Assembly (NCBI RefSeq): GCF_007830435.1
Contig: NZ_VLLC01000019.1
Location: 1-64,000 of the forward strand
From: Desulfobotulus alkaliphilus
GTDB taxonomy: Bacteria; Desulfobacterota; Desulfobacteria; Desulfobacterales; ASO4-4
Reading direction: 5' to 3'
DNA: 64,000 nucleotides
Under the pieces are notes generated by a model that saw only the letters and a program-made list of their open reading frames with translations, had not been told where the DNA came from and searched no databases. The translations under genes and the position numbers were made by a program. Below are positions 1 to 64,000 of this stretch, piece after piece. How positions within the stretch are numbered: the stretch's first letter is position 1; every line of letters begins with the position of its first letter.

Positions 1-163
1 AGTAACTTTTGAAGTTACTCAGAAGCAGCTCACGCCCTGCTAGGGCGTCTTGTCATAGAGTAACTTGTGCAGGATTCAAACTAATTTCGATCAGTGATGG
101 ATAATTGGTAATTTTTTAAGCTTTTGAATTAAAAGAACTAAATTCAAGTTACTCAGAAGTTAC
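1..163. repeat. End of a GTAAC-type dispersed element (partial)
   Basis: This stretch before dtd carries no gene. It holds two copies of a motif close to AAGTTACTCAGAAG (about 12-25 and 146-159) and a small hairpin (CACGCC/GGCGT) followed by TGTCATAGAGTAACTT. The same combination forms the right end of the composite element at 55933-56300 and, inverted, the left end of the one at 20345. The last copy ends in GTTAC at 163, like the other element ends. The left boundary lies outside the window or is degenerate. Confidence 0.6.
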
Positions 164-201
164 CTAAATGTTTGTAAAAGTTCCAAAGGAGTTCATCTGC
201 C

Positions 202-654
202 ATGATTGCCGTTGTGCAGCGGGTCTGCTCCGCAGAAGTCCGCATTGATGACATTGTGGAAGGAAAAATAAGTCAGGGCCTTCTCATTCTGCTGGGCGTT
301 GCCAAAGAAGACGATCTTGAAGACAGCATATTCCTTTCGGATAAAATTCTTCATTTAAGGATATTTGAAGATGAAGAAGGAAAAATGAACCGCTCCTTAA
401 TGGATATTGCAGGGGAAATCCTTGTGGTCTCCCAGTTTACCCTGCTGGCGGACTGCCGCAAAGGCCGCCGCCCTTCCTTTACGGATGCGGCAAAACCGGA
501 AACGGCCATTCCCCTTTATCAGCATTTTGTGGAATCATGTAAAAAAAGGGGTCTCCGGGTTGAAACGGGCAGATTTCAGGCCCACATGGCCGTATCCCTG
601 ATCAATGACGGACCCGTCACACTCACCCTGGACAGCCGCATGCGCAGCAGATGA
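202..654 (+). CDS. dtd: D-aminoacyl-tRNA deacylase
   Basis: Cytoplasmic proofreading enzyme that hydrolyses D-amino acids (and glycine) mischarged onto tRNA, keeping D-residues out of protein. The 150-residue length is typical of the DTD family. The two signature motifs that build the dimeric active site are visible: SQFTL at residues 77-81 and the Gly-cisPro motif GPVT at 137-140. An AAAGGAG ribosome-binding site lies just upstream of the ATG. The next gene, a D-Ala-D-Ala carboxypeptidase, starts 28 bases downstream on the same strand, so the two may be co-transcribed. Confidence 0.95.
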
Positions 655-682
655 ATACCGGATGCATGAGAAAGGATAAACC

Positions 683-1921
683 ATGCGTTTTCTTTATATT
701 CTGATACTTTTTTTTCTCTTTCTGCCCTCAGGTTCAGCTGCGGAAAGGCAGGGGGGACAAAAGGCGTGGATTCTGGAAACACCCGGAGGCGAGATTCTCA
801 GTGCCACCAACCCCAATGCAACCATGACCCCTGCATCCATTCTTAAAATACTGACGTCCCTTTATGCCCTTGAAACACTGGGACCGGACTACCGCATTTC
901 CACATCCATCAGCAAAGACAAAGAAAACTTTCTGGTCATAGGGGCCAGTGCAGATCCCCTGCTGACCTCCAATCCCATAAGAGACATGGTAAACCGTCTG
1001 GCAGCATCCACGCCTGAAAGAAATTTTCAGGGAATTATCATTGACATATCCAACTTTGAAAAAAAACTGCCCGTGGACGGCATCAACCCCCTTTCCCGGC
1101 GCAGCTACAACGCTCCCCTGACCCCCTTTGCCGTGAACTTCAACTCCGTGGCCTTTAAAACAGAAAAGGGCCATTTCATTTCCGCAGAAAACGAAACACC
1201 CCTTTTACCCATGGTTATGACTCCCGTCAGGGACTCACGCCTGGCATCGGGACGCATTGCCCTGCCCTCTGACAATGACTTTCCCATGCACTATGCCGCT
1301 GCCATGCTCCGTTACTTCCTTGAAGAAGCAGGCTTTACCTTTGAAAAAACTGAAACGGCTTTCCGGTACAGCGCCCCTGCAATTCCGGATATCCTGCTAC
1401 TGACATATGCCTCACCCTTTACCGTTACGGACATCGTTCATCAGCTCATGGCCTTTTCCAACAATTATGTGGCCAACAAACTGCTGCTGGCAACGGCCCT
1501 GCAGGATGCCAGTCATACCGGCCCCTTAAGCCTCGAAAAGGCAGGAATCTATTTCTCTGATTATATTAAAAACAAGCTGGGCATAGAGGGCTTTGTGGTT
1601 GAGGAAGGGTCAGGACTATCAAGGAAAAACCAGATCACTGCCAGGGAAATGCTCAAAGCCCTTCACGCCTTCAGCCCCTATATGAGCCTGATGCGCAGGG
1701 AAAGCCAGGGCTGGTTTAAAACAGGCACCCTCTCCGATGTGAGAACACGGGCCGGTTATCTGAGGGGGCCCCATGGCTGGTACCCCTACGTTCTCATGAC
1801 CCACGGAGAAAACGATGCCTATCCCCTCTACCTGAATATTTTAAGAAAAGAAGCCAGAACAGGCCGGAGCCTCAGCAGTTCCGGTTCCGGGATGGCGCCT
1901 GACAATCCGGCCAGAAATTAA
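683..1921 (+). CDS. dacB: D-alanyl-D-alanine carboxypeptidase, PBP4 type
   Basis: Penicillin-binding protein of the class C (PBP4/DacB) type, which trims or cuts peptidoglycan peptides in the periplasm. A signal peptide covers about residues 1-20. The three active-site motifs are present: SILK (SxxK, 52-55), SNN (259-261) and KTG (346-348). At 412 residues it is shorter than E. coli PBP4 but has the right motif order and spacing for the family. An AAAGGA site precedes the ATG. It follows dtd closely. The gene is complete with no sign of damage. Confidence 0.88.
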   Translation: MRFLYILILFFLFLPSGSAAERQGGQKAWILETPGGEILSATNPNATMTPASILKILTSLYALETLGPDYRISTSISKDKENFLVIGASADPLLTSNPIRDMVNRLAASTPERNFQGIIIDISNFEKKLPVDGINPLSRRSYNAPLTPFAVNFNSVAFKTEKGHFISAENETPLLPMVMTPVRDSRLASGRIALPSDNDFPMHYAAAMLRYFLEEAGFTFEKTETAFRYSAPAIPDILLLTYASPFTVTDIVHQLMAFSNNYVANKLLLATALQDASHTGPLSLEKAGIYFSDYIKNKLGIEGFVVEEGSGLSRKNQITAREMLKALHAFSPYMSLMRRESQGWFKTGTLSDVRTRAGYLRGPHGWYPYVLMTHGENDAYPLYLNILRKEARTGRSLSSSGSGMAPDNPARN

Positions 1922-2005
1922 GACAGGATCTGATTTCCAGAGGCTTTCAGCCATACGAACCTCAATCATGGAAATTGTATAATCAGATTTTACGCATGTT
2001 AGCGG

Positions 2006-2030
2006 GTGGGCACCCGTAAAGGGTGCCCCT
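2006..2030. repeat. Short perfect hairpin between convergent genes
   Basis: GGGCACCC and GGGTGCCC form a perfect 8-bp stem with a five-base loop, between the converging dacB and ndh genes. There is no U-run, so it is not a classical terminator. A second weaker GC-rich inverted pair (GGCAGGCC...GCCTGC) lies at about 2064-2081. The pattern resembles the small GC-rich palindromic repeats common in bacterial intergenic DNA. Confidence 0.5.
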
Positions 2031-2087
2031 ACACAAAAAAGGGGCCGTAAAAACCATTCACAGGGGCAGGCCCAACGCCTGCACGGA

Positions 2088-3401
2088 TCAGAAATTCTTT
2101 TTCTGCTCCCCTGCATCATCCTTGGGAAACGGCTCTTTTTTTCTGGGCTTATAAAACTGCCATTCCTTGTTCACAATGAGGCGGGCACCCCGGTTAAAGG
2201 TAAAATAGGCTCCTGCCCACTGAAGCACCACAAAGAGTCTGTTTTTAAAGCCCGTAAGAAAATAAATATGGATGAACAGCCATGTGATCCAGGCAAAAAA
2301 ACCCGAAAAACGAATTTTGCCGGCTTCCACCACAGCCCGGCTTCTTCCGATGGTCGCCATCTGGCCCTTATCAAAATACTTAAAGTCCCTGCGGGGTTTT
2401 TCTGCGATATCACAAAGAATATTCCGTGCAATGTGCCGGCCCTGATGCAGGGCCACCGGAGCAACCCCGGACAGTGCCTCGGAAGCACCTTCCGGTATGA
2501 AAGCCGCCTGATCTCCCCCCACAAAAATTTCAGGGTGCCCTTCGATGCTCAGATCCTGTCTGACAGTAACACGCCCCAGCCAGTCCGTTTCCTGCCCCAG
2601 AGAACGATTGATTTCCGAGGCCTGTATGCCCGCAGCCCAGATCACGGTAGCCGCCTGTATGCGTTCCTTTCCAATGGTTACACCATCGGAATCCACCGCT
2701 TCAACCCGCTTGGATGTCCAGACCTGAACCCCCAGAGATTCCAGATCCCTTGTGGCCCTTGCCGAAAGATCCGGATGGTATGCAGGAAGAATCCGCTCAC
2801 CAGCCTCCACCAGAATCACCCTTGTCAGTTTCGGATCAATATTCTTAAAATCTTTGGAAAAGGTGTAACGGCTCATCTCACCGATGGCCCCCGAAAGCTC
2901 CACCCCTGTTGTACCGCCTCCCACCACCACAAAGGTGAGCTGCTTCATTTTTTCTTCCACATTATCGGTGGATTCCGCTTTCTCAAAGGCATAAAGAATC
3001 CTTCGCCGGATTTCTGTGGCCTGCTCAATGGTTTTCAGCCCCGGAGCCAGTGGTTCCCATTCTTCGTTGCCAAAATAGGCATGCTGGGCACCACAGCCCA
3101 GAACAAGATAATCATAGCTGATGCTGCCAATGCTGGTTTCCACCTTCCCGGCACCGGCATCCACGGAGAGGGCTTCCGCCTGAAGAACACGCACATGGGG
3201 ATAGCCGGAAAGAAGACTCCGGAGGGGGGCTGCAATTTCCGCAGGGCTGAGACCGGCCATGGCAACCTGATAGAGAAGGGGCTGAAAAAGGTGATAATTT
3301 CTTCGGTCAATCAGGGTTACCCGCACTTTGCCTGATTTTCCAAGGATCTTTGCCGCGTTGAGGCCGACAAAGCCTCCACCTACGATGAGTACATGTTTCA
3401 T
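2088..3401 (-). CDS. ndh: Type II NADH dehydrogenase (NDH-2)
   Basis: Single-subunit, non-proton-pumping FAD enzyme that passes electrons from NADH to quinone at the inner face of the membrane. The N-terminus has the FAD-binding GGGFVGLNAAK motif, a second dinucleotide-binding motif VVVGGGTTGVELSG lies near residue 160, and FVGGD near residue 300 is the usual second FAD contact. A hydrophobic segment near the C-terminus (about 365-390) fits membrane anchoring. The start at 3401 is chosen because a GGAGGG site precedes it and the FAD motif begins at once; the longer open frame adds 54 residues unrelated to the family. Confidence 0.9.
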   Translation of the reverse strand: MKHVLIVGGGFVGLNAAKILGKSGKVRVTLIDRRNYHLFQPLLYQVAMAGLSPAEIAAPLRSLLSGYPHVRVLQAEALSVDAGAGKVETSIGSISYDYLVLGCGAQHAYFGNEEWEPLAPGLKTIEQATEIRRRILYAFEKAESTDNVEEKMKQLTFVVVGGGTTGVELSGAIGEMSRYTFSKDFKNIDPKLTRVILVEAGERILPAYHPDLSARATRDLESLGVQVWTSKRVEAVDSDGVTIGKERIQAATVIWAAGIQASEINRSLGQETDWLGRVTVRQDLSIEGHPEIFVGGDQAAFIPEGASEALSGVAPVALHQGRHIARNILCDIAEKPRRDFKYFDKGQMATIGRSRAVVEAGKIRFSGFFAWITWLFIHIYFLTGFKNRLFVVLQWAGAYFTFNRGARLIVNKEWQFYKPRKKEPFPKDDAGEQKKNF

Positions 3402-3603
3402 AAGAATTTTCACCCTCCACTTTCCAGGATACCGTTCAGAAAGCCCTGTATGTTTTTTCCTGTCTTTGGCAAAATCATCATATTTGTGTATTGTAATTCT
3501 GAAAGGACTTTTTGTCATCCAGAGACTTTCACAACAAAACAAAAAGCCCCGTACTTCCGTCAAAACACAAGCGGTCTTTCCAAAAGCCCTTTTTAAAAAA
3601 ATG

Positions 3604-3768
3604 GTAATTATTCAGCACAGTTTATTCCGAACTGCCAATGCTCCAGTTACAGCAGCTTTGTACTGTTGCAAGGCTCCGTGGCTATTTGCAAGTGACATTG
3701 CAAATAGCCTGGGGCCTGTGCACCTGTCTTGCAGGTATGGTCTTCGGAAAACGGTGCTGAACAGTTAC
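3604..3768. mobile_element. MITE copy A, IS66-like ends, perfect 8-bp target duplication
   Basis: A 165-bp non-coding palindromic element. The left end is GTAATTATTCAGCACAG; the right end, read on the other strand, is GTAACTGTTCAGCACCG. It is flanked on both sides by AAAAAATG, as expected of an 8-bp target-site duplication, although the A-run makes this the least informative example. The centre is an imperfect hairpin built on GGCTATTTGC. It lies in the presumed promoter region of pqiA, 38 bases before its start. Confidence 0.8.
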
Positions 3769-3806
3769 AAAAAATGATCCTATGGCTTCATCAAGAAAGG
3801 CTTTTA

Positions 3807-5069
3807 ATGACAACTCCTTTTTTTTACCGGGACTGGATTGCCTGCCCGTCCTGCGACCGCCTACATATCCGGCCCCACCTTCTGCCCGGTCAGGTGGCGC
3901 TCTGTAAAAACTGCAGCACCCGCCTTACCGGAAGATGCCTGTACGGAACTGCCCTGCCGCTGGCCCTCTGCCTCACAGCCCTTGTGGCCTGGGTCATTGC
4001 CATGACCCTTCCTTTTATTGCCATCGGCTTTGGCGGACAGCACCAGACCATTTCCCTGCCCTCTGCCGTTATCATCCTGATCCAGCACCAGATGCTGCCC
4101 CTTGCCATCTTTACGGGGCTTCTTCTCATTGCTGCACCGCTGACTTCAATTCTGATTCTCGTTTACCTGCTTTTCTTTCTCTATCATAAAACCAAACCCC
4201 CCTTTTACCGTTTTATGCTCAAAGCCTTTTCCCGCATCCGGTTCTGGGATATGACCGATGTCTATCTTATCAGTATTCTTGTGGTTCTGGTAAAAGCCAT
4301 GCATATGGCAGACATTCACCTGCTTCAGGGATTCTGGGCCTTCTGTATCCAGGTATTTTTCATCCGTTTTTCCTTTGCCACCATCCCCGTAAGGGATATG
4401 TGGCAAAGGCTGAGCCCCCCGGGTCTCCATCCTGCCCCTCTGCCGGGAAAACGGGCCATGGAAGCGGGCCTTGTTCCCTGCCATACCTGCACCCGCATCC
4501 ACAGGGCAGGGCCAAAACGCTGCACCCGCTGTGCAAGCCCCCTGCATAACAGAATTCCCCAGAGCATCAACAGAACCCTTGCCCTGACCGCCACGGCCTT
4601 TATACTCTATATTCCGGCTAACCTCTATCCCATCATGATTACGGAAAATCTTGGAACCACCATATACAGTACCATCATTGGTGGGGTGATCCTCCTGTGG
4701 GAAACAAAGGCCTATGCCGTTGCCTCCATTGTTTTTTTTGCCAGCGTTTTTATTCCCCTGGCAAAACTGCTGGCCCTTCTCTGTCTCACAGGCAGCGTAT
4801 ATTTCCGGAAAAATAATTATCCAACAGATCTTGCAAAAATATATAAAATCACTGAATTCATAGGCAAATGGTCCATGGTGGATGTTTTTGTGGTCGCCAC
4901 GCTGGCTGCCATGATACAGATGGGAAGCCTTGCCACCATACAGCCCGGCATTGCAGCCACAGCCTTTGCCGCCATGGTGGTGGTCACCCTCTTTGCCGCA
5001 GAAACCTTTGATCCCAGACTGCTCTGGGACGCAACGCTTCAGGGAAAAAACAACAATGAACGGTCATGA
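3807..5069 (+). CDS. pqiA: PqiA-like inner-membrane protein (paraquat-inducible A family)
   Basis: Polytopic inner-membrane component of a PqiABC system, which is thought to move lipids between the inner and outer membranes. The 420 residues contain two similar halves. Each begins with a zinc-ribbon-like pair of CxxC motifs (CPSC...CKNC near the N-terminus; CHTC...CTRC near residue 220) followed by four hydrophobic segments. The ATG at 3807 follows an AAGAAAGG site; the upstream extension of the open frame runs into MITE copy A and is not real coding sequence. Its end overlaps pqiB by 14 bases, so the two are translationally coupled. Confidence 0.88.
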   Translation: MTTPFFYRDWIACPSCDRLHIRPHLLPGQVALCKNCSTRLTGRCLYGTALPLALCLTALVAWVIAMTLPFIAIGFGGQHQTISLPSAVIILIQHQMLPLAIFTGLLLIAAPLTSILILVYLLFFLYHKTKPPFYRFMLKAFSRIRFWDMTDVYLISILVVLVKAMHMADIHLLQGFWAFCIQVFFIRFSFATIPVRDMWQRLSPPGLHPAPLPGKRAMEAGLVPCHTCTRIHRAGPKRCTRCASPLHNRIPQSINRTLALTATAFILYIPANLYPIMITENLGTTIYSTIIGGVILLWETKAYAVASIVFFASVFIPLAKLLALLCLTGSVYFRKNNYPTDLAKIYKITEFIGKWSMVDVFVVATLAAMIQMGSLATIQPGIAATAFAAMVVVTLFAAETFDPRLLWDATLQGKNNNERS

Positions 5070-6624
5070 CACAGAACTTCCTGAAATTACCATGGCGAAA
5101 AGCCGCTTCTGGATCTGGCTGATCCCCCTTGCGGCCATGCTGATGGGCGGCTGGCTCCTTTTCCAGCACTATGCCCAGCGCGGTGTTCTCATCACCGTCA
5201 GCTTTGAAACCGCATCCGGTCTGGTGGCAGGCAAAACCCAGCTCCGCTTCAAGGATCTCACCATCGGCACCGTGGAAAGCCTTGAGCTTTCTCAGGATCT
5301 TTCCCATATCATGGTGCATGTCCGTGTGGCGAGGGAGGTGCTGCCCTACCTTACCGAAGACAGCCGCTTCTGGGTCGTCCGTCCCCGCATCGACAGACAG
5401 GGCATATCCGGACTCAACACCCTTCTTTCAGGGGCCTACATTGCCATAGAACCGGGAAGCGGAAAACCGGCAACGGTCTTTACGGGCCTTGAAAATCCAC
5501 CCATTACTCCTTCTGAAACACCGGGTCTTCGCATTCTCCTTGAAACGGATTCCGGCGGCATTGAAGTGGGCACCCCCGTCTATTTCAGAAAAATTCACGC
5601 AGGCACCGTGGAAGCCCGCACCATCCTCGGAAATCATGACAGAATTCTGCTCGATGTTTTCATAAAATCTCCCTACGATGCCCATGTTACCGCATCCAGC
5701 CGGTTCTGGCGGGACTCGGGCATTGATTTTTCCTTTGGTGCAGACGGTATAAGGTTTCAATCCGAATCCCTGGAATCCATGCTGGTGGGCGGGATCGCCT
5801 TTGATAACCCTGACCCTGCTGCCAGCTCTGCAAAAAACGAGGATGCCTTCCATCTTTTCCCCAGCTTCAGGGAAATCCGATCCAGATCCATGCAGATGGG
5901 GAAAAAATTTGTCCTCTACTTTGACAGCTCCATACGGGGTCTGAATCCCGGCGCTCCCGTGGATTATAAAGGGGTACAGATCGGTGAGGTTCTCAGTGTC
6001 AGGCTTTACTATGACAAGGACAGCGACAGTATCCAAATTCCCGTTAAAATATCCATTCTTCCGGAAATACTGATGGGCAACCACCATGCAAAGGCAGAAA
6101 CACACCTTATGGAAATGCTGGAAAAGGGACTGAAGGCAAGGCTTGAAATGGGCAACATGCTCACAGGCCAGCTTTTTATCTCCATGGAAATGGACAGCGA
6201 TAACCCTTCGGGAAAACTTTCCTATACAGAAGAAGGCCTTCCCGTCATCCCCACCCTCCCCCATCCCTTTACCCAGCTTGCGGGAAAAGCCATGGCCGTA
6301 TTCGACCGCATTCAAAAGCTCCCCATGGAAGGCATTGCAGGCAATACCATTGCCACCATGAAAGAAGCACAGGCCCTGCTCAAAGGCCTGCAGGAAATTC
6401 CCGAAGACATCAAGCCCCTGCTGGCATACAGCCAGGAGGTTCTTGCTGCCATCCAGATGACCCTTGAAGGCCTCAATGAAGGCCTTGACGGAATGAAGCC
6501 GGGAAGCCCCCTGTACAGGGATCTGAGTCAGGCGGCAAGGGAGCTTGCGGAATCGGCGCGGGCCATCCGTATCCTTGCTGAAAGCATAGAAGCCAGACCG
6601 GATACCCTGATCTACGGCAAGTAA
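5056..6624 (+). CDS. pqiB: PqiB-like MCE-domain protein
   Basis: Inner-membrane-anchored MCE (MlaD-like) protein expected to form a hexameric lipid tunnel across the periplasm. One transmembrane helix lies at about residues 15-35. Three MCE repeats are recognisable by their recurring pattern (GLVAGKTQLRFKDLTIGTV, then GGIEVGTPVYFRKIHAGTV, then RGLNPGAPVDYKGVQIGEV). The C-terminal 120 residues look helical and may form the coiled-coil needle seen in PqiB. It is 522 residues long, near E. coli PqiB. The ATG at 5056 lies inside the end of pqiA, and pqiC follows 12 bases after its stop. Confidence 0.9.
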   Translation: MNGHDTELPEITMAKSRFWIWLIPLAAMLMGGWLLFQHYAQRGVLITVSFETASGLVAGKTQLRFKDLTIGTVESLELSQDLSHIMVHVRVAREVLPYLTEDSRFWVVRPRIDRQGISGLNTLLSGAYIAIEPGSGKPATVFTGLENPPITPSETPGLRILLETDSGGIEVGTPVYFRKIHAGTVEARTILGNHDRILLDVFIKSPYDAHVTASSRFWRDSGIDFSFGADGIRFQSESLESMLVGGIAFDNPDPAASSAKNEDAFHLFPSFREIRSRSMQMGKKFVLYFDSSIRGLNPGAPVDYKGVQIGEVLSVRLYYDKDSDSIQIPVKISILPEILMGNHHAKAETHLMEMLEKGLKARLEMGNMLTGQLFISMEMDSDNPSGKLSYTEEGLPVIPTLPHPFTQLAGKAMAVFDRIQKLPMEGIAGNTIATMKEAQALLKGLQEIPEDIKPLLAYSQEVLAAIQMTLEGLNEGLDGMKPGSPLYRDLSQAARELAESARAIRILAESIEARPDTLIYGK

Positions 6625-6636
6625 AAGGAGAAAACC

Positions 6637-7275
6637 ATGGCAGCAAAAACAATCCATCTCTTCATAAAAACAGCATATTCCGTTTTTTTAAAGAACAGGG
6701 CAGCCGGATGCCTGATTCCTGTACTTCTGATTCCCATGATTCCCTTATTATCCGGATGTACGGCAACACCCCAGCCAAGGATCTATCATCTGGGCATCAG
6801 TGAGCCGCCTGTACAGAAAAATGAAAGAACGCACATTCTGGTCATAGAAACCACAAGCCTGCCCAGACACCTTGACAGGCCGCAGCTTGTTACCAGAAAC
6901 TCAGAAACGGAAATCATCATCCATGAACGTGACAGATGGGCCGCCCCGCTGGACCGACTGTTCCGGGAGTCCCTGTCGGCAAGACTGGACAGGGGGCTTC
7001 CGGGCTTCCGCGTAATTCCTGTAGATATCAGCAATGTCTATGCAGGGGGTGAGCTGCGCATACGCATACAGATCCTTGATTTTTCATCGGACATAAAAGG
7101 AAATATCCGGCTTGCCGGTATCTTTGGCTTTGTGCACAAAACAAAAGAAGAGAAAGAAAAATCCTTTGATTTTAATGTAATGGCAGAAAACACCAGCCCG
7201 GCCGCCCTCATCGCTGCCCATGGTAAGGCCTTGGATATGCTTGCAGAAAAAATCATGGAACAGGTACATCCTTAA
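6637..7275 (+). CDS. pqiC: PqiC-like lipoprotein (DUF330/ABC transport auxiliary)
   Basis: Outer-membrane-directed lipoprotein partner of PqiB. A lipobox, LLSGC, places the modified cysteine at residue 41, after an unusually long N-terminal region of about 24 residues before the hydrophobic core. The rest has the extended beta-rich character of the PqiC/DUF330 family, with the early PRIYHLG segment typical of it. An AAAAGGAG site precedes the ATG. As the third gene of the operon, 12 bases after pqiB, its assignment is supported by position as well as sequence. Confidence 0.85.
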   Translation: MAAKTIHLFIKTAYSVFLKNRAAGCLIPVLLIPMIPLLSGCTATPQPRIYHLGISEPPVQKNERTHILVIETTSLPRHLDRPQLVTRNSETEIIIHERDRWAAPLDRLFRESLSARLDRGLPGFRVIPVDISNVYAGGELRIRIQILDFSSDIKGNIRLAGIFGFVHKTKEEKEKSFDFNVMAENTSPAALIAAHGKALDMLAEKIMEQVHP

Positions 7276-7283
7276 GTTTTTTC

Positions 7284-7318
7284 TTGACAGCCCGAAAACT
7301 TAATAGTAATCATTACTA
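7284..7318 (+). promoter_or_regulatory. Promoter with PerR/Fur-type operator
   Basis: A TTGACA -35 hexamer at 7284-7289 is followed 17 bases later by TAATCA as a likely -10. Overlapping the -10 is a perfect 7-1-7 palindrome, TAGTAATCATTACTA (7304-7318). This has the layout of a PerR box and sits directly upstream of a Fur/PerR-family gene, so autorepression, with control of the downstream rubrerythrin, is likely. Confidence 0.7.
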
Positions 7319-7369
7319 GAAACTTGACGGGGAAGCCCTTCAGGGGCAGTTACTGCAAGGAGTGGTGTT

Positions 7370-7825
7370 TTGGAAAAAAAAACAGAAAATAAACTGGGTG
7401 CCATCCGCCTCAGTCCCCAAAGACGCCTTATCCTTGAAGAGGTGATGGGTACAAAAAAACATCCCACAGCAGATGTAATTTACAGGAATGTAAAACACAA
7501 ACTGCCAAACATCAGCCTTGGAACCGTGTACCGTAACCTTGAAAGCTTAAGTGAGAATGGCTATATTCAAAGAATTGATACGGGAACAGGACCGAGACGC
7601 TACGATGGAGACACAAGGCCCCATGCACATATACGATGCACATCCTGTGACAGTCTGGAAGATCTCCCGGAAAAAAATCTTTTGGAAAAATTTCTTTTGC
7701 GGGAACTGAAAACAGACTATTATATACAGGAAGTCATTATTGAGATCAGGGGTTTATGTCCGGAATGTCAGCAATCAGATATTCCCGAAGACATCAGGCA
7801 AAATCCCCTTCAAGTGGAACCATAA
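7370..7825 (+). CDS. perR: Fur-family peroxide/metal-responsive repressor, PerR-like
   Basis: DNA-binding repressor of the Fur superfamily. The winged-helix recognition segment SLGTVYRNLESLSENGY is well conserved. A histidine-rich turn (RPHAHIRC) and two CxxC pairs (CTSC and CPEC) match the metal-sensing and structural zinc sites. At 151 residues it is a normal length. The start is a TTG with AAGGAG seven bases upstream. Its own promoter carries a perfect PerR-like palindrome, and rubrerythrin begins 40 bases after its stop; this neighbourhood is the classical peroxide-stress arrangement in anaerobes. Calling it PerR rather than Fur or Zur rests on that context. Confidence 0.85.
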   Translation: MEKKTENKLGAIRLSPQRRLILEEVMGTKKHPTADVIYRNVKHKLPNISLGTVYRNLESLSENGYIQRIDTGTGPRRYDGDTRPHAHIRCTSCDSLEDLPEKNLLEKFLLRELKTDYYIQEVIIEIRGLCPECQQSDIPEDIRQNPLQVEP

Positions 7826-7864
7826 GTAAAATGAACCTTCAATTTATCAAAGGAGCGATGACGA

Positions 7865-8440
7865 ATGAAGTCCATCAAAGGAACACAGACTGAAAAAAAC
7901 CTTCTGACAGCTTTTGCAGGTGAATCCCAGGCAAGAAACCGCTACACCTATTTTGCAGCACAGGCCAAAAAAGAAGGCTATGTACAGATTGCCGCCATTT
8001 TTGAAGAAACGGCCAATCAGGAAAAGGAACATGCCAAACGCTTCTTCAAGTTCCTTGAAGGCGGAGAGGTGGAAGTCCGCTGGAATTTCCCGGCCGGTGT
8101 CATCGGAAACACCCTTGAAAACCTCAAGGCAGCCGCTCAGGGCGAATACGAGGAATTCACCTCCATGTATCCCGGATATGCCAAAGTTGCCCGTGAGGAA
8201 GGTTTTGAAGCCATTGCCATCGTCTTTGAGAAAATCTGTATCGCCGAAGAGCACCACGAAAACCGCTACAAGGCCCTTGCCGCCAACATCGAGGCCGGAC
8301 GGGTTTTCAAAAGGGAAGCAGATACAACCTGGGCCTGCCGCAACTGCGGTTATGTGCATACGGGCGACAAGGCCCCAGATATGTGCCCTGCCTGTGCCCA
8401 TCCTCAGGCACATTTTGAGCTGAAACCCACCAACTATTAA
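7865..8440 (+). CDS. rbr: Rubrerythrin
   Basis: Cytoplasmic non-heme iron peroxidase that reduces hydrogen peroxide in anaerobes. The N-terminal four-helix di-iron domain shows the expected carboxylate ligand segments (GESQARNRY near residue 18, ETANQEKEH near 50, EEHHENRY near 127). The C-terminus is a rubredoxin-like domain with CRNC and CPAC iron ligands. The 191-residue length is standard. It is preceded by a GGAG site and lies directly downstream of the perR-like gene. A terminator follows. Confidence 0.96.
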   Translation: MKSIKGTQTEKNLLTAFAGESQARNRYTYFAAQAKKEGYVQIAAIFEETANQEKEHAKRFFKFLEGGEVEVRWNFPAGVIGNTLENLKAAAQGEYEEFTSMYPGYAKVAREEGFEAIAIVFEKICIAEEHHENRYKALAANIEAGRVFKREADTTWACRNCGYVHTGDKAPDMCPACAHPQAHFELKPTNY

Positions 8441-8502
8441 GCCTTATGATTCGATCCGAAAATCTCTGAAAGTGAGATGATGGCTGAAGGATAGAACAAA
8501 GC

Positions 8503-8530
8503 AAAAGCCTCCTGATATCAGGGGGCTTTT
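8503..8530. terminator. Bidirectional terminator between rbr and the MFS gene
   Basis: AAAAGCCTCCTGATATCAGG followed by GGGCTTTT forms a near-perfect hairpin with A-rich and T-rich flanks, so it can stop both the rightward rbr transcript and the leftward exporter transcript. It overlaps the last codons of the exporter gene. Confidence 0.75.
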
Positions 8531-9711
8531 CTTTTCTGCTCCATGACAGGCATGCGAAGATGGGGCTTTAAAAGCTGCCAGCAGACAAAGCACCCTGCCC
8601 CGCTGCATGCAGCCAGGGTACCAATGACCTGCATTTTATTCTTCCAGTCCAGGGAGATAAAGAACATGGAAAAGGCTCCCATGACAAAATAGATAAAAAT
8701 CAGAATGGAAGAAGCACTGCCCGTATCCACATCCACCTGCTCCAGGGCAATATTATTGGAGGGTGGACGGCTTAAACCAATGCAGAAGGTAATGAGCGCC
8801 ATGGGAAGGGCCATCTGCATGGCTCCGGGCAGGGGCAGAAAAACCATGGCAGCACCACCAATAAAAATTCCGCAGAACCCGATACTCATCAGACGCATCC
8901 CGCCAGCCTTCCGGACCAGCCGTGAACAGCAGAAAGAACCTACCATGAAACAGAAAGCATTGGCACCAAACAAAAACCCGAACTGGCTCTCGGAAAGCCC
9001 GAGAGTGCTGATATAAATATCCGATGAACCACCGATAAAGGCAAAAAGGGGAAGCCCCACAAGGGAAATGACCATCACGACACGCAAAAAACGACGGTTT
9101 CTCACCACGCCCAGATAACGGCGCATGAAAGAAACCTGAACCCCCGTTTTTTGCAGAGACTCCTGCATCATGGCGACGCCTCCCAAGGAAACCAATCCGA
9201 GAATCCCCTGGGAAACAAAAATCCATGGCCATGAAAACCGGATCATGATCAGCCCGCCGATCACAGGGGCGATCATGGGGGCCAGTGCGGTAATGATGGC
9301 CACATGGGCCATGGCCTGCTCCCGCCTCTGTCCGGGAATACGGTCTTTGATGATGGCCAGAGCAATGGCAGATGCGGCTGCCGCACCGGAAGCCTGAAGC
9401 ACCCGGTAGACAATCAGATGATAGATGGAAGGCGCCACAGCACAAAGAAAGGAGGCCGCCACATAAATGGCAATGCCTGCCATGAGGGGCGGTTTCCGGC
9501 CAAAACGGTCGGAAAGGGGACCGTAAACCAGAAGAAAAAAACAATAGGTAACAAAAAAAGCAACAAGGGTCAGATTGACAATGCTCAGGGGCTGATTCCA
9601 CTGGGCCTGCAGGGTGGGAAGGGCCGGAAGGTACATATCCGTGGCCAACGGAGGAAATGCCGATAAAAGGGCAATCAGGGCGATGATACGCCCAAAACCA
9701 TCTTTTTTCAT
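8518..9711 (-). CDS. Bcr/CflA-family drug-resistance MFS transporter
   Basis: Twelve-helix inner-membrane proton antiporter of the DHA1 (Bcr/CflA) group. The first helix contains the family signature DMYLPALP, and the loop between helices 2 and 3 has the MFS motif GPLSDRFGRKP. The 397-residue length fits. The start codon overlaps the stop of the upstream marC-like gene by four bases, so the two are co-translated. The substrate cannot be told from sequence. Confidence 0.88.
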   Translation of the reverse strand: MKKDGFGRIIALIALLSAFPPLATDMYLPALPTLQAQWNQPLSIVNLTLVAFFVTYCFFLLVYGPLSDRFGRKPPLMAGIAIYVAASFLCAVAPSIYHLIVYRVLQASGAAAASAIALAIIKDRIPGQRREQAMAHVAIITALAPMIAPVIGGLIMIRFSWPWIFVSQGILGLVSLGGVAMMQESLQKTGVQVSFMRRYLGVVRNRRFLRVVMVISLVGLPLFAFIGGSSDIYISTLGLSESQFGFLFGANAFCFMVGSFCCSRLVRKAGGMRLMSIGFCGIFIGGAAMVFLPLPGAMQMALPMALITFCIGLSRPPSNNIALEQVDVDTGSASSILIFIYFVMGAFSMFFISLDWKNKMQVIGTLAACSGAGCFVCWQLLKPHLRMPVMEQKRKAP

Positions 9712-10313
9712 GGCAGAGGACCAAGGAAATTGCGAATACCCGTAAAAATAATCTGGGCCGCAATGGAAGCAACAAAAAGGCCTGTCAGTTTGGTCAGTAT
9801 GGAAAGCCCGAGGCGCCCAAGGATACGCTCCACCCCTCCTGCAGACCAGAGCAGGGCTCCAACGGAAAGTGCCGCAGCCGTGAGGGACATGCAGGCGGTA
9901 ACTTTTTCCGTCAGCGTTTCATATCCTGTTCCCATGACAAGAAGGGCACCAATGGTTCCCGGACCAACGGTGATGGGTATGGCCAGGGGGACAACGGAAA
10001 AATCCCCTTCATTTACAGGAGAGGGGGTACCGGGAGCCGGTCCCCGCACAAGGGTAACGGCGGAAAGAAAAAGAATGGCACCGGCTCCAATGCGGAAGGC
10101 ATCTATGGTGATTCCAAATACAAGAAAAATATAGTGGCCAAAGAAAAAAAGTACAAAGGATGCCACAAGAACAGCAATGGTGACCTTGCTGGCAATTTTT
10201 CTGCGCTCACTTTTCCCCATACCCGCTGTCATGGAAAGAAAGACGGAAAGGACAAAAAAGGGCGTCAGCAATAAGAATATTTTGAGGTAAAGATGGACAA
10301 AAGTCTGCAGCAT
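9708..10313 (-). CDS. MarC-family integral membrane protein
   Basis: Small polytopic inner-membrane protein of the MarC/UPF0056 family, 201 residues with about six hydrophobic helices. Recognisable family segments are the N-terminal LKIFLLLTPFFVLSVFLSM and the central PLAIPITVGPGTIGALLVMG. The biochemical function of the family is not established, and the old link to multiple antibiotic resistance is not supported for E. coli MarC. It is the first gene of a two-gene unit with the Bcr/CflA exporter. Confidence 0.88.
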   Translation of the reverse strand: MLQTFVHLYLKIFLLLTPFFVLSVFLSMTAGMGKSERRKIASKVTIAVLVASFVLFFFGHYIFLVFGITIDAFRIGAGAILFLSAVTLVRGPAPGTPSPVNEGDFSVVPLAIPITVGPGTIGALLVMGTGYETLTEKVTACMSLTAAALSVGALLWSAGGVERILGRLGLSILTKLTGLFVASIAAQIIFTGIRNFLGPLP

Positions 10314-10390
10314 GGTACTCCGTGGGGAAACAATCTGATGGTCGCATATGGTCTGCTGAGTGTATCTGGATGATAAAAAACAAAGCGTAT

Positions 10391-10412
10391 GGGCAGACCT
10401 TCAGCCTGCCCA
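10391..10412 (-). terminator. Hairpin after the cheY-like gene
   Basis: GGGCAGGC and CTGCCC arms form a stem downstream of the leftward receiver gene, with a T-rich tract (TTTGTTTTTT) a few bases further on. It is a plausible but imperfect rho-independent terminator. Confidence 0.45.
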
Positions 10413-10442
10413 TATTAAAAAAACAGCCCCTCCCTCAGGTTT

Positions 10443-10817
10443 TCAGGAGATTATTTTTTCAAGTTTTTCGGCAATGGCCTCTGCCGTAAAGGGTTTTACC
10501 ACATAATTGGAAACACCCGCCTGTACAGCTTCAACCACATTCTGTTTCTGTGCCTCCGCCGTAACCATCAGAAAGGGAATATTTTTATAGGAAGGATCGG
10601 AGCGGACCTTTTTAAGCAGCTCAAGGCCGGTCATCTTGGGCATGTTCCAGTCTGAAATAATCAGGTCAAAGCTGTTCTTTGAAAGGGCTTCAAGGGCTGT
10701 TGTGCCGTCATCGGCTTCGGTTATATTGGTGAAGCCAAGCTGCTTGAGAATGTTTTTCAGTATGCGCCGCATGGTGGCGAAATCATCTACCACAAGGATT
10801 TTAATTGAAACATCCAT
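10443..10817 (-). CDS. Single-domain response regulator, CheY-like
   Basis: Stand-alone receiver domain of 124 residues. The acidic pocket (VVDDF near residue 10), the phospho-acceptor in IISDWNMPKMTG (about residue 57), the Thr switch in MVTAEA and the Lys in VVKPF are all in place, and the overall sequence is very close to chemotaxis CheY. No chemotaxis or flagellar motor genes lie beside it, so its partner kinase is unknown. Upstream is a 207-bp stretch without recognisable features, then MITE copy B. Confidence 0.9.
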   Translation of the reverse strand: MDVSIKILVVDDFATMRRILKNILKQLGFTNITEADDGTTALEALSKNSFDLIISDWNMPKMTGLELLKKVRSDPSYKNIPFLMVTAEAQKQNVVEAVQAGVSNYVVKPFTAEAIAEKLEKIIS

Positions 10818-11125
10818 AGTCTTTCAATCCCTTCTGATTCCCGCAGAATTTCATAATGACGGGACAATGATATAAGTGCAAACCGATTCGGATACAGGTA
10901 TCGACAATCCCGGGAGAAACCCACTGCAGCCTTGTTGCAATGCCACAGTACAAGGGATTTAATCCACAGAAATGATAATTATAGCAAGTGTAATTTTTTG
11001 GCAAGCATCTTTGCTTGTCCTCTGGTAACTGTTCAGCACAGTTTTCCAGGTACCATAGCTGCAAGACAGATGCACAGGCTCCAGGCTATTTGCCCGTGAC
11101 GCAATCTTATTCGGGAGCTTCTTGC

Positions 11126-11236
11126 CCTGTGCGGAAGCGGCAAAAACTCCCCGCCACAGGCAGGATAAGTTTTTTATTACCATGGCAGGCCTTGGTACGC
11201 TGCCTTTGTGGCGGCTCAGACAGTTTGCCGCTTCTT
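11126..11236. repeat. Nested palindromic module N2 (copy 1 of 3)
   Basis: Arms CCTGTGCGGAAGCGGCAAA and GTTTGCCGCTTC flank a second inverted pair, CCCCGCCACAGGCAG and CTGCCTTTGTGGCGG. Nearly identical copies occur inside MITE copies C (20567-20676) and E (56021-56141, opposite orientation). It is absent from copies A, D, F and G. Confidence 0.75.
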
Positions 11237-11245
11237 ATTAGCACT

Positions 11246-11314
11246 CCGGCACTCAAGCCTGAAAAGGCTGCATCGTTTACATGACGAGCTTTGGTTTTAG
11301 AGCTTGAGTGCCGG
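11246..11314. repeat. Nested palindromic module N1 (copy 1 of 4)
   Basis: Bounded by CCGGCACTCAAGC and its inverse GCTTGAGTGCCGG, about 69 bp. Other copies are at 20481-20549, 20686-20753 and 61503-61571, all inside larger elements. A variant with arms CCGGCACTCAGGCC/GGCCTGTGTGCCGG lies at 12006-12068. Confidence 0.75.
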
Positions 11315-11531
11315 ACAAAGCTCTGATCCGAAACGATTGCAATGTCACCTGCAAATTGCCACGGAGCCTTGCAACAGTACGAAGCTGCTGCAATTACAGC
11401 ATTGGCAGTTCGAAATAAACTGTGCTGAATAATTACGTCCGCTGAAAGGAGGCCTTGAAAAGACAGGGTTCTCTCCATGGCAGACGGGGTAAACACCAAA
11501 GATACACCTGGGAGCATCCATCCAAAAACCC

Positions 11532-11583
11532 GACTTAAAAAAAAGAAACGGCGGAAGCCATAAAGGTTCTTCCACCGTTCTGA
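11532..11583 (-). terminator. Strong leftward terminator without an obvious gene
   Basis: On the minus strand AACGGTGGAAG and CTTCCGCCGTT pair around an 11-base loop and are followed at once by TCTTTTTTTT. The nearest leftward gene upstream is tRNA-Pro at 11778-11854, about 195 bases away. Either the tRNA transcript runs this far or the intervening DNA encodes a small RNA. I see no convincing protein-coding frame in 11584-11777. Confidence 0.65.
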
Positions 11584-11777
11584 AATTCGGCTCAAAGTGG
11601 GCGAGCCATACAGGCAGGGTAATGATGGGACTCACTCCGTGAGATTGTAGATATGACGTTATGGCAGGTTATTTCTGATCCGGAATATGCCTGTAAAAGG
11701 GCGAATCTGGATTCTTTTTTCATTTGCAACATAAAAAAACGGGCAGATTGCAAAGTCTGCATGCTGATATGCAAATC

Positions 11778-11854
11778 TGGTCGGGAAGACTGGATTCGAA
11801 CCAGCGACCCCAGCGTCCCGAACGCTGTGCTCTACCAGACTGAGCCACTTCCCG
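11778..11854 (-). tRNA. tRNA-Pro (anticodon CGG)
   Basis: Read on the minus strand it folds as a standard cloverleaf: acceptor stem CGGGAAG/CTTCCCG, anticodon stem CAGCG/CGCTG with loop TTCGGGA (anticodon CGG), T-arm with GGTTCGAATCC, and an encoded 3' CCA. The 77 bases are normal, and the D-arm AGTCTGGTAGAGCAC is typical of tRNA-Pro. Confidence 0.95.
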
Positions 11855-11997
11855 ACAACAAGCGCAACCCTTACATGATAAAAAAAAGCCTGTCAATAAT
11901 TTTTATGACTGTTTTCTGGCCGAAAATCAGCGATTTTATACTCCGCTCGGTCATTTTTGAAACAAAATGATGAACATTTTGGTTTTATTACTTTCTT

Positions 11998-12183
11998 CCC
12001 TCACCCCGGCACTCAGGCCAACAGTCTTCAGTGCATTGGATAAGTCCAGTTTTTGGCCTGTGTGCCGGGCAAGGCCCCGGCCCCTCTCCCGGAGGGAGAG
12101 GGGAGAAAAACAGCCATCCTCAAGGCTCCCTCTCCCCTTGGGTGGTGGCTGAGGTTCTCGAAGCCAGAGGGTTGGGGTGAGGG
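11998..12183. mobile_element. Second MITE-like element with CCCTCACCCC ends
   Basis: A 186-bp intergenic element with perfect 10-bp terminal inverted repeats, CCCTCACCCC and GGGGTGAGGG. It contains a perfect GC-rich hairpin (CCCCTCTCCC/GGGAGAGGGG) at about 12078-12101 and a variant of module N1 at 12006-12068. Similar CCCTCACCCC/CTCTCCC palindromes are widespread between genes in proteobacteria. No clear target duplication is seen. Confidence 0.65.
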
Positions 12184-12268
12184 TCTCATTAAAAAAATCA
12201 GAATAACAATCCAATTTTCAAATGCTTCACAGATGGCCATCTAAAGTATACATAGCCCGGAAATGGAA

Positions 12269-12622
12269 TCAGCCAATGGTATTTTTGATGATACCGATCA
12301 GTTTTTCCGGATCAAAGGGTTTGTCCAGATAAGCAATGGCCTTGTTAATGGAAAGATGCCGACTCTGCATCCCGGAAATCACAATAACCGGAATTTTTGC
12401 AAACTCAGGATTCTTTGTCATACGGCGGTAAAACCTTGGCCCCCATTCATCGGGCATTTCCAGATCCAGAGTAATGAGATCCGGTTTTTCCTTTTCCAGA
12501 AGCTCAGAAGCCTCCGGTCCAGATGCCGCACCACAGGCCTCATATCCGTTATCATTGAACACATTCATCAGATATTTACGGATAATGGGGTCATCATCCA
12601 CCACCATGATTTTTTTACGCAT
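12269..12622 (-). CDS. Single-domain response regulator
   Basis: Stand-alone receiver of 117 residues. The DDD acidic cluster at residues 8-10, the phospho-acceptor Asp in LITLDLEMP (about 53), the Ser switch in VISGM and the Lys in LDKPFD are conserved, so it should be phosphorylated normally. It has no output domain. It lies 133 bases downstream of tmcA on the same strand and could be the last gene of that unit, although no kinase is immediately adjacent; the histidine kinase at 16.9-18.4 kb, upstream of the tmc genes, is a possible partner. Confidence 0.88.
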   Translation of the reverse strand: MRKKIMVVDDDPIIRKYLMNVFNDNGYEACGAASGPEASELLEKEKPDLITLDLEMPDEWGPRFYRRMTKNPEFAKIPVIVISGMQSRHLSINKAIAYLDKPFDPEKLIGIIKNTIG

Positions 12623-12754
12623 GCCCTACCTCCTCCAGTGGGATACAATGTCCGGGGCAATGATATCTTATGCCCGAAACCATCTGCCAGACCCATAAAA
12701 ATATTCAGCCCCGGACAACATACACTCTTCCCTTCCCTGCCATTAAACACAGGG

Positions 12755-13141
12755 TCAGGGCTTTACATGGCACCCTGCACAGGTAACAGGACCGGCCTGC
12801 TGTTCTATGTGACAACTGCGACACTGCTGGTGATAGGCTTCTATCAGTGGCAGGGTATCCCCGCCCGACCCCATATGACACTCTGAGCAGCTCAATCCTT
12901 CCGAAGACTGGAATTCGATCAGGACACCATCTTCATAATAATGGTGGCAGGTGGCACAGTCCATGACACCCGGAGCATCCATGTGCATATCATGGTCAAA
13001 GGCTACAGTTCCACGGGTTTTCCGCTCAAAGGCCGGGTCCGTCACCGTTCCCTCATCAATACCGGAAAAGGCATTCAGAGAAAATACAATCAGGCCAAGG
13101 ATGCCAAGAACAGATAGAAAAGCAAGGGATTTTTTAAGCAT
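12755..13141 (-). CDS. tmcA: Tetraheme cytochrome c3, TmcA-like
   Basis: Periplasmic type II tetraheme cytochrome c3 that accepts electrons from periplasmic hydrogenase/cytochrome pools and feeds the Tmc membrane complex. After a signal sequence (about residues 1-27) there are exactly four CxxCH heme sites: CATCH, CSECH, CRSCH and CAGCH. The start at 13141 follows a GGAG site and opens the signal peptide; a longer frame would overlap tmcB. The mature protein of about 100 residues fits the family. The TmcB/TmcC/TmcD-like genes next to it make the assignment to the Tmc complex, not to a free cytochrome c3, likely. Confidence 0.88.
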   Translation of the reverse strand: MLKKSLAFLSVLGILGLIVFSLNAFSGIDEGTVTDPAFERKTRGTVAFDHDMHMDAPGVMDCATCHHYYEDGVLIEFQSSEGLSCSECHMGSGGDTLPLIEAYHQQCRSCHIEQQAGPVTCAGCHVKP

Positions 13142-13158
13142 ATGCACTCCTTCATGTC

Positions 13159-14493
13159 TCATTCTGGCTTCTCCATGACTTCATAGATGATATCACCGAA
13201 AAACTTCAGCTCCATTTCCACGCCATAATGGTGAATGATGTCTTCAAGACCTCCATGGCAGTTATGACAGGGAGCAATGACCACCTCCGCTCCCATGGCC
13301 TTGGCATCAAAAAGCTGCTTGGCCTTCACGGAATTGGCTTCCACCCGCTTATCTTTAAAGGGAGGACCACAGTTGATGATCCCGCCTCCGGCATTGCAGC
13401 AGATATTGTGCTCCCGGTTGGGGGTCATTTCCACCACAGTATCGCAGAGGGCGTGGGCCAGCTCCCTTGCCTTTTCATAAAGTCCCATGCCCCTTGCTAT
13501 GTTGCAGGGATCATGCAGAGTAATGGGCTGGGCGAATTTTTTTGCAATCCGGATCTTTCCGTTACAGACAAGATCATGATAAAAATCAACGGCATGGATA
13601 ACGGGAATGGGCGGCATTTTAAAGCCCAGCCAGCGGTTGCCCACATCATATACGGAACGGAAGGCGTGACCGCACTCTCCCATGACTATTTTTTTCACCC
13701 GGAGTTTTGCGGCAGCTTCAAAATGGGCCCTTTTGATACGGCCCATCATTTCATTGTCTCCGCTGAACATGCAGAGATCCGAATTATCCCAGCCCGGAGA
13801 ACCGGGCATGGTCCAGTCTGAACCTGCGGCCTCAAAGATCACGGCTGCCTGATAAATGAGCTGGGCACGGAACTTAGGCTCCGGACCAATGACGGAATAG
13901 AAGATATCCGCACCTTCCTTATCCACGGGAATGCGGATATCCGGCACCTCATCCCTGGCCTCCTCTTCCTGCCAGAAAAGGGTATCCACCCACTCATCCC
14001 CGTTAATCCACATCTGATTGAAATGCACGGACTGGCTGTGGGCCGTATCCTGCATATAACGGGGAACCACGCCAAGGAGATGACAGATGCGGCGCACAAG
14101 GGTCATGAGGTACCCCACATCAATACCAAAGGGACAGTACAGCACACATTTTTTACAAAGATTGCACTCGCTGTAGGCCACCATGGCCGCTTCCCTGATA
14201 AAATCGGTAGAAACCTTCCCTTTTTTTTGCATCATCACACCGATGGTCCGCTTCACCTTGCCCGCAGGAGAAAGTTTCGGATCCCGGTTCATGGAGACAA
14301 AATGGTGGCAGGCATCGGAGCAGAGACCGCAGTGTACACAGGTCCTTGCATAGGTTTTCAGACGTGCTCCTGCCTCACGGTTCAGCACCCGCTGAATAAC
14401 GGACTCAATCCGTTCCGGCGTGAGGCGTGCAAGGCCCGCCTCAATGCCGTCATCCACAATACTGTTTTTTACCTTTACCGTCTGCTGTGTCAT
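13159..14493 (-). CDS. tmcB: Tmc complex Fe-S subunit, HdrD-like
   Basis: Cytoplasm-facing iron-sulfur subunit of the Tmc transmembrane complex, related to heterodisulfide reductase subunit D. Two 4Fe-4S motifs, CVHCGLCSDACHHF and CNLCKKCVLYCPFG, lie at about residues 45-125. The C-terminal half carries CCG-type cysteine segments, notably DPCNIARG, the CCNAGGG segment and the APCHNCHGG segment, which in the HdrD family hold a special 4Fe-4S cluster. The start at 14493 is set by a GGGAGG site just after the tmcC stop. Electron delivery to an intracellular reductase such as sulfite reduction is the presumed role. Confidence 0.9.
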   Translation of the reverse strand: MTQQTVKVKNSIVDDGIEAGLARLTPERIESVIQRVLNREAGARLKTYARTCVHCGLCSDACHHFVSMNRDPKLSPAGKVKRTIGVMMQKKGKVSTDFIREAAMVAYSECNLCKKCVLYCPFGIDVGYLMTLVRRICHLLGVVPRYMQDTAHSQSVHFNQMWINGDEWVDTLFWQEEEARDEVPDIRIPVDKEGADIFYSVIGPEPKFRAQLIYQAAVIFEAAGSDWTMPGSPGWDNSDLCMFSGDNEMMGRIKRAHFEAAAKLRVKKIVMGECGHAFRSVYDVGNRWLGFKMPPIPVIHAVDFYHDLVCNGKIRIAKKFAQPITLHDPCNIARGMGLYEKARELAHALCDTVVEMTPNREHNICCNAGGGIINCGPPFKDKRVEANSVKAKQLFDAKAMGAEVVIAPCHNCHGGLEDIIHHYGVEMELKFFGDIIYEVMEKPE

Positions 14494-14503
14494 GGCGCCT
14501 CCC

Positions 14504-15166
14504 TTACCAGTCCCGGGCATGGCGGATGCCGCCGAATTCAGAGCCCATATAACCGCGAGTCATAAAAAATAAAACCATATGCCCCAGCCGCGTAAAGGGG
14601 ATGGCCACCAGAAGGACTTCTCCTGAAAGCATATGGAGAAGGGTAACCCATTCAGCGGCCCACCATCCCTTATAGGCCCAGATCCCCGTGAAAAAAGGAA
14701 GGGCTACCATAAAGAGAATCAGATAATCCGAAGGGGTTGTGAGGTATCGCACCTCGGGCAGTATCAGTCGCCGGCCCAGAAAAAAAACCAGGGCAAGGAG
14801 CACGGCCCAGCTCATCCATTCCACAAAAACATCCGGCAGGGTGGGCCATGAAAGCCCAAAGGCTTCATAAACCATGAGCATATGGGCAAAAATGAAAAAG
14901 GGCATCACAACCATGCCCAGGTGAAAAATGAAGGTCACCAGGGTCATAATGGGATGACGCCGCATATTCACGGTGGCATAGGGCGTAAGCCATCTGAAAA
15001 TGGAACGCAGGGCATAGCGGGGATGGAAATACTCAATGACCATCCGGTCCGATGCCGTCTGCCGTACCGCCATAACAATGCGGTACACACAGCCAAGGAC
15101 AAAGCCTGTGATCGCCAGCACAGCCAGAGGACCGGCAATAATGGCATAAAGGGTCTGCAGGGTCAT
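14504..15166 (-). CDS. tmcC: Tmc complex membrane subunit, NarI-like
   Basis: Integral membrane subunit of 220 residues with about five hydrophobic helices, resembling the nitrate-reductase gamma (NarI) fold that binds hemes b. Several histidines lie in or near helices (for example HPIMTLVTFIFHLG and LLHMLSGEV), as needed for heme ligation. It ends 10 bases before the tmcB start, and tmcD lies 99 bases upstream. The naming depends on its place between tmcD- and tmcB-like genes. Confidence 0.85.
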   Translation of the reverse strand: MTLQTLYAIIAGPLAVLAITGFVLGCVYRIVMAVRQTASDRMVIEYFHPRYALRSIFRWLTPYATVNMRRHPIMTLVTFIFHLGMVVMPFFIFAHMLMVYEAFGLSWPTLPDVFVEWMSWAVLLALVFFLGRRLILPEVRYLTTPSDYLILFMVALPFFTGIWAYKGWWAAEWVTLLHMLSGEVLLVAIPFTRLGHMVLFFMTRGYMGSEFGGIRHARDW

Positions 15167-15265
15167 GGAACCTCCTTTATCAAGTTCCGGGAGCGGTTTT
15201 TAAAGTACCTGGTCCCGACATTTTCAGCGATTAAACGAAAATGCAGTCTTTCGTTCACACATGAC

Positions 15266-16543
15266 TCAGCCGATTTCCAGCACTTCCCGGAAGACCTTGC
15301 CCGCAAGGTCCCCTTCACCGCCCACACCACGGATCAGCACCCGCCTTCCATCCGGACTGAATACCGGGTCCCATGCAAAATCAAGACCTGAAACCACGGC
15401 TTTTCCATTCACATAAACAGCATAACGGCCTTTATCCCGGACACGGCACCCCACATGGGCACTGTCCGGAGAAAAAACCGGTGCCCATATCTGCTCAAAA
15501 CCATGATCCCAGACCTTATCATCACAGGCAAGGGTCCAGGCATTCCCGTTTTTACCCGTGCATGCCAGACGCCTGCCATCCGGACTGAAAACAGGATCCA
15601 TCACCATATCCCCGAAGCGCAGTCCCCAGACCCTGTCATCCGCCACCAGTGTCCACTTGCCAAACTCCGGGGCACAAACACCTGCCACATTTCCGGATAC
15701 GGGATCTGTCACCAGTTGCCAGAGCTGGGCAAAGGTCCGGGACCACAGGGGGCTGCCATCCGCCACAAGTTGCCATTTGCCTCCGGATCTCGCCGGTACA
15801 GCCACCCTGCCATCCTTCAGAAAAAGGGGCTCCCATAAACCGTCAAAACGCTGGTTCCAACTTTTTCCGTCCACAACCACCGTATAATCATAGAGGCTGG
15901 ACCGGGCCGCTGCAACCACGTGAAGACCGTCTGCCGAAAAGCGGACATCCCAGAGATTTACAAAATTCTGGTGCCAGGTTTCTCCATTCACGGCAACGGT
16001 AAAACAGCCGCTCTGGAACTTTTCAATATCCCCCTCCTGCAGGGCGACGGTCTGCACCACAGCGGCAAGCCGATCTCCGGCCGGTGCCATGGCAAGATCA
16101 TTGATGGCAAAAAATGTTTTTTCCCAGATTATTCCGTCCAGTACCCCAGCATACTGCCGCCCCTGCTGCACAGATGCGGCCATATGCCTGCCATCAGAGC
16201 TCTGCATGGGAGTCCATAAAAAATCAAAACTCTCTTCCCAGACCTCATCATCCACAGCCATGGACCAGGCACCCATTTCTGCAACCAGTGCGGAAAGACG
16301 ATGGTCTGCGCCATAGCGCAGCTTCCAGATCTTGTCCCAGCGGCCTTCCCAAAGCCCTTCTGAAGAAACAATGGAAAATTCCGCCTCATCCGTGCGGACA
16401 ATGGCAGCAGCCCCTTCACCATCGGGCCTGATAACAGGCACCTCCACATAACCATACGCTTTTTTCCACTGGTTCAGATCGGCTACAATACGGCGCCCTG
16501 TCTGCCAGTCCCATTCTGCTTTCATCATTGTTTTCTGCTTCAT
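15266..16543 (-). CDS. tmcD: Tmc complex WD40-like subunit
   Basis: Tryptophan-rich protein of 425 residues built from about eight repeats of the type W..xF..[IL]W.PVFSPDGxxVA, a beta-propeller-like pattern that matches TmcD. There is no signal peptide, so it is expected on the cytoplasmic side. It is the first gene of the leftward tmcDCBA set; in the Desulfovibrio arrangement known to me the cytochrome gene comes first. The repeated coding pattern also leaves short DNA repeats in this gene, which are not an independent element. Confidence 0.82.
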   Translation of the reverse strand: MKQKTMMKAEWDWQTGRRIVADLNQWKKAYGYVEVPVIRPDGEGAAAIVRTDEAEFSIVSSEGLWEGRWDKIWKLRYGADHRLSALVAEMGAWSMAVDDEVWEESFDFLWTPMQSSDGRHMAASVQQGRQYAGVLDGIIWEKTFFAINDLAMAPAGDRLAAVVQTVALQEGDIEKFQSGCFTVAVNGETWHQNFVNLWDVRFSADGLHVVAAARSSLYDYTVVVDGKSWNQRFDGLWEPLFLKDGRVAVPARSGGKWQLVADGSPLWSRTFAQLWQLVTDPVSGNVAGVCAPEFGKWTLVADDRVWGLRFGDMVMDPVFSPDGRRLACTGKNGNAWTLACDDKVWDHGFEQIWAPVFSPDSAHVGCRVRDKGRYAVYVNGKAVVSGLDFAWDPVFSPDGRRVLIRGVGGEGDLAGKVFREVLEIG

Positions 16544-16909
16544 CGGCGCATCTCCTCAGAAATACGATGGGTTCAAAAAACCATCGGCTGGATTGGAATG
16601 CAGAACACACCGCTTTCGGTACATCCGCAGACGCCACTCGTAATCCAGAAGATTAATAGCAAATAGCGGGCCACAAAGGCCCTGAAGGGGATAGTTTAAA
16701 AAATAAAACCCGGATTTTACACGAAAGGAAAGAAGTCAGTGGCAACACTCAGCAAAAAATTCCACACCTGAAGACTTTTCAGTGCCATACATAACTGAAA
16801 CGCACCATAGGGCCAGGTTCTTAAAAAACAACGACAGCAAAAAGGCTGGTTTTCCGGACAAAAACAAGAAAAGTCCTGTTTTCAGGACACAGAAAAAAAC
16901 CCTCTGCCT
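16544..16909. other. Gene-free stretch upstream of tmcD
   Basis: No coding frame is convincing here. It should contain the leftward promoter for tmcDCBA (16544-16700), a small GGGCC/GGCCC hairpin at 16662-16676, and the terminator of the histidine kinase at its right end. Confidence 0.5.
16860..16888 (-). terminator. Terminator of the histidine kinase gene
   Basis: On the minus strand GTCCTG, AAAA loop and CAGGAC form a compact hairpin followed by TTTTCTTGTTTTT. It lies 22 bases beyond the kinase stop codon. Confidence 0.7.
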
Positions 16910-18373
16910 TTAAACATGATTACGGGGAATCCCTTCTGTTTCCTCAGCATCCTGCCGCCGGGTTTTGGGAATACGCAGGGTAAATACCGCACCCTCTCCG
17001 GGTGCAGAAACTACACGGATGTCGCCACCATGCTGATGAATGATGCGGCTTGTGATAAACAGGCCTAGCCCTGTACCGCTGCGGCCCTTGGATGAAAAAA
17101 AGATGGTAAACATCCGTCTGCGGGTCTCCTCATCCATACCAATGCCCGTATCCCGGATCTCAATGAAGATTTCACTACCATCCCCGGATTCCTTCCCGTG
17201 CATTTCAATGCGGTGGTTTTCCTTTGTTGTATCTGCCATGCAGGCATCCAGGGCATTTTCAAGGAGATTGATCAGGGCGGTCCTGAAAATTCCCGCATCC
17301 ACATCAAAAAAATCAAGGCCGGAGTCAAAATAGGAAACAAAGGATATCCCCTGAATCCGTATCCTTGGAGCCATGGTCTGAAACACATCTTCCAGAAAAC
17401 TCATGGCATCCATACGCTCCCAGTCCATGGGTCTCTCCTTGGCATAGAGAAGGATATCCAGTACGAGACTTCGCAAACGGCCGGTAATGTGTTTGACCGC
17501 TTCAAAACCCTCTTCCATGTCTTCGATACGATTCTTCCTGAATCCAGAGCTCATGAGATAAAGCCCACCGTCCATGCCCGTGAGAAGCCCTTTAATGCTG
17601 TGGGAAAGAGTCGTAATCATCAGCCCCAGATGGGAAAGGTGTTCCCTTTCCCTGTAAAAATTGGTGATATCCGTACTTACCATCATAATTTCCTGAAAGT
17701 TTCCGCTTTCATCATACACAGGGGCAGTCCATACAAGGAGCCTCATCTCTTCTCCCTTTCGGTTGATCATAAGCATCTCCGACTGGTGGGGGATTCCGTC
17801 CTGTATGGTTTTTTTCAATGGACAACTGGGGCAGGGCGCCGAACGAACCTGAGGGTCATCCCTGTATACCATATAACAGGGAAGCCCTGCCTTCACACCG
17901 AAATCCTTTTGAAAACGACGATTGACCGCCCGGACGCTGCACTCCTTGCCCTGAATGGTGATATAACAAGGGGCATTGTGAAAAAAACGCTCCATCCGTA
18001 AAAGCTCCTGAGCATTTTTTACCCGTTGCAGATACCGCCGGAGCAAAGCATGGATTTCCCAGGGCTTGAGGGGAAGAAACAGAAGATCCACAGCCCCTAA
18101 GTCCATGCACCCCAGCATGGCTTCTTCCTGTTCCGGTTCCCCGAGGATAACAAGATTGCAGTGACCGGAAAGGCTGCGCACACGGCCCTGCAGAGCTTGG
18201 GCCAATACAGGGTCAGAGGGCATCTGCCAGATCACAAGATCCGCATCCCAGGTAAAGGGTTCGGCACTTCCCGGAGGATAGACATGCAGCGCCACCTCCT
18301 TTCCTTCCAGAAAAGAAGACAGAAGTGGTATGTGCTGTTTATCTTTGGGTATCCACATGATACTCAGAGCCAT
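16910..18373 (-). CDS. Soluble sensor histidine kinase: pseudo-receiver, PAS, HisKA/HATPase
   Basis: Cytoplasmic two-component kinase of 487 residues with no membrane segment. Residues 1-115 look like a receiver domain, but the phospho-acceptor position reads LVIWQMP, with tryptophan in place of Asp, so it is probably a pseudo-receiver. A PAS domain (about 125-240) contains a CPSC pair. The dimerisation helix has the likely phospho-His in TTLSHSIKGLL, and the ATPase domain has N, G1 (DTGIGM) and G2 (GTGLGLF) boxes. It is transcribed towards tmcDCBA and the orphan receiver at 12.3 kb, a possible partner. Confidence 0.88.
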   Translation of the reverse strand: MALSIMWIPKDKQHIPLLSSFLEGKEVALHVYPPGSAEPFTWDADLVIWQMPSDPVLAQALQGRVRSLSGHCNLVILGEPEQEEAMLGCMDLGAVDLLFLPLKPWEIHALLRRYLQRVKNAQELLRMERFFHNAPCYITIQGKECSVRAVNRRFQKDFGVKAGLPCYMVYRDDPQVRSAPCPSCPLKKTIQDGIPHQSEMLMINRKGEEMRLLVWTAPVYDESGNFQEIMMVSTDITNFYREREHLSHLGLMITTLSHSIKGLLTGMDGGLYLMSSGFRKNRIEDMEEGFEAVKHITGRLRSLVLDILLYAKERPMDWERMDAMSFLEDVFQTMAPRIRIQGISFVSYFDSGLDFFDVDAGIFRTALINLLENALDACMADTTKENHRIEMHGKESGDGSEIFIEIRDTGIGMDEETRRRMFTIFFSSKGRSGTGLGLFITSRIIHQHGGDIRVVSAPGEGAVFTLRIPKTRRQDAEETEGIPRNHV

Positions 18374-18636
18374 AAGCGCTATTCCATAATATTTCTTTAT
18401 ATTGATTCAAGGACTTTTTCAGATGCCCTGCCAGATGGTTTCACGCTTACATTATGCAAAAAATCAGCCAGACCAAAAGGGCATCCGCTTTATTTTCTTA
18501 AAAAATCCCTGTACAAATATTTAAAATAAAGAAAAAATGCAATCTGTCGAAGATGAAGAATACGGAAACCAGAAAACCGCTGTCCTTTTCGGGTCGGCCA
18601 GACAGACTGAAACCCAAAAAAACAAGGGAGGAAAAA

Positions 18637-18936
18637 ATGAAAATTGCAGGGACAATACTGGGAATCTGCCTTTTTTTATTCCCCGACCTCCTCTTTGCCC
18701 AGAATATTCCAAGACATCCCAACCCGGACTGGACACCGCCGGGCAACAGACATAATTATCCCGGCTATGAAATGCGGGAGCAAAAAAAACAGAATCACCC
18801 CACCTGGCAGAGAAACACAAACCGCCCCGGTGGCAACACACGGGGCGGCGGCACAACAGATTATTATGATTACAGGTCCATCTCCCAGCAGACGGGTCGC
18901 ATGGAAAACCGGAAAAGTGAAAAAATTATTCCCTGA
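18637..18936 (+). CDS. Small secreted protein of unknown function
   Basis: A 99-residue protein with a clear signal peptide (about residues 1-21, cleavage likely after LLFA). The mature part is short, polar and rich in Asn, Pro, Arg, Gly and Tyr, ending in a GGG-T-Y-Y-Y-like stretch; no family is recognised. The start at 18637 follows a GGAGG site. Its last 11 bases overlap the end of the oppositely oriented flagellar-rod-like gene. The good signal peptide and RBS support it as real, but function is unknown. Confidence 0.6.
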   Translation: MKIAGTILGICLFLFPDLLFAQNIPRHPNPDWTPPGNRHNYPGYEMREQKKQNHPTWQRNTNRPGGNTRGGGTTDYYDYRSISQQTGRMENRKSEKIIP

Positions 18937-19294
18937 TGGAAAGAAGGCTGCCCATCATTTCATCACTCACCCGGACCTGTCTGGCATTGGCCTCATAGCC
19001 TCTGCTGTCTTTGATGGAATGGGCGGTTTCTCTGGCAAGATCGGTCTGGGAAGGAAGCAGGGGAGGCTCTGCCCTGCCAGCCACACCCTGCTGCAGAGCG
19101 GGCGGCTCTGCGGGAAAGGCCTTTTTGGGAGTCACATGGACCTCAGGCCCGGCACCCTTCGGCCCTTCCACAAGGACGGCATCCTGTGGACGAAAACCGT
19201 CGGTATTCACATTGGCAACATTGTGGGCCGTTGCAGAAAAACGGGTTCCAATGGCTCTCATGGCAGCGGCTCCGGCTCCTATGGATGGCAGCAT
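18926..19294 (-). CDS. Orphan flagellar basal-body rod-like protein (FlgC-like)
   Basis: A 122-residue protein with the N-terminal signature of the flagellar rod/hook family: SATAHNVANVNTDGFR, matching the conserved ANxNTxGF box, and a C-terminal helix (YEANARQVRVSDEMMGSLL) like the closing coiled coil of FlgB/FlgC proteins. The middle is proline-rich and non-conserved. The start at 19294 follows AGGAGG. No other flagellar genes are nearby, so it is either a dispersed rod-type component or a derived paralogue. Confidence 0.75.
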   Translation of the reverse strand: MLPSIGAGAAAMRAIGTRFSATAHNVANVNTDGFRPQDAVLVEGPKGAGPEVHVTPKKAFPAEPPALQQGVAGRAEPPLLPSQTDLARETAHSIKDSRGYEANARQVRVSDEMMGSLLSIRE

Positions 19295-19403
19295 GGCAAT
19301 CCTCCTTTGATAAAATACTGAATCTTTCACTCTTTATTTATGATACGCATCCCAAAGCATCGGGTCAATATCCCGGAACAATTTCACAAAAAGGAGTTTT
19401 TCC

Positions 19404-20336
19404 TTGAAAACAGCCGGAATCATCCTTGGTATTCTGCTCATCCTTGCAGCCATTCCCTTTGGAATGGTTCAGTTTTTTCCAGAAAAAAGCCTTGATTTCG
19501 CCCTGGATGCGGAACGCAGAAAATCCGGCCTGATCCGGAAAGAAATCCATTTTGGAAGGGACCTGCACTACGTTTATCTGGAAGGCGGGCAGGGAGCCCC
19601 CCTGATGCTGCTCCATGGTTTCGGGGCTGACAAGGATAACTTTACAAGAATTGCCCGTTTTTTAACCCCGCACTACCGGGTCATCATACCGGACCATACG
19701 GGCTTTGGAGAATCCGCCAGACCGGAGGGAGCCTCCTACACCCCGGAAGAACAGGCAGAAAGGCTTCACAGGCTGGCAGAAGGCCTTGGGATCACCAGCA
19801 TGCATATGGGCGGCAGTTCCATGGGCGGACAGATTGCCATGGTTTATGCTTCCATGTATCCGGATCAGGTGGAAAGCCTCTGGCTTTTAAATCCCGGAGG
19901 TCTCTGGGACGGTCCCACCGCAGACGCATGGAAAACCATGACGGCGGACACGGACAGCCAAAACCCCCTGATCATTGAAAAGGAAGAAGATATTTTCAGC
20001 CTCCCCTCCCTTGTCATGGAAAAAGCACCCTACACGCCTAAGGCTTTTTTGCGGGTCATTGCCAGAGAACGCATGAAAAATGCAAGGCTGGAAAAAAAGA
20101 TTTTTAAAGATATTCTCAGCAGCAATGTCAGGGAAAAGATAGAAGAACTTAATACACCGGCCCTCATCGTGTGGGGCAGAGAAGACAGAGTCCTTCATCC
20201 GGGGAATGCAGAAATACTCCATGGTCTTTTACCCCTATCCAGCCTGATTCTCATGGAGGGCATCGGGCATCTCCCCATGCTGGAGGCACCGGAGCAGAGT
20301 GCTGAGGACTACCTGAACTTCCGGAAGAATCTATAA
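19404..20336 (+). CDS. Alpha/beta hydrolase, lipase/esterase-like
   Basis: Serine hydrolase of 310 residues with an N-terminal hydrophobic anchor or signal (about 3-20), suggesting an envelope location. The catalytic triad is visible: nucleophile Ser in GGSSMGG, Asp in WGREDRVLHP and His in GIGHLP; the oxyanion-hole segment LLHGFGADKDNF precedes. The layout resembles the LipA/monoacylglycerol lipase group, but the substrate is not known. The start is a TTG with AAGGAG seven bases upstream. MITE copy C begins only eight bases after its stop. Confidence 0.88.
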   Translation: MKTAGIILGILLILAAIPFGMVQFFPEKSLDFALDAERRKSGLIRKEIHFGRDLHYVYLEGGQGAPLMLLHGFGADKDNFTRIARFLTPHYRVIIPDHTGFGESARPEGASYTPEEQAERLHRLAEGLGITSMHMGGSSMGGQIAMVYASMYPDQVESLWLLNPGGLWDGPTADAWKTMTADTDSQNPLIIEKEEDIFSLPSLVMEKAPYTPKAFLRVIARERMKNARLEKKIFKDILSSNVREKIEELNTPALIVWGREDRVLHPGNAEILHGLLPLSSLILMEGIGHLPMLEAPEQSAEDYLNFRKNL

Positions 20337-20344
20337 TGCAACCT

Positions 20345-20866
20345 GTAAGTAACTTGACAAGTACTCTATGACATGATGCCGTAGCTCGGTGCGCATTGCT
20401 GCTCAACACATTTTTCCCATGGGATTGTCATCCCATTATACAATTGCACAGGCACAAAGCCTATTTGTTCGTGACGCAATCCGGCACTCAAGCTGAAAAG
20501 CTCAAGCCCTTTACGGGAGCAAAAGTGCTTCAAGGATCTTGAGTGCCGGATTCGGGAGCTTCTTGTCCTGTGCGGAAGCGGCAAAAACTCCCCGCCACAG
20601 GCAGGATAAGCTTTTTGATTACCATGGCAGGCTTAAGCACGCTGCCTTTGTGGCGGCTCAGACAGTTTGCCGCTTTTATAGCACTCCGGCACTCAAGCTC
20701 GCAAAAGCCCATTGTTTTCATCGCAGGCTTTGGGTTTTTGGCTTGAGTGCCGGAATCCGAAACGATTGCAATGTCACTCACAAACAGCCTCTGTGCCTTA
20801 TGCAAGGGCCACCCACAAGCAAGCACGCACCGAAGCACTGGTACTAAAATTCCATTGCTGAAATCC
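20345..20866. mobile_element. MITE copy C, composite with three nested modules
   Basis: About 520 bp of non-coding palindromic DNA between the hydrolase and tsaD. The left end reads GTAAGTAACTTGACAAGTAC followed by TCTATGACA and a GCCG-rich hairpin, the inverse of the right end of copy E. The interior carries the TATTTG..CGTGACGCAATC arm, module N1 twice (20481-20549, 20686-20753) and module N2 (20567-20676). The right end is degenerate and no target duplication is seen, so its exact limit is uncertain. Confidence 0.7.
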
Positions 20867-20882
20867 CAAAAGACAACCGACC

Positions 20883-21908
20883 CTACCTGTGCCGCACCGC
20901 CACACGGCCAGGATCCGTGGCCCTTGAAAAAACATCGGCATCCAGCCCGAGAACTTTTCCTGCCTGAAGATAATGATATCCGGCTGCGGCAATCATGGCG
21001 GCATTGTCTCCACAGAGAAAGGGAGAGGGCATATGGAGGCGGATCCCCCGCATATCCGCCTCCTGAGCAGCCTTTTTCTTCAAGCCCCGGTTGGCAGCCA
21101 CCCCGCCGACAATGGCCAGATCCCTGCACCCCATCTTTTCTACGGCAAGAAAAGCCTTGGATACCAGCACATCCACCACAGCATCCTGAAAAGCTGCGGC
21201 AATGTCCGCCCTGGACGTTTTGCCTCCGTCTTCGGACAGAAAACGTGCCACTGCGGATTTCAGCCCACTGAAGCTGAAATCTAAACCATCCTTATCCAGA
21301 AAAGCCCTTGGAAAAAAAACACGTCCCCCCTCACCCTCTGCAGCCATGGCATCAATCACCGGGCCGCCGGGATAACCCAGCCCCATGATTTTAGCAATCT
21401 TATCATAGGCTTCCCCTGCGGCATCATCCCTTGTCTGCCCCAGAAGCTCAAGGGTCAGGGCATCGGGAACATGATAAAGCCCCGTATGTCCCCCTGACAC
21501 CACAAGGGCCACAAAGGGATAAACCGGGGGAGTTTTTTCCGGCTCAAGGAAAACGGAATGGATATGACCCAACAGGTGATGCACCCCCACACAGGGAATG
21601 TTCAGACCAAAGGCACAGGCCCTTGCAAATCCGAAGCCCACCAGAAGGGCTCCCACCAGTCCCGGCCCCTGAGTGACGGCCACGGCATCCAGATCCCCAG
21701 CCTCCATTCCGCAGGCGGCAAGGGCCGCCTCCACCATGGGGCATATGGCTTCCACATGATGGCGGGATGCCAGCTCCGGCACCACCCCTCCGTAACGGTG
21801 GTGAATTTCCACCTGAGATGCCACCTCCGAAGACAGAATTTTCACCCCGTCTTCCACAACGGCTGCGGCGGTTTCATCACAGGAAGACTCTATACCCAGA
21901 ATACGCAT
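20883..21908 (-). CDS. tsaD: tRNA N6-threonylcarbamoyladenosine transferase TsaD
   Basis: Universal enzyme (Kae1/Gcp family) that transfers the threonylcarbamoyl group to A37 of ANN-decoding tRNAs together with TsaB and TsaE. The metal-binding HHLLGH motif lies near residue 112, the N-terminal GIESSCDETAAA nucleotide-binding start is complete, and the C-terminal VVGGVAANRGL and PSPFLCGDNAAMIA segments are conserved. Its 341-residue length is standard. MITE copy C sits right after its stop codon. The purM terminator lies just upstream of its start. Confidence 0.97.
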   Translation of the reverse strand: MRILGIESSCDETAAAVVEDGVKILSSEVASQVEIHHRYGGVVPELASRHHVEAICPMVEAALAACGMEAGDLDAVAVTQGPGLVGALLVGFGFARACAFGLNIPCVGVHHLLGHIHSVFLEPEKTPPVYPFVALVVSGGHTGLYHVPDALTLELLGQTRDDAAGEAYDKIAKIMGLGYPGGPVIDAMAAEGEGGRVFFPRAFLDKDGLDFSFSGLKSAVARFLSEDGGKTSRADIAAAFQDAVVDVLVSKAFLAVEKMGCRDLAIVGGVAANRGLKKKAAQEADMRGIRLHMPSPFLCGDNAAMIAAAGYHYLQAGKVLGLDADVFSRATDPGRVAVRHR

Positions 21909-21948
21909 GTTTTCCCCTCATATACTGACATACCATTCAGACTAAAAA

Positions 21949-21990
21949 CAAAAAAGACCGGACAAGCCCCTTAAAGGGGCTGATCCGGCC
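21949..21990 (-). terminator. Terminator of purM
   Basis: On the minus strand GGCCGGATCAGCCCC and GGGGCTTGTCCGGTC pair nearly fully around TTTAA and are followed by a run of Ts. It ends the leftward purM transcript 23 bases after the stop codon. Confidence 0.9.
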
Positions 21991-22012
21991 ATATCAGATA
22001 CAAAACAGATAC

Positions 22013-23059
22013 TTAATCCATCCACATCACCTGGGGTTCATCCCCGGTGCGTTCCACCACATCACCAATGATAAAGGCCTGTTCTCCAAGAATACGCAGG
22101 CGATCCATAACATCCGCCGTTGCCTTTTCCGGCACAATGGCCACCATACCAATGCCCATATTAAAGGTCCGGTGCATTTCATGTAGCTCTACATTGCCTG
22201 CTTCCTGAAGGAAGGTGAAAACCGGAGGAATATCCCAGCTTCCTTTACGGATACACACCTTGCAGGCCTGGGGGAGCACCCGCACTATATTTTCCGTAAT
22301 GCCTCCACCCGTAATATGGGAAAGTCCATGAACCGGCTGATCTTTTATAAGGGAAAGAACTGAATCCACATATATTCTGGTGGGAGTTAAAAGAATATCC
22401 CCTATGGCAGCGTTTAAACTTTCAACAAAACTGTCCACCTTAAGTCCCAGAGTATCAAAACAAATTTTACGCACCAGAGAAAAACCATTGGAATGCAGTC
22501 CGCTGGAAGCAATGCCCACCAGCTGATGTCCGCCCCGTATGGAAGATCCGTCAATGATTTTTTCATTGTCCACAATACCAACGGAAAAACCTGCCAGATC
22601 ATACTCCCCTTCTGCATAGAGGCCCGGCATTTCAGCAGTTTCTCCACCTATAAGGGCGCACTGGGCCTGACGACAGCCTTCGGCCACCCCCTGAATCACC
22701 GCAGATGCCACATCATTCTCAAGTTTTCCAATGGAAAAATAATCAAGAAAAAACAAAGGCTTTGCACCCTGAACCAGAATATCATTCACACACATGGCCA
22801 CAAGGTCAATACCAATGGTGTCATGTCTGCCCGTCATAAAGGCAATTTTCAGTTTGGTTCCCACACCATCGGTGGAGCTTACCAGCACAGGACGCTCGAT
22901 ATTGCTGAGATTCAGGGAAAAAAGGCCACAAAAACCGCCGATCTCTCCCATGACACCGGAACGGGGGGTATTATTGGCTATTTTTTTTATGGTCTGCACA
23001 AGACTGTTGGCCTTGTCAATATCCACACCTGCATCCGCATAGGTCAAGGGCTTGCTCAT
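22013..23059 (-). CDS. purM: Phosphoribosylformylglycinamidine cyclo-ligase
   Basis: Cytoplasmic AIR synthetase, step five of purine synthesis, ATP-dependent ring closure of FGAM. The N-terminal LTYADAGVDIDKAN, the VSSTDGVGTKLKIA phosphate-binding segment, the GGETAEMPG motif and the late GGGITENIVRVLP segment are all family hallmarks. The start at 23059 follows a GAGGA site; the longer frame adds ten unrelated residues. Length is 348 residues. It is monocistronic, bounded by a terminator and by a palindrome-rich promoter region shared with the divergent hom gene. Confidence 0.96.
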   Translation of the reverse strand: MSKPLTYADAGVDIDKANSLVQTIKKIANNTPRSGVMGEIGGFCGLFSLNLSNIERPVLVSSTDGVGTKLKIAFMTGRHDTIGIDLVAMCVNDILVQGAKPLFFLDYFSIGKLENDVASAVIQGVAEGCRQAQCALIGGETAEMPGLYAEGEYDLAGFSVGIVDNEKIIDGSSIRGGHQLVGIASSGLHSNGFSLVRKICFDTLGLKVDSFVESLNAAIGDILLTPTRIYVDSVLSLIKDQPVHGLSHITGGGITENIVRVLPQACKVCIRKGSWDIPPVFTFLQEAGNVELHEMHRTFNMGIGMVAIVPEKATADVMDRLRILGEQAFIIGDVVERTGDEPQVMWMD

Positions 23060-23148
23060 CGGGGTCCTCATCGTAACACGAAAGATCATTTAAGTATAAA
23101 AAACGGACAATCAATATAAAAACCTTTAAAAATTACCCCTGCAACCCT

Positions 23149-23199
23149 TGAAAGTCAAAACAATTTTTGACTTTCATACCTAAGCTATTGTAGTTAGGT
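23149..23199. promoter_or_regulatory. Two inverted repeats in the purM/hom divergent control region
   Basis: TGAAAGTCAAA and TTTGACTTTCA form a perfect 11-bp inverted repeat (23149-23176). Immediately beside it ACCTAA and TTAGGT are separated by 10 bases (23178-23199). No T-run follows, so operator or RNA-hairpin roles are more likely than termination. The regulator is unknown. Confidence 0.5.
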
Positions 23200-23318
23200 G
23201 CTTAAGTATGTCCGGGTTTTCTGATCTACTTTTCCGGTACTGCATAACGCCCGGAAAGTCCAGTGTACAGAAAATCTTCAATGAATACCGGATTCCCTCT
23301 TACCCCACTGGAGTTTGA

Positions 23319-24647
23319 ATGAAACGGATGCAAATCGGCCTGATCGGATGCGGCACTGTTGGCGAAGGTGTTGCTCGTATCCTTCTGGATCAGCAGGAAA
23401 TTCTCAAAGATCGCCTTGGCATGGAAATGGTCCTCAAAAAAGTTGCGGACACAGATACCCAAAGAACCCGCTCCGTCACCTTTGCCGAAGGTGTATTTAC
23501 CACCGATGCATCTGAAATTCTGGAAGATCCTGAAATTGATGTGGTGGTGGAAATGGTTGGGGGTACGGGTTTTGCCAAAGACGCCATACTAAAGGCCATG
23601 GAACAGGGAAAACATGTGGTCACGGCCAACAAAAAGCTTTTAGCCTTGGAAGGAAACTCCCTTTTTGCCAAAGCTTTTCAAAAAAACGTGACCATTGCCT
23701 ATGAAGCCAGTGTGGGCGGATGCATGCCCATCATCAAGACCTTAAGGGAAAACCTTGTGGCCAACCGTATCTTTGCCATGACCGGTATTCTCAACGGCAC
23801 CTGTAATTATATTCTGACTGAAATAACCCGCCTTGGCCTTTCCTTTGAAGAGGCCCTGGAGCAGGCAAAAATCAAGGGTTTTGCCGAAGCCGACCCCACC
23901 CTTGACATTGAAGGCTGTGATGCGGCCCATAAACTGGCCATCATTTCAGCCATTGCCTACGGCATGGAGATTGATTTTGAAGGTGTTTACGTTGAAGGTA
24001 TCTCCCGCATTGAACCTCTGGATATTCTTTATGCCGATCAGTTCGGCTACCGTATCAAACTTCTGGCCATTTCCAAAAACCACGGAGACAGCATTGAGGC
24101 AAGGGTACACCCTGCCATGATTCCCGTAGACTGCCTTCTTTCCCAGGTGGGTGGCTCTGTCAATGCCCTGAGCATCTTTGGTGACTGCACCGGTGAAATG
24201 ATGCTTTACGGCCATGGCGCAGGCATGATGCCCACGGCCAGTGCCGTGGTGGCGGACCTTGCCGACATTGCAAGGGACATGAAAAGGGAAGATGGTGGCA
24301 GGCTCCCCGCACTGGGTTATCCTTCAAAAAATATCAGAAAGATACCCGTCCTTCCCATCTCCGAAATTCAGACCCATTATTATTTCAGAATTTCCGCCGC
24401 AGACCAGCCGGGTGTTCTTTCCAGGGTCTCCGGCATTCTGGCCAAATACAGCATCAGCATCATGAGTGTTCATCAGAAAGAAAGGCATGCTTCCGATGCC
24501 GTTCCTCTGGTCTTCATGACCCACCGGGCCAAGGAAGCAGATGTGAGAAAAGCCTTAGGTGAGATCCGTGAACTGCCGGAAATCGGCTGCGATCCTGTGC
24601 TTATACGCATAGAAGACCCCCAGGCCAACGGCTGTGCCCATACCTGA
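23319..24647 (+). CDS. hom: Homoserine dehydrogenase
   Basis: NAD(P)-dependent enzyme that reduces aspartate semialdehyde to homoserine for threonine and methionine synthesis. The N-terminal GLIGCGTVGEGV Rossmann motif, the TANKKLLA segment, the catalytic-domain GILNGTCNYIL signature and a GFAEADPTLDIEG segment are clear. A C-terminal ACT domain (about residues 355-430, starting YYFRISAADQPGVLS) implies feedback control by threonine, as in other 440-residue Hom proteins. A GGAG site precedes the ATG. ThrH-like phosphatase follows 123 bases later. Confidence 0.96.
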   Translation: MKRMQIGLIGCGTVGEGVARILLDQQEILKDRLGMEMVLKKVADTDTQRTRSVTFAEGVFTTDASEILEDPEIDVVVEMVGGTGFAKDAILKAMEQGKHVVTANKKLLALEGNSLFAKAFQKNVTIAYEASVGGCMPIIKTLRENLVANRIFAMTGILNGTCNYILTEITRLGLSFEEALEQAKIKGFAEADPTLDIEGCDAAHKLAIISAIAYGMEIDFEGVYVEGISRIEPLDILYADQFGYRIKLLAISKNHGDSIEARVHPAMIPVDCLLSQVGGSVNALSIFGDCTGEMMLYGHGAGMMPTASAVVADLADIARDMKREDGGRLPALGYPSKNIRKIPVLPISEIQTHYYFRISAADQPGVLSRVSGILAKYSISIMSVHQKERHASDAVPLVFMTHRAKEADVRKALGEIRELPEIGCDPVLIRIEDPQANGCAHT

Positions 24648-24770
24648 AGTGGCTGCCATCCTGAAGCCTTATTTTATAACACTTCCATGCCTCTTAAACA
24701 CAGGCCATGGAAAACCGCAGCCGAATCTTAAATAAAAGGCTGCTGAACCTGAAAAGAAAAAAGGACCACC

Positions 24771-25379
24771 ATGCATATCATCTGCTCTGATCTGGAAGGC
24801 GTATTCATCCCGGAAATATGGATCAACGTTGCCGAGCGCACGGGCATTGAAGAACTGCGCCTCACCACCCGTGATATTTCAGACTATGATGAGCTTATGA
24901 CCCACAGGCTCAAGGTGCTGGATACCCACGGACTCAAGCTTCAGGACATACAGGAAGTCATTGCCACCATGGAACCTTTACCCGACGCTGCGGATTTCGT
25001 GCAATGGCTCAGGGAAAAGAGCCAGCTCATTGTGGTCTCCGATACCTTTTTACAGTTTGCTGCCCCCCTCATGGCCAAACTCAACCAGCCCACCCTGTTC
25101 TGCCATGAGCTGGAAGTTGCCGCAGACGGGCAGATAACAGCCTATAAACTGCGCCAGAAAGATGCCAAAAGCAAAACCGTCCGGGCACTTAAAAGTCTGG
25201 ATTATACGGTTCTGGCCTTTGGTGACTCCTATAATGATACGGGCATGCTCAAGGAAGCGGATTTCGGATTTTTCTTCCAGCCGCCGGACAATGTGGTGGC
25301 AGATTTTCCTCAGTTTCCCGTAACAAGAGATTATGAAACCCTGAAAAACCATATCAGAAAATCTCTGGGAATTGCCTGA
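24771..25379 (+). CDS. thrH: ThrH-like phosphoserine/homoserine phosphotransferase
   Basis: HAD-superfamily enzyme of 202 residues. Motif I is SDLEGVFIPEIW: the glutamate following the nucleophile Asp (DxE instead of DxD) and the next residues match Pseudomonas ThrH, which dephosphorylates phosphoserine and can transfer the phosphate to homoserine. Motif II is VVSDTF and motif III/IV is LAFGDSYNDTGML. Its position directly after homoserine dehydrogenase supports a link to homoserine and threonine metabolism. A simple serB-like phosphatase role remains possible. Confidence 0.88.
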   Translation: MHIICSDLEGVFIPEIWINVAERTGIEELRLTTRDISDYDELMTHRLKVLDTHGLKLQDIQEVIATMEPLPDAADFVQWLREKSQLIVVSDTFLQFAAPLMAKLNQPTLFCHELEVAADGQITAYKLRQKDAKSKTVRALKSLDYTVLAFGDSYNDTGMLKEADFGFFFQPPDNVVADFPQFPVTRDYETLKNHIRKSLGIA

Positions 25380-25446
25380 ACCCAGAAGGAATATCAAAAA
25401 AAGTATTGACTTCATAAAACGAAATAGGTATTCTGTTTTTCGTTGC

Positions 25447-25523
<77 letters not shown>

Positions 25524-25533
25524 TAAAAATAAA

Positions 25534-25565
25534 GGCTCACGGTTTAAAACCGTGGGTTTTTTTTA
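25534..25565 (+). terminator. Terminator after tRNA-fMet
   Basis: CTCACGGTT and AACCGTGGG pair around a three-base loop and are followed by eight Ts. It ends the tRNA transcript ten bases beyond CCA. Confidence 0.9.
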
Positions 25566-25590
25566 TTTGTTTCATAAATCTTTTCCAGTT

Positions 25591-26394
25591 TCAGAAAATC
25601 TCCATATCCACCCATTCAGGCCCTGAAAAATCCAGAAACCAGGGACCGCAACCGGTTTTTTCCCCCATCAACACCCTGCAGGCGAGGCTCACCTGAAGCC
25701 CTGCCGTTGCAGCCACTCCAAAAACAGGATTCCCCACGGCCCTGCTTTCATGAATTTCGGCTCTTCCATATATAAAGGAAAGCAGACCCGCTCCCGGCCT
25801 GCAGACCGCCACCTGTCCGGCCCAGCCGGATATGGCTCCGTGGATCAGTGTAATCCCCCTTGCAGCGCAGGCTTTTTCAAGGAAAAGGCGATCAGGGATA
25901 TTATCCAGAGCATCCAGCACCAAATCCACTCCATCAAGAAATTCATCCGCTGTTCCATCACAGAAAACATCCTGTACAGTTATAATATATAGTGCCGGAT
26001 TCACTTCTGCAGCCCTCCGGGCCGCCACCTCTACCTTGGGTCGCCCAAGATCCGACTCCCGGAGAAGCATCTGTCGGTTCAGATTGGAAGGTGCAAATAC
26101 ATCCGGGTCCATTACCTTAAGAACACCCGCACCAAGGCGCAGCCATTGTTCAAGCAATGCCGATCCCAGAGCACCGCATCCCACAATGGCAAGGGTGGAA
26201 TGCAAAAGTTTTTTCTGGGCATTCGCATCCCAGGGATTGCGGATATACCGTTCCGGCATCAGCCCCATCTCCAGAACAAATTTTTCAGCTTCTCTACGGG
26301 AAAGGCCGAATCTCTTTTCCATCTGAATCTGCTTTTCAAAGGATAAAAACCCCTTGTCCGACTCCCGGAGAATCCACTGTTCAGGATTCATCAT
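25591..26394 (-). CDS. ThiF/MoeB-family adenylyltransferase
   Basis: E1-like ATP-dependent enzyme that adenylates the C-terminal glycine of a small sulfur-carrier protein. The nucleotide motif VGCGALGS, the DPDVFAPSNLNRQ segment and the later DALDNIPDRLFL segment are typical of MoeB/ThiF. The paired CxxC zinc site found in many family members is absent in this 267-residue version. Its start overlaps the stop of the upstream MoaD-like gene by four bases, so the substrate is almost certainly that protein. With the aldehyde oxidoreductase upstream, a role in pterin cofactor sulfuration is likely. Confidence 0.85.
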   Translation of the reverse strand: MMNPEQWILRESDKGFLSFEKQIQMEKRFGLSRREAEKFVLEMGLMPERYIRNPWDANAQKKLLHSTLAIVGCGALGSALLEQWLRLGAGVLKVMDPDVFAPSNLNRQMLLRESDLGRPKVEVAARRAAEVNPALYIITVQDVFCDGTADEFLDGVDLVLDALDNIPDRLFLEKACAARGITLIHGAISGWAGQVAVCRPGAGLLSFIYGRAEIHESRAVGNPVFGVAATAGLQVSLACRVLMGEKTGCGPWFLDFSGPEWVDMEIF

Positions 26395-26615
26395 CCACCA
26401 CCCACCACTGGAAAAAGTGAAAGCACATCCCCTGCCAGCAGTGGCAGATCCGGATCCGCATGGCGACCATTGACAAAAATAATGCCCACCTCTTCCATGG
26501 GAATCTTCAAAAGACCCGCAATACTCCGGGGAGTCATCCCCGCCTCCCAGGCCATGGCGCTTTCCCGGAAACGCTCTTTACGGAAACCTGCAAAAAGCCG
26601 GACACCTATTTCCAT
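26391..26615 (-). CDS. MoaD/ThiS-like sulfur carrier protein
   Basis: Small beta-grasp protein of 74 residues ending in Gly-Gly (VVGGG), the required C-terminal tail for adenylation and thiocarboxylation. The sequence pattern (V.LF.GFR early, then LLAGDVLSLFPVV near the end) matches MoaD more than ThiS. The start at 26615 follows a GGAGG site that directly abuts the T-run of an intergenic hairpin. It is co-translated with the ThiF-like gene and follows the oxidoreductase, so it may supply sulfur for the tungsten/molybdenum pterin. Confidence 0.82.
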   Translation of the reverse strand: MEIGVRLFAGFRKERFRESAMAWEAGMTPRSIAGLLKIPMEEVGIIFVNGRHADPDLPLLAGDVLSLFPVVGGG

Positions 26616-26628
26616 GGAATTCCTCCAT

Positions 26629-26660
26629 AAAAAAAGACCTGCCAAAATAAAGACAGGCCC
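26629..26660 (-). terminator. Hairpin terminator between the oxidoreductase and moaD-like gene
   Basis: On the minus strand GGCCTGTC and GGCAGGTC pair (two G-U pairs) around TTTATTTT and are followed by TTTTTTT. The T-run touches the RBS of the moaD-like gene, so this likely works as a partial terminator that lowers expression of the two downstream genes relative to the oxidoreductase. Confidence 0.65.
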
Positions 26661-26680
26661 TTTTCGTTTATTTTAAAAAA

Positions 26681-28417
26681 TCAGAATTCCCAGAATGCAT
26701 CCACTTCAGCATCACTGAAATCCCAGATAGTATTATGGGGCGGCAGGGTTTCTTCACTGAAAAACTCGGGAAGCCTGTCAGCGGCCTCGGTAAATCCGGC
26801 CTTGCGATTGAATTCCCTTTCGGTTTTAAGAATGGAAGTACCAAGGGCTGACACATCATCCCCCGTCAGAGAAAGTCCGAAACGGGCATTGAGCATATCC
26901 ACAATGGCATTGAAAGATTCCGGAATATCAAGAACGGGGAAAGCCACAAACAGACAAAGTCCTGTGGAATCAATGGCTGCCGTGGCAATCTGCAGGTTGC
27001 GGGACAACTCCACCTGCCCCTCTTTTTTGAGGGGGTCCACCATGCCACCCACATTCAGAATGTTAGAAGTAACGGTGTAACCGGCCGTATGATCGGCACC
27101 CATTGTGGAAGTGGCATAGGTAATACCCATTCCCTTGACGGATCTGGGATCATAGGCAGGAATCGACTGCCCCTTAACCGTGGGAACCCTTCGCATTCCA
27201 TAGGCCTTACCAAGACATTCGGCACCTGCACCCACAAGACGGCCGAGGGGGCTGCCCTTTGTCACCTCTTCTTTGAGAATACGCAGCATGCCTGAGGCAT
27301 CCCCAAAGGACAGAATGCCTGCTTCCATGGCAACTCCCATTGTAACGCCAAACTCGATGGTATCCATACCTATATCATCGAGCATATGATCCGCTTCGGC
27401 AAGGGCATCCAGATCATCAATACCGCAGTTGGCTCCCATGGCCCAGACGCTCTCATATTCAAAACCGCTGGCCTTTACCTTGCCGTTTTTATCGGGATAC
27501 ACCTGAGAGCACTGGATCACGCAACCGGGATGACAGGAGTGGCGCACCCTGCCCTCCCCACCCCTTTCCTCAATGCGGGCATGCATGGTTTCCCCGGAGA
27601 TCCCTTCATGTCCATCAAAACTGCCCGTACGGAAATTCCGGGTTGGGAGACCGCCGGCTTCATGGAGGACATTGAGAAGAACATTTGTACCATAGGTGGG
27701 AAGCCCCTCACCACTGACAGGGTGTTCCGTCAGAGCCTTGGCAAATACCTTTGAAGCCTCCTTGAAAGCATTTTCATCGGCATAGCTGATACCCGGCGCA
27801 TCAGAAGGATCTATACTTAAATATTTAATACCCTTGGAACCCATCACAGCACCAAGGCCACCACGGCCCAGACTCCGCACACGGCCCTGGGGGTCTTTCA
27901 CGGAAATATTGGCAGAAGGCATGGCCATTTCACCGGCAGGACCGATGGAAATCACACCGGCCTTGCCGCCTTCTTCCCCGGAAAGCTTTTCCACCACACT
28001 GAAGTTTCCGGCACCCGCCATATCCGTTTCCACAATACGGGCACTGTCATGGGTAACATGGATACCAAAGAGTTTTTTTTCTTCCGGCATTCCTTCAATA
28101 ATAATGGCTTTAATACCCATAAGGGCAAGCATGCGCGCAGAAGTGCCACCTGCATTGCTCTCTTTGATGGTTCCGGTTAAAGGGCTTTTTGCTCCTGCGG
28201 AAAGACGACCTGAGTTGGCCGCCCTGGTTCCGGATAGAAGACCGGGGGCAAAGACAAGCTTGTTGTTTTTACCTAAAGGATGGCAGGTCGGAGGCACTTC
28301 AGCAGCTACAATGGCAGAGGTAAGCCCCCTGCCCCCAAGGCCTGCCCACGCTTCGGGGACGGGTTCAAAAACAGTGGATCCGGAAGTCATGTCAATGCGC
28401 AGGATACGATCAGACAT
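26681..28417 (-). CDS. aor: Tungsten-dependent aldehyde:ferredoxin oxidoreductase
   Basis: Cytoplasmic enzyme of the AOR family (tungsto-bispyranopterin plus 4Fe-4S), interconverting aldehydes and carboxylic acids with ferredoxin as partner. The N-terminal GLGGRGLTSAIVA and GPAGEMAMPSANISVKD pterin-binding segments are clear. Iron-sulfur cysteines appear as CHPGCVIQC with three-residue spacings, plus a late Cys in STGLCLFVAFP. At 578 residues it is slightly short for the family. The start at 28417 follows AAAGGAGGAT; the longer frame runs back through the structured leader. Metal choice (W or Mo) and the aldehyde substrate are inferred. Confidence 0.92.
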   Translation of the reverse strand: MSDRILRIDMTSGSTVFEPVPEAWAGLGGRGLTSAIVAAEVPPTCHPLGKNNKLVFAPGLLSGTRAANSGRLSAGAKSPLTGTIKESNAGGTSARMLALMGIKAIIIEGMPEEKKLFGIHVTHDSARIVETDMAGAGNFSVVEKLSGEEGGKAGVISIGPAGEMAMPSANISVKDPQGRVRSLGRGGLGAVMGSKGIKYLSIDPSDAPGISYADENAFKEASKVFAKALTEHPVSGEGLPTYGTNVLLNVLHEAGGLPTRNFRTGSFDGHEGISGETMHARIEERGGEGRVRHSCHPGCVIQCSQVYPDKNGKVKASGFEYESVWAMGANCGIDDLDALAEADHMLDDIGMDTIEFGVTMGVAMEAGILSFGDASGMLRILKEEVTKGSPLGRLVGAGAECLGKAYGMRRVPTVKGQSIPAYDPRSVKGMGITYATSTMGADHTAGYTVTSNILNVGGMVDPLKKEGQVELSRNLQIATAAIDSTGLCLFVAFPVLDIPESFNAIVDMLNARFGLSLTGDDVSALGTSILKTEREFNRKAGFTEAADRLPEFFSEETLPPHNTIWDFSDAEVDAFWEF

Positions 28418-28452
28418 GGCGATCCTCCTTTCATAAAGAAAGACCGGCCTTA

Positions 28453-28571
28453 GGTAGGAGAACTCCTTTCCAGCAGGGTGGCACAGCCGTTTCCAGCTGC
28501 ACCCCGTCCCGAATCCATGAGGCGGGCCGACACCTTTTAGGTCTCCGGGCTCGGAGCGGATTCGCATCCCT
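28453..28571 (-). promoter_or_regulatory. Structured leader, probable Moco/Tuco-type riboswitch
   Basis: About 120 bases of GC-rich leader end roughly 35 bases before the oxidoreductase start. On the minus strand it shows several stems: GGAT-GCGA-ATCC with a GNRA loop (28558-28569), a stem with an ACC/GGT tip (28530-28545), AGCTG-GAAA-CGGCT with a GNRA loop (28485-28498) extended by GGGTG/CACCC-type pairing, and AGGA/TCCT near the 3' end. CTCCGAGCC and GCCTC blocks resemble the molybdenum/tungsten-cofactor RNA motif. The class call is from memory of the motif and needs a covariance-model check. Confidence 0.55.
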
Positions 28572-28952
28572 GATCCAAAATCATTGCTGCAAATCCAAGT
28601 TCCTGTTAATCTGCCAAAATTTGATGAAACTTACAAGCCTACTACCTTGCACCAAAAATAATTCTACCTTGATGCACCACTGAAGGCAGCCACTCCGGTA
28701 CCTTGCAATCTTTTCTGATCAAAGCTTTGCCCACGACTCTCCATGTAATCCCACGCCCTTTGAAAAAGCAAAATACTTTTTTTAAGGATTTTGAATTCTG
28801 TACAGAATTTGTAGGCTGTAACAACAAAAACGAATAAAAAAATCTTTATTTGCCCTGCATCCTTTTTATGTGATAGATACATTTCTATATCATGTGACTG
28901 CATTACTCTTCCAGAAAGAACAGGATCAATGGACCCTAAAGCAGGATAAGCC
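28572..28952. other. Gene-free divergent control region
   Basis: Between the oxidoreductase leader and the first PilZ gene. It is AT-richer than its surroundings and must hold the promoters of both divergent units. No coding frame is convincing; I see no repeat or RNA gene. Confidence 0.5.
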
Positions 28953-29708
28953 ATGACGGACAAGCCTGAAAAAACTCTTCTACCCGGCACAGGTATTGAA
29001 GTCGTTTTTAATCTCAATTCCCTGTCCCCTATGATTCGGTCAGCCATGCTTCTGGATGTCTCTTTTTCAAAACAGGAGCTGATCATATCCCAAACCATAC
29101 CAACGATTTCAAGAACAACTTCATTTAAAGAGATGCATGTCACAACCCTGATGCGGGAAAAAAGCGGTGGCAAGAAACGGTATGGCTTCAAATGCCGGAT
29201 CAAAGACTTTCAAAAAAACTATCTCCTTTCCGATGGCAGTGAGCCGGAAGTTCTTCTTCTCCACCATGAAAAAGATATACAGGAAATCAATATACGATCC
29301 GGTTACCGGATCTCACCGGGTAAAAATTTTCCTGTATTTGCAAAACTGGTCTACAATGGAAAAGAGTATATTTGCGGAAAAGATTTTTCCATCAGGGATC
29401 TTTCCGTTACGGGAGTGGGCCTTGTAGCCCCCAAAAACAAAAATTCGGACAATACAGCACTTTTAAATCTTAAAAACGGCACCCCCATTGCTCTGGGAAT
29501 GGTCCTCAGCTATCCCAAAGGAGACAGAATCGCCAGAGAAAAGGTAGTTTGTGCAGGTAAGGTTGCCAGAGCCAATCCCCATTATAATAAAAATGCCGGT
29601 GTCCTTGGTCTGCATTTTATAAAAATGGTATCTGAAGGAGAAGAATCTCTGATGCGCTTTATACATGAAGCCCAGCTGGAGGAAATCCGGCAGCTCAGCA
29701 GATATTAA
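28953..29708 (+). CDS. PilZ-domain protein, YcgR-like architecture (tandem copy 1)
   Basis: Probable cyclic-di-GMP receptor of 251 residues. The N-terminal half (GTGIEVVFNLNSLSP onward) has the beta-rich form of a YcgR-N/flagellar-brake-like domain. The C-terminal half is PilZ, with the RxxxR ligand motif RSGYR at residues 115-119 and the DLSVTG motif at 149-154, ending in the family-typical FIHEAQLEEIRQLSR helix. A close paralogue follows 71 bases later in the same direction. Which process the pair controls is not evident. Confidence 0.85.
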   Translation: MTDKPEKTLLPGTGIEVVFNLNSLSPMIRSAMLLDVSFSKQELIISQTIPTISRTTSFKEMHVTTLMREKSGGKKRYGFKCRIKDFQKNYLLSDGSEPEVLLLHHEKDIQEINIRSGYRISPGKNFPVFAKLVYNGKEYICGKDFSIRDLSVTGVGLVAPKNKNSDNTALLNLKNGTPIALGMVLSYPKGDRIAREKVVCAGKVARANPHYNKNAGVLGLHFIKMVSEGEESLMRFIHEAQLEEIRQLSRY

Positions 29709-29779
29709 TTCATCAGCAGATCGAAGCTGCAAAAAAACATTCAAACTTTTAAACAGAATTAACCCCAGGATTTTTACCC

Positions 29780-30541
29780 ATGACGGACAGCCCCGAAAAA
29801 CTATTTTCTCCGGGAAGGGGAATTGATGTAGTTTTCAACCTGAACTCCCTTTCACCTCTGGTCCGGGCGTCCATTATTTATGATGCCACCCACAAAAAAA
29901 ATGAACTCATCATCGCCCAGACCACACCACGTATCCTGCCCAATACCTCCTTTGATGAGATGCATGTGACCATCCTCGTGATGGGGGAAAAAAGAGAAAA
30001 AAAACGGCTTGGTCTCAAATGCAAAATTTCAGGAATTCGCAGAGACTACGCCCTTTCCAAAGACACGAAGGAAGAGGCTGTTTTTATAGAGTATATGGGT
30101 AAGATAAGCGAAGTCAATATCCGATCTGCCTTTCGCATGTCTCCGGGGAAAAATTACTCCATTTTTGCAAAAATGATTTTAAAAGATAGAGAATACACCT
30201 TTGGAAAAGATTTTTCCATTCTCGATCTTTCCATTACAGGTATAGGCATTGTGGTACCCAAAAAAAACGCTGACCGGGCCAATCCACTGCTGAAGACTGA
30301 AACAGGTACAACGTTTACTTTGGGGATGGCCCTCAAACATTCCGAAGACGAAAAAGTGATAATTGAAAAAGTTGCATGTATCGCTTCAATTGCCCGTATC
30401 AATAACCATTTCAACGAAAATGCAGCCCTTGTCGGCCTTCAGTTTCTGAAAATGAAACCAGAAAGTGAAGAGATCTTAAGCCGCTTCATTCACCATGCCC
30501 AGCTGGACCAGATCCGTCAGCTCAATCGTTATCAAAACTGA
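29780..30541 (+). CDS. PilZ-domain protein, YcgR-like architecture (tandem copy 2)
   Basis: Paralogue of the preceding gene, aligning almost end to end without gaps over the first 120 residues (both have R115 and R119; here RSAFR). The second motif reads DLSITG. Both c-di-GMP contact motifs are therefore intact, so it should also bind the ligand. The charged loop regions differ most between the copies. The tandem duplication is followed by a convergent PP2C phosphatase gene. Confidence 0.85.
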   Translation: MTDSPEKLFSPGRGIDVVFNLNSLSPLVRASIIYDATHKKNELIIAQTTPRILPNTSFDEMHVTILVMGEKREKKRLGLKCKISGIRRDYALSKDTKEEAVFIEYMGKISEVNIRSAFRMSPGKNYSIFAKMILKDREYTFGKDFSILDLSITGIGIVVPKKNADRANPLLKTETGTTFTLGMALKHSEDEKVIIEKVACIASIARINNHFNENAALVGLQFLKMKPESEEILSRFIHHAQLDQIRQLNRYQN

Positions 30542-30573
30542 TAATTCTACGGTAAACTCTTGAAAAGAGACCA

Positions 30574-31329
30574 TTAATCTCCATAAGCCACCAGAATCAG
30601 TGCCGTATTATCCTGATAAGGTTCTTCCTTATCCGCCACTGCATCCAACAGAGCAAGGATGGCAGATTCAGAATCGCGCCTTTTCTCCTTTAAGATTGCT
30701 GCGATCTCTCCCTGAGGCCCGTCACTTAAGGTCTGTATGCCATCACTGGCCAGCAGAAGCCGGTCCCCGGACTCAAGTATGCCAGTGCCAAAATCCACCT
30801 CTTCGATATTGCCCCCCATCAGGGCGCTGGTGATGTCATTGCGTGCCGGATCGGTTTTAAGCTCTTCCGGATGCATACGTCCATCCTCAACCATTTTTTT
30901 CAATTCTTCAATATAGGCATGGTTGGCATTGATCCTTTTAAGACCATCTGAAGAAAGCTGATATAAAGGACTGTCACCCACACTGACAAAATGAAAAATA
31001 CGACTCGGTCCATGGAGCAGAACACCGATCAGGGTGGTTCCCATTCCCATCAGATCATAGTCCTCTTCCCTCTTTTCACGCAGGGCCGCATTGGCAGCAG
31101 ACATCGCCTGCTCCAGAAGCTTTTCAGGATTATCCATATCCTTATTTTTTTCAAAAAAAGCCATAAATTCCTTACAAATGGTACTGCTGGCAATACGCCC
31201 TCCCCTCTCTCCGCCCATACCATCGGCCAGCACATAAACATAAAAATCATTGTCCAGCTGCATACGGCCAACACTGTCCTGCTGTTCAGGCCGCTTTCCA
31301 ATACTTTTTCCCTCTGAAGATTTAATCAT
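30574..31329 (-). CDS. PP2C-type Ser/Thr protein phosphatase
   Basis: Soluble metal-dependent phosphatase of 251 residues in the PrpC/Stp1 style. The metal-binding motifs are present: RPEQQDS near residue 15, LADGMGGERGG (DGMGG at 36-40), a central LLASDGIQTLSD and the closing YQDNTALI. No kinase gene is next to it. The short bacterial form usually reverses Ser/Thr phosphorylation by Hanks-type kinases or acts on anti-anti-sigma proteins; the target here is unknown. Confidence 0.9.
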   Translation of the reverse strand: MIKSSEGKSIGKRPEQQDSVGRMQLDNDFYVYVLADGMGGERGGRIASSTICKEFMAFFEKNKDMDNPEKLLEQAMSAANAALREKREEDYDLMGMGTTLIGVLLHGPSRIFHFVSVGDSPLYQLSSDGLKRINANHAYIEELKKMVEDGRMHPEELKTDPARNDITSALMGGNIEEVDFGTGILESGDRLLLASDGIQTLSDGPQGEIAAILKEKRRDSESAILALLDAVADKEEPYQDNTALILVAYGD

Positions 31330-31372
31330 GGAAATTGTGTCTCCTTTCGTACAAATGTCTTAAAAACAGAGA

Positions 31373-31402
31373 TTGACACACCTCAAGGTGCAAGTGTATC
31401 TA
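31373..31402 (+). promoter_or_regulatory. Likely promoter of the SulP-cNMP gene
   Basis: TTGACA at 31373-31378 is followed after 18 bases by TATCTA at 31397-31402. Between them lies a small imperfect inverted repeat, CACCT/AGGTG. The start codon is 43 bases further on. Confidence 0.5.
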
Positions 31403-31444
31403 AAAGCTATCAATATCTACAACAACTAAAATCGGTGTACATCC

Positions 31445-33697
31445 ATGTCTTCTTTTCAATCTCCTTCTCTTTTTAAAGAGCTGATCACAGATCTGTCTTC
31501 ATCAAGGGCTTTTTCCGGCTTAAGCATAGGTCTTGTTATAGGACTCATGGGCCTGATTATTCAGGTTTCATTTGCAGCCATGATCTTTGCAGGCCCGTTG
31601 CAGATACACGCCCAAAGGGCCATGGGACTGACCCTTACGGGTTCCGTAATTCTGCTTGGTATTACAGCCCTCTTTGGAGGATTCAGATCCAGCATCACCT
31701 TACCCCAGGATGCGCCAACGGCCATTTACACAGGTGCCGCCGCAGGCATGGCCGCCTCAATGATAACGGCGGACCCGGATGCGGTTTTCATAACCATTGT
31801 GGCCGGACTCATGATCTCCAGTCTGGCAACTGGCCTTGTCTTTATTCTGGCCGCAAAGCTGCGCTTTGCAGAGCTACTCCGCTTTATGCCCTACCCGGTT
31901 GTTGCAGGTTTTCTGGCGGGCACGGGGTGGCTTCTCACCCAGGGCAGCCTGGAGGTCATGACCGGTATTTCCATGACAAAGGATTCACTGTCTTTTCTTA
32001 TTGCAAAAGAAAATCTTATACTCTGGATACCGGGAACATTATATGCATTTTTGCTCTTTTTCTGCATGAGACGCTGGTCCCATTTTATGATTATGCCGGG
32101 CTCCATGCTGGTGGTACTTTTTCTATATCATGCATTTTTACCTATATCAGGTATCAATATGGATATAGCCAGAGAACAGGGACTTTTTTTTGCAGACTTT
32201 TCCACCTCAAGCCTCTGGCCAGCCTTCAGTTTCACAGACATCTACAGGGTTGACTGGTCTGCCATTGCAGGACAAATTCCCACCCTTGCCATTATTCCTT
32301 TCATTGCCATGATCGGTCTTCTGCTCAACGCCAACGGGATTGAACTGGCTTCCCGGCAGGATATGGATATCAACCGGGAACTGGTGGTCAATGGCAGTGG
32401 TAATATGCTGGCAGCCTTTGCCGGTGCTCCTGCGGGTTATAACGCAATCAGTCTTTCCATGCTGGGCTTTAAAACCGGAGCATATACCCGACTTGTGGGC
32501 CTTACAGCGGCCCTTCTGCTGACATGCGCCATCTTTTTCGGAGGACAGGTTCTTTCGGTCTTTCCCAAAGGCCTTTTAGGCGGATTCCTTATGCTGCTGG
32601 GAATTTCCTTTCTTTCGGACTTCATCGTGGATATCCGCAGCCGCATGCCCTTTGCAGACTATACCGTGGTTCTTTCCGTCTTTGTCACTATTGGAATCTT
32701 CGGGTATCTGGAAGGTGTACTTTTCGGTCTGCTGGCAACCCTTGTACTTTTTGTGATCCGCTTCAGCCGTATCCCTACTCTGACAAAATCCGAAAACCTT
32801 GAAAAAACACACAGTACAAAACAAAGATCCTTACCCCACAAACGTATGCTGATCCAAAACGGCCAAAGGGTCCAGATCTTTCATCTTGCAGGCTACCTTT
32901 TTTTCGGCTCCGTCAGTACGCTGGCCACAGCCATAATGAAAAAAACAGAAAATAAGAACACCCGCTTTGTTATCATCGGTTTTGAAGGTGTAACAGGTTT
33001 TGACATTTCTGCCATCAATAATTTTTTACGGCTTTTCCAGAAACTTTCCGGGGTCGGAATTACAGTACTTTTTTCCGGAGTATCACCCCGTTTTCAAGAA
33101 CTGATCCTTAAGGGAACAGACAGTGAAACGGAAAAACAAATTTCATTTTTTGACAATAAAAATAAGGCACTGGAATGGAGTGAAGACAAAATTCTCGAAG
33201 AAATTGAAATGAATTCCCGTCAAAACACCTTCCAGGGTGACAGAATAAAGGAATCTCTTTTTGATGCTGTTTCCGACGATCTGCTGACCCGCCTTGTCCG
33301 TCAGGAAAAGGTGGAAGAGCTGATGCAAAAAATGAATCCTTTTCTGGAAGAGAAGAAATATGAAGCCCGGTCAGTCATTTTCAGATCCGGGCACCCTGTG
33401 GAATCCATGGTTTTTGTGAAAAAAGGACTAATAAGGGAGTATGAGGTCACTGCTGAAGGAAAGCACAATGCACTGCGGGCACTGGAACCAGGCACTTTTT
33501 TTGCCGAGTTCGCAGCCTATGGTCCATGGGTCAGTCCATTGTCCTATGTGGCAGAAACCGATACCCATCTGTCCTTTTTAACATCCACTGCCCTCCGCAG
33601 ACTGGAATCCAGCGATCCACAGACGGCCCTTCATGTGCACCACACCATCATTGAAGAAATTTCACGTCAGGCTCAGGGAATAAAGGGAACACCCTGA
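31445..33697 (+). CDS. SulP/SLC26 anion transporter fused to STAS and cyclic-nucleotide-binding domains
   Basis: A 750-residue inner-membrane protein. Residues about 20-435 form the SulP permease core with many helices. A STAS domain follows (about 460-560, with GVTGFDISAIN at the usual phosphorylation/switch position). Residues about 605-745 are a CAP/cNMP-like beta-barrel (FRSGHPVESMVFVKKGLIREY, then EPGTFFAEFAAYGP). The fusion suggests transport of sulfate, bicarbonate or another anion gated by a small ligand. It stands as a single gene with its own promoter. Confidence 0.88.
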   Translation: MSSFQSPSLFKELITDLSSSRAFSGLSIGLVIGLMGLIIQVSFAAMIFAGPLQIHAQRAMGLTLTGSVILLGITALFGGFRSSITLPQDAPTAIYTGAAAGMAASMITADPDAVFITIVAGLMISSLATGLVFILAAKLRFAELLRFMPYPVVAGFLAGTGWLLTQGSLEVMTGISMTKDSLSFLIAKENLILWIPGTLYAFLLFFCMRRWSHFMIMPGSMLVVLFLYHAFLPISGINMDIAREQGLFFADFSTSSLWPAFSFTDIYRVDWSAIAGQIPTLAIIPFIAMIGLLLNANGIELASRQDMDINRELVVNGSGNMLAAFAGAPAGYNAISLSMLGFKTGAYTRLVGLTAALLLTCAIFFGGQVLSVFPKGLLGGFLMLLGISFLSDFIVDIRSRMPFADYTVVLSVFVTIGIFGYLEGVLFGLLATLVLFVIRFSRIPTLTKSENLEKTHSTKQRSLPHKRMLIQNGQRVQIFHLAGYLFFGSVSTLATAIMKKTENKNTRFVIIGFEGVTGFDISAINNFLRLFQKLSGVGITVLFSGVSPRFQELILKGTDSETEKQISFFDNKNKALEWSEDKILEEIEMNSRQNTFQGDRIKESLFDAVSDDLLTRLVRQEKVEELMQKMNPFLEEKKYEARSVIFRSGHPVESMVFVKKGLIREYEVTAEGKHNALRALEPGTFFAEFAAYGPWVSPLSYVAETDTHLSFLTSTALRRLESSDPQTALHVHHTIIEEISRQAQGIKGTP

Positions 33698-33706
33698 TGG
33701 GGAAAG

Positions 33707-33727
33707 GCGCAGGACCTGCCCCTGCGC
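33707..33727. repeat. Hairpin between convergent genes
   Basis: GCGCAGG and CCTGCGC form a perfect 7-bp stem 10 bases after the transporter stop. There is no T-run; it may protect the 3' end of the transcript or act as a weak terminator. Confidence 0.4.
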
Positions 33728-33834
33728 AATGTTTCCACGGCCCTGTTTTAAAGGGGCATCCCTTACGGATATAAAGCTGGCCATGCCATTTGACTTGAGG
33801 TGCGTATGGCTGAAAGATCGTGGGAATCAAAAAC

Positions 33835-36810
33835 CTATTGAAGTCCCAGCTCCACCCGACCGGGCCTCAGGATATCATCGCCTGTTTTCAGGGGTCGGTC
33901 AGCTTCCCTGAAAAAGACCCGCTGTGCTTCAATTTTTTCATCCTCAAGGATATGGGATCTGACGGCCGCAGCCCTTTCCATGGCCAGGCGGTAAAGATCA
34001 GCGGTACGGATATTCGCCCCTTTCATCAAAAGCTCTTCCATTTCTTCCACGGCCAGCTCCCCTTCTTCACTGAACTCGGGATCTGCTTCCCCACGGACCG
34101 CCATGGCATCCTGATATAGCAATCTCAGATAATACTGTCTGGTTTCAGCATCCATATCAGAATCATCAGAAATCATACCCTCCGCCGACGCCCGCATACG
34201 GAGCCTTCTTTCCAGCTCCTGTTTTGCCAGAGCGCGGGTATCACTTTTTTCATCCGCATATCCAAGAATCTCCATCCTCAGTCCCGGTCTTTCATAAAGC
34301 AGCGTCCGGACGGACAGAAGCTTTCCAAGGGCTGTCTCATCCAGAACCGCCGTTCCGGGTTCAAATTCAATGTGCTGCATTTCCTCGCCACTGCCCACCA
34401 GGGATGCCACCAGAGAAAACGGTGAAGCTGCAGCCCGCACAATGAGATTCTGAAGGGTTCTCAGAACAAGCTTGCCCCAGGCAAATTCCGGATCATCGGT
34501 TCTTCCTGAGATGGGCAGGTCAATTTCTATTTTGCCATACCTATCCTTGAGAAGGGAGATGGCAAGTCCCACGGGCAGATTCATGGCATCGGGGCTGTCC
34601 ACCCTTCTTCCCAGAGTGAACTGATCTAAAAGAATATGGTTGTCTGCAAGAATATCACCCTCTTTAATGTGATATTTCACGTCAATATTCAACTTGCCCT
34701 TTTCAATGGCCCTGCCGATATATTTTCCCGTATACGAAGAAAAGGGAACCATCTCCAGATTAGCAAGGTTAAATTCCAGATCCACAAAAAGATTGTCACT
34801 CAGAGGATTCATGGTTCCTGTAACCTTCAGAGGGGCATACCCGTCAATCACCCCCTTTGCATGGACATCCGCAGCCCTGAAATCTTCGGATGTCAGGCCC
34901 GTAATGCGAAGATTCCCAAGATTCAGGCGGGTATCATAATGGGGCAGAACACTGCGATCCGTGAAACGAAAATCCGCATCATCCATTACAAAGGCACCGA
35001 TACGGACAGAAACGGCATCCCCTGCTTCATCGGGATTTTTTTCCTCTCCGATGACCCCTTTCGTTTTATCCTTCTCTTCCCTGATAAAGATATGATCAAG
35101 GTTCATACCACCGTCTTCCAGCACCGTAATGCGGGTGTCCAGACCCTTAAAGGCAATTTCATCCACATCCACACGCAATGGATGCATCTCCACCCGGATA
35201 CCCTTCACGGAAAAAGCTTCCCAGCCCAGAAAGGCATCCCCTGCCTGCGCATCCTCCGATGCAAAGCCAAGGATTGCCGCATCACCTCCAAGAGAAAGGG
35301 AAAATTCAGGGGCTTCCCCCATGTCAAAGGCGACACGAGTTTCTGCAGAAGCTAGGCCATCCAGGATCACCAGCCTAATATTTTCAGGAAGATAGGGCTG
35401 AAGCCAGGAAAGGGAAAAGTCGGACAGGCGAACATCACTCTCTACGGAAAAGGGCATCAGCGTCATCTCACCTTGCATGGCAAGCTGGGCCGTCCCATTC
35501 AGCCCGGCACTGAAATCAAAAACCGAAGCATGATCAGGGACCGTGGTAAAAGGAGAAACCTCAAGGCGCAGGGGATAAATATCCGTTAGCACAGCAGACT
35601 GGTTGGGCTTTCTGCCTCCGGCCTGCACTGCAGAATCCCTGAATTGCAGCCTGCCATCATCCAGAATAAAAGTGTCCACCTCCACCAGAAAGCCACTTTC
35701 ATCACTGATTTCATTATTTTTTTCATCTTCTGCAACCATCATTTCCGGAATAGATGTATCAGCTGCATCAACAGGAGCCGGTATCAGATCATTCAGGCTG
35801 ATGCTGCCATCTGCCCTGCGCTGAACAAAAAGTCCGGGGGACTGAATCAAAAATGTATCAATGTGCAGACGGTTTTCAAGAACTGGAGATGGGTTAAGAC
35901 TCAACTCCAGCCGGGGCAACATGAAAATATCTTCACCTGCCTTATCCATAACATGTAAATCCGAAAGAATCAGATCCCCCTGCACCTCCACTACCGGGTT
36001 TTCCTCCATACGAAAGGACACTTGCCCCGTCAGATCCAGAGTGCCTTTTTCAAGCATAAATCTCACCTGATCCTCTGGAAGATATGTCGCATACATGGGA
36101 AGGGACAGACCGGACACTCCAAGTTCCACAAGGGTTTCCATGGTGTCTTTAAAGGGCTTTGTCCACACATTAACGGAGATCTGGGCCCCATCCAGAGCAA
36201 AATTTAGGGCAGGCTCTGAAAAACTGTCCCTGTGGTGCTCTGTATTGGAAATCAGGGGCAGATGCCAGTTTATGGGATCAAGGCGATGCGTTTTGTCCGC
36301 AGGAAGATCTCTGTATTCAATACTTCCATCTACAATCCTGATATCCTGCACGGTAAAGTTAAAGGGGCTGGATGGTTCTTCAGAATCTGTTTTTTCAGCT
36401 TCTGCATCCACAGGGGAAACACTTTGAATGCCCTCAATAATATCTGAAAAATTAAATGTCATATCCGAAAAACGAGCCAGATGAATTTCCGGCTTTTCCA
36501 GTTCCAAAGCCTTTAAAATCAGGCTTCGCTGAATCAGGGAGAGGATTTCCGCATTGGCATAAAAGCGCTCAAAGGAAACAAAAGGATCAGTCCCGTCTTC
36601 TTCTTTGATCTCAAATTTCCGCACCGTGACAGAGAGGGTAAAGGGATTCACACGAATCTGCTCAATGCTAACGGCCCGACCCAGAAGCTGAGATAATCGG
36701 TCCGGCACCATGTGGGTCAGCACCATGGAAAGCCCAAAAAATACACCCGGAAACCACAAAACTATGCAGAATGCTGTAACAATTAAAGAATTCCTGATTA
36801 CCCCTTTCAT
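33835..36810 (-). CDS. Large AsmA-like/DUF748 envelope protein
   Basis: A 991-residue protein with one N-terminal membrane helix (about 9-33) and a long periplasmic part rich in short beta repeats (D.F.L.[DN]..L.[FL].D), as in the AsmA/DUF748 group now linked to lipid transport between membranes. The C-terminal 200 residues include a segment resembling an OmpA-like domain (IEFEPGTAVLDETALGKL, then LGYADEKSD). No gene partners are adjacent. The domain call is from composition and pattern, so substrate and pathway remain open. Confidence 0.8.
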   Translation of the reverse strand: MKGVIRNSLIVTAFCIVLWFPGVFFGLSMVLTHMVPDRLSQLLGRAVSIEQIRVNPFTLSVTVRKFEIKEEDGTDPFVSFERFYANAEILSLIQRSLILKALELEKPEIHLARFSDMTFNFSDIIEGIQSVSPVDAEAEKTDSEEPSSPFNFTVQDIRIVDGSIEYRDLPADKTHRLDPINWHLPLISNTEHHRDSFSEPALNFALDGAQISVNVWTKPFKDTMETLVELGVSGLSLPMYATYLPEDQVRFMLEKGTLDLTGQVSFRMEENPVVEVQGDLILSDLHVMDKAGEDIFMLPRLELSLNPSPVLENRLHIDTFLIQSPGLFVQRRADGSISLNDLIPAPVDAADTSIPEMMVAEDEKNNEISDESGFLVEVDTFILDDGRLQFRDSAVQAGGRKPNQSAVLTDIYPLRLEVSPFTTVPDHASVFDFSAGLNGTAQLAMQGEMTLMPFSVESDVRLSDFSLSWLQPYLPENIRLVILDGLASAETRVAFDMGEAPEFSLSLGGDAAILGFASEDAQAGDAFLGWEAFSVKGIRVEMHPLRVDVDEIAFKGLDTRITVLEDGGMNLDHIFIREEKDKTKGVIGEEKNPDEAGDAVSVRIGAFVMDDADFRFTDRSVLPHYDTRLNLGNLRITGLTSEDFRAADVHAKGVIDGYAPLKVTGTMNPLSDNLFVDLEFNLANLEMVPFSSYTGKYIGRAIEKGKLNIDVKYHIKEGDILADNHILLDQFTLGRRVDSPDAMNLPVGLAISLLKDRYGKIEIDLPISGRTDDPEFAWGKLVLRTLQNLIVRAAASPFSLVASLVGSGEEMQHIEFEPGTAVLDETALGKLLSVRTLLYERPGLRMEILGYADEKSDTRALAKQELERRLRMRASAEGMISDDSDMDAETRQYYLRLLYQDAMAVRGEADPEFSEEGELAVEEMEELLMKGANIRTADLYRLAMERAAAVRSHILEDEKIEAQRVFFREADRPLKTGDDILRPGRVELGLQ

Positions 36811-36987
36811 TCACCCATCCTCCATCAGCAATATATACATTTGGAATCAGTACATTTCATCTGCAAAAAAAACCAGACCATGGCGCAGTCTTTCCAAACT
36901 GGATCAATCTGAGTAAATCTTTAAATTTTTATCATTAAAACCATATAATAATATAACTGATATCCTCAGGATAAAAAATCAATTTCA

Positions 36988-37184
36988 GTAACTGTTCAAC
37001 ATCATCTTCACTGACTAAGAACCATAACTGCCATGCAGATGCACAGGCTCCCAGACTATTTGCCCGTGACGCAATCCGAAACGATTGCAACGTCACTTGC
37101 AAATAGCCAAGGTGCCTTGCAATGGTACGAAAATACTGAAATTACAATACCTGAATTACATAATAAAATGTGCTGAACGGTTAT
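36988..37184. mobile_element. MITE copy D, short form with target duplication
   Basis: A 197-bp palindromic element upstream of the alanine-racemase-like gene. Ends are GTAACTGTTCAAC on the left and, inverted, ATAACCGTTCAGCAC on the right. The flanks CAATTTCA and CAATATCA agree at 7 of 8 positions. It contains neither N1 nor N2, so its centre TATTTGCCCGTGACGCAATC joined to GATTGCAACGTCACTTGC shows the basic hairpin. The surrounding DNA from 36811 to 37406 is AT-rich and otherwise empty, apart from a possible isolated element end (GTAGTTGTTCAGCAG) near 37350. Confidence 0.82.
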
Positions 37185-37406
37185 CAATATCACATCTTAT
37201 CATAGATCAAAAAAACCTGACATTTTTTATGGTCTATGGATGATGGCATCAGAGCTTAAATTTATTTCTTGTATGAACCCTTTTAAAGCTGATAGAGATT
37301 TCAAAGTTTTTTGTTTGTCTCAGTTTTAAATTATTATTTAATTTTTTGGGTAGTTGTTCAGCAGATACTTCAGTTTCCCCCTTCTGTACCCTGAGGCTGA
37401 AAATTT

Positions 37407-38537
37407 ATGACACCTTTGGCTGCCAGAATAAATCTGGAAACCTTAAAAAAAAACATCGCTCTGGTTCGAAGCCATTTACCCGATACCATCAAGATCATGG
37501 GCGTTGTCAAATGCAACGCCTATGGTCATGGTCTGTCTCAGATATCAAAGATCATGGCCGAAGCAGGCCTTCACTCTCTGGTGGTTTCAGGACTTGATGA
37601 GGGAATAAGCCTCAGAAAATCCGGCATAAACTGCCCGGTACTGGCGCTGAACGATCCCCTTTACCCCAGCCCCAGCCATGCCCTTGAATACGATCTCAGC
37701 CTCACGGTGGCGGACGCTGATTTTGCCCTGAAACTTGCAGCGCATAAGCCGGACCCTGACCAGAAATTCAGGGTTCATATCAAGGTGGATACGGGCCTTG
37801 GCCGGTTTGGGTTTTCCCCTGATCAGGCTGAAGAGATCATGAACACGCTGGATCGCATCCCCCATATTCAGGTAGACGGAATTTACAGCCATCTGGCCTG
37901 CTCCTTTCAAGACGATGCCAGAAGCAACGCATTTACAGAAAAACAGTTCCGGATTTTTGACGACCTGCTTGACAGACTGGAAGATTCAAACCTGATGCCG
38001 GACATGGTTCATCTGGGTAGCTCCACAGGACTGCTTGGTTTTCCGGACAGGGTCTGCAGCGGTAGACTGAATGCACTGCGCATTGGCACCCTCTTTTACG
38101 GATATGCAGAAAGAGTGCATGAATGGGAAAGAGAGCCGACTCCCATAGCACATATCTCAACCAGAATAATTCAGATCAGGGATGTGCAGCAAAATGCCTG
38201 CATTGGCTACCACGGTTCCCATCAGATGCAAAATGACGGAAGGGTAGCAGTCATTCACTGTGGTTTTGATCAGGGCCTTCACAGCCTGCTGCCCGGAAAA
38301 CTGCTCCCTGCCGTACATGGAATAAAGTGCCCCCTCATTGGCAGGCCTGCTCTGACCCAAAGCATGCTGGATGTCAGCGATGTATCTGAAGCAGTGCCAG
38401 GCAACAAAGTCATCCTTGCAGGTCCTGACATCAATTTGTTTCAGGCAGCCCGGAGTGCTGACAGAGGAATCTGGGAGGTGCTTTTACCACTTCTTAAGAA
38501 TGCTGAAAAAACATATCATAACGGAACGTCCCTGTGA
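37407..38537 (+). CDS. Alanine-racemase-like fold-type III PLP enzyme, divergent
   Basis: PLP-dependent amino-acid racemase of 376 residues. The cofactor lysine motif is VVKCNAYGHG, and IGYHGSH contains the counterpart of the second catalytic residue, tyrosine. Other signatures are eroded: the usual GYADG reads GFDQG, and the segment that normally holds the conserved Met-Asp reads GRPALTQSMLDV. The substrate may therefore not be alanine. The next gene starts four bases before its stop, so it is coupled to the sensor-transporter fusion. An ordinary housekeeping Alr remains possible. Confidence 0.8.
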   Translation: MTPLAARINLETLKKNIALVRSHLPDTIKIMGVVKCNAYGHGLSQISKIMAEAGLHSLVVSGLDEGISLRKSGINCPVLALNDPLYPSPSHALEYDLSLTVADADFALKLAAHKPDPDQKFRVHIKVDTGLGRFGFSPDQAEEIMNTLDRIPHIQVDGIYSHLACSFQDDARSNAFTEKQFRIFDDLLDRLEDSNLMPDMVHLGSSTGLLGFPDRVCSGRLNALRIGTLFYGYAERVHEWEREPTPIAHISTRIIQIRDVQQNACIGYHGSHQMQNDGRVAVIHCGFDQGLHSLLPGKLLPAVHGIKCPLIGRPALTQSMLDVSDVSEAVPGNKVILAGPDINLFQAARSADRGIWEVLLPLLKNAEKTYHNGTSL

Positions 38538-40939
38538 GAAAAAATCAGAGCATCATCATCCTGTCCATCATTATTCTTTTTTTCTCCCTGTCTTTCATGG
38601 TAGTTCTGGTCTCCAACTCCTTTGAAAAGATCTTTGTTTCCTCGGAACTTGCCGGATACGCAGTGCCACAAAAAGATTTTAAGAGAAAAATTGAAGCCGC
38701 CCTTCGTTTTGGAAAATCTTTAGACAACCTTATCGGCATTGAAAAGGAAATGGCTGGCTATGCAGCCATGTACCATACCTTATCCAACATAGAGATCTAT
38801 GATCTACACCATAATCAAATCTACAGCATCAGTCCCCTGTCCGAAAGCCACCCTGCCTCAACCAAAATACAGGGTAAAAGAATTGAATCCCCTGATCCAT
38901 CCATGCAAATTTTAGAAACCAGTGATGCTTATCTGATAATTTTACCCCTGAACGGACCTGCAGAAACATGGACGGGAACAGCAGCAACTACCGGCTCCAT
39001 GGCTGGCAATCTGGTATTTTCATTCCACAAGCATGAGATAAAAGCCGAAGTCCGGGATTTCTGGGGAAAAAGGATGATACTGGGCGCAATAATTGCGACT
39101 CTGGCAGGGGGTTTTCTCTTCATCCTCCTTGCAAGGATTCCGGAACTTAACGGCAAGGACCTGCACAAAATAATATTTTTCAGAGTTCTTACAGTGATTG
39201 TTCTCACCCAGGCTGCTTTCGCAGGCATCAGCGTATATCAATTCCACAGAGACCACGTTCAGTTGAATAAAGAAAAAATTCAGGCCCAGCTCCACCTACT
39301 CAAATCTACCATGGAGCGTATCCTTGCATCCGGGATTGCTCTGGACAGAATCAGCCGCATGGATGACTATCTCATGGAAGTGATTGAAACCAACCCTGAA
39401 ATTGACTCCCTGAAAATTCTGGACAACGCCGGAAATATTCAGGCCTATGCTTCAAAACATGTCCTGCAGGATATTTCCTCACAAGAAAACGGCAAATTGC
39501 AGGAGGATCTGTGGGTCACAGTACCCCTTATAAGAACCAGCGACAACTCGGTTCTGGGAGAAATCCGGGCGGTTCTGGACAAATCATCCATGAGAAAACT
39601 TATCAGAAAGCTGCTTTTAGACTCCCTGACCATTGCCCTCATTGCATCCCTGCTCATCGTAGAACAGATATACTTTATGATATCCCACATCCGAAGAAAA
39701 AAAAGAAATCCCAGCAAACCCCATACAGACCAGGATGTTCTGGATAATCTAATGCTGGCAAGGTTCGCTGCTTTTCTTTTTTTACTGGCATTTGCCATGC
39801 CGGTGTCCTTCGTACCTCTGCAGATGCTTGAACTGTACACGCCAATTCCGGGATTACCAAAAAATATAATCCTGGGCCTGCCCATTTCCCTGGAAATGCT
39901 CTGCGCTTTGGGAGCATCACTTCTTGCGGGTGCCATGGCGGACAGACTTGACTGGCGTACGCCTTTTGTCTGCGGAATACTGATGACATCCACTGGATTG
40001 TTTTTCAGTGCCATGGCCGATAATGGCATTACGTTTATACTGGCAAGGGGAGTATGCGGACTGGGTTACGGGCTTTCCTGGATGGCTCTGCAGAGTTTTC
40101 TCTTTACCAATTGCAGCCCCACCACAAGGGCCAGAGGCAGCTCCCATTTTGTAGCAGGAATTTTTTCCGGACATATCTGCGGTACTGCTCTGGGTGCCAT
40201 ACTGGCTGAACGCACGGGCTATCCTCCGGTCTTTCTGGTGGGAATGCTTGTCGCTCTGGCATCCCTCGTATTCTTCCTGGTTTTCATGCGGAACTTTAAA
40301 GGACAGGCTACTCCGCTCCCTTCGGAAGTTGCAGTAAGTGGCACTTCCCTACTTAGTTTTATATCCGACCGGAATGTATTTGCCCTGATTTTTTTCTGCA
40401 TTATCCCCTTTTCCATCTGTCAGGTGGGCCTTCTGTTTTTTGCCACACCGCTTTACCTGAACGGGCTGGGCATGAGTCAGTCTGATATAGGCAGGGTTCT
40501 TATGATCTATGGTCTCTCCGTTGTTTATCTGGCGCCCCAGATAAGTAAAATCGTGGACAGCAGAGAAAACAAAAAACCTTTCATTGTGGCCGGAGGACTC
40601 CTTGGAGGATTAGGGCTCAGCCTGCTCTATATTCATCAGGGTTTTCTGGTGATCGTAATAGCCATCTTTCTTCTTGGTCTGGCCAGCAGCATCGGCAGTT
40701 CTGCCCAGACAGCCTTTGCCTTAAAACTCAAATCAACCGAAGAGTTCGGAATGGGTAAAGCCATGGCCATTCAGCGGGCAGCGGACAAGCTGGGACAGAT
40801 GCTTGGTCCCCTGGCACTGGGCGCACTCATGTCCGGAGTATCAATCTCCCAGGGACTGGTAGTTCTTGGGTTTGGCTATATGCTCCTTTCCATTCTGTTT
40901 CTTTTTATGGCAAAGGAAGACTTACAGGACAAAAGATGA
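38534..40939 (+). CDS. MFS transporter with two N-terminal periplasmic sensor-like domains
   Basis: An 801-residue membrane protein with unusual layout: helix at about 5-27, a periplasmic domain (28-178), helices at about 180-201 and 213-236, a second periplasmic domain (237-368), a helix at about 370-395, and then a full 12-helix MFS unit (408-798). The periplasmic domains have Cache-like lines (IEIYDLHHNQIYSI; SLKILDNAGNIQAYA). The MFS part has a partial GAMADRLDWRTP loop motif. Four-base overlaps join it to the genes on both sides. It probably senses an extracellular compound and exports or imports a related one. Confidence 0.78.
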   Translation: MRKNQSIIILSIIILFFSLSFMVVLVSNSFEKIFVSSELAGYAVPQKDFKRKIEAALRFGKSLDNLIGIEKEMAGYAAMYHTLSNIEIYDLHHNQIYSISPLSESHPASTKIQGKRIESPDPSMQILETSDAYLIILPLNGPAETWTGTAATTGSMAGNLVFSFHKHEIKAEVRDFWGKRMILGAIIATLAGGFLFILLARIPELNGKDLHKIIFFRVLTVIVLTQAAFAGISVYQFHRDHVQLNKEKIQAQLHLLKSTMERILASGIALDRISRMDDYLMEVIETNPEIDSLKILDNAGNIQAYASKHVLQDISSQENGKLQEDLWVTVPLIRTSDNSVLGEIRAVLDKSSMRKLIRKLLLDSLTIALIASLLIVEQIYFMISHIRRKKRNPSKPHTDQDVLDNLMLARFAAFLFLLAFAMPVSFVPLQMLELYTPIPGLPKNIILGLPISLEMLCALGASLLAGAMADRLDWRTPFVCGILMTSTGLFFSAMADNGITFILARGVCGLGYGLSWMALQSFLFTNCSPTTRARGSSHFVAGIFSGHICGTALGAILAERTGYPPVFLVGMLVALASLVFFLVFMRNFKGQATPLPSEVAVSGTSLLSFISDRNVFALIFFCIIPFSICQVGLLFFATPLYLNGLGMSQSDIGRVLMIYGLSVVYLAPQISKIVDSRENKKPFIVAGGLLGGLGLSLLYIHQGFLVIVIAIFLLGLASSIGSSAQTAFALKLKSTEEFGMGKAMAIQRAADKLGQMLGPLALGALMSGVSISQGLVVLGFGYMLLSILFLFMAKEDLQDKR

Positions 40940-42441
40940 CCATAGGCGAATCCACTGTTTTTCCTTGCATTGGTGTTGAGCTTGAAATGCCCACAGCCCA
41001 TATCCAGACTGGCCAGACCCATCCTGTGGGTCCGTTTTTCCGCAATCTGCAACAGATCAGAGAATTAAGGGGACAAAAGGGAGAAGTGCTTACATATCAT
41101 GGCAGGGACTACGGGCTGACGTGTGATCAGGGTCTGCACTCCATTGACAATGGTTTCAACAACCTTGAGAGCTCCCTTGGACCTGTCAGGCAGGAAAAAG
41201 ACAGTTTGAATCAGCTTCAGAGCCTGATAAATCTGGAACTTAAGGATATTTCCGCAGCCCTGGAGCAGGAAAACGCCATGGTCATAAACTTCAGCGAGCA
41301 TCCTGATGTCAAAATAAACCAGACATTTTACAGCTCTGTGCGGGCACCTCGCTCCATTTATGAGTATCAGACGGCTTACCGCAGATGGAACCACATGGCC
41401 GGATTCGATGCCAAGGCACAAAACAGCCCAAGCACTGAAACAGATCTTGGGGATGCCGTAACAGGACTGAATTGTCTTCTGGGTCTTGCACCAGCCTTTA
41501 TAGCCCTCTATGCCAACAGCCCCTTTGAGGCTGGCAGAATTACGGGTTTCAAGGAAAACAGACTTACCATCTGGCCAAGGCAAATGGATTGCTCCAGAAT
41601 GCAGGGAGACAGAAAGCTGCACATGACTCCTGCCAAACCCTTTGACAACCTGGCCGACTACCTGAAATGGATGTTCGGACCCGGAACCAGCATGTGGTTT
41701 ATTTCAGAAACCGACAGCCTCAAAAACCCTGTGGATATGTATCTCATTCCATCTGATCCACCCCTTCTTGATTTTCTCAAATCCGGGCCATGTCAGGGAG
41801 TATCTTTTTTCAGGAAAACCGAAAAAAGAATTATTCCGGATATCAGGCATCTGGTTGATCATCAGTTCACCCAATACACAGACTGCAGGATACGTTACGG
41901 TCTTAACGGCAAAGGACCAGATCCGGGCAAATTCATGGAAATTCTGAACAGCAGTCCAGATAAGCTGGAAGAATTTTTAGCTCCCTTTATCTGTTTCTGC
42001 TATCTCGAAGGACGGGCTGCCGGGGCCAACTACCCGGACAGAGAACTGACCGGGCTTAATAAATCCAGTATTTCAAGTTCCCTTGTCATCTCACCATCTG
42101 CACTGCAATACGGGCTGATGAGAAACCTTAAACAGACTGCCATACTCATGGAAAAATATCGTTGGACAGATCTTCTGGGTTTGCGTAACGAAGCTGTAAA
42201 AAACGCACTGGACGGCGAATATAATGGAGTCAAAGTCAAAGATCTTTGCATGAATGTTGTGGAGACAGCTGCCCAAGGGCTTGATCTTGAGCATCAATGG
42301 ATGCTGGATTATCCTCTTTGGGTATTGCAAACCGGAAAAACCGGCGCAGACCGTGCCCTGGATCGCCTGAGCCATATGAGCGGATCTCTCAGGGAAAGAA
42401 TAGGGAAACTGATTCTTGAAAGAAGAGCTGTCCCGATCTGA
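40936..42441 (+). CDS. GCS2-family (glutamate-cysteine-ligase-like) carboxylate-amine ligase
   Basis: ATP-dependent ligase of 501 residues. The family is recognised by the opening GVELEMP (Glu-Leu-Glu metal-binding strand), DNGFNNLESSLGP, and the block GLAPAFIALYANSPFEAG typical of GCS2. Such enzymes join the gamma-carboxyl of glutamate, or a similar acid, to an amine such as cysteine. Acceptor specificity cannot be read from the sequence. It is the third gene of a tightly overlapping operon with a racemase-like enzyme and a transporter, which argues against a simple glutathione role. Confidence 0.78.
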   Translation: MTIGESTVFPCIGVELEMPTAHIQTGQTHPVGPFFRNLQQIRELRGQKGEVLTYHGRDYGLTCDQGLHSIDNGFNNLESSLGPVRQEKDSLNQLQSLINLELKDISAALEQENAMVINFSEHPDVKINQTFYSSVRAPRSIYEYQTAYRRWNHMAGFDAKAQNSPSTETDLGDAVTGLNCLLGLAPAFIALYANSPFEAGRITGFKENRLTIWPRQMDCSRMQGDRKLHMTPAKPFDNLADYLKWMFGPGTSMWFISETDSLKNPVDMYLIPSDPPLLDFLKSGPCQGVSFFRKTEKRIIPDIRHLVDHQFTQYTDCRIRYGLNGKGPDPGKFMEILNSSPDKLEEFLAPFICFCYLEGRAAGANYPDRELTGLNKSSISSSLVISPSALQYGLMRNLKQTAILMEKYRWTDLLGLRNEAVKNALDGEYNGVKVKDLCMNVVETAAQGLDLEHQWMLDYPLWVLQTGKTGADRALDRLSHMSGSLRERIGKLILERRAVPI

Positions 42442-42521
42442 GCCCTTATCAAACAAAAACCATAATGCATGGTAAACCAAGGCATGCAAAGCAACTTTTA
42501 ACTACTCAGAAAATATAAGAA

Positions 42522-43676
42522 TCACTGCTTACCAACCTCAGCTTTATGATCATATATTTCATCGGCTGCAACCAGAACATCAAAGGGCGGGTCGAATCCT
42601 ATGGTTTCAGCTGTTTTCAAATTGATGGCAATTTTTGATGGCGCTGCCCACCTCTGCTCAAGGCTTCCAGGTTTAGCTCCATTGAATATTTTCGCAATTG
42701 TCTCGGCATGAAACCTGCCTACATAGGCAAAACCGGCATGGGCGATACTCAGAAGGGCACCGTGTTTTACAAACTCAGATCCCGGCATGGCAAAGGTAGC
42801 TACTTCATTTTTAAATAATGGATTTAAAAGGTTGGACAGATTATCCAGATTTTCACCACGATGGACAGTGATATACATGGCCTCCACCTGAGGTGCCAGC
42901 TCTGTATAACATGCAAGGGCCTCCCGGTTAGCCTGCTCCAGACTAATATCACTGTTTCGGGCATGGCAGATTTTCAATTCAAATCCTCGCTCCCTTGCCA
43001 CTTGTTCGGCATCAGCAACAGCAGCAAAGGTCCGGCCTTCAAGACTATCCTCAAAAACTATACCCATGGTCCTGAAACGGATAATATCATGGAAGAGACG
43101 TAACTGACGTACATATCTGTCAGGTTCAATCTTTGCGTGCAGATGTTTGAATCCGGAGTTATCAGCGCTTTTAATTATTCCCGATCCCAAAGGATCGCTG
43201 GTGGAAGCCACCACAGTGGGAATGGAATGCTCATCATTGGCCAGATCCAGCCCCGCCCAGGTTCCCATGGCCAGAATCAGATCCAGATCCTTCTTTTTAT
43301 TAAGCCGTTCAAGCAGATCCTGTTTTGTCCGGACACGCTGATCAGCCTTAAATTCCGATGTATAAAATGCATCCCTGACAAATTCCATATAGTCTGACTG
43401 GGCATTTTCAGCCAGCCACTGCCAGGCCTCTCTGTGATCCGGATTGTATGTTTCCGGCAGGTCCATGGATTTTATCCAGCCCAGCTCCATCAGTCCCTGC
43501 ACGGTCCTGAAAAAAATAATCTGATAGTCAGGATACATCCCGCCTTCCAGATAGCCTATACGCCATTTTTCACCGTTTTTTGTCACAGGAGTTAGGGGAT
43601 ACTGCCCCGCCCATGATTCCGGGATAAAAAACACAAGCGTTACAAGAATCAGAATCGTTGATTTGATAAAGTGCAT
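42522..43676 (-). CDS. Periplasmic substrate-binding protein, ABC_sub_bind-like
   Basis: A 384-residue exported protein with a signal peptide (about residues 1-24, ending SWAG). The fold pattern is that of the type I periplasmic-binding family PF04392-like proteins: IPTVVASTSDPLGSG, then RFRTMGIVFEDSLEGRTF and a late VGRFHAETIAKIFNG. No permease or ATPase gene is nearby, so it may serve as an independent ligand carrier or a sensor partner. The start at 43676 follows GAGGTGG. It is downstream of the dapF-like gene on the same strand and converges on the GCS2-like gene. Confidence 0.78.
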   Translation of the reverse strand: MHFIKSTILILVTLVFFIPESWAGQYPLTPVTKNGEKWRIGYLEGGMYPDYQIIFFRTVQGLMELGWIKSMDLPETYNPDHREAWQWLAENAQSDYMEFVRDAFYTSEFKADQRVRTKQDLLERLNKKKDLDLILAMGTWAGLDLANDEHSIPTVVASTSDPLGSGIIKSADNSGFKHLHAKIEPDRYVRQLRLFHDIIRFRTMGIVFEDSLEGRTFAAVADAEQVARERGFELKICHARNSDISLEQANREALACYTELAPQVEAMYITVHRGENLDNLSNLLNPLFKNEVATFAMPGSEFVKHGALLSIAHAGFAYVGRFHAETIAKIFNGAKPGSLEQRWAAPSKIAINLKTAETIGFDPPFDVLVAADEIYDHKAEVGKQ

Positions 43677-43758
43677 AACCACCTCAATAAAGATTAGATA
43701 CATTTTTTTGATGGACAAACAAAAAATCCCTGAATAACTTCTGCATACCTGCCATTTG

Positions 43759-44772
43759 TCATACTTCACCCGTGAAGGATGAACAGCCAGTCCAAATGCC
43801 CTCCCAGATCAGTTCCGGATCACCGTAGATATACCATTCATTTTTTCCTGGAATAATCGTATATCCTAAAGCTCCCATATGCCTTCTGGCCATTTCAGGT
43901 ACAACGCGGATGGCATCACCCTTTCCCAATACGGCTGCACATGCCAGAGCCCCAGTTCCGCAGGCCATGGTTTCCCTGAGATTTCCACTTTTAAACGACC
44001 GGAAAAAGATTATTTCTCCACCGCCGGATGATCTTGCCACCATGAGATTAATCCCCTTAGGAAACAACCCCGGATACTGGGCTGAAATCTGTCCTCCCAT
44101 ACGACAGAGCAGAAGATTTCCCCAATCCCTGCGCAGTTCCACAGCACCATCCATTTCAGGGAAAAGACAGCCTGCCCTCTCTTTGGGAACAATACCAGAA
44201 TCCCTTACCACAAGGTGAGGTTCTCCTGCAAAAACAGGGCTTGCAACAAAGGAAAGCTCATCTTCGCTGTTCTCCATAAACAATGGATCTTTTCTCCGGG
44301 ACTGCAAATTAAATACAAGACGTCCTTCAGGAGTGACAATATCTTCATGGCGTTCCAGGCGAAAAAGAAAATCAGGTATGGAACTGGGTGCTGGTACACG
44401 GATCCAGCGTTTACCACCGGTTTCTCCGGATACAACGGCAACGGGCCTTCCCGTGGGAATCTGGGTCTGAAAAACCGTCTGTTTCACCCCATAGCGGTCC
44501 GCAAGGTAACGGCCAGCACACAGAAGGCCATTGCCACAGCTTAAGGATTCGGAACCGTCCGGTTTCAGAAGCCGGAAGGAAATGCCAGAAGAATCCGATG
44601 GATTCACTCCGCCCAGCCGGATCAGGCCGTCTGCCCCCACTCCAGTGTACGGATCCGTAAGTTTTTTTGCCAGATCCGATATAAGGGCATCGGGCATGGG
44701 ATCGCGTCCCAGCTCATCCACAAAAATGAAGTTATTGCCGCAGACATGCATTTTTATAAAAGGAAGGCGCAT
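43759..44772 (-). CDS. Diaminopimelate-epimerase-like protein, divergent
   Basis: PLP-independent two-cysteine racemase/epimerase of the DapF superfamily, 337 residues and longer than the usual 275. Both catalytic cysteines are kept: SCGNG near residue 79 and MACGTGA near 274. Substrate-binding elements differ: HGxGND reads HVCGNN, and the YERGxGET segment before the second cysteine reads FKSGNLRET. DapF relatives with altered pockets include histidine racemases of opine-metallophore pathways. The substrate is thus open, although a housekeeping DapF cannot be excluded. Confidence 0.8.
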   Translation of the reverse strand: MRLPFIKMHVCGNNFIFVDELGRDPMPDALISDLAKKLTDPYTGVGADGLIRLGGVNPSDSSGISFRLLKPDGSESLSCGNGLLCAGRYLADRYGVKQTVFQTQIPTGRPVAVVSGETGGKRWIRVPAPSSIPDFLFRLERHEDIVTPEGRLVFNLQSRRKDPLFMENSEDELSFVASPVFAGEPHLVVRDSGIVPKERAGCLFPEMDGAVELRRDWGNLLLCRMGGQISAQYPGLFPKGINLMVARSSGGGEIIFFRSFKSGNLRETMACGTGALACAAVLGKGDAIRVVPEMARRHMGALGYTIIPGKNEWYIYGDPELIWEGIWTGCSSFTGEV

Positions 44773-45022
44773 AGCAGTTTACCTTGGTAGTTTTTTAGAA
44801 TAACTCTCCATAAAAAATCATACTATGCTGGAAGATACCGTTTTTTTAAAACTAAAACCAGATGTAATTCCCAGTACTAAGAATAATACAAGACAGGAAT
44901 AGCATTCTGCCCTCTTGCATACTCAGACCTTTACCCGTCAGGTTTCTTCAGGCATATTGTCATCATTAAGGTTAGCATAGGCAAAATATGCTGAACAGTG
45001 ACTAAAACAAAGGAGACAGGAT

Positions 45023-45877
45023 ATGCCCCTTTATTACCGCAAAAAAATCCTGCAGAGCCTGTTTCTCCTGTCCCTTTTATGTCTCAAGGCCCATGGATCT
45101 GGAACTTTCATCAACAGCGTGGAAATGGAATTTGTTCTTATTCCGCCGGGCTCTTTTTCCATGGGAAGCCCTGCCACGGAAAAGGGCAGAAACTGGGATG
45201 AAGCCCTCCACACGGTCCACATTACCCGTGCCTTTTATATTTCCACCACTGTGGTCACCCAGAAACAGTGGTTTGATGTGATGAGAACAACCCCTTCTTC
45301 CGCCCAGTCCTGCGGCGGGGACTGTCCTGTGGAAAACGTATCCTGGAATGATGCCCTTCAGTTCCTCCAGCAGCTCAATGCCATGGAAGGCAGCCGCAGC
45401 TACCGCCTGCCAACGGAAGCGGAATGGGAATATGCGGCCAGAGCCGGAACACAGACAGCCTTTTTCAATGGTCCCATTCAAGAAACCACCTGTATTCCTC
45501 TGGATCCCGTACTCAATGAATCCGGCTGGTACTGCGGAAATTCCGGGCAGGCCTACCCTGCCCATGGCTTCAGCATCAGGCCCGTAGCCCTTAAAAAACC
45601 CAATGCCTTTGGTCTTTACGATGTCCATGGCAATGTCATGGAATGGTGCCTTGATGCCTGCAACAACCGCTCCAGTTTCAGCCGCAGGGCAGGTGTCTTC
45701 ACAGACACCTATGTGGATGACATCAAAGACCCGCTTTCCAGGCGGGGCAGCCACAGGGTGGTCCGGGGTGGGGCCTTTTTTCAAAGCCCGGAACACAGCC
45801 GGAGTGCCAACCGCATGGCCTTTCACCCCGGTGTAAAACGCAGTTATATCAGTTTTCGTGTGGTGAGGATGCAATAA
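45023..45877 (+). CDS. Secreted formylglycine-generating-enzyme-like (SUMF1) domain protein
   Basis: A 284-residue exported protein with a signal sequence (about 1-25) and an FGE-sulfatase domain: FVLIPPGSFSMGS at the start, VTQKQWFDVM, RLPTEAEWEYAARAG, NAFGLYDVHGNVMEWC and a closing VVRGGAFFQSPEHSRSANR. This is the lectin-like SUMF1 fold used by formylglycine-generating enzymes, EgtB-like enzymes and many secreted proteins of unknown activity. No sulfatase partner is close. It lies just beyond the dapF-like gene but on the other strand, so membership in that locus is uncertain. Confidence 0.85.
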   Translation: MPLYYRKKILQSLFLLSLLCLKAHGSGTFINSVEMEFVLIPPGSFSMGSPATEKGRNWDEALHTVHITRAFYISTTVVTQKQWFDVMRTTPSSAQSCGGDCPVENVSWNDALQFLQQLNAMEGSRSYRLPTEAEWEYAARAGTQTAFFNGPIQETTCIPLDPVLNESGWYCGNSGQAYPAHGFSIRPVALKKPNAFGLYDVHGNVMEWCLDACNNRSSFSRRAGVFTDTYVDDIKDPLSRRGSHRVVRGGAFFQSPEHSRSANRMAFHPGVKRSYISFRVVRMQ

Positions 45878-46048
45878 AGAAACAAGCAAAGAAGCTATAC
45901 CTGAGTCATCAGGCATTATGAGTAGCTTTTAAAACAAAAAAACACCGAATGCCATATTTCAGTGTCAGCTGAATTACATTTACAACTGCCATATCCGAGC
46001 GTTTGATATTTTATTACAGGCTCTGGACACAACTGCAGTGCAGCAGCT

Positions 46049-47140
46049 TCAGCTCAAATGCTCCATTGCCTCATATAACTGTTTATCGATTACTTTATAT
46101 GAAAAATGGTGATCAAATGAAACACGGGCAGCCTGACCCGCAAGCCTTATTTTCTCTGAATTCTTTGCCAGACAGGCAACAGCCCTGGCAATATGCTCAG
46201 GCGAGGCAGCAGGTACCCAGATAAAACCATTGCCGTCATCAGCTGTCAATGAAGAAGGATAAGCTGGTGTTTTTGCCGTTATCACAGGCTTGCCCGATGC
46301 TATAGCCTGATAAACTTTATTAGGTATTACCCGCTGAGTTTTTGGTGTATCGCCAAATATTCCCAACAGAATATCAGCCCTATGAATCCTTTCCGGAAGG
46401 GAATCATAGGGAGTCCATTTTTCAAAAAAAACATTGTCTTTTTCTTTTACCCTGGCCTTGCATTGTTCAAGAAGTGGGCCATCGCCTAAAAAATGCCAGC
46501 TAACAGGGGGACCTTCATACAAATGAATGGCCTCGGCAATATACTGAGGCCCCTGAAGAGGGATAAAACTTCCATAAAAAAGTACATCTAAAGGGCGCTC
46601 CTGATTTAAATCCTGCTCCGTCTTCAACCCCCTGGCAGATCTGTCAGGAAAAAACAGCTCCTCTTCCGCCCCCACGATAACCACAAAGGTGTTCTTCCTG
46701 TCCGCCCCAAGAACATCAACAAAAAAAGAGGCGTGCTCAGGCGTATCTGCAAGAAGAATATCCGCACACTGTATATAAGTACTTTCCCGCATACGCAGAT
46801 ATTTTGCAACTATAGAATGTGCATCATACTTTCGTCTTTCAAAGACCTGCTTATCATAATCGCTGATTAAGGGATCAAAAAGCAGCGGAATCCCTCTTTT
46901 GGCACTCCATCTGCGGGCTGAAACCACATCTGTCTGACGAAAACAGGGAACCCATACCATATCGACTTCAGGCAAAACCCTGAAAAAAGCCTCAAGACCT
47001 CCTAGTCTGGATATACGAGGAATAAAATCAATAATTTTATAACCATTATTTTGAAGAATTTTCCTCAAAATCCGGTTCCTGGAGTAGGAGGCATCGAAAC
47101 GTCCCCACCAAAGAATCGTTTTATTCTCTCCTCCCTTCAT
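46049..47140 (-). CDS. Glycosyltransferase, GT-B (GT4-like)
   Basis: A 363-residue cytoplasmic transferase with two Rossmann halves. The C-terminal donor-binding half has VLFYGSFIPLQGP, HFLGDGPLLEQCK and a late VIPNKVYQAIASGKPVITAKTPA segment where the acidic residue of GT4 enzymes is usually found. The start overlaps the upstream O-antigen ligase/polymerase gene by four bases, so it belongs to a surface-polysaccharide unit. Donor and acceptor sugars are unknown. Confidence 0.85.
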   Translation of the reverse strand: MKGGENKTILWWGRFDASYSRNRILRKILQNNGYKIIDFIPRISRLGGLEAFFRVLPEVDMVWVPCFRQTDVVSARRWSAKRGIPLLFDPLISDYDKQVFERRKYDAHSIVAKYLRMRESTYIQCADILLADTPEHASFFVDVLGADRKNTFVVIVGAEEELFFPDRSARGLKTEQDLNQERPLDVLFYGSFIPLQGPQYIAEAIHLYEGPPVSWHFLGDGPLLEQCKARVKEKDNVFFEKWTPYDSLPERIHRADILLGIFGDTPKTQRVIPNKVYQAIASGKPVITAKTPAYPSSLTADDGNGFIWVPAASPEHIARAVACLAKNSEKIRLAGQAARVSFDHHFSYKVIDKQLYEAMEHLS

Positions 47141-48435
47141 ATCCTTACCGTCTCCCCGGCTTCATGGGAAGTCATCCCATCAGGTAATGCAAAGCCAGAC
47201 TTGGCAGCAGCCGCACAGAACAGGGAAATAAGCCAGAAGTAAGTGGTGGACCAAGCAGCAGAATAGGTTGCATAATGGGTATTCAGGGGAAAAAAGACCG
47301 CAAAAAGAGCCAGTGCATAGGGAAGCAACCGCTCTTTTTCATAGGAATTCGCCCTGACCCATACACGCAGCATACAGATCATGGCAATTATGTAACCAAT
47401 GATACCAATAATACCTGTTTCCGATGCTATATCAAGTATAATATTATGGGCATGGTAGGCTCTATCCACGAAACGGTCGTGCGGATCCGCATACGAAGAA
47501 TAAGCATCCCGTAAATTTCTGGCACCCACCCCATTCAGAGGATTCGCCTTGATAACTTCAATGGTCGTACTCCACAAGGTCAAACGACCGCTCAAAGCCA
47601 TATCTGCCAATTCTCTGTCCTTGCTGAACAAGAACAAAGACTGTGTAACTCGGGTCGATACCGCCTGAGAAAAAACAAAGGCTCCGGAAAAAACGACTGA
47701 CACGCAGACAATAATTAAAACGAACCTGGGCCACACTTTCCTCCCCCCCCTTGCGAGGATCCATAACGATAAGCCAGTAACGACAAAAGCAAACCCAAGC
47801 CAGCCCATCCGGCTGCCACCCATAAGGACAACAGCAGCCGTGGCTGCAAAGACCAAAAACTGCCATACTAAAGCCCATTTCAAACGAGAATAAACAAGTA
47901 GCAATGCTGAAAGAACCCCGAGAAAAGATCCCATATGGGTACTGTTCCCGAAGAAACCCGTCACCTGCCCGCCGATCGTCCCGAGTGGATTCCCTGTAAG
48001 ATTATACCCCCATACTGCCTGAAACAGGCCATCTCCTACCCATATTACCAAAATGAAAGCGCACCATTTCAGGACCCGATCTGCCATGCCCGGAAAACAA
48101 AATGCATAAAGCACTAATATTCCAGAAAAATAAAGCCTGAGAAAAGTCAATGCTACCCGAAATGTTCTTTCTGAATTCACGGAGCCATAAAGAGAAAAAA
48201 GTATGGGTATCCAAAAGGCCAAAAATATTATGCTGAAAAGTATCAGCTGCTCACGGGGAATAAGCTGCCTGCCCTTACCAGATAAAACAAAGACTCCATA
48301 TATAGCCATCAGCAACAGAGGAATTTCTGACAAACGACCGAAGGGAATCAGCACAAGGAAGCCTGTAATCAAAAAAAGCAAAGCATGCTCGTTAAAACGG
48401 CTCATTTTTATAAAGTTCATTCTGAAAACAGCCAT
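47137..48435 (-). CDS. O-antigen ligase/polymerase family membrane protein
   Basis: Integral membrane protein of 432 residues with about ten to twelve helices and a large periplasmic loop in the second half (about 270-340) containing GRLTLWSTTIEVIKANPLNG, the typical Wzy_C feature seen in WaaL ligases and Wzy polymerases. The start at 48435 follows a TTGGAGAG site; the longer frame adds 14 residues. Sequence alone does not separate ligase from polymerase. It is coupled to the glycosyltransferase gene. Confidence 0.82.
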   Translation of the reverse strand: MAVFRMNFIKMSRFNEHALLFLITGFLVLIPFGRLSEIPLLLMAIYGVFVLSGKGRQLIPREQLILFSIIFLAFWIPILFSLYGSVNSERTFRVALTFLRLYFSGILVLYAFCFPGMADRVLKWCAFILVIWVGDGLFQAVWGYNLTGNPLGTIGGQVTGFFGNSTHMGSFLGVLSALLLVYSRLKWALVWQFLVFAATAAVVLMGGSRMGWLGFAFVVTGLSLWILARGGRKVWPRFVLIIVCVSVVFSGAFVFSQAVSTRVTQSLFLFSKDRELADMALSGRLTLWSTTIEVIKANPLNGVGARNLRDAYSSYADPHDRFVDRAYHAHNIILDIASETGIIGIIGYIIAMICMLRVWVRANSYEKERLLPYALALFAVFFPLNTHYATYSAAWSTTYFWLISLFCAAAAKSGFALPDGMTSHEAGETVRI

Positions 48436-48583
48436 AAACTCTCCAAAAAAATTTAACAGCAGTGTCCCAGATTCCATCCGGCCATCATAATAAATTATGA
48501 CGACTCAATGCTTTGGGGTAAGTACATTCCTATTCTATTTTCGAACACATCCCTGCCTGATACAGCAGATTTAAATAGCCCCA

Positions 48584-49480
48584 TCACTGACTGCTGATAC
48601 CTGAAGACTCCATGCAGGCAGCAAGAGATCGTTGCCAGTGAGAAATTTTTGTATGAAAACAGTTTTTGAACTTCGACTTGTTCATTACGCTGAAATGGGG
48701 ACGCTGTGCAGTCTGCGGATAATCCTTTGTCTCTATCGGATCAACAACACAGGTAATTCCTGCTAAATCAACTATGGCACAGGCAAAATCATACCAACTG
48801 CACACACCTTCATTGGAATAATGATAAACACCTTTATACTTATACATCTCATCACAGGTCAGGCCATCCATGCTTCGAAAAACATGAACAGCAGCACTGG
48901 CAAGATCCTTAGCATATGTCGGTGTTCCAACTTGATCACAAATGATTTCAAGCTTCCCTCTTTCTCTGGCAATTCTTGATATTGTCGTAAAGAAATTACT
49001 TCTGAACGGGGAGTACAGCCATCCTGTGCGGATAATAACAGCCCAGGGGCAGGTGGCCATAACAGCAAATTCTCCTGCAAGTTTGCTATGCCCATAAACA
49101 GAAAGGGGAGCTGCTGAGTCCTCTTCAGTATAAGGAATATTATTACTTCCATCAAAAACATAATCCGTTGAAAAATGAAGCATTGGTATTTTCATGCGAA
49201 ATGCAGCCATGGCTACGTTTGCAGCCCCTTTTTCATTAACAGCAAAAGCCTGATGAGCTTCCACTTCTGCCATATCAACAGCAGTATATGCAGCGCAGTT
49301 CACGATAATATCCGGGTCCGTCTGCTCACAAATATCATTCACTTTTTTCACGTCTGTGATATCCATGGAGGCATGATCGGTCAGGACAGGAAAAAATTCT
49401 TTTGGAAGGGAGTACAACATACTGGCCAGTGCATGCCCAAGCTGACCGTCAGCACCCGTAACAAGAACTCTGCGCATCAA
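48584..49480 (-). CDS. rfbD: dTDP-4-dehydrorhamnose reductase
   Basis: NAD(P)H-dependent extended SDR enzyme of 298 residues that makes dTDP-L-rhamnose in the last step. The nucleotide motif GADGQLGHAL opens the protein, the STDYVFDG signature is present, and the catalytic YxxxK reads YGHSK. Its start overlaps rfbC by four bases. The first two enzymes of the pathway (RfbA and RfbB) are not in this window and must lie elsewhere. Confidence 0.93.
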   Translation of the reverse strand: MMRRVLVTGADGQLGHALASMLYSLPKEFFPVLTDHASMDITDVKKVNDICEQTDPDIIVNCAAYTAVDMAEVEAHQAFAVNEKGAANVAMAAFRMKIPMLHFSTDYVFDGSNNIPYTEEDSAAPLSVYGHSKLAGEFAVMATCPWAVIIRTGWLYSPFRSNFFTTISRIARERGKLEIICDQVGTPTYAKDLASAAVHVFRSMDGLTCDEMYKYKGVYHYSNEGVCSWYDFACAIVDLAGITCVVDPIETKDYPQTAQRPHFSVMNKSKFKNCFHTKISHWQRSLAACMESSGISSQ

Positions 49481-50037
49481 AAATCTTCCCTTTTAAAATA
49501 AACAGCATTACGAAACAATGGCTGACATTTATCTTTTTCTGACAGAACAATATCCTTTGGAAGCAGTTTCCAGTCTATCCCAAGATCCTTATCATCAAAG
49601 GCAACACCACAGTCATGCTCTGCCGAGTAATAATTATCTACTTTGTATTGTACAATGGCCATCCTGCTTGTTACAAGAAAACCATGGGCAAAACCCTGGG
49701 GAATGAAAAGCTGGCATCTGTTTTCTGCAGAAAGTTCAACGGCCGCATGCTGCCCGAAAGTGGGGCTGCCTTCACGCAAATCCACTGCAACATCCAAAAC
49801 AGTCCCTTCGACGACCCGGATTAGCTTACTCTGGGCAAAGGGGGGAAGCTGGTAATGCAGGCCCCTCAACACACCATAGCTACTCCGGCTCTCATTTTCC
49901 TGAATAAAATTTATGTTCCAGCAATATTTTCGAAAGAGGTCTTCACGGAAAGTTTCCATAAAATATCCCCGGTTATCACCCCATACCTTTGGTGTTATAA
50001 GGATAAGATCCCGAATATTGAGATGTGTAAAACGCAT
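49477..50037 (-). CDS. rfbC: dTDP-4-dehydrorhamnose 3,5-epimerase
   Basis: Cupin-fold epimerase of 186 residues. Catalytic His lies in LRGLHYQLPP, and the conserved LIRVVEGTVLDVAVDLR and FIPQGFAHGFLV segments follow. Length is standard. It is the first gene of the rfbC-rfbD pair; the O-antigen ligase and glycosyltransferase genes follow downstream on the same strand after a 148-bp gap. Together they indicate rhamnose in the cell-surface polysaccharide. Confidence 0.95.
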   Translation of the reverse strand: MRFTHLNIRDLILITPKVWGDNRGYFMETFREDLFRKYCWNINFIQENESRSSYGVLRGLHYQLPPFAQSKLIRVVEGTVLDVAVDLREGSPTFGQHAAVELSAENRCQLFIPQGFAHGFLVTSRMAIVQYKVDNYYSAEHDCGVAFDDKDLGIDWKLLPKDIVLSEKDKCQPLFRNAVYFKREDF

Positions 50038-50214
50038 AAGGATTCCTTGCTTTCATACTGCAGGACACGATACAGTAAAATAATATCTACACAGACTGTG
50101 CAAAAAAACTTTACCATGGGCCTGACAATAACCGGACCAGCAAGCTGTGGCTGAGTCAGGGTAGTAATCAGATTGACTATTATAGCAACTAAACACACTC
50201 ATTGTTCATCCCGG

Positions 50215-50913
50215 TCAATTCCCTCCGGCTTCCGCATAAAAATCTCCCCCGGCCCCACCCTTTTCAAGGTAAGCCATCATCCGGGGATAAGCCTTCATAG
50301 ACGCTTTGACAATTCTTGTCACGGGTAAATCCTGAAAAAGACCATGATCCTTTTCATAACGCATGTGTTCCCTGCCCTGCATGTCAAAGGGATGCAGCAG
50401 GGCATCGTTTTCACCGTCAAAGTCCAGGGGCTGAATACCAAAGCGATCACAAAGCTCCCGGTTGAATGTCGGTGTGACCTTGATCCAGCGGTCCGTCAGA
50501 AAAAGGGCCACATAGCCATGGTAGACGAAAAGATCCGTTCCCATGACCTCCCGCAGGCGGGCAGTGGAGAGATGGTTGCGAACATCGGCAAAACCAAGAC
50601 GGGCAGGAATACCCGCAGCCCTGAGGGCGGCAGCCAGCACGACTGCTTTTGCCACGCAGTAGCCATACCCCCGGTTAAGGGTTGTGGAAGCTTTCATACC
50701 ATGAACGGAAAATTCTATGCGATAAGGATCATAACGAATGTCATCCCGGACCGCCGTATACAATGAAATGGCCGTGGCCTTATGATCTCCTTTTTTTTCA
50801 TGTCTGCGGATAAAGGCCTGAATCTCCGGATGCTCCGCATCTATAAAGGCTGTTATACCAAGATCCCCTTCGTTGGGGGGAATCTCCATATGCAAAACTT
50901 CCGGTTCAGTCAC
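50215..50913 (-). CDS. Transglutaminase-like cysteine protease-fold protein
   Basis: A 232-residue cytoplasmic protein of the transglutaminase-like superfamily. The active-site region GYGYCVAKAVVLAAALRAAGI supplies Cys, and YHGYVALFLTDRWIKV supplies the His/Asp partner. The start is read as GTG at 50913, six bases after an AGGAG site; an ATG two codons upstream would touch that site. Proteins of this kind may act as peptidases or amidases; no substrate is suggested by neighbours. Confidence 0.82.
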   Translation of the reverse strand: MTEPEVLHMEIPPNEGDLGITAFIDAEHPEIQAFIRRHEKKGDHKATAISLYTAVRDDIRYDPYRIEFSVHGMKASTTLNRGYGYCVAKAVVLAAALRAAGIPARLGFADVRNHLSTARLREVMGTDLFVYHGYVALFLTDRWIKVTPTFNRELCDRFGIQPLDFDGENDALLHPFDMQGREHMRYEKDHGLFQDLPVTRIVKASMKAYPRMMAYLEKGGAGGDFYAEAGGN

Positions 50914-50929
50914 CGGCATCTCCTTTCAT

Positions 50930-51020
50930 CTTTATACGGACATCCCTGTGCAGCCACGTGGCACTTGTGCATCTGTCTGGCAGCCATCCAGCAAAGACGG
51001 TTCTGAACCCTCAGATACGG
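50930..51020. repeat. Degenerate half of a MITE of the GTAAC family
   Basis: The segment CTTGTGCATCTGTCTGGCAG and the following GACGGTTCTGAAC resemble the right half of copies A and E. Both the left half and a clear terminal GTTAC are missing. It looks like an old remnant in the space between sbcB and the transglutaminase-like gene. Confidence 0.4.
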
Positions 51021-51051
51021 ACCAACACAGGCATGGAAATCAAGGCCTGCT

Positions 51052-52473
51052 TCAAAGGGAAAAACGCTTTTTCATATCTTCTTCCAGCGCATGAAGCAGC
51101 TGTATCTGCTCTTCATCCAGCCTGCCTTCTGCCCGGATCTCTTTGATCTCATCAAAAACATGGTAAACGGTTCTGCGCCCCCCCCCCCGCCAGTCCTTTG
51201 GCAGACTCTCACCAGCCCCGGCAGTCAGGCTGGCCATCTGTTGCCTGCCTGCTTCTTCCACAAGGGGATGCTGCTCTCCCAGCCCGTTCCTGAAAAGAAG
51301 ACGCGCCGCAAGAGTTCGTAGATCCATGGAAATTTCCGGTAGAAAAGCCAGCTTTCCGGCAAGATCCATTGTATGGAAATCACTGCACTGGATCTGTTCG
51401 GCCTTTGAAAGAAATCCTTTCTGATAAAGGGCCGCATCGGGATCAATGCCCTCAATATCCGGATAACGGTACTGACGATGATACTTACCGATGGACGCCA
51501 GTACATCTGGACGGGAACGCAGCCACGCCATGTTTTCTTCGGCCAGCCTGTTTTTTTCGTCCCCCAGACGTTCCCAGAAACGGGAGGCAGGGGGTAGGAC
51601 AAAGGGCGGCTCTCCGCTCCTTTTACGGATGACAAAGCTTGTGGCCTCAGGATTCTCCGGATCCGTTTTCTGTAAATCCTCCGTGTCGAGACGCAGCCAG
51701 AGACTCTGGTTGGAATAGGGAATGGATTGGCCCAGCCCCAGAACCGGTGCCTGATACCCGTTTTTTGAGCCGGGTTCAGAGCCCGTCAGCACACCATAGG
51801 AATGAATCCCAAGAGAAGACTGAAAAGCCTCCGGCAGCTGATCCAGACGCAAACCGTCCTTTTTTTTATCAAAACCGGCAACAAGATACTCCCACATCTC
51901 CTTTTCCGAAGCCAGAATCTTCGCCAGTGCCAGAGTGGCCTCCACATCCACCATGGCATCATGGGCCATGCCTGAAGCCAGACCGTTTTCCCTGTTCAGA
52001 TTTTCCAGTTTCAGACTGACCCTGCCGTCCAGCTCCGGCCAGTTGAGAACCTCCGGCCGGAAAAGATGGTAAAAGATGGTAAGGGGAAACACATCCATGC
52101 GGGAACAACCCGAAGAAAACTGATGGGTATAGGGGGGAAGGAGATTTCTGTAAAAGGCAAACCTTAAAAATATATCATCAAAATTGAGCGTATTGTAACC
52201 AAGGGAAAGGGTTCCTCTGGTGTTGAGCAGGCTGTGTATCCTTCGTATGGCATCATATTCCAGCTCCCCCATGCCAAGCACGTCCAAAGGTATTCTGTGG
52301 GTGATGAGGGCACCGGGGGCAATGAGCACATCGGGCCGCAGGCGAATACGGATTTCATGGCGTTCCAGCTCCTGAAAAGCCATATCCGTGCGTATGGCTG
52401 CAAACTGCAGAACCTGATCAAAGGCAGGATTCAGGCCTGTGGTCTCAAGGTCATAAAAGAGATAGCTGGACAT
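51052..52473 (-). CDS. sbcB: Exodeoxyribonuclease I
   Basis: Single-strand 3'-5' DNA exonuclease of 473 residues. The DEDD catalytic residues are visible: YDLETTG (Asp-x-Glu) at the start, NTLNFDDIFLRFAFYRNLL for the second block and HDAMVDVEATLALAKIL for the last. The remaining SH3-like and C-terminal parts are consistent with ExoI. AAGGAG precedes the ATG. It follows aat by 70 bases on the same strand. Confidence 0.92.
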   Translation of the reverse strand: MSSYLFYDLETTGLNPAFDQVLQFAAIRTDMAFQELERHEIRIRLRPDVLIAPGALITHRIPLDVLGMGELEYDAIRRIHSLLNTRGTLSLGYNTLNFDDIFLRFAFYRNLLPPYTHQFSSGCSRMDVFPLTIFYHLFRPEVLNWPELDGRVSLKLENLNRENGLASGMAHDAMVDVEATLALAKILASEKEMWEYLVAGFDKKKDGLRLDQLPEAFQSSLGIHSYGVLTGSEPGSKNGYQAPVLGLGQSIPYSNQSLWLRLDTEDLQKTDPENPEATSFVIRKRSGEPPFVLPPASRFWERLGDEKNRLAEENMAWLRSRPDVLASIGKYHRQYRYPDIEGIDPDAALYQKGFLSKAEQIQCSDFHTMDLAGKLAFLPEISMDLRTLAARLLFRNGLGEQHPLVEEAGRQQMASLTAGAGESLPKDWRGGGRRTVYHVFDEIKEIRAEGRLDEEQIQLLHALEEDMKKRFSL

Positions 52474-52543
52474 GACACTCCTTCTGGCAGACGGACACCT
52501 CTAATGATATCAAAAAGGACATGAGCGGAACAGATCTCACCGC

Positions 52544-53263
52544 TTAAGCCCTTTTTCGATGCATACTGTCAGGCTCCAGGTCCGGTCTCCATGGTCCTTT
52601 AAGGGTGGGATGCTTCAGGCTTTCCTTCAGAATACTCAAAAAACGGCGGCGGCCCATGGTAACGGCTCCCATGCGCATGAGATGATCCGTCTGCACCTGA
52701 CAGTCAATCAGATCAAAACCCCAGGCATCCAGCTGGCGCACCAGATGCACCAGTGCCACCTTGGAGGCATCGGACACCCTTGCAAACATACTCTCCCCAA
52801 AAAAAACACGACCCAGACTGACTCCGTAAAGTCCTCCGCAAAGCTGGCCTTCCCTGTCACGGGTTTCCACGGAATGGGCATACCCCGCCTCATGGAGCTT
52901 CTGATATGCCCTTATCATCTCCGGCAGAAGCCAGGTCTCCTCTCCCTGCTCCGTTCGAATGGTGGCGCAGGCTTTCAGCACTCCTGCAAAATCCCTATCC
53001 ATGGTAACGGAAAAATCTTTTCTGCGCAGACGCTTGTCAAGACTTTTTGATACATGCAAGGCATCGGGAAAAAGCACCAGTCTTGGCTCCGGAGACCACC
53101 AGAGAATGGGATCATCCTCTCCATACCATGGAAAAATTCCCTCTTTGTAAGCCAGCAGCAGACGTGGCAGGCTTAAATCTCCTCCCACGGCCAGAAGACC
53201 GCTTTTATCGGCAAATTCTACCGGTGGAAACTGTAAGGATCTGTCCAACCTGAAAACAGGCAT
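52544..53263 (-). CDS. aat: Leucyl/phenylalanyl-tRNA--protein transferase
   Basis: N-end-rule enzyme of 239 residues that adds Leu or Phe to proteins starting with Arg or Lys, marking them for ClpAPS. Key segments are LAYKEGIFPWY near the N-terminus, WWSPEPRLVL, and the ESMFARVSDASKVALVHLV block with the following LIDCQ. It starts four bases after the clpA stop, so the adaptor, unfoldase and transferase of the pathway are made together. Confidence 0.96.
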   Translation of the reverse strand: MPVFRLDRSLQFPPVEFADKSGLLAVGGDLSLPRLLLAYKEGIFPWYGEDDPILWWSPEPRLVLFPDALHVSKSLDKRLRRKDFSVTMDRDFAGVLKACATIRTEQGEETWLLPEMIRAYQKLHEAGYAHSVETRDREGQLCGGLYGVSLGRVFFGESMFARVSDASKVALVHLVRQLDAWGFDLIDCQVQTDHLMRMGAVTMGRRRFLSILKESLKHPTLKGPWRPDLEPDSMHRKRA

Positions 53264-53267
53264 AGTA

Positions 53268-55526
53268 TTAAAGACTTTCCGCCTGAAGAGCCTTAAAACT
53301 GAAGGTCAGCCTGTCCTGCTTCACACCAATGGAAACCGTGCCGCCGGATGCCAGATCGCCAAAAAGCAGGGCATCGGCCAGCCTGTCCTTGACTTCCGTC
53401 TGGATCAGACGGTCAAGGGGCCTTGCACCGAATTTAGGATCATAGCCTTTTCTGGCAAGCCACTGGCGGGCTTTGGCACTGAGCCTCAAAGACACCCTGC
53501 GTTCTGCCAGTTGCGTACGCAAAAGCCCCATGAACTTTTCCACCACCTGCTCCATCACCTTCTGGTCCAGGGGAAGAAAGGTCAGGGTATCATCCAGACG
53601 GTTTCTGAACTCCGGAGAAAACATACGGTTAACAGCCGCTTTTCCCTTGTCTGCATCATCTCTGGCTGAAGCACCAAAACCGATGGAAGCCGTGGCCATT
53701 TCCCTGGCACCCACGTTGGATGTCATAATCAGCACCACATTTCTGAAGTCCGCCTGCTTGCCGTTGTTATCCGTAAGCCTTGCATAATCCATGACCTGCA
53801 GCAGAATATTGAAAACATCGGGATGGGCCTTTTCAATTTCATCCAGAAGAAGAACCGCATGGGGATGTTTGCGTATCTCGTCGGTCAAAAGGCCGCCCTG
53901 CTCAAAACCCACATAGCCGGGGGGTGCTCCGATCAGACGGGAAACCGCATGTTTTTCCATATACTCACTCATGTCATAGCGCACAAAGTGAATACCCATG
54001 ACAGAAGCCAGCTGCCTTGCCACCTCTGTTTTGCCCACCCCCGTAGGGCCTGTGAATAAAAAAGACCCCACGGGTTTTTCAGGATTCCCAAGGCCGGAAC
54101 GGGAACGTTTGATGGCCGTGACAAGGGCTGATATGGCAGTGTCCTGTCCGAATACCACATCCTTCAGACGATCTTCCAGCCGTCCGAGCCGTTTTTTATC
54201 GGAACCGGAAACACTTCTGGCCGGGATTCTAGCCATACGGGATACCACACCCTCCACATCCTTTTCCGTAATGACCGGCCTGGCTGACGGGCTTTCGGAT
54301 CGTTTAAGGGCATACATGGCCCCTGCTTCATCCATCACATCAATGGCTTTGTCCGGCAGAAAGCGATCATTCAGGTAGCGTGCGGAAAGCTTGACAGCCG
54401 CTTCTATGGCCTCCGGTGCATAGGTGATTTCATGGTGTTTTTCATAACGGTCCTTAAGCCCCTCAAGGATTTTGATGCAGGCTTCTTCGTCGGGTTCTGC
54501 GATCTCAATTTTTTCAAAACGCCTTGAAAGCGCCCTGTCCTTTTGAAAATGATTCTTGAATTCCTCATAGGTTGTGGAACCGATGCACCGGAATTCCCCT
54601 GAACCAAGGGAAGGTTTCAGAAGATTGGAGGCATCCATGGAACCGGAACTGGTGGCCCCTGCACCCACAATGGTATGAATCTCATCAATAAAAAGAATGG
54701 CATTCCTGTGCTTTTTTAAAGCCTCTATGACCTTTTTCAGGCGCAGCTCAAAATCCCCCCGGAATTTGGTTCCCGCCAGCAGGGCACCCATATCCAGGGA
54801 AAAAATCCGACATTCCTTCAGGGAAAAAGGCACTTCACCTTTATAAATTCTCTGGGCCAGACCTTCGGCAAGGGCGGTTTTGCCCACCCCCGGATCCCCC
54901 ACAAAAATCGGATTGTTTTTCCTTCTTCTGCAAAGCACCTGCAGGGTCCGCTCCAGCTCAGCATTTCTTCCCACCAGAGGATCCATGCGACCTGAAGCCG
55001 CATGTTCCACAAGGTCAAGGGTATAACTGCCAAGGGGATCTTCCTTTGCCCCTTCTGCCTCAGCCGTTTTCTGATCAGGACTGACATCCGGAGTATTTTT
55101 CTCCATACCGTGGGAAATGTAGGTCAGCACCTCCAGACGGGTAATGCCCTCCCTCTCCAGATAAAAGGCCGCATGGGAATCCTTTTCCTGAAAAATGGAG
55201 GCAAGAATGTCACCGACACTGACCTTGTTTTTTTCCGCACTCCGGGCATGATTGACAGCCCTTTGTATCATACGCTGAAAACCAACGGTCTGCTGCAGCA
55301 CATAGTCCGTATCATCGGGAAGACTTTCCATACGCTCCCGGAAAAAGGTCTCCAGCCGTTTTTTAAGTTTCCGGATATCCCCGCCGCAGGCTTCCAGAAT
55401 TTCAATCCCTTCGGTATCGTGAAGAATGGCAAAAAGTACATGTTCCACACAGACATATTCGTGGCGGCGTTTCTTTGCTTCACGTACGGCAAAACCCAAA
55501 GTGGCACTTAACTCTTTGCTGATCAT
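53268..55526 (-). CDS. clpA: ATP-dependent Clp protease ATP-binding subunit ClpA
   Basis: AAA+ unfoldase of 752 residues that feeds substrates to ClpP. The N-terminal double-repeat domain (1-145) binds ClpS. Walker A motifs are GDPGVGKTALAEG (first ring) and TGPTGVGKTEVARQ (second ring). The ClpP-docking loop shows IGFG. The start overlaps the clpS stop by four bases, giving the normal clpS-clpA coupling, here followed by aat. ClpP is not in this window. Confidence 0.97.
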   Translation of the reverse strand: MISKELSATLGFAVREAKKRRHEYVCVEHVLFAILHDTEGIEILEACGGDIRKLKKRLETFFRERMESLPDDTDYVLQQTVGFQRMIQRAVNHARSAEKNKVSVGDILASIFQEKDSHAAFYLEREGITRLEVLTYISHGMEKNTPDVSPDQKTAEAEGAKEDPLGSYTLDLVEHAASGRMDPLVGRNAELERTLQVLCRRRKNNPIFVGDPGVGKTALAEGLAQRIYKGEVPFSLKECRIFSLDMGALLAGTKFRGDFELRLKKVIEALKKHRNAILFIDEIHTIVGAGATSSGSMDASNLLKPSLGSGEFRCIGSTTYEEFKNHFQKDRALSRRFEKIEIAEPDEEACIKILEGLKDRYEKHHEITYAPEAIEAAVKLSARYLNDRFLPDKAIDVMDEAGAMYALKRSESPSARPVITEKDVEGVVSRMARIPARSVSGSDKKRLGRLEDRLKDVVFGQDTAISALVTAIKRSRSGLGNPEKPVGSFLFTGPTGVGKTEVARQLASVMGIHFVRYDMSEYMEKHAVSRLIGAPPGYVGFEQGGLLTDEIRKHPHAVLLLDEIEKAHPDVFNILLQVMDYARLTDNNGKQADFRNVVLIMTSNVGAREMATASIGFGASARDDADKGKAAVNRMFSPEFRNRLDDTLTFLPLDQKVMEQVVEKFMGLLRTQLAERRVSLRLSAKARQWLARKGYDPKFGARPLDRLIQTEVKDRLADALLFGDLASGGTVSIGVKQDRLTFSFKALQAESL

Positions 55527-55870
55527 GATTCCTTCTCCATCGTCGTTCTCAGGGGAAATCCATGGGCCCTGGCATGGAGGGTCACGGCCTCAACCTTGCT
55601 TTCCGCTATTTCATGGGGATAGACACCACAAAGCCCCACACCCTTCCGATGGACACTCAGCATGATATCCGTTGCTTCTTCCAGTGTCTTGTGGAAAATT
55701 GCAACGAGAACCTCAACCACAAAATCCATGGTGGTATAATCATCATTGTGCAGCAGCACTTTATAAAGGGGGGGATGGTCTTTTTCATGCTCTTCCCCAA
55801 GAAGTTCTTCCAGAGACTCTTCAAATTCCGTATGCATCCCACCCATTGGTTTTCTGCTCCTCAATGCCAT
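55523..55870 (-). CDS. clpS: ATP-dependent Clp protease adaptor ClpS
   Basis: Recognin of 115 residues that binds N-terminal Leu, Phe, Tyr and Trp and hands them to ClpA. The flexible acidic N-terminus is followed by the core LLHNDDYTTMDFVVEVL with the binding-pocket Asn-Asp pair, and by the MLSVHRKG and MLSVH-like helix. Typical length. The first methionine is used, but Met9 or Met12 would also leave the core intact. Confidence 0.95.
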   Translation of the reverse strand: MALRSRKPMGGMHTEFEESLEELLGEEHEKDHPPLYKVLLHNDDYTTMDFVVEVLVAIFHKTLEEATDIMLSVHRKGVGLCGVYPHEIAESKVEAVTLHARAHGFPLRTTMEKES

Positions 55871-55932
55871 GACAGACTAAAAAAACTTTTTTCAAAATTT
55901 ACAAAAACAGACTATCTTATTAAAAACCTTTT

Positions 55933-56300
55933 GTAATTATTCAGCAGCTTCGTACTGTTGCAAGGCTCCGTGGCTATTTGCAAGTGACATTGCAATCGTT
56001 TCGGATCAGAGCTTTGCAGGCCTGTGCGAAAGAAGCGGCAAACTGTCTGAGCCGCCACAAAGGCAGCGTGCTGAAGCCTGCCATGGTAATCAAAAAGCTT
56101 ATCCTGCCTGTGGCGGGGAGTTTTTGCCGCTTCCGCACAGGACAAGAAGCTCCCGAATAAGATTGCGTCACGGGCAAATAGCCTGGGGCCTGTGTATATG
56201 TCTTGCAGCTATGGTACTTGGAAAACTGTGCTGAACAGCAACCCACGCCGTGTTGCGGCGTTTTGTCATAAAGTAACTTTTGAAGTTACTCAGAAGTTAC
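55933..56300. mobile_element. MITE copy E, composite, perfect 8-bp target duplication
   Basis: A 368-bp element between clpS and secA. Perfect direct repeats AACCTTTT lie at 55925-55932 and 56301-56308. The left end is GTAATTATTCAGCAG; the right end, inverted, is GTAACTTCTGAG, a different end from that of copies A, B and D. Just inside the right end is a module with a CGCCG hairpin and TGTCATAAAGTAACTT. Module N2 (56021-56141) is embedded in the main palindrome. The perfect duplication marks both true boundaries and suggests a recent insertion. Confidence 0.88.
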
Positions 56301-56328
56301 AACCTTTTACGGTATCCACAGGTACAGT

Positions 56329-56362
56329 TAAAAATCCCGGATCTGTTTCCGGGATCTTTTTA
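56329..56362 (-). terminator. Terminator of secA
   Basis: On the minus strand ATCCCGG and CCGGGAT pair around a nine-base loop and are followed by TTTTTAA. It lies about 80 bases beyond the secA stop. The opposite strand also has a T-run, so it may act in both directions. Confidence 0.8.
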
Positions 56363-56439
56363 GACTAAGCCTTTATGGAACAAGGTCAAGGGCAAGATCA
56401 AAGACGCATTCTTTATTCACTAATTTTTAAGGCGTATTT

Positions 56440-58962
56440 TTAACCGCAGCATTTTTTGTATTTTTTCCCACTGCCGCAGGGACAGAGATCATTGCGCCCG
56501 ACCTTGGCTTCTTTCCGGCGCAGCGGCTCCTTGCTGTCATCATCCTTACCATGGGAAAAAACAAGTTTTTCCTGCTTTGGTTCCGGCAGGGGCTCCAGTT
56601 CCGTTTCACGGCGGATCTGGACACGGAACAAAATGCCTGTCACCTCATTCTTGATCCGCTGAATCATATCCTGAAACATGGCAAAGCCCTCTTTTTTATA
56701 CATGATCAGAGGGTTCTGCTGGGCATACCCCCGCAGGCCGATGCCATCCTTAAGATGATCCATGCTGAGGAGGTGGTTTTTCCATTGGGAATCCACGGTC
56801 TGGAGAACAATGAAACGCTCCAGCTGGCGCATTTCCTCTGCGCCCACAAGGGCCTCCTTGGCCTCATAAAACCTGAAAGCAGCATCCTTGATAATTTCTG
56901 CCAGTTTTTCCTGGGGTATATGCTCCGTCTCTTCAAATTCTTCAGGCTTTTCAATGGTAAAGAAAAAACGACGTCCAACGGCCTCCACAACATCCTCCCA
57001 TACAAGCGGCGCATGAACAGGATCATAGCGGAAGGAATAAGCCGTATCTTCAGCCACTTCCTCTATCATTTCAGAGATGAAATCCTTCAGGGACCCGCTG
57101 GTCAGGGCCTCCCTGCGCTGACGGTAAATCACCTCGCGCTGCTGGTTCATCACGTCATCATACTCAAGGATATGCTTGCGGATATCAAAGTTATGGCCTT
57201 CAACCTTTTTCTGGGAATTTTCAATGGCTCTGGAAATAAGACGGTGCTCAATGGGCTCGCCTTCCTCAAGTCCCAGCCTGTCCATAATCTTTCCGATGCG
57301 TTCACCACCGAAAATACGCAAAAGATCGTCTTCAAGACTCAGATAGAAGCGGGAAGACCCCGGATCGCCCTGACGACCCGAACGACCCCGGAGCTGATTG
57401 TCTATGCGCCTGGATTCATGACGCTCCGTACCAAGGATGTGCAGGCCGCCAAGCTCCCTGACCCCTTCTCCCAGAACAATATCCGTTCCCCTGCCTGCCA
57501 TGTTGGTAGCAATGGTCACCCTGCCCTTCTGACCGGCCTGGGCCACAATTTCAGCTTCCTTCTGATGTTGTTTGGCATTCAGCACCTCATGGGGAATCCC
57601 TTTTTTTGTAAGAAGCCTGCTCAGATATTCTGAAATATCTATGTTAATGGTTCCCACGAGAACAGGCTGTCCTTTTTTATGCAGGGTGTCAATTTCTTCA
57701 ACAATGGCCTGAAATTTTTCTTTTTTTGTTTTGTAGATCATGTCCGCATGATCCATACGGATCATGGGTTTATGGGTAGGAACGGAGAGAACACCAAGAC
57801 CATAAATCTTACTAAATTCAGCAGCTTCTGTCTCCGCCGTACCTGTCATGCCAGCAAGTTTATTATACATACGAAAATAATTCTGGAAGGTAATTGATGC
57901 CAGCGTCTGGTTTTCATTTTCAATGGGTACCCCTTCCTTGGCCTCCAATGCCTGATGCAGCCCCTCACTGTACCTTCTGCCCGGCATGAGCCGCCCGGTA
58001 AACTCATCCACAATGATGACCTTACCCTCCTGAACAATATAATCCGCATCCCGCTTGAAAAGGGCATAAGCCTTCAGAGCCTGATTCACATGGTGCAGAA
58101 CCTCAATATTGGCAGGCTCATAAATATTGGGCGTTTTCAGCAGTTCCTCAACCCTTGCAACCCCCTCCTCCGTCAGATTCACGCTGCGGGCCTTTTCATC
58201 AACCAGATAATCCCTCTCCACCTTCAGGGCTGGCATGATCATATTCACAGAATAGTAAAGATCCGTAGATTTTTCAGCAGGTCCGGAAATAATCAGTGGG
58301 GTTCTTGCCTCATCAATGAGAATACTGTCCACCTCATCCACAATGGCAAAATTAAGCTCCCGCTGGGCCAGCATCTCTCGGTGGAATTTCATATTATCGC
58401 GGAGATAGTCAAAACCAAATTCATTGTTGGTGCCATAGGTGATATCCGCAGCGTAGGCTTCCCTGCGCTGGGCATCATCCATACCATGCACCACAATACC
58501 TACGGAGAGACCGAGGAAGGCATAGAGTTTACCCATCCATTCCGCGTCTCTGCGGGCCAGATAATCATTCACCGTAACAATATGCACACCCTTGCCTGTT
58601 ATGGCATTCAGGTAGGCCGCAAGGGTTGACATCAGCGTCTTCCCTTCACCCGTCTTCATTTCTGCGATACTGCCTTCATGCAGGGCAACGGCACCGATCA
58701 GCTGGCAGTCAAAATGGCGCATTTCCAGAACCCTGCGGGAAGCTTCACGGACGGTGGCAAAGGCCTCGGGCAGAAGAGATTCAAGGGATTCTCCTGCAGC
58801 AAATCGCTCCCGGTAAACATCCGTTTTTGCTGCCAGCACAGAATCATCAAGGCTTTCCATTTCCGGCTCAAGGGCATTAACAGCATCCACATAACCTTGT
58901 ATACGGCGCAACTCCCTTTGATTCATGCTTCCAAATATCCGGGTCAATATACGTGCAATCAT
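56440..58962 (-). CDS. secA: Protein translocase motor SecA
   Basis: ATP-driven motor of the Sec pathway, 840 residues. Walker A reads MKTGEGKTL, the DEAD-like Walker B reads [17 protein letters not shown], and [21 protein letters not shown] covers the helicase-type arginine finger region. The C-terminus is the zinc-binding SEC-C tail [17 protein letters not shown], which contacts SecB and phospholipid. Slightly shorter than E. coli SecA, as in many relatives. No partner gene adjoins. Confidence 0.98.
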
Positions 58963-59122
58963 AGGACCTTCCTGATTCTCAGATAAAAAACGTCACTCCT
59001 GTCAGAGGAATAAAACAGACAGGATCCCTAAAAATAATGACGAAAAAATGCGGATCAACAGAGTTTGTGCCGAATAAAAAAGTGACCCCTCTCCGGGGTG
59101 CATGCAGAAACTTTTTTAAAAA

Positions 59123-59164
59123 ACAAAAAAACCGGGGACCACAGCAAGCTGCCCGGTTTCATTT
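59123..59164 (-). terminator. Terminator of the M23 peptidase gene
   Basis: On the minus strand AAACCGGG and CCCGGTTT arms are separated by 15 bases and followed by T-rich sequence (TTTTGTTTTTT). The rest of the gene-free region 58963-59307 should hold the secA promoter; no other feature is seen there. Confidence 0.75.
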
Positions 59165-59307
59165 TCACAGGATCGGTCTTTGTTTAATACAGAAAAATTC
59201 CCATTTCAGGACAAGAAGAAAACAACCCAAAAAAAACTCCTGTTCTGGCAAAAAATAAACACGCATATCCGGCAGCATCAGCCCAAAACGACCATCTGCC
59301 GTGGTAT

Positions 59308-60234
59308 TCAATCCAGAATATATTTAGCCGGATTCACAGGTACACCATTCAGCCGGACCTCATAATGCACATGGGGCCCCGTACTCCTGCCCGTATTACC
59401 CATCTCTCCAATAACTTCTCCTCTGGACACCCTTTGCCCGGATTTTACCAGAGCCTTATTCAGATGACCATAACGGGTAACAAGGCCATGTCCATGATCA
59501 ATATTCACCACAATCCCAATGGCTCCCCTGTCTCCTGCAAAACTGACAACTCCCTCTGCCGTTGCCAGAACAGGGGTACCTATACGATTGGCTATGTCCA
59601 GCCCGCTGTGGAACTCACGCCTTCCCGTAAAAGGTGAGGTCCTGTATCCAAAACGGGAAGTTACCCATCCATCCGCAGGACGGATGGCTGGTGTCACGGC
59701 CAGAAGATTCCGCTGATCTTCAAGGGATTCAAGAAGAGCCTCAAATCCATCAATACGCCCAAGGGAATCCCTGTCCAGATACACCACGCGATCATGCATT
59801 TCCCGGATCAGGCTGGCATGATTCTCCGAAAGATCCAGTCGCATATCCAGATCTTCCACAGGTGTACCGCCCAATCCAAAAATCCCGTCATTTTCCTCTC
59901 TGGCTTCCATATTGGCGATGGTTCTGATTTTCTGCTCAAACTCAGAGAGTGTCAGAATTCTGTTTTTTAAAAGATTCAGTTCCTTTGCAAAAAGCTGAAT
60001 CTGATCCCTCTGCATCAGCAGTTGTTCTTCGTTCAGGGCCAGCTCTGACTCAAGAAAGGAAACCTCCGATGCACGGCTTAAAAGACGGCTGTAGTCAAAA
60101 AAAACCCAAGAAAACGCAGCAAAAAAAGATAAAAGCAATAGAAAAAAACCATAGACCATACCCTTATAAAAGGTAAGCTCACGAATCTTTGTTCCCGAGT
60201 GACTCATGATATAAAAGGTTATTTTCTGATTCAT
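59308..60234 (-). CDS. M23-family (LytM) peptidoglycan endopeptidase
   Basis: Envelope-anchored zinc metalloendopeptidase-like protein of 308 residues. One membrane helix at about 23-45 is followed by a coiled-coil stretch (50-110) and, from about residue 185, the LytM domain: HSGLDIANRIGTPVLA with first metal ligands, then GHGLVTRYGHLNK and the HVHYEVRLNG closing motif, so all zinc ligands are kept and it should be catalytic. The start at 60234 follows GGGAG. The layout resembles MepM/NlpD-type or cytoskeleton-linked peptidases. Confidence 0.88.
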   Translation of the reverse strand: MNQKITFYIMSHSGTKIRELTFYKGMVYGFFLLLLSFFAAFSWVFFDYSRLLSRASEVSFLESELALNEEQLLMQRDQIQLFAKELNLLKNRILTLSEFEQKIRTIANMEAREENDGIFGLGGTPVEDLDMRLDLSENHASLIREMHDRVVYLDRDSLGRIDGFEALLESLEDQRNLLAVTPAIRPADGWVTSRFGYRTSPFTGRREFHSGLDIANRIGTPVLATAEGVVSFAGDRGAIGIVVNIDHGHGLVTRYGHLNKALVKSGQRVSRGEVIGEMGNTGRSTGPHVHYEVRLNGVPVNPAKYILD

Positions 60235-60462
60235 GCCTACATCTCCCTGGTCTGAGGCAGATCGGGTGGGACCCTGTCTATCCATACGCAGCATCCACCA
60301 CCGAATAATAATTACTACCCATACTAATTTTTAACATATGAAAAAAAACTGTCAAGGAACAACTCATGCCGACAACGAAAGCCCTACCCCATAAAAAAAC
60401 TGCGGACAGGGCACAGACGTTTTGACCGGAGGCATAAAATGAACTTTATTATTGCGGCAGCA

Positions 60463-61365
60463 TCACAAGGTCCTGAGCTCCATAGCCTTCAGTGTATTTT
60501 TCATCAGCATTGCGATGGTCATGGGGCCAACACCGCCCGGAACAGGTGTAATCCACCCGGCCACCCCAAGGGCGGCATCATAGTCCACATCTCCCCGGAG
60601 AACAGCCACGGTCTTTCCAGTTTTTTCGCTGACACGCTCCCCCACCCTGTTCACGCCCACATCAATAACACAGGCTCCGGGCTTGATCCACTCAGGATGG
60701 ACAAGGTTCGGCACCCCTGCCGCTACAATCAGGACATCCGCCCGCCTGCAATGGGAAGCCAGATCCTTTGTTCCCGTATGCACGACAGTAACCGTTGCGT
60801 TGGCTGCCCTTCCTTTCTGGAGAAGAAGATTGGCAATGGGTTTACCCACAATGTTGGATCTTCCCACCACCACCACCTCGGCACCGGCTACGGGAACCCC
60901 TGCCCGGACAAGCATCTCCTGAATACCCGCAGGTGTACAGGGAATAAAGGGGGCTGAGCTGCCTTCCAGCATAAGCCGCCCCACATTAACAGGATGGAAG
61001 GCGTCCACATCCTTTGCAGGATCAATGGCATCAATAACCCTCGATTCATCAATATGCTTTGGCAGGGGAAGCTGAACCAGAATACCGTCAATGGTATCAT
61101 CTCTGTTGTACTGTTCAATCAATGCCAGAAGATCCGCCTCGCTGACATCTTCCGCGATATTTTCCTGCACCTCTTTAAATCCCACCCTGTGCGCTGTCTT
61201 TATTTTCAAGGAAACGTAGGAAAGGGAAGCAGGATTTTCTCCCACAAGAATGGTGACAAGCCCGGGAGGACGTCCTGTTTTTTCCTTGAGTGTTTTTACG
61301 CCTTCTGCCACTTCATCCAGAATGGTTTCCCGCAGTTCTGTCCCGCGTATAATTTCTGCTGCCAT
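60463..61365 (-). CDS. folD: Methylenetetrahydrofolate dehydrogenase/cyclohydrolase
   Basis: Bifunctional folate enzyme of 300 residues interconverting 5,10-methylene- and 10-formyl-tetrahydrofolate. The catalytic Tyr-x-x-x-Lys lies in SYVSLKIK (about 50-57), GILVQLPLPKHID and VVGRSNIVGKPIANLL are the standard signatures, and PVPGGVGPMT closes the domain. In sulfate reducers it also serves the carbonyl branch of the C1 pathway. Standing alone, it is followed downstream by a gap. Confidence 0.97.
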   Translation of the reverse strand: MAAEIIRGTELRETILDEVAEGVKTLKEKTGRPPGLVTILVGENPASLSYVSLKIKTAHRVGFKEVQENIAEDVSEADLLALIEQYNRDDTIDGILVQLPLPKHIDESRVIDAIDPAKDVDAFHPVNVGRLMLEGSSAPFIPCTPAGIQEMLVRAGVPVAGAEVVVVGRSNIVGKPIANLLLQKGRAANATVTVVHTGTKDLASHCRRADVLIVAAGVPNLVHPEWIKPGACVIDVGVNRVGERVSEKTGKTVAVLRGDVDYDAALGVAGWITPVPGGVGPMTIAMLMKNTLKAMELRTL

Positions 61366-61423
61366 AAGAGTCTTCCTCTGATTATTTTTTCGTTGTCAAA
61401 AAGACCATCAACTGCCCAAGTTA

Positions 61424-61683
61424 AATTCTTAAGCACAGTTTTCCAAGTATCATACCTGCCAGACAAATGCACAGGTACCAGACTATTTGCCTGTGACGCA
61501 ATCCGGCACTCAAGCTGAAAAACTCAAGCCCATTACGGGAGAAAAAATGCTTCAAGGATCTTGAGTGCCGGAATCCAAAACGATCGCAAAGTCACTTGCA
61601 AATAGCCAAGGTGTCTTGCTGCAGTACGAAACTCCTGCAATTGCAGTATTGGAATTTCAGAATCAACTTTGCCGAACAGTTAC
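61424..61683. mobile_element. MITE copy F with module N1
   Basis: About 260 bp of palindromic element between folD and the symporter gene. The right end is CCGAACAGTTAC (inverse GTAACTGTTCGG); the left end is eroded (TTCTTAAGCACAG). Module N1 lies inside at 61503-61571. The flanks do not repeat, so the copy is old or rearranged. It stops ten bases before the symporter stop codon. Confidence 0.72.
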
Positions 61684-61693
61684 GTCCACGTTT

Positions 61694-63151
61694 TTATTCG
61701 GAGGCAGCTCCCGGATCGGCCACCCGGACAGAAACCAGTGTGACAAGGGGCGCAAGGACCAGCGAGGTCAGCATGCCTATGGTTCCGGCCTCCGGCGATG
61801 AACTGACACCGGTGAAATAGAGACCAAGACAGGTGCCAAGGCCGCCAAAACCGGAAACCATGGCAGCAAGACGGGTGGTTTTTTCATAAAAAAGCCCCCA
61901 GATAAAGGGCCCAAGAAAGGCCGACCCTATGGCTCCCCAGGATATCCCAAGGATCATGATAATGGAAGATGGCCTAGCATAGGCCAGCAGAACAGAAAGA
62001 AGAATAAAAAAGAAGCTGGCATAACGCATCAGCACCGTCAACTGCAGGTCGGAAACGTCTTTTCTGACAAAACCCGCATAGAAATCCTTAACCATGGCGG
62101 AACTGGAAATAAGAACCAGTGCCGCAAGGGTGGACATGGATGCCGAAAGCACCAGCAGGAGAATCAGCACAGAAAGGGAAGCTGGAACCACATTGGCCAG
62201 AAGTTCGGGCATCAGGGCATCAAAAATCGGAAGACCATCCCTGAAGGCACCGGGCGTGGCCTCAGGGGAAAGAAAGAGCCGTGTTGTTGACCCGATAAAG
62301 TAAGCAACCCCGCTGATCATCAGGGCAAAAATTGTTGAGGCAAAGGTTCCTATGCGTATGGCACGGTCATCCCGGATGGCATAAAATTTTTGAACAAGCT
62401 GGGGCATGGCAAAGGGCGCCACACTGGTTAAAAAGACAAGGCAGAAAAGGGGCCACCACCCCGGCGGTCCTACAAAGGCACCCAGATCCGGATTGATGGC
62501 CTGTAAATCCGCAATGATATTCATCATCCCCCCGCCCTTGTGCAGGGTGAATCCCGTAAGCACCAGAACGCCACAGACCATGATCATACCGAAAAAAACA
62601 TCCACAAGGGCCATGGACCGGTATCCGCCAAGGATCATATAAATGGCGGTGACACTGCCCATAATGGCCAGGGCAAGGCCGTAGTCCATTCCGAAGTTTG
62701 ACCTGAAAAGATAGGAAAGCCCCATAAAAACAGCACTGGTATAGGGAATAAAGAAAACAAAAATAGCAATGGATGCAAAAAGTTTCAGGCCGGGACTGTT
62801 ATAGCGCTTGTCAAAGAACTCCGCCATGGTCTGCACATCATAGGCAACGGACATCTTCTTGATGGCCCTTCCCATGATCATCCATACACCCAAAACCCCC
62901 ACCAGCGCGTTGCCAAAGGCAATCCATAAGCCGGAAATCCCGAAATTCCAACCCACACTTCCGGCAAAACCAATAAACAGGACAGCAGAAAAGTAAGCCG
63001 TTGCATAGGTAAAGGCACTCATCCAGGGGCCGATATTACCGCCACCCAGAAAAAAATCCGCAAAGGAGCGTGTCTTCCGTAAGCCAGCAAGGCCCGCCCA
63101 CAGGATCACCGCAAAATACAAAGCCACCACAAGGGTTTTAATGAGCATCAC
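61694..63151 (-). CDS. Sodium:solute symporter (SSS family)
   Basis: Thirteen-helix inner-membrane symporter of 485 residues, of the PutP/PanF type. The N-terminal DFFLGGGNIGPWMSAFTYATAYFSA helix region and later LFLTSVAPFAMPQLVQKFYA segment with Gly/Pro-rich breaks are typical, and MILGGYRSMALVDVFFGMIM is the standard helix. The solute is not clear from sequence. It is flanked by MITE copies F and G on both sides and is not part of an operon. Confidence 0.87.
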   Translation of the reverse strand: MMLIKTLVVALYFAVILWAGLAGLRKTRSFADFFLGGGNIGPWMSAFTYATAYFSAVLFIGFAGSVGWNFGISGLWIAFGNALVGVLGVWMIMGRAIKKMSVAYDVQTMAEFFDKRYNSPGLKLFASIAIFVFFIPYTSAVFMGLSYLFRSNFGMDYGLALAIMGSVTAIYMILGGYRSMALVDVFFGMIMVCGVLVLTGFTLHKGGGMMNIIADLQAINPDLGAFVGPPGWWPLFCLVFLTSVAPFAMPQLVQKFYAIRDDRAIRIGTFASTIFALMISGVAYFIGSTTRLFLSPEATPGAFRDGLPIFDALMPELLANVVPASLSVLILLLVLSASMSTLAALVLISSSAMVKDFYAGFVRKDVSDLQLTVLMRYASFFFILLSVLLAYARPSSIIMILGISWGAIGSAFLGPFIWGLFYEKTTRLAAMVSGFGGLGTCLGLYFTGVSSSPEAGTIGMLTSLVLAPLVTLVSVRVADPGAASE

Positions 63152-63203
63152 ACATCCTTTTTTTTATCAGGCCACACCATTGACCGGATTCAGTTTTTTA
63201 GCT

Positions 63204-63380
63204 GTGATTGTTCAGCATACTCTTCCAGGGCACCTGCCTGCCATGCAGATGCACAGAGACCCAGACTGTTCGCCCGTGACCCAATCGAAAACCATTGCAA
63301 CCGCACCTGCAAACTGTCAAAGCGCCTTGGCGCAGCAGCAAAACTGCAATTACAGCATTGGAATTACAAAACAAACAACA
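63204..63380. mobile_element. MITE copy G, short degenerate form
   Basis: Begins GTGATTGTTCAGCA and continues CTGCCATGCAGATGCACAG and CGCCCGTGACCCAATC, matching the left half and centre of copies D and F; the right half is eroded. No clear flanking duplication. It sits just upstream of the symporter start and downstream of argC. Confidence 0.62.
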
Positions 63381-63458
63381 CCGATACTTTATTTTAAACC
63401 CGGAGAGCGATAAACCAGCCCACTTTATACACAGACTGAAAGACCCGCCTGTACGGCC

Positions 63459-64000
63459 TTAAATAACAGGGGGAAGGATATCCAGCCCCAGAGTTTCCTC
63501 CAGCTTCCACATAATATTCATGTTCTGAACCGCCTGCCCTGAAGCGCCCTTTACAAGGTTATCTATGGCAGAAACCAGAATGAGAACTCCCGTTTCCGGA
63601 TCCAGACGCAGGCCGATATCACAATAATTTGTACCCCGAACAAAGGAGAGATCCGGGAAACGGTTTTCGGGCAGGATCCGGACAAAGGGCCTGCCGTCAT
63701 AGGCCTCTTCAAGGCACTGCCTGATTTCTGCTTCTGTCCTGTCTTCTTTCAGTTTCAGGTAACTTGTTGCCAGCATTCCCCGTATGGTGGGCACAAGATG
63801 GGGCACAAAGGTAACCCCCGGTTTCTGACCGGCAATGCCTTCAATCACCGAAGCAATCTCTGGACGGTGCCTGTGGGCCCCTACTTTATAGGCCTTAAAA
63901 CCCTGTGCGATTTCACAATAATGGGTTGCCAGGGAAACACCCCTGCCTGCACCGCTGACACCGGACTTGGCATCACAGACCACATGGGAAAGATCCACCC
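63459..64000 (-). CDS. argC: N-acetyl-gamma-glutamyl-phosphate reductase (C-terminal part)
   Basis: Third enzyme of arginine synthesis, NADPH-dependent. Only the last 180 residues are inside the window; the start lies beyond the right edge. The visible part covers SGVSGAGRG, a YKVGAHRHRPEI segment with the catalytic His, FVPHLVPTIRGM and the closing SAIDNLVKGASGQAVQNMN, all strongly typical of ArgC. The N-terminal NADP fold and catalytic Cys are not seen here. Confidence 0.95.
   Translation of the reverse strand, partial: VDLSHVVCDAKSGVSGAGRGVSLATHYCEIAQGFKAYKVGAHRHRPEIASVIEGIAGQKPGVTFVPHLVPTIRGMLATSYLKLKEDRTEAEIRQCLEEAYDGRPFVRILPENRFPDLSFVRGTNYCDIGLRLDPETGVLILVSAIDNLVKGASGQAVQNMNIMWKLEETLGLDILPPVI

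Follow-up and report, generated by a model that had tools for sequence, protein, structure and literature searches.

The window, by which we mean the complete 64,000-nucleotide stretch of Desulfobotulus alkaliphilus DNA analysed here, carries on its minus strand an operon of three genes headed by a structured leader. The first gene (26681..28417) encodes a 578-residue protein of the aldehyde ferredoxin oxidoreductase (AOR) family (PF02730, 3.1e-58; PF01314, 5.6e-79; both far over their cut-offs), whose single large subunit combines AFOR_N and AFOR_C domains, as required of a class I tungsten oxidoreductase, a group in which its domain content would place it. The nearest solved structures are 9mqx, 8c0z and 1aor; of nine solved relatives, eight carry the name of an aldehyde or formaldehyde oxidoreductase, with 8c0z and 9q1t among them named as tungsten enzymes, and the ninth is a putative benzoyl-CoA reductase. 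A ThiS/MoaD-like small protein follows (26391..26645; PF02597, 5.6e-7, 30.4 bits versus 22.5), whose translation could equally well begin at a later ATG, at 26615, and then a 267-residue ThiF/MoeB-like E1 enzyme (25591..26394; PF00899, 1.6e-45). The domains thus confirm the gene order given in a first-pass annotation of this DNA, a tungsten-type enzyme succeeded by MoaD-like and ThiF-like genes. Looked at for signs of tungsten-cofactor use, the genome has three AOR-family matches and one PF00384 match; one TupA-like query, run without a positive control, found no match, and no AOR relative was found on viral contigs. The gene dsrA scores above cut-off, so the host is very likely a sulfate reducer. 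Divergent from the operon, on the plus strand, lies a pair of adjacent proteins (28953-29708 and 29780-30541) that resemble each other on visual inspection, the first of which carries a PilZ domain, while a ThrH-type phosphoserine phosphatase/homoserine phosphotransferase (24771-25379, plus strand) is followed by a tRNA gene (25447-25520).

A covariance-model scan of the leader, which the first-pass annotation had asked for beforehand, revealed a match to the Rfam Moco RNA family (RF01055) on the minus strand from 28568 to 28447 (28447..28568), with a score of 44.2 bits against a gathering threshold of 36, an E-value of 2.9e-7 over the 64-kb window and 1.6e-9 over a 351-base stretch. The match is complete, covering model positions 1-135, and its ends lie no more than 6 nt from those of the structured leader RNA annotated earlier at 28453-28571. 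The AOR start codon at 28417 is 29 nt past the match, consistent with the earlier remark that the leader ends near the ribosome binding site (RBS), and the ThiS/MoaD-like and ThiF-like genes come next, so that the location is that expected of a Moco RNA. A model lacking stem P3, termed R1, scores the aptamer at 71.9 bits, a value that is not independent because the window supplied one of the 32 R1 seed sequences. Neither RF01055 nor the P3-less model found a second copy in the genome (4.0 Mb, 95 contigs, 98% complete), and the RNA was found at this one of the three AOR-family matches only. On sequence grounds, the leader is of the Moco-family cofactor-sensing riboswitch type, a kind already known.

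Alignment to the Rfam model and covariation define the anatomy of the aptamer, which belongs to the P3-lacking subtype. The inner 5' strand of P1, CGCUCC (28553..28558), pairs with GGAGUU (28461..28466), which lies within the conserved GGAAAGGAG; the outermost of the six pairs is nonstandard (C with U) and the second is G-U. The CTCCGAGCC block pointed out in the first-pass annotation is present, running from the 5' strand of P1 across the junction into the beginning of P2. Hairpin P2 (28507..28550) displays the tetraloop-receptor-like blocks CCUAA (28541-28537) and CAUGG (28519-28515), named after Regulski et al. 2008 (PMC2408646), the latter one letter off the consensus UAUGG. The GCCTC block noted previously does occur, within CGCCTCATGG near the 3' half of the tetraloop receptor, but is not the conserved CCUCCC block of the family, which reads GCCACCC in the window. 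P2 is connected to P4 by a two-nucleotide linker (CG, 28505..28506) in place of the P3 stem, whose model positions are deleted in the Rfam alignment, the criterion of the Tuco subtype. Hairpin P4 (28479..28504), in which one conserved U, the partner of the outer G, is replaced by A, is capped by a GAAA tetraloop (28493-28490), the one GNRA loop of a motif previously described as having several GNRA-capped stems. The GAAA loop on P4 and the receptor blocks in P2 are thus both present, as membership of the family requires. P5, which follows P4, consists of two nearly invariant pairs that are little informative on covariation. Just upstream of the aptamer there is a weak promoter-like site (28580..28609, minus strand; TTAACA, 18 nt, AATGAT; 9 of 12 matches); five sites of that quality occur in 4 kb, against 3.6 expected.

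Folded by itself, the leader sequence has a slightly unusual energy (z -2.03, matched by 5 of 200 shuffles), and its unconstrained fold lacks P1, the aptamer costing 10.7 kcal/mol relative to the free ensemble. Folding energy alone is unconvincing; the weight of the case for a real RNA lies with the covariance score and the covariation. In the alignment of 32 sequences, 88.9% of cells pair, 17 of 29 pairs show two-sided changes and the covariation score reaches 0.378, versus 0.147 in shuffles and 0.06-0.10 for slid structures. In 108 distinct rows, an alignment fitted to the structure and thus biased towards it, 90.9% pair, 23 of 29 pairs are changed on both sides and the score is 0.510 versus 0.188 in shuffles. 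With either alignment, none of 500 shuffles was as high in this score or on any of the five measures used. The larger count represents the first of two model searches (114 rows including overlapping loci, 108 distinct); 47 rows of the second search fall outside it, and L074 was omitted, its RNAs being overlapped by L037. The compensatory changes that the first-pass annotation had proposed to look for in the leaders of relatives are therefore many, and P1, P2 and P4 all contribute. Covariation also bears on the possibility that the leader is coding sequence, an ATG at 28567 being the start of a reading frame that continues across the aptamer and into AOR (26681-28567, 628 aa). In the sister species G001, however, the open frame around AOR has 583 codons versus 649 in the window, so the upstream frame is not kept, and the ATG at 28417 has a good Shine-Dalgarno (SD) sequence; this very improbable reading was rejected.

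Matches were found in seven of 96 related genomes, five of them over the cut-off (the host itself, two of the same genus and two others of the order), and in 79 of 395 genomes of the phylum, 76 over the cut-off. The survey set comprises 146 aptamers from 80 genomes, which represent 141 of the 142 over-cut-off places of the phylum sample together with five from the relatives; G428:C15, which runs off its contig, and the places below the cut-off (three in the phylum sample, two in the relatives sample) were left out. The first downstream gene encodes MoaA in 27 cases, a Porin_O_P-type porin in 25, a TupA-like protein in 18, AOR in 13, a ModA-like protein in 10, MoeA in nine, the xanthine dehydrogenase (XDH) FAD subunit in six, the NiFe hydrogenase small subunit and TupB in five each, ABC and formate dehydrogenase in four each, aldehyde dehydrogenase (ALDH) and the XDH molybdenum subunit in three each and MoCF and p695 in two each, with five singletons and five cases where there is none. 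These labels derive from our own clusters and profiles, mostly with one Pfam-checked representative each, and one MoaA (G059_C62_25213, 24 bits) is doubtful. The porins, for which a single representative was checked against Pfam, are often followed by TupA-like transporters (examples are L101, L078, L051 and L054), and are perhaps tungstate or molybdate porins. Tandem Moco RNAs precede one gene in several genomes (L051, L054, L067, L078, L101 and L058), and at L030:1501-1621 (plus strand) and G371:C45:11222-12964 a Moco RNA follows an AOR match on its strand, at a distance of about 60 nt, rather than preceding one. In the TupA-like leaders L068 and L128, short frames after P1 read ..TYRTVRFF.. 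and overlap the terminator hairpin; they are probably terminator rather than leader peptide.

Within the genus, the leader of G002 is identical to that of the window, while the leader of G001 differs in 21 of 156 alignment columns, eight of them within the 95-nt core. The four genomes of the phylum sample that are nearest by score with this AOR (G410, G417, G428 and G197; 67-70% identical) all carry the RNA before AOR. No RNA match was found in the next 15 genomes (AOR 63-68%), and a lax Rfam scan of 14 of their AOR loci gave no RF01055; a scan of a genome collection with AOR returned three relatives, in none of which an RNA exceeded the threshold. In a quick tree of 49 AORs, whose rows are mostly top hits rather than an even sample, the genus of the window falls in a group of 26 rows (SH-aLRT 99), and the seven AORs of its own order lie in a separate group of 11 rows (SH-aLRT 100). 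Transfer of the operon together with its leader would explain both the tree and the distribution of the RNA.

Such a history raises the question of whether the leader, having arrived with a transferred operon, has since drifted and no longer senses its ligand. The window RNA scores among the lowest of the survey, with seven of the 145 others below 44.2 bits and one (G002) equal, and ten AOR leaders outside the genus score 52.1-71 bits. The short linker, the changed P4 base, the lack of a second copy in the genome searches, the position of the AOR apart from those of its order and a leader not strikingly conserved relative to G001 are in line with decay. Against it, G001 reaches 49.7 bits and keeps CCUCCC, which indicates that the motif is intact in the genus, and G002 is the same as the window. 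Linkers in relatives are mostly of 4 or 5 nt, CGAUA (the commonest) or CGAAA for example, but linkers of 2 nt recur in one G059 leader and four moaA leaders. Linker lengths were taken from the P3-less model alignment, in which the P3-bearing G048 (L149) is misaligned and where the finding of 2-6 nt in 160 of 160 rows is a biased count; this alignment was preferred to automatic detection of P4 and the linker, which misplaced the register in some of the RNAs. Decay is therefore judged improbable, and the leader very probably binds a ligand of the molybdenum- or tungsten-cofactor type.

As to the metal, the match to RF01055, the covariation and the AOR family agree with the riboswitch for a molybdenum or tungsten cofactor proposed in the first-pass annotation, and the absent P3 narrows that choice towards tungsten. 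According to Regulski et al. 2008 (PMC2408646), 58 of 176 Moco RNAs lack P3 and were proposed to sense the tungsten cofactor, tungsten-cofactor genes being present in 17 of 19 organisms with such RNAs; direct ligand binding is not shown there, and tungsten sensing was left unsettled, the instability of the cofactors standing in the way of simple binding assays. A 2013 survey (PMC3766115) lists the ligand as "molybdenum or tungsten cofactor?". Alternatively, the RNA could sense the molybdenum cofactor, or either form, with the absence of P3 a trait of the lineage and not a metal code. The P3-lacking form indeed looks usual in the phylum, where 15 of 16 Rfam alignments (the window and its identical twin included) are without P3 and one (G048) has it, and XDH-type genes follow nine, and ModA-like transporters ten, of the 146 RNAs. 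XDH-type enzymes are molybdenum enzymes (molybdenum hydroxylases). P3-lacking RNAs stand before genes of this type at L040, L058, L111 and L112, so the rule that no P3 means tungsten is not clean in the phylum, and the missing stem may be an unsafe metal label there. This alternative is nevertheless rather unlikely, given that the regulated gene belongs to a tungsten-enzyme family, that TupA-like proteins come first after 18 of the 146 RNAs and that tungsten-cofactor genes accompany P3-lacking RNAs in most of the organisms counted in 2008. The tungsten form is thus favoured over the molybdenum form with moderate confidence. With one such RNA found in the genome, before one tungsten-family enzyme, the locus offers a clean place for a test.

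The region directly after the aptamer is predicted to form a hairpin of 14 pairs (28418..28449, minus strand; -15.6 kcal/mol), whose 3' arm holds the SD sequence AGGAGG (28429-28424) serving the ATG at 28417. The energy of the hairpin is unremarkable (z -1.23; 24 of 200 shuffles as good), and G001 is likewise predicted to fold with its SD paired. A call of an intrinsic terminator in the window leader (-7.6 kcal/mol) was rejected, as its "T-run", TCTTTCTT, is an arm of the SD hairpin, and a separate terminator scan listed none on the minus strand at the leader. AOR leaders stand apart as a class: in 13 of 13 cases (12 genomes) P1 is followed by the start codon at a distance of 35-46 nt, leaving little room for a terminator. 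Outside this class a terminator was called in 94 of 133 leaders, versus two of 13 AOR leaders, the two being the weak calls at -7.6 kcal/mol in the window and in its sister G002; the low AOR rate partly restates the short distance, because the stretches scanned ended at the start codon (53-64 nt, against up to 162 elsewhere). By class, terminators number 0 of 3 for ALDH, 0 of 3 for the XDH molybdenum subunit and 15 of 27 for MoaA, and calls in shuffled stretches amount to 0-20% by class, mostly near 5%. The automatic start codons lie too far downstream for many moaA and some other genes, so that the AOR distances alone were used. These models and the layout make control at translation the probable mode in the window.

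In the models, enforcing the aptamer raises the cost of opening the SD from 9.5 to 11.8 kcal/mol in the window and from 8.2 to 11.6 kcal/mol in G001. The window SD stays largely closed in either state (accessibility 0.20 and 0.12), and energy by itself therefore gives no clear sign of a switch; the window values of both models were computed on G002, whose stretch is identical letter for letter. One arm of the hairpin can instead pair with the aptamer strand, at -6.1 kcal/mol in the window and -8.5 kcal/mol in G001. Among the other nine AOR leaders modelled, opening becomes cheaper by 1 kcal/mol or more in five, stays within 0.5 in three and becomes dearer by 1.1 in one; eight of nine are thus easier or flat, and the direction varies from leader to leader.

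On this basis, the AOR–ThiS/MoaD-like–ThiF-like operon would begin with a P3-lacking Moco-family riboswitch that acts on translation, the hairpin directly after the aptamer holding the AOR SD with no convincing terminator beside it. When the cofactor is bound, P1 and P5 would hold the GGAAAGGAG strand of the aptamer, and the pyrimidine arm UCUUUCUUU would be free to pair with AAAGGAGGA at the RBS, turning the operon down; without cofactor, GGAAAGG would compete for the UCUUUCUUU arm. The first-pass annotation had supposed the reverse, that enzyme synthesis is matched to cofactor supply, and the modelled RBS access in the genus leans weakly away from this view. As an ON switch, the same riboswitch would free the RBS when bound, restricting apo-enzyme synthesis to times when cofactor is present; certain AOR leaders have an SD, GAAAGGGAG, complementary to their own P4/P5 strand CUCCCUUUC, which could hide it in the absence of ligand. 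SD accessibility rises by at least 0.1 with the aptamer enforced in five of 11 AOR leaders, and opening becomes cheaper by 1 kcal/mol or more in five of 11 (G197, G360, G410 twice and G120). The SD of G410 moreover pairs with its own aptamer strand better than with nearly all strands of the terminator class (fraction at least as good 0.00 and 0.01). The corresponding pairing is poor in the window and G002, however (-7.6 kcal/mol, with 91% of terminator-class strands at least as good), as well as in G393, G353 and G313, and the window and G001 SDs become harder to open when the aptamer forms. An ON switch is accordingly the less likely polarity, a clear minority view, and the models tip the balance only slightly towards a ligand-OFF switch. 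Taken as a whole, the best explanation, which we regard as likely, is a P3-lacking, most likely tungsten-cofactor, translational Moco-family riboswitch of the AOR operon.

The terminator-bearing leaders provide a comparison. In 92 of them, the aptamer strand of P4, P5 and P1 pairs better with its own terminator than with swapped ones (-20.7 versus -18.3 kcal/mol; mean rank 0.63, p 3e-5, an optimistic value as related leaders are not independent), a preference that fits an antiterminator and points to ligand-OFF control in that class. Moco RNAs also occur before genes of other enzymes. Five of the 146 precede NiFe hydrogenase genes, at L053:3001-3181 (minus), L077:3001-3165 (minus), L072, L118 and L119, four of the genomes belonging to family f85 and the fifth to f106; the small subunit was identified by Pfam for L077 and by similarity for the others, and the hydrogenase large subunit label is a presumptive one. 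Opposite the hydrogenase leader of L053 lies a second, divergent Moco-like RNA (3353-3463, plus; 34.6 bits with R1). Three more precede NAD-type aldehyde dehydrogenases, at L039:1501-1644 (minus), L065:301-441 (plus) and L075:3001-3130 (minus), in three genomes of family f85 (PF00171 scanned for L075, similarity for the others). P3 is absent from the Rfam alignments of L053, L077 and L065. Neither NiFe hydrogenases nor the PF00171 aldehyde dehydrogenase family are known to need the cofactor. One reading is that Moco RNAs control tungsten-free stand-ins, the NAD-type aldehyde dehydrogenase being a possible substitute for AOR; no statement of this was found in the literature accessible to the search, which mostly lacked subscription journals. 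More tentatively still, and doubtful as a whole, the P3-lacking RNAs of the phylum may constitute a tungsten-cofactor regulon with one aptamer and two opposite read-outs, in which makers and importers would be turned off via terminators pairing with the P4/P5 strand, users such as AOR would have short leaders acting on translation, with that strand or an adjacent arm controlling the RBS, and the tungsten-free stand-ins would be reached too. If so, NiFe hydrogenase and NAD-type aldehyde dehydrogenase could replace tungsten enzymes at cofactor scarcity. The survey yields two predictions, that leader type tracks gene function and that tungsten-free enzymes may switch on when tungsten is short.

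Several described systems resemble the window locus. A class I tungsten oxidoreductase encoded with worX and thiF (PMC13328260) shares the single large subunit beside ThiS-like and ThiF-like genes, and the ThiS/MoaD-like protein of the window would fit the WorX of that report; the word riboswitch is absent from its main text, whereas the window operon has a Moco RNA leader. The E. coli moaA leader (RF01055; PMC2408646) has P1, P2 with its receptor, P4 with GAAA, P5 and the junction letters in common with the window RNA, and it is likewise the 5' leader of cofactor-related genes for which RBS control was proposed. It possesses P3, and its RBS was proposed to lie inside P1, whereas the window RNA lacks P3 and its SD starts about 31 nt past P1 in a hairpin of its own. 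The P3-lacking "Tuco" variants described in the same paper are alike in having no P3 and a tungsten-family gene downstream, the window differing in its 2-nt linker, against 4-5 nt in most surveyed relatives, and in the single copy found in the genome. Finally, in Pelobacter carbinolicus, Moco-type riboswitches were predicted upstream of aorA1-A3, encoding acetaldehyde:ferredoxin oxidoreductase (PMC3543383), so a Moco riboswitch before an AOR gene is not new in kind; control of transcription was predicted there, whereas the layout in the window suggests control of translation.
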